This document shows, one piece after another, positions 1 to 5,914 of a stretch of 5,914 bases of DNA. Below the pieces are notes generated by a model that saw only the letters and a program-made list of their open reading frames with translations, had not been told where the DNA came from and ran no database searches. The position numbers and the translations under genes were made by a program. This DNA comes from Candidatus Fermentibacterota bacterium (GTDB lineage Bacteria > JAFGKV01), in contig JAUXFG010000203.1 of NCBI GenBank assembly GCA_030620115.1, positions 1 to 5,914 on the forward strand, written 5' to 3'. Every line of letters begins with the position of its first letter. The stretch's first letter is position 1.

Positions 1-17
1 GCTAGAATGGGGGGAAG

Positions 18-45
18 AATCTGGAATTTGTAATCTGGAATCTGT
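18..45. repeat. 14-bp tandem repeat, two copies
   Basis: AATCTGGAATTTGT (18-31) is followed directly by AATCTGGAATCTGT (32-45). The copies are identical at 13 of 14 positions, and the next bases, GATCT, resemble the start of a third degenerate unit. Only two full copies are seen in this window. Confidence 0.6.
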
Positions 46-100
46 GATCTAAGGGAGGAAGATGGCAGATCAAGGGGAGGGGAGAGCGTTGAGCATGCAG

Positions 101-136
101 CGTTCAGATGATAGAACGAGGAGGAAGGAGAGATTC
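101..136 (+). repeat. 36-bp imperfect direct repeat, copy 1
   Basis: This stretch matches 302-337 at 31 of 36 positions by hand alignment. Both copies begin CG(T/C)TCAGATGA and end AAGGAGAGATTC. In this copy the last 6 bases are also the outer end of the inverted repeat at 131-231, so the direct repeat and inverted repeat overlap and may be parts of one mobile or amplified unit. Confidence 0.6.
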
Positions 137-231
137 TTCGCTCCTTGTAGTCGCTCAGAATGACAGGGGTTTCAAGCAGAAGGATGGTGCACAATGTGTC
201 ATTCTGAGGGAGCATAGCGACCGAAGAATCT
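131..231. repeat. Inverted repeat with 35-bp arms
   Basis: The left arm (131-165) and right arm (197-231) are inverted copies. The outer 10 bp (AGATTCTTCG against CGAAGAATCT) and inner 11 bp (TCAGAATGACA against TGTCATTCTGA) pair perfectly, and the central 14 bp match at about half the positions. The spacer is 31 bp. Sequences ending in GTCATTCTGAG...CGAAGAATCT are a familiar class of dispersed intergenic repeat in many environmental bacteria. That family link is recognised from memory, not searched. The two arms may be two oppositely oriented copies of one short repeat. Confidence 0.75.
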
Positions 232-301
232 GGGAGGGGAGAGGAGGAAATGCGAAATGCTGGAATGCTTGATTGCTGCAATGGGGGAATGGAGCGTTCA
301 G

Positions 302-337
302 CGCTCAGATGACAGAATGGGGAGCAAGGAGAGATTC
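302..337 (+). repeat. 36-bp imperfect direct repeat, copy 2
   Basis: Second copy of the repeat at 101-136, with 31 of 36 positions shared. Unlike the first copy, the GAGATTC end is followed by GGGGAACC and not by the TTCG arm of the inverted repeat, so the similarity stops at the inverted-repeat boundary. Confidence 0.55.
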
Positions 338-369
338 GGGGAACCATGGCAATGATGTGGATCTGGATC

Positions 370-386
370 GCAACTTCCGGAGTTGC
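370..386. repeat. 17-bp near-perfect palindrome
   Basis: GCAACTTCCGGAGTTGC has 6-bp perfect outer arms (370-375 and 381-386) and a nearly symmetric centre, so 7 of 8 arm positions pair around one central base. It could be a protein-binding dyad or a small hairpin. It lies about 330 bp before the kinase start, too far for an obvious operator of that gene, and it may belong to the flank of the repeat element beginning near 422. Confidence 0.4.
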
Positions 387-421
387 CAAGCGCGGGGCGG
401 TTGGGCTCATTGGGGTGGTTG

Positions 422-611
422 GCCCGAATTTCTCACCAATTTTGGGCTGCAGCAGCCGATATGGCATCCCGCGTCGGACGCGGGACTTCGTTACGCTTCG
501 TCGGCCTCCTCGACGTATCGCAGAGGATACGCCTGCGGGGTCCTCAGTCGCAAGCCTCGCATTCAGAACCATCTCGGCGGTTTCGCACCAAAGTCGGTGA
601 GAAGTCCGGGC
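422..611. mobile_element. MITE-like element with terminal inverted repeats
   Basis: The ends are imperfect inverted repeats: 422-450 (starting GCCCGAATTTCTCACC) against 585-611 (ending GGTGAGAAGTCCGGGC), with 20 of the first 25 positions pairing. The interior is GC-rich and folded: a perfect 7-bp hairpin at 468-484 (CCCGCGT, CGG loop, ACGCGGG) and a 6-bp hairpin at 514-531 (CGTATC/GATACG). It is about 190 bp long and encodes no transposase, so it would have to be non-autonomous. Target-site duplications were not identified. The + strand frames crossing it give Arg/Ser-rich proteins unlike any family known to me. It could also be a structured intergenic repeat and not a transposable element. 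Confidence 0.5.
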
Positions 612-635
612 TAATGACGATTCGGCTCGCGTCGC

Positions 636-657
636 GGAGTACCCAGAATAGTACTCC
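636..657. promoter_or_regulatory. Dyad GGAGTAC-N8-GTACTCC upstream of kinase
   Basis: Two perfect 7-bp inverted half-sites, GGAGTAC (636-642) and GTACTCC (651-657), are separated by 8 bp, so their centres are 15 bp apart. The site lies 60-80 bp before the kinase start, where an operator would sit, and just outside the right end of the repeat element. A single GTACTCC half-site recurs at 4472-4478, which may be chance. It may be an autoregulatory site, a hairpin in the leader RNA, or part of the repeat's flank. Confidence 0.35.
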
Positions 658-703
658 ACCAGCTACATGGATGATAGAGAGAGCGAGGTTTCTCGTGGAA
701 TGT

Positions 704-707
704 GGAG
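704..707 (+). promoter_or_regulatory. RBS choosing the kinase start
   Basis: GGAG lies 9 nt before the ATG at 717. The alternative in-frame GTG at 702 has no comparable motif at a usable distance, and an in-frame stop at 675-677 limits how far upstream the gene can begin. This favours ATG 717. Confidence 0.55.
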
Positions 708-716
708 CATGATGGC

Positions 717-2519
717 ATGACACAGAAAGACAGGCACGACCAGGCCGACGAAAAAGACGGCGCCGTCATCATTGATGACAATGATTCGTCGAGGAGCAGG
801 AACTCGCTCAGGATGCTGAAGTACTCCGGAATTCTCTGTCACTCCATTGCCTATCACTGGAGGCAAGGCACCGCGCCACTTCACATGCTTCGGGAGCTAT
901 CGAAGGCCATCATCCTGCTCTCAAGGTGCGATGTGTTGGAATGGTGGTTGACCCAGAAAGACGGATTCTTCAGGTGCGAGGCAAGGGTTGAGCACGATGG
1001 CAGCCTCACGTGGGACATGGATCAGATTCCCGAGGCCCCTGATGACAGTGAGTCTCTGGAGTCCGGCGGCTTGCAGGAATCGTGTCGACTCTATGGAGAC
1101 ATCATCCAGGGGCGCTGCGATCCAGCACCTGCCAAGTTGACGAAGAGGGGTACGTACTGGTCGTGCAACACACAACTAGGACGAGACTCAAAGTCTCCTG
1201 GGGACGGCACAGGCGGCGGCTATGATCTCAGTGCGGAGGGCTATCTTTCTGTCCTGCTTCTTCTTCTCTGCGACCGGAGAGAGCATGTCGGATTTTTCCT
1301 GCTCAAGAGCAAGACAGAGGATTTTTTCTCACTGGAAATTGTTGAGTTCTTGGAGACCATGGCCGAGAGCCTGGCTATGGCGGTGAGTTCCCATGGCAAG
1401 GAAGCGGAGCTGCGCGAACGAATCAAGGAGCAAGAATGCCTCTATGACGTGCTCCATGTCGCGGAACGGCCGGGGATCAGTCTGGATGAGGCTCTCAAAG
1501 GCATTGCCGGGCTTCTTCCAGCGGCTTGGCAGTATCCTGAGACAGCATCGGCACGGATTGTGTTGGACGAACGGAGCTACAGCACGGGTGGATTCAAGGA
1601 GAGCCCGTTCAGCCAGCGTGCCAACATCATCGTGAGCGGGCGAAAACGTGGATTCATCGAGGTTGTCTATCAGACAGCGCGGCCGGGGCTTCATGGGGGG
1701 CCGTTTCTCCGTGAGGAGCGGAGGCTCATTGACGCGTTGGCCAGAGAAGTGGCGATGATCATCGAGAGGCGCCAGGTGCGAGATGAGAGAATGCACCTGC
1801 AAGAACAGATCAGACATGCGGACCGCCTGGCTACTATCGGGCAGCTTGCCGCAGGAGTGGCTCATGAACTCAATGAGCCGCTGGCCAATGTGCTCGGATT
1901 TGCTCAGCTTGCGCAGAAAAAGGCTCTCTCGGAGGGAGTTCGCGAGGACTTGGCGAAAATCGTTCGTGCGTCTATCCGTGCTCGTGAGATCGTAGGCAAG
2001 CTCAAGCTCTTCGCCAGACAGACGCCGCCCCAGAGAATCGAGACCAACCTGAATGATATAATCGGAGAGGGTCTCGGCTTCCTCCGTACACGGTGCGAGA
2101 GGCAGAAAGTGAAAATCATCGAAGAACTGGATCCTGAGCTTCCCAAGATTGTGGCCGACCCGGGGCAGATGCACCAGGTACTTGTCAATCTTGTGGTGAA
2201 TGCGGTGCAGGCGATGCCTGAGGGCGGAACGCTGACGTTACGAACAAAGACCACAGGCGCCGGGGTCGCACTGATCGTCCAAGATACCGGGGTGGGGATG
2301 ACCGAGGATGTCCGGAGGAAAGTCTTTCAACCCTTCTTTACCACCAAGGGTTTGGATGAGGGAACGGGCCTAGGGTTGTCGGTGGTTCATGGCATTGTCA
2401 TCTCCCATGTCGGCACCATTCGGGTGGAGAGCCGTCCGGGGGAGGGTTCATTGTTCGAGGTTCATCTCCCCATCCAAGACCAAGGAGCCGACTCCGGGAA
2501 CGCCGCGGATCACGCATGA
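717..2519 (+). CDS. Cytoplasmic GAF-type sensor histidine kinase
   Basis: Predicted sensor kinase of 600 aa (605 if GTG 702 is used) for the activator encoded next. No signal peptide or membrane segment is visible, so it should sense a cytoplasmic cue. By eye the order is: a charged N-terminus to about 30; a GAF-like region about 50-225; a second GAF-like sensor module about 241-352, containing LLPAAWQYPE and ARIVLDE; HisKA about 367-435 with phospho-accepting His383 in AHELNEPLANVLG; and HATPase_c about 475-587 with N box Asn495 (NLVVNAVQAM), G1 box Asp523 (DTGVGM), F box (FQPFFTTKG) and G2 box (GTGLGLS, from Gly549). All catalytic boxes are intact. The residue four after His383 is Glu, where many HisKA kinases have Thr or Asn for phosphatase activity. 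The stop overlaps the regulator start (ATGA), showing translational coupling. The family call is firm; the ligand is unknown. Confidence 0.95.
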   Translation: MTQKDRHDQADEKDGAVIIDDNDSSRSRNSLRMLKYSGILCHSIAYHWRQGTAPLHMLRELSKAIILLSRCDVLEWWLTQKDGFFRCEARVEHDGSLTWDMDQIPEAPDDSESLESGGLQESCRLYGDIIQGRCDPAPAKLTKRGTYWSCNTQLGRDSKSPGDGTGGGYDLSAEGYLSVLLLLLCDRREHVGFFLLKSKTEDFFSLEIVEFLETMAESLAMAVSSHGKEAELRERIKEQECLYDVLHVAERPGISLDEALKGIAGLLPAAWQYPETASARIVLDERSYSTGGFKESPFSQRANIIVSGRKRGFIEVVYQTARPGLHGGPFLREERRLIDALAREVAMIIERRQVRDERMHLQEQIRHADRLATIGQLAAGVAHELNEPLANVLGFAQLAQKKALSEGVREDLAKIVRASIRAREIVGKLKLFARQTPPQRIETNLNDIIGEGLGFLRTRCERQKVKIIEELDPELPKIVADPGQMHQVLVNLVVNAVQAMPEGGTLTLRTKTTGAGVALIVQDTGVGMTEDVRRKVFQPFFTTKGLDEGTGLGLSVVHGIVISHVGTIRVESRPGEGSLFEVHLPIQDQGADSGNAADHA

Positions 2520-3868
2520 CCGGCCAGTACCGGATTCTGGCGGTGGATGATTCACCTCCGACCCTCGAAGTGATCCGTAGGAATCTTTCATCCGAGGGCT
2601 ACACGGTTCTTACCGCTTCGTGTGCAGAAGAGGCGATCAAGGTTCTCGATGCGGAGAGGGTTGATCTTGTGATTACCGATCTGAAGATGCCCGGTCCAAG
2701 CGGCTTGGAGCTGATTCGGTACGTTCGGGAGAACCATCCTGACACCGAGATCATGATGGTCACAGGCTATGCCACGGTGGAGGGGGCGGTGGAGGCCGTG
2801 AAGACAGGGGCAAATGAGTACATCGCCAAACCATTTACCGAAAAGGAGCTTCTTTCCGCAGTAGCACGCGTTCTTGAGATGCTGTCGGCGCGACGTCGTG
2901 CCCGATCCCCTCAAGTTGCCGGAGAAGAGGCCCCTACCGGCTTCATCGGGCACTCAACGGTGATGAAGTCGGTGTATCAGGCAATCGGCAAGGCGGCGCG
3001 AACTTCCGCTGCGGTCCTGATAACGGGGGAGAGCGGTACGGGGAAGGAGCTTGTTGCCAGGGCGGTTCATTATGGTGGGCCTCGGGCCGCGGCGTCTTTC
3101 GTTGCGGTGAACTGCGGCGGCATCCCCGAAAGCCTCCTGGAAAGCGAGCTGTTCGGGCATGTGAGGGGAGCATTCACGGGCGCTACCGAAACGAGGGCCG
3201 GCTTCTTTCAGACCGCGGATGGTGGGACCATTTTCCTCGATGAAGTGAGCGAGACGAGCCTTGCCATGCAGGTTAAGCTTCTGCGGGTACTGGAAGAGAA
3301 AGAAGTCCGCATGTTAGGTTCCACACGTTCACAACATGTGAATGTTCGCGTGGTTGCGGCAACAAACAAGGACTTGAGCTCCCAGGTGGCCAAAGGGCAG
3401 TTCCGCGATGACTTGTATTACAGGCTCAATGTGATCGCCATCGACCTGCCCCCGCTACGTGACAGAGGAGACGACATCCTTGTCCTCATCAACCATTTTT
3501 TGCGGAAGTTCGCAGATGAAGCGGAGCGCATGGCTCCTCGCTTCTCGGACGATGCGCTTCGAGTGATCAGGAGCTATCACTGGCCGGGGAATGTCCGCGA
3601 ACTGCAAAACGTGATTCACCGAATGGTGGTTATGATCGATCACGAGCTCATCGATGTCCCGGATCTTCCGTCGCTCATGCGATGCGCCGTTCCCCGGGAA
3701 GCCGGTTTCCGGAGAACGTTGGCGGAGGTCGAGACTGAGTATGTTCGCAATGTACTCGCCAGCGTGAAGGGCAATAAAACGAGAGCTGCCGAGATCCTTG
3801 GTATTGATCGAAAGACCTTGCGTGAGAAGATAAACCGTTCCCGAATGGCCGAAGATATGTCCTCGTAG
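2516..3868 (+). CDS. Sigma-54-dependent NtrC-family response regulator
   Basis: A 450-aa enhancer-binding protein with standard architecture. The receiver (about 5-120) has acidic pocket Asp11/Asp12, phospho-acceptor Asp55, Thr83 and Lys105 in KPF. The AAA+ domain (about 142-380) has Walker A GESGTGKE (171-178), the sigma-54-contacting loop GAFTGA (218-223), Walker B IFLDE (Asp242-Glu243) and WPGNVREL (356-363). A Fis-type DNA-binding end spans about 402-443, with the helix-turn-helix near 423-439. When phosphorylated, such proteins oligomerise at upstream sites and hydrolyse ATP to open sigma-54 promoters. The intact GAFTGA loop argues it is a true sigma-54 activator. It overlaps the kinase gene by 4 bp. 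The likely target is the -24/-12 promoter about 190 bp after its stop. It resembles the AtoC/ZraR/NtrC group, but no specific ortholog can be named from sequence alone. Confidence 0.97.
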
Positions 3869-3870
3869 CG

Positions 3871-3897
3871 GCGCAAGTCTCCAGATGGAGATAGCGC
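3871..3897. promoter_or_regulatory. Interrupted dyad just after the regulator stop
   Basis: TCTCC-AGAT-GGAGA (3878-3891) is nested inside flanking GCGC blocks (3871-3874 and 3894-3897), giving an interrupted stem-loop. It starts 3 bp after the regulator stop. It lies about 199 bp upstream of the predicted start of the next transcript, so it could act as part of a transcription-end structure or as a distal activator site. Confidence 0.3.
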
Positions 3898-3899
3898 AC

Positions 3900-3940
3900 C
3901 GGGGATTTTCTCCCCGCTGGTTCAGAAATCCCCGCTTTCT
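3900..3940 (+). terminator. Possible terminator of the two-component operon
   Basis: CGGGGATTTTCT (3900-3911) can pair with AGAAATCCCCG (3924-3934) with a single bulge and a 12-nt loop, followed by CTTTCT. A competing shorter hairpin, CGGGGA-TTTTC-TCCCCG (3900-3916), uses the same left arm. The trailing T-run is weak (TTTCT), so intrinsic termination may be partial. It separates the kinase-regulator pair from the sigma-54 promoter. Confidence 0.4.
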
Positions 3941-3960
3941 CTAGAGAATTCCAGATTCTC
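3938..3960. promoter_or_regulatory. Candidate activator-binding dyads
   Basis: Two overlapping symmetric sequences: the perfect 10-bp palindrome TCTCTAGAGA (3938-3947) and GAGAAT-TCCAG-ATTCTC (3944-3960), with perfect 6-bp arms. The second is centred about 131 bp before the predicted transcription start at 4083, within the usual range for enhancer sites of NtrC-type activators. No binding motif is known for this regulator, so the role is inferred from symmetry and position. Confidence 0.35.
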
Positions 3961-3991
3961 ATCCCTTCCTCAAAGCACCGGGTTTTCTAGT

Positions 3992-4018
3992 ACGATATCG
4001 TGGCTGTCGTGCATATCG
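3992..4018. promoter_or_regulatory. Candidate enhancer CGATAT-N14-ATATCG
   Basis: CGATAT (3993-3998) and ATATCG (4013-4018) form an inverted pair with half-site centres 20 bp apart, about two helical turns. The left half lies within a perfect 10-bp palindrome, ACGATATCGT (3992-4001). The dyad centre is about 77 bp before the predicted start site. Spacing and symmetry fit a dimeric activator on one DNA face, but this is inference. Confidence 0.35.
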
Positions 4019-4057
4019 AAGCGCGGGAATGCGTCATCGCGGGCTAACGAGTACCGC

Positions 4058-4072
4058 GGCACGCCGCTTGCA
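4058..4072 (+). promoter_or_regulatory. Sigma-54 (-24/-12) promoter
   Basis: GGCACG-CCGC-TTGCA matches the sigma-54 consensus TGGCACG-N4-TTGCA at every position from the -24 GG through the -12 GC; only the T before GG is C. The invariant GG (4058-4059) and GC (4070-4071) have the required spacing. This places transcription start near 4083 and gives a leader of about 34 nt before the TTG start at 4117. The upstream neighbour encodes a sigma-54 activator with intact GAFTGA, which strengthens the call. Confidence 0.88.
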
Positions 4073-4103
4073 AAGCTGATCCCTACAGTCATCATGCTGT
4101 AGC

Positions 4104-4108
4104 GGAGG
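4104..4108 (+). promoter_or_regulatory. Strong RBS supporting a TTG start
   Basis: GGAGG lies 8 nt before the TTG at 4117. No ATG or GTG start in this frame lies between the predicted transcription start and the first cysteine motif, so this Shine-Dalgarno is the main support for the unusual start codon. Confidence 0.75.
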
Positions 4109-4116
4109 AAGCTGCC

Positions 4117-4413
4117 TTGAACGAGGATCACCAAAAGAAAAGCCCGCGCAATCTCTGCGAGGCCTGCCGGCACGCCGGAAGATGCCCGCTCCGAGAGGAA
4201 TCCACGGGCCCCATCGTTTGCTGCGATTGGTTTGCAGTCTCGACCCGTGACAGGGAAAGAGAAGACGATGGCGCTACGGTGAGTATCATAGAGGCGCCTC
4301 CGACCGATCCATTCCGCCAAGGCGAGGGCCTGTGCGCGACGTGTGCGAACCGAAGCATCTGTCCTCGGAGCGCGGTGGAAGGCGGCGTGTGGCGATGCAA
4401 AGACTACTGCTGA
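4117..4413 (+). CDS. Small duplicated four-cysteine (metal-binding?) protein
   Basis: A 98-aa soluble protein read from TTG, without a signal peptide or membrane segment. It consists of two copies of one motif. Copy 1 has Cys14, Cys17, Cys23 and Cys35, ending in CCDWF; copy 2 has Cys73, Cys76, Cys82 and Cys94, ending in CKDYC. The pattern LC-x2-C-x5-CP-x11-C-x-D-(W/Y) has identical spacing in both, so an internal duplication is clear. An acidic, low-cysteine linker (about 40-70) joins them. Four cysteines per unit suggest a zinc knuckle or an Fe-S/redox site; extra cysteines Cys36 and Cys98 could add redox chemistry. I do not recognise a named family, though small proteins with CxxC...CPxx...C-x-(D/E)-(F/Y/W) endings seem familiar from anaerobes. 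It is first behind the sigma-54 promoter and 130 bp before glutamate dehydrogenase, suggesting a shared transcript. Confidence 0.85.
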   Translation: MNEDHQKKSPRNLCEACRHAGRCPLREESTGPIVCCDWFAVSTRDREREDDGATVSIIEAPPTDPFRQGEGLCATCANRSICPRSAVEGGVWRCKDYC

Positions 4414-4543
4414 TGAATCAATGTTGGAGGCATGGGAACGAACCCGAGCCTTCAGTGACGGCGAGGCTGGCGTACTCCTGAGTTCCCGGTGTACGGAGTC
4501 TGGAACTTCCGCCCCATCCGTGTGAGGGGAAAGGAGCGAGGTG
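4414..4543 (+). other. Spacer before glutamate dehydrogenase
   Basis: There is no convincing terminator or second -24/-12 promoter in this 130-bp gap, so read-through from the sigma-54 promoter is likely. A weak imperfect stem can form between GAGTTCC (4480-4486) and GGAACTTC (4502-4509). A GTACTCC heptamer at 4472-4478 matches one half of the dyad at 636-657, possibly by chance. The spacer ends with AAGGAG (4531-4536), 7 nt before the ATG at 4544. Confidence 0.5.
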
Positions 4544-5830
4544 ATGGCAAACGACTCTTTCAATCCCTTTGAGATGGCCCAGCAACAGTTCGATCATGTT
4601 GCTGATGTGTTGGAGCTTGACGAGTCCACGAGGAATCTTCTGCGCGAACCGCTGAGGGAGTACCACTTCAGCATACCGGTCCGGATGGACGACGGCACCG
4701 TTCAGGTCTTCAGGGGTTTCCGCGTACAGCACAATGATGCCCGCGGCCCATGCAAAGGCGGCATTCGTTTCCATCCGCAGGAAACGGCCGACACGGTTCG
4801 CGCTCTCGCCATGTGGATGACATGGAAGTGTGCCGTGGTGGACATACCGCTCGGCGGCGGGAAAGGCGGCGTCATCTGCGATCCGCATAATCTGAGCTTA
4901 GGCGAGCAGGAAAGGCTATGCCGGGGTTGGGTCAGGCAGTTGGCCAGGAATGTCGGGCCTTTGGCTGATGTGCCGGCGCCCGACGTCATGACCAATGCCC
5001 AACACATGCTGTGGATGCTCGATGAGTACGAAACAATCCATGGGAACAAATACCCCGGCTTCATCACGGGCAAGCCGGTGGGCATGGGTGGTTCCCTGGG
5101 GCGGACTGAGGCCACGGGTTTCGGGGTCATCTACACGGTGCGTGAGGCGCTCAAAGAGCTGGGAATCCGCCCTGAAGACACCAGCGTTTCGGTTCAGGGT
5201 TTCGGCAATGTGAGCCAGTACGCCATTCAGCTTTACGAGCAATTGGGCGGCAAGGTTGTGGCTGTTTCATGTTGGGATCAAGGCGATCAGACTTCGTATA
5301 CGTATAGAAAGAAGGATGGTGTCGACCTGGAAGAGCTTCGCGGCATCACGGATCGGTTCGGCGGGATCGACAAGACCAAGGCCGAGACCTGCGGCTACGA
5401 GAGATTGCCCGGTGATGCCTGGATTGAGCAGGATGTCGACATACTCATTCCTTCGGCACTGGAAAACCAGATCAACGCTGAAACGGTCAAGAAGATGAGC
5501 AGACGCGTCAAGATCGTGGCAGAGGGAGCCAATGGTCCTACCACACCCGAAGCGGACCGAGTCCTCAAGGAACGAGGGATCTACGTGATCCCTGATTTCC
5601 TCGCCAATGCAGGTGGTGTCACCTGCAGCTACTTCGAGCAGGTGCAGTGCAATATGAATTATTTCTGGAGCAAGGATGAAGTGCTCGGCAAGCTAGACCA
5701 AAAGATGACCGCAGCTTTCATCGCGGTGAGCGATCTCGCCAGGAGGAAGAAGCTATTCATGCGCGACGCCGCCTATGTCATTGCAATAAGCCGTGTCGCC
5801 AGCGGCTGCAAAGACCGCGGCTGGGTCTAA
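4544..5830 (+). CDS. gdhA: Glutamate dehydrogenase (Glu/Leu/Phe/Val dehydrogenase family)
   Basis: A 428-aa hexameric-type enzyme for glutamate + NAD(P)+ + water to 2-oxoglutarate + ammonia + NAD(P)H, linking nitrogen assimilation or glutamate catabolism to the TCA cycle in the cytoplasm. Conserved residues are Lys71 (GPCKGGIRFHP), Lys95 (MTWKCAVVD), Lys107 (GGGKGG), Asp147 (DVPAPDV) and Ser362 (NAGGVTCSYFE). They match Clostridium symbiosum Lys89, Lys113, Lys125, Asp165 and Ser380 with a constant offset of 18, supporting glutamate as substrate. The Rossmann motif is GFGNV (219-223). The strand following it reads VAVSCWDQGDQTS where VSDSxG is common, so NAD or NADP preference cannot be assigned. 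EQVQ replaces the usual EWVQ after Ser362. ATG 4544 is preferred over GTG 4541 because AAGGAG is 7 nt upstream. The gene is complete and probably co-transcribed with the cysteine-rich gene. Confidence 0.96.
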   Translation: MANDSFNPFEMAQQQFDHVADVLELDESTRNLLREPLREYHFSIPVRMDDGTVQVFRGFRVQHNDARGPCKGGIRFHPQETADTVRALAMWMTWKCAVVDIPLGGGKGGVICDPHNLSLGEQERLCRGWVRQLARNVGPLADVPAPDVMTNAQHMLWMLDEYETIHGNKYPGFITGKPVGMGGSLGRTEATGFGVIYTVREALKELGIRPEDTSVSVQGFGNVSQYAIQLYEQLGGKVVAVSCWDQGDQTSYTYRKKDGVDLEELRGITDRFGGIDKTKAETCGYERLPGDAWIEQDVDILIPSALENQINAETVKKMSRRVKIVAEGANGPTTPEADRVLKERGIYVIPDFLANAGGVTCSYFEQVQCNMNYFWSKDEVLGKLDQKMTAAFIAVSDLARRKKLFMRDAAYVIAISRVASGCKDRGWV

Positions 5831-5843
5831 CGCTCATCCTCAA

Positions 5844-5858
5844 CGGCTTACACAGCCG
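5844..5858 (+). terminator. Weak hairpin after glutamate dehydrogenase
   Basis: CGGCT-TACAC-AGCCG forms a perfect 5-bp stem 13 bp after the stop codon, but no T-run follows. It may be a weak or factor-assisted transcription end. The rest of the window after it shows no recognisable gene. Confidence 0.25.
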
Positions 5859-5914
5859 CCAAGAGCTTCTGCAAAGCAGTGGAATCCATGGATCGCCGCT
5901 CGCCGGGAAGGCGA

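Follow-up and report, generated by a model that had tools for sequence, protein, structure and literature searches.

The window, a stretch of 5,914 nt that forms the whole of contig G000:C174 in a 4.1-Mb draft genome, encodes a sensor kinase (HK), an NtrC-type response regulator (RR), a small cysteine-rich protein (Cys) and a glutamate dehydrogenase (GDH). We read these parts, with a probability of roughly 0.86, as a two-component σ54 switch that is dedicated to oxidoreductases forming glutamate and would run from a conserved operator to the Cys-GDH operon. The order kinase, regulator, 36-bp element, −24/−12 promoter and then Cys-GDH or Cys-NuoE is found in several phyla, and the switch recurs in many distantly related, mostly uncultured bacteria. 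It would supply an operator, a regulator and a target for a circuit in several largely uncultured phyla, where almost no regulon is known. The features of the window are as follows.

702-2519, + strand: HK, soluble sensor histidine kinase (Pfam HisKA/HATPase_c)
2516-3868, + strand: RR, NtrC-type response regulator (Pfam Response_reg, Sigma54_activat, HTH_8)
3899-3934, + strand: putative RR operator/enhancer, the 36-bp element (leave-one-out PWM)
4057-4072, + strand: predicted σ54 −24/−12 promoter, CGGCACGCCGCTTGCA (10/11 match; rpoN in genome)
4117-4413, + strand: duplicated four-cysteine protein, 98 aa (ORF; no match in Pfam, NCBIfam or PDB)
4541-5830, + strand: GDH, ELFV family (Pfam PF00208/PF02812)

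Open reading frames and Pfam domains recover all four genes of the initial annotation at these positions. The HK and RR genes overlap by 4 bp. The Cys ORF starts with TTG, preceded by GGAGG, and within the GDH ORF the ATG at 4544 is the likelier start. Repeat-like DNA of the dispersed-repeat type lies 5′ of the kinase; it includes an inverted repeat with arms of 35 nt (131-165/197-231) and a direct repeat of 46 nt (91-136/292-337).

In the proposed circuit, modelled on what is established for σ54 activators, the cytoplasmic tandem-GAF kinase would sense a small-molecule or redox cue and phosphorylate the activator at D55. Activator dimers would then bind two tandem 17-bp dyads at 3899-3934 and, by ATP-driven looping, contact σ54-RNA polymerase 122 bp downstream, and transcription of the Cys-GDH operon would begin near 4083.

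Kinase and activator

The input region of the kinase is predicted to consist of two GAF domains. GAF-like 1 covers ~aa 30-235 and GAF-like 2, with a WQYP motif, ~aa 245-365; the C-terminal part holds HisKA with H388 and then HATPase_c. H388 is invariant among kinase homologs, and the linker ERxKExxCLY (aa 239-248) is conserved. The AF2 model of the input region is a tandem GAF (pLDDT 84.5) whose best Foldseek matches are GAF-containing phytochrome and PDE domains, and GAF is detected in 31 of 49 kinase homologs. No transmembrane segment is predicted in the kinase, in agreement with the dedicated soluble GAF-type kinase first proposed.

The second GAF domain (WQYP type; window 1440-1770, L074 11350-11850) is shared with the N-terminus of PpsA-like (PEP synthase-like) proteins; aligned with one of them by hhalign, it gives a probability of 99.5% at 30% identity. 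Such proteins are encoded just 3′ of GDH in many phyla, and a PpsA-like ORF similar to the kinase lies at most 5.5 kb downstream of GDH at 45 of 80 GDH loci (L026-L105). The kinase and the PpsA-like enzyme may thus read the same ligand, with GAF 2 and the PpsA-like protein perhaps sensing one common metabolite.

The regulator carries a receiver (D55), an AAA+ σ54-activating domain with GAFTGA (3167-3184) and a Fis-type HTH, which is the domain composition of NtrC. It scores under the NtrC equivalog cut-offs (420.9 vs 558.6 and 340 vs 620 bits for TIGR01818/NF008176) and under that of ZraR, and its receiver excludes the RocR type, an activator without this domain. The kinase is likewise not of the NtrB type (NF008293; 118 bits vs a cut-off of 240), having GAF rather than PAS input. 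The best general family scores are those of AtoC for the regulator (426 bits) and AtoS for the kinase (228 bits), and neither protein reaches the curated cut-off (714 and 646 bits, respectively).

Orthologs of the regulator, at 50-67% identity and 458-646 bits, occur in several phyla; paralogs in its own genome score at most 401 bits. Orthologs are present in 15 of 386 broadly sampled genomes (own genome included), in 6 of 30 GDH-bearing genomes and in 49 of the 132 genomes covered from the phylum of G084 (Zixibacteria). The 80 nearest GDH homologs were rejected as the sole frame of comparison and the regulator was preferred as the probe, because the full regulator is linked to GDH only in L074 and L080 among them; the element exceeds 10 bits at three of these loci (L073, L074, L080). 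Our first locus set comprises the 52 loci with a regulator above 500 bits, window included, and the second set another 14. A kinase gene lies 5′ of the regulator gene in 49/52 and 14/14 loci, respectively. One group of RR paralogs (L202, L203 and L204; 458-488 bits to the window regulator) has neither element nor Cys gene and was set aside; a PpsA-like gene comes after the regulator here, together with a response-regulator-like gene, as read in the sequence of L202.

Promoter and 36-bp element

The −24/−12 promoter that the initial annotation placed before the small gene, CGGCACGCCGCTTGCA at 4057-4072, departs from TGGCACN5TTGCW at a single position and is the sole match with 0-1 mismatch in the window. 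It shows the σ54 features of GG at −24, GC at −12 and 10-bp spacing, and rpoN is present in the genome (PF04552 at G000:C249, 201 bits). Transcription is predicted to start at about 4082-4084, leaving a leader of about 33 bases before the GGAGG-TTG start. Since two-mismatch sites are expected by chance (3 found in the window vs 2.95 expected) and the one-mismatch site is single, the window site by itself is only suggestive. It becomes convincing because it is conserved across related loci: a site of at least 9/11 lies at most 420 bp after the RR stop in 34 of 56, compared with 1 of 56 controls from coding sequence and 2.9% of dinucleotide shuffles. No recognisable −24/−12 site follows the regulator gene in about 40% of the loci.

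Comparison of intergenic regions also reveals a conserved 36-bp element (consensus CCGGGGAATTTCTCCCCGGTGGTTCAAAATTCCCCA), which is absent from the initial annotation. The element is composed of two tandem 17-bp dyads of the CGGGGA-N5-TCCCCG type, 18 bp apart centre to centre, an arrangement that two Fis-type HTH dimers could occupy. In the window the dyads occupy 3900-3916 (CGGGGATTTTCTCCCCG) and 3918-3934; the second is imperfect yet conserved across loci. The window element (3899-3934) scores 44.8 bits with a leave-one-out PWM, against a shuffled maximum of 11.1, and a genome-wide pattern search finds it as a single site in G000. The same search over 46 genomes returns mostly one site each, and the reversed control pattern gives 2 matches in all. 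The element ends 122 bp upstream of the −24/−12 site in the window and mostly 120-190 bp upstream in other loci. Among the 52 loci of the first set, 40 have both element and Cys gene, 4 the element only, none the Cys gene only and 8 neither.

The element is also found where the regulator and its putative target are apart. In six genomes (G176, G177, G201, G205, G152 and G129) the regulator gene has no adjacent element, and the element instead precedes a Cys-GDH or Cys-NuoE operon elsewhere. A −24/−12 site lies 142-154 bp downstream of the distant element in the first five, and none was called there in G129. G164 has a further target with element and −24/−12 site; with it included, the site lies 142-167 bp downstream of every distant element except that of G129. 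Where the Cys operon is duplicated (L182, L188 and L195), every copy carries an element of its own. In G420 the RR and Cys genes are on different contigs, the latter with the element and an 11/11 promoter, and in G434, a genome in which the regulator was not detected, the element precedes Cys-GDH. Element and promoter therefore mark the target, since both travel with the Cys operon where the regulator is separate.

In most loci the element begins 0-40 bp beyond the RR stop codon, and it is G+C-rich and palindromic. It might therefore be taken for a terminator or RNA structure that belongs to the HK-RR operon and has nothing to do with the Cys promoter. We rejected this as highly improbable, because the element moves with the Cys operon, missing after regulator genes whose Cys operon is distant and present before that operon, and because no T-tract terminator is called at the element. 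The conservation of the imperfect second dyad and the near-constant distance to −24 also argue against a terminator. A one-mismatch site is modest evidence within the window alone, so that one could further ascribe the adjacency to passive descent of the block and the promoter match to chance. That account is scarcely credible when promoter, element and spacing are conserved across phyla and the element moves with unlinked targets. The regulatory link from kinase and activator to Cys and GDH, originally drawn from adjacency and promoter class, is now strongly supported by co-occurrence, element, promoter and target tracking across genomes.

Putative target operons and the cysteine-rich protein

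Both ELFV domains of the window GDH score above the gathering threshold (PF02812, 186.8 bits; PF00208, 240.9 bits), and its homologs in named genomes are 71-82% identical. L074 (Chitinispirillaceae) has the same order of kinase, regulator, Cys and GDH as the window. With the element included, this order is seen in L151/L074, L156, L162, L164, L165, L167, L178, L195, L266, L269 and L271, among others, and all of the loci listed except L195 have a −24/−12 site. The comparison of gene order suggested in the initial annotation thus bears it out: the four genes co-occur with the site in other genomes, and the arrangement is not limited to its own genome, the case that had been named as refuting. 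Two GDH subfamilies lie behind the same module, one of the window kind (>760 bits in L151 and L155) and the other, at about 340 bits, in Zixibacteria and others.

GDH, the target initially named, is not the sole one; an operon of the NuoE type is commoner. This alternative operon encodes NuoE, a 1065-aa NuoF-GltD fusion, a NuoG-N-like Fe-S protein and a glutamate-synthase-like FMN protein (PF01645), and is a candidate NADH-linked, perhaps bifurcating, glutamate synthase. It is conserved together with Cys at L185 (4782-11471) and similar loci. A rare third target is an NDH-2 gene behind the element and Cys (L159, and L161 by position only). NDH-2 was rejected as a general target where the element lies elsewhere. 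With targets other than GDH, what stays constant is the Cys gene together with an enzyme linked to glutamate or NAD(P)H, and the common threads of the targets are glutamate formation and NAD(P)H.

The two-component system could accordingly be viewed as a regulator of redox or NAD(P)H instead of glutamate or nitrogen, with GDH as one of several NAD(P)H-linked targets. Among the targets are modules of the NuoE/NuoF type with relatives in the electron-bifurcating Stn/Nso complexes (PMC7483475), an NDH-2 gene follows the element and Cys in L159/L161, and a Cys-rich partner would suit redox. The NuoE operon, however, also carries GltD-like and glutamate-synthase (PF01645) parts, making glutamate common to most targets, and the NDH-2 genes beside the regulator in L157, L163 and L169 lack the element and are probably not targets. 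We take a redox regulator seriously without favouring it, and retain the glutamate-directed switch as our reading.

The switch need not control this GDH: the sister genomes G001 and G002, of the same family and the only others of the phylum in the comparison, have a GDH 82% identical to that of the window, and the RR ortholog, Cys and an element before GDH are all absent from them. With GDH present and the circuit absent, they were rejected as a source of conservation. A second GDH-like gene, 37% identical, lies in the window's own genome (G000:C200:44765-45922). Nor is Cys indispensable, since GDH in Cloacimonadota (L155/L080, L073) has element and promoter without a Cys gene; in L080 and L073 these lie 213 and 46-49 bp upstream of the GDH open frame. 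The L073 region (2018-2197) has the element and a −24/−12-like site spaced as in L080, with no adjacent RR or Cys gene.

The Cys protein comprises two 4-Cys units, as first described, and all eight cysteines are invariant among 38 homologs. Its AF2 model has a pLDDT of 58, and the predicted fold is not confident. The family occurs in 18 of 386 genomes, covering all 15 with the regulator and 3 of the 371 others (Fisher p=2e-24, shared ancestry ignored); the 15 RR genomes span 14 different family labels. At 40 of the 52 first-set loci and 10 of the 14 second-set loci, a Cys gene lies no more than 700 bp beyond the regulator gene; 2 further loci of the second set have a Cys unit fused to GDH. In-frame fusions join a single Cys unit to GDH (L259 and L260) or to NuoE (L156, L237, L238 and L241). 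Because the same module is fused to both, the likeliest role of the Cys protein is that of a small accessory module, binding metal or Fe-S, for the enzyme made with it. The fusions point to a physical partner of GDH and NuoE alike, and the cysteines suggest the binding of a metal or Fe-S cluster. This 8-Cys family may thus represent a new accessory module shared by two glutamate-linked enzymes that are themselves unrelated.

If Cys were not an enzyme partner but a feedback sensor or modulator acting on the kinase or the activator, this would fit its almost perfect co-occurrence with the regulator and its absence from the targets in L155 and L201. We consider such a role unlikely, as the Cys fusions are to GDH and NuoE, and as Cys lies beside a GDH-like or NuoE gene without element or regulator in L282 and L285. 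Returning to the accessory module, one possible, if doubtful, extension is that Cys acts in several phyla as a redox-responsive metal/Fe-S subunit through which the redox state of the cell is coupled to GDH or to a bifurcation-type NADH glutamate synthase. The Cys subunit, dissociable or fused, would then close a feedback loop on the GAF kinase.

Comparison with known systems

Apart from the Cys family, which is unannotated, all parts of the module belong to known kinds. The module, its operator, the target link and the Cys family are not described in the papers searched, among which few subscription journals were covered. AtoSC and ZraSR are similar in giving the best general family scores and in the local control of an adjacent operon, whereas the input domains and targets of the window system differ.

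RocR of Bacillus subtilis is not a two-component response regulator, and the enhancer of rocG reportedly lies downstream of the gene. The Bacillus system, which has no Cys partner, is similar in that a σ54-type promoter (SigL) and an enhancer-binding activator, RocR, control a GDH gene, rocG, according to the part of PMC3162934 that cites Belitsky and Sonenshein (1999). COG0334 (GDH) is also among the σ54-regulated groups in Bacillota (PMC12316311). The link between σ54 and GDH alone is therefore not new.

The alternative target operon shares NuoE-, NuoF-, GltD- and NuoG-like parts with the electron-bifurcating Sporomusa-type Nfn (StnABC) and Nso complexes (PMC7483475). In the target operon, known here from sequence alone, NuoF and the GltD-like part instead form one fused protein, NuoG-N stands alone and there is an additional glutamate-synthase-like FMN protein.

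NtrBC (GlnL/GlnG) shares a soluble kinase, an NtrC-type activator, a 17-bp dyad enhancer upstream of a σ54 promoter and nitrogen/glutamate targets with the window system. In enteric bacteria, too, NtrB is a cytoplasmic kinase whose gene lies next to that of NtrC, and the contrast with classical NtrC control drawn in the initial annotation was overstated on this point. The contrast holds for the tandem GAF input, the G/C-rich CGGGGA-N5-TCCCCG operator and the very small local regulon of essentially one or two targets per genome. Glutamate formation would here be placed under a dedicated local σ54 switch rather than a global nitrogen system.
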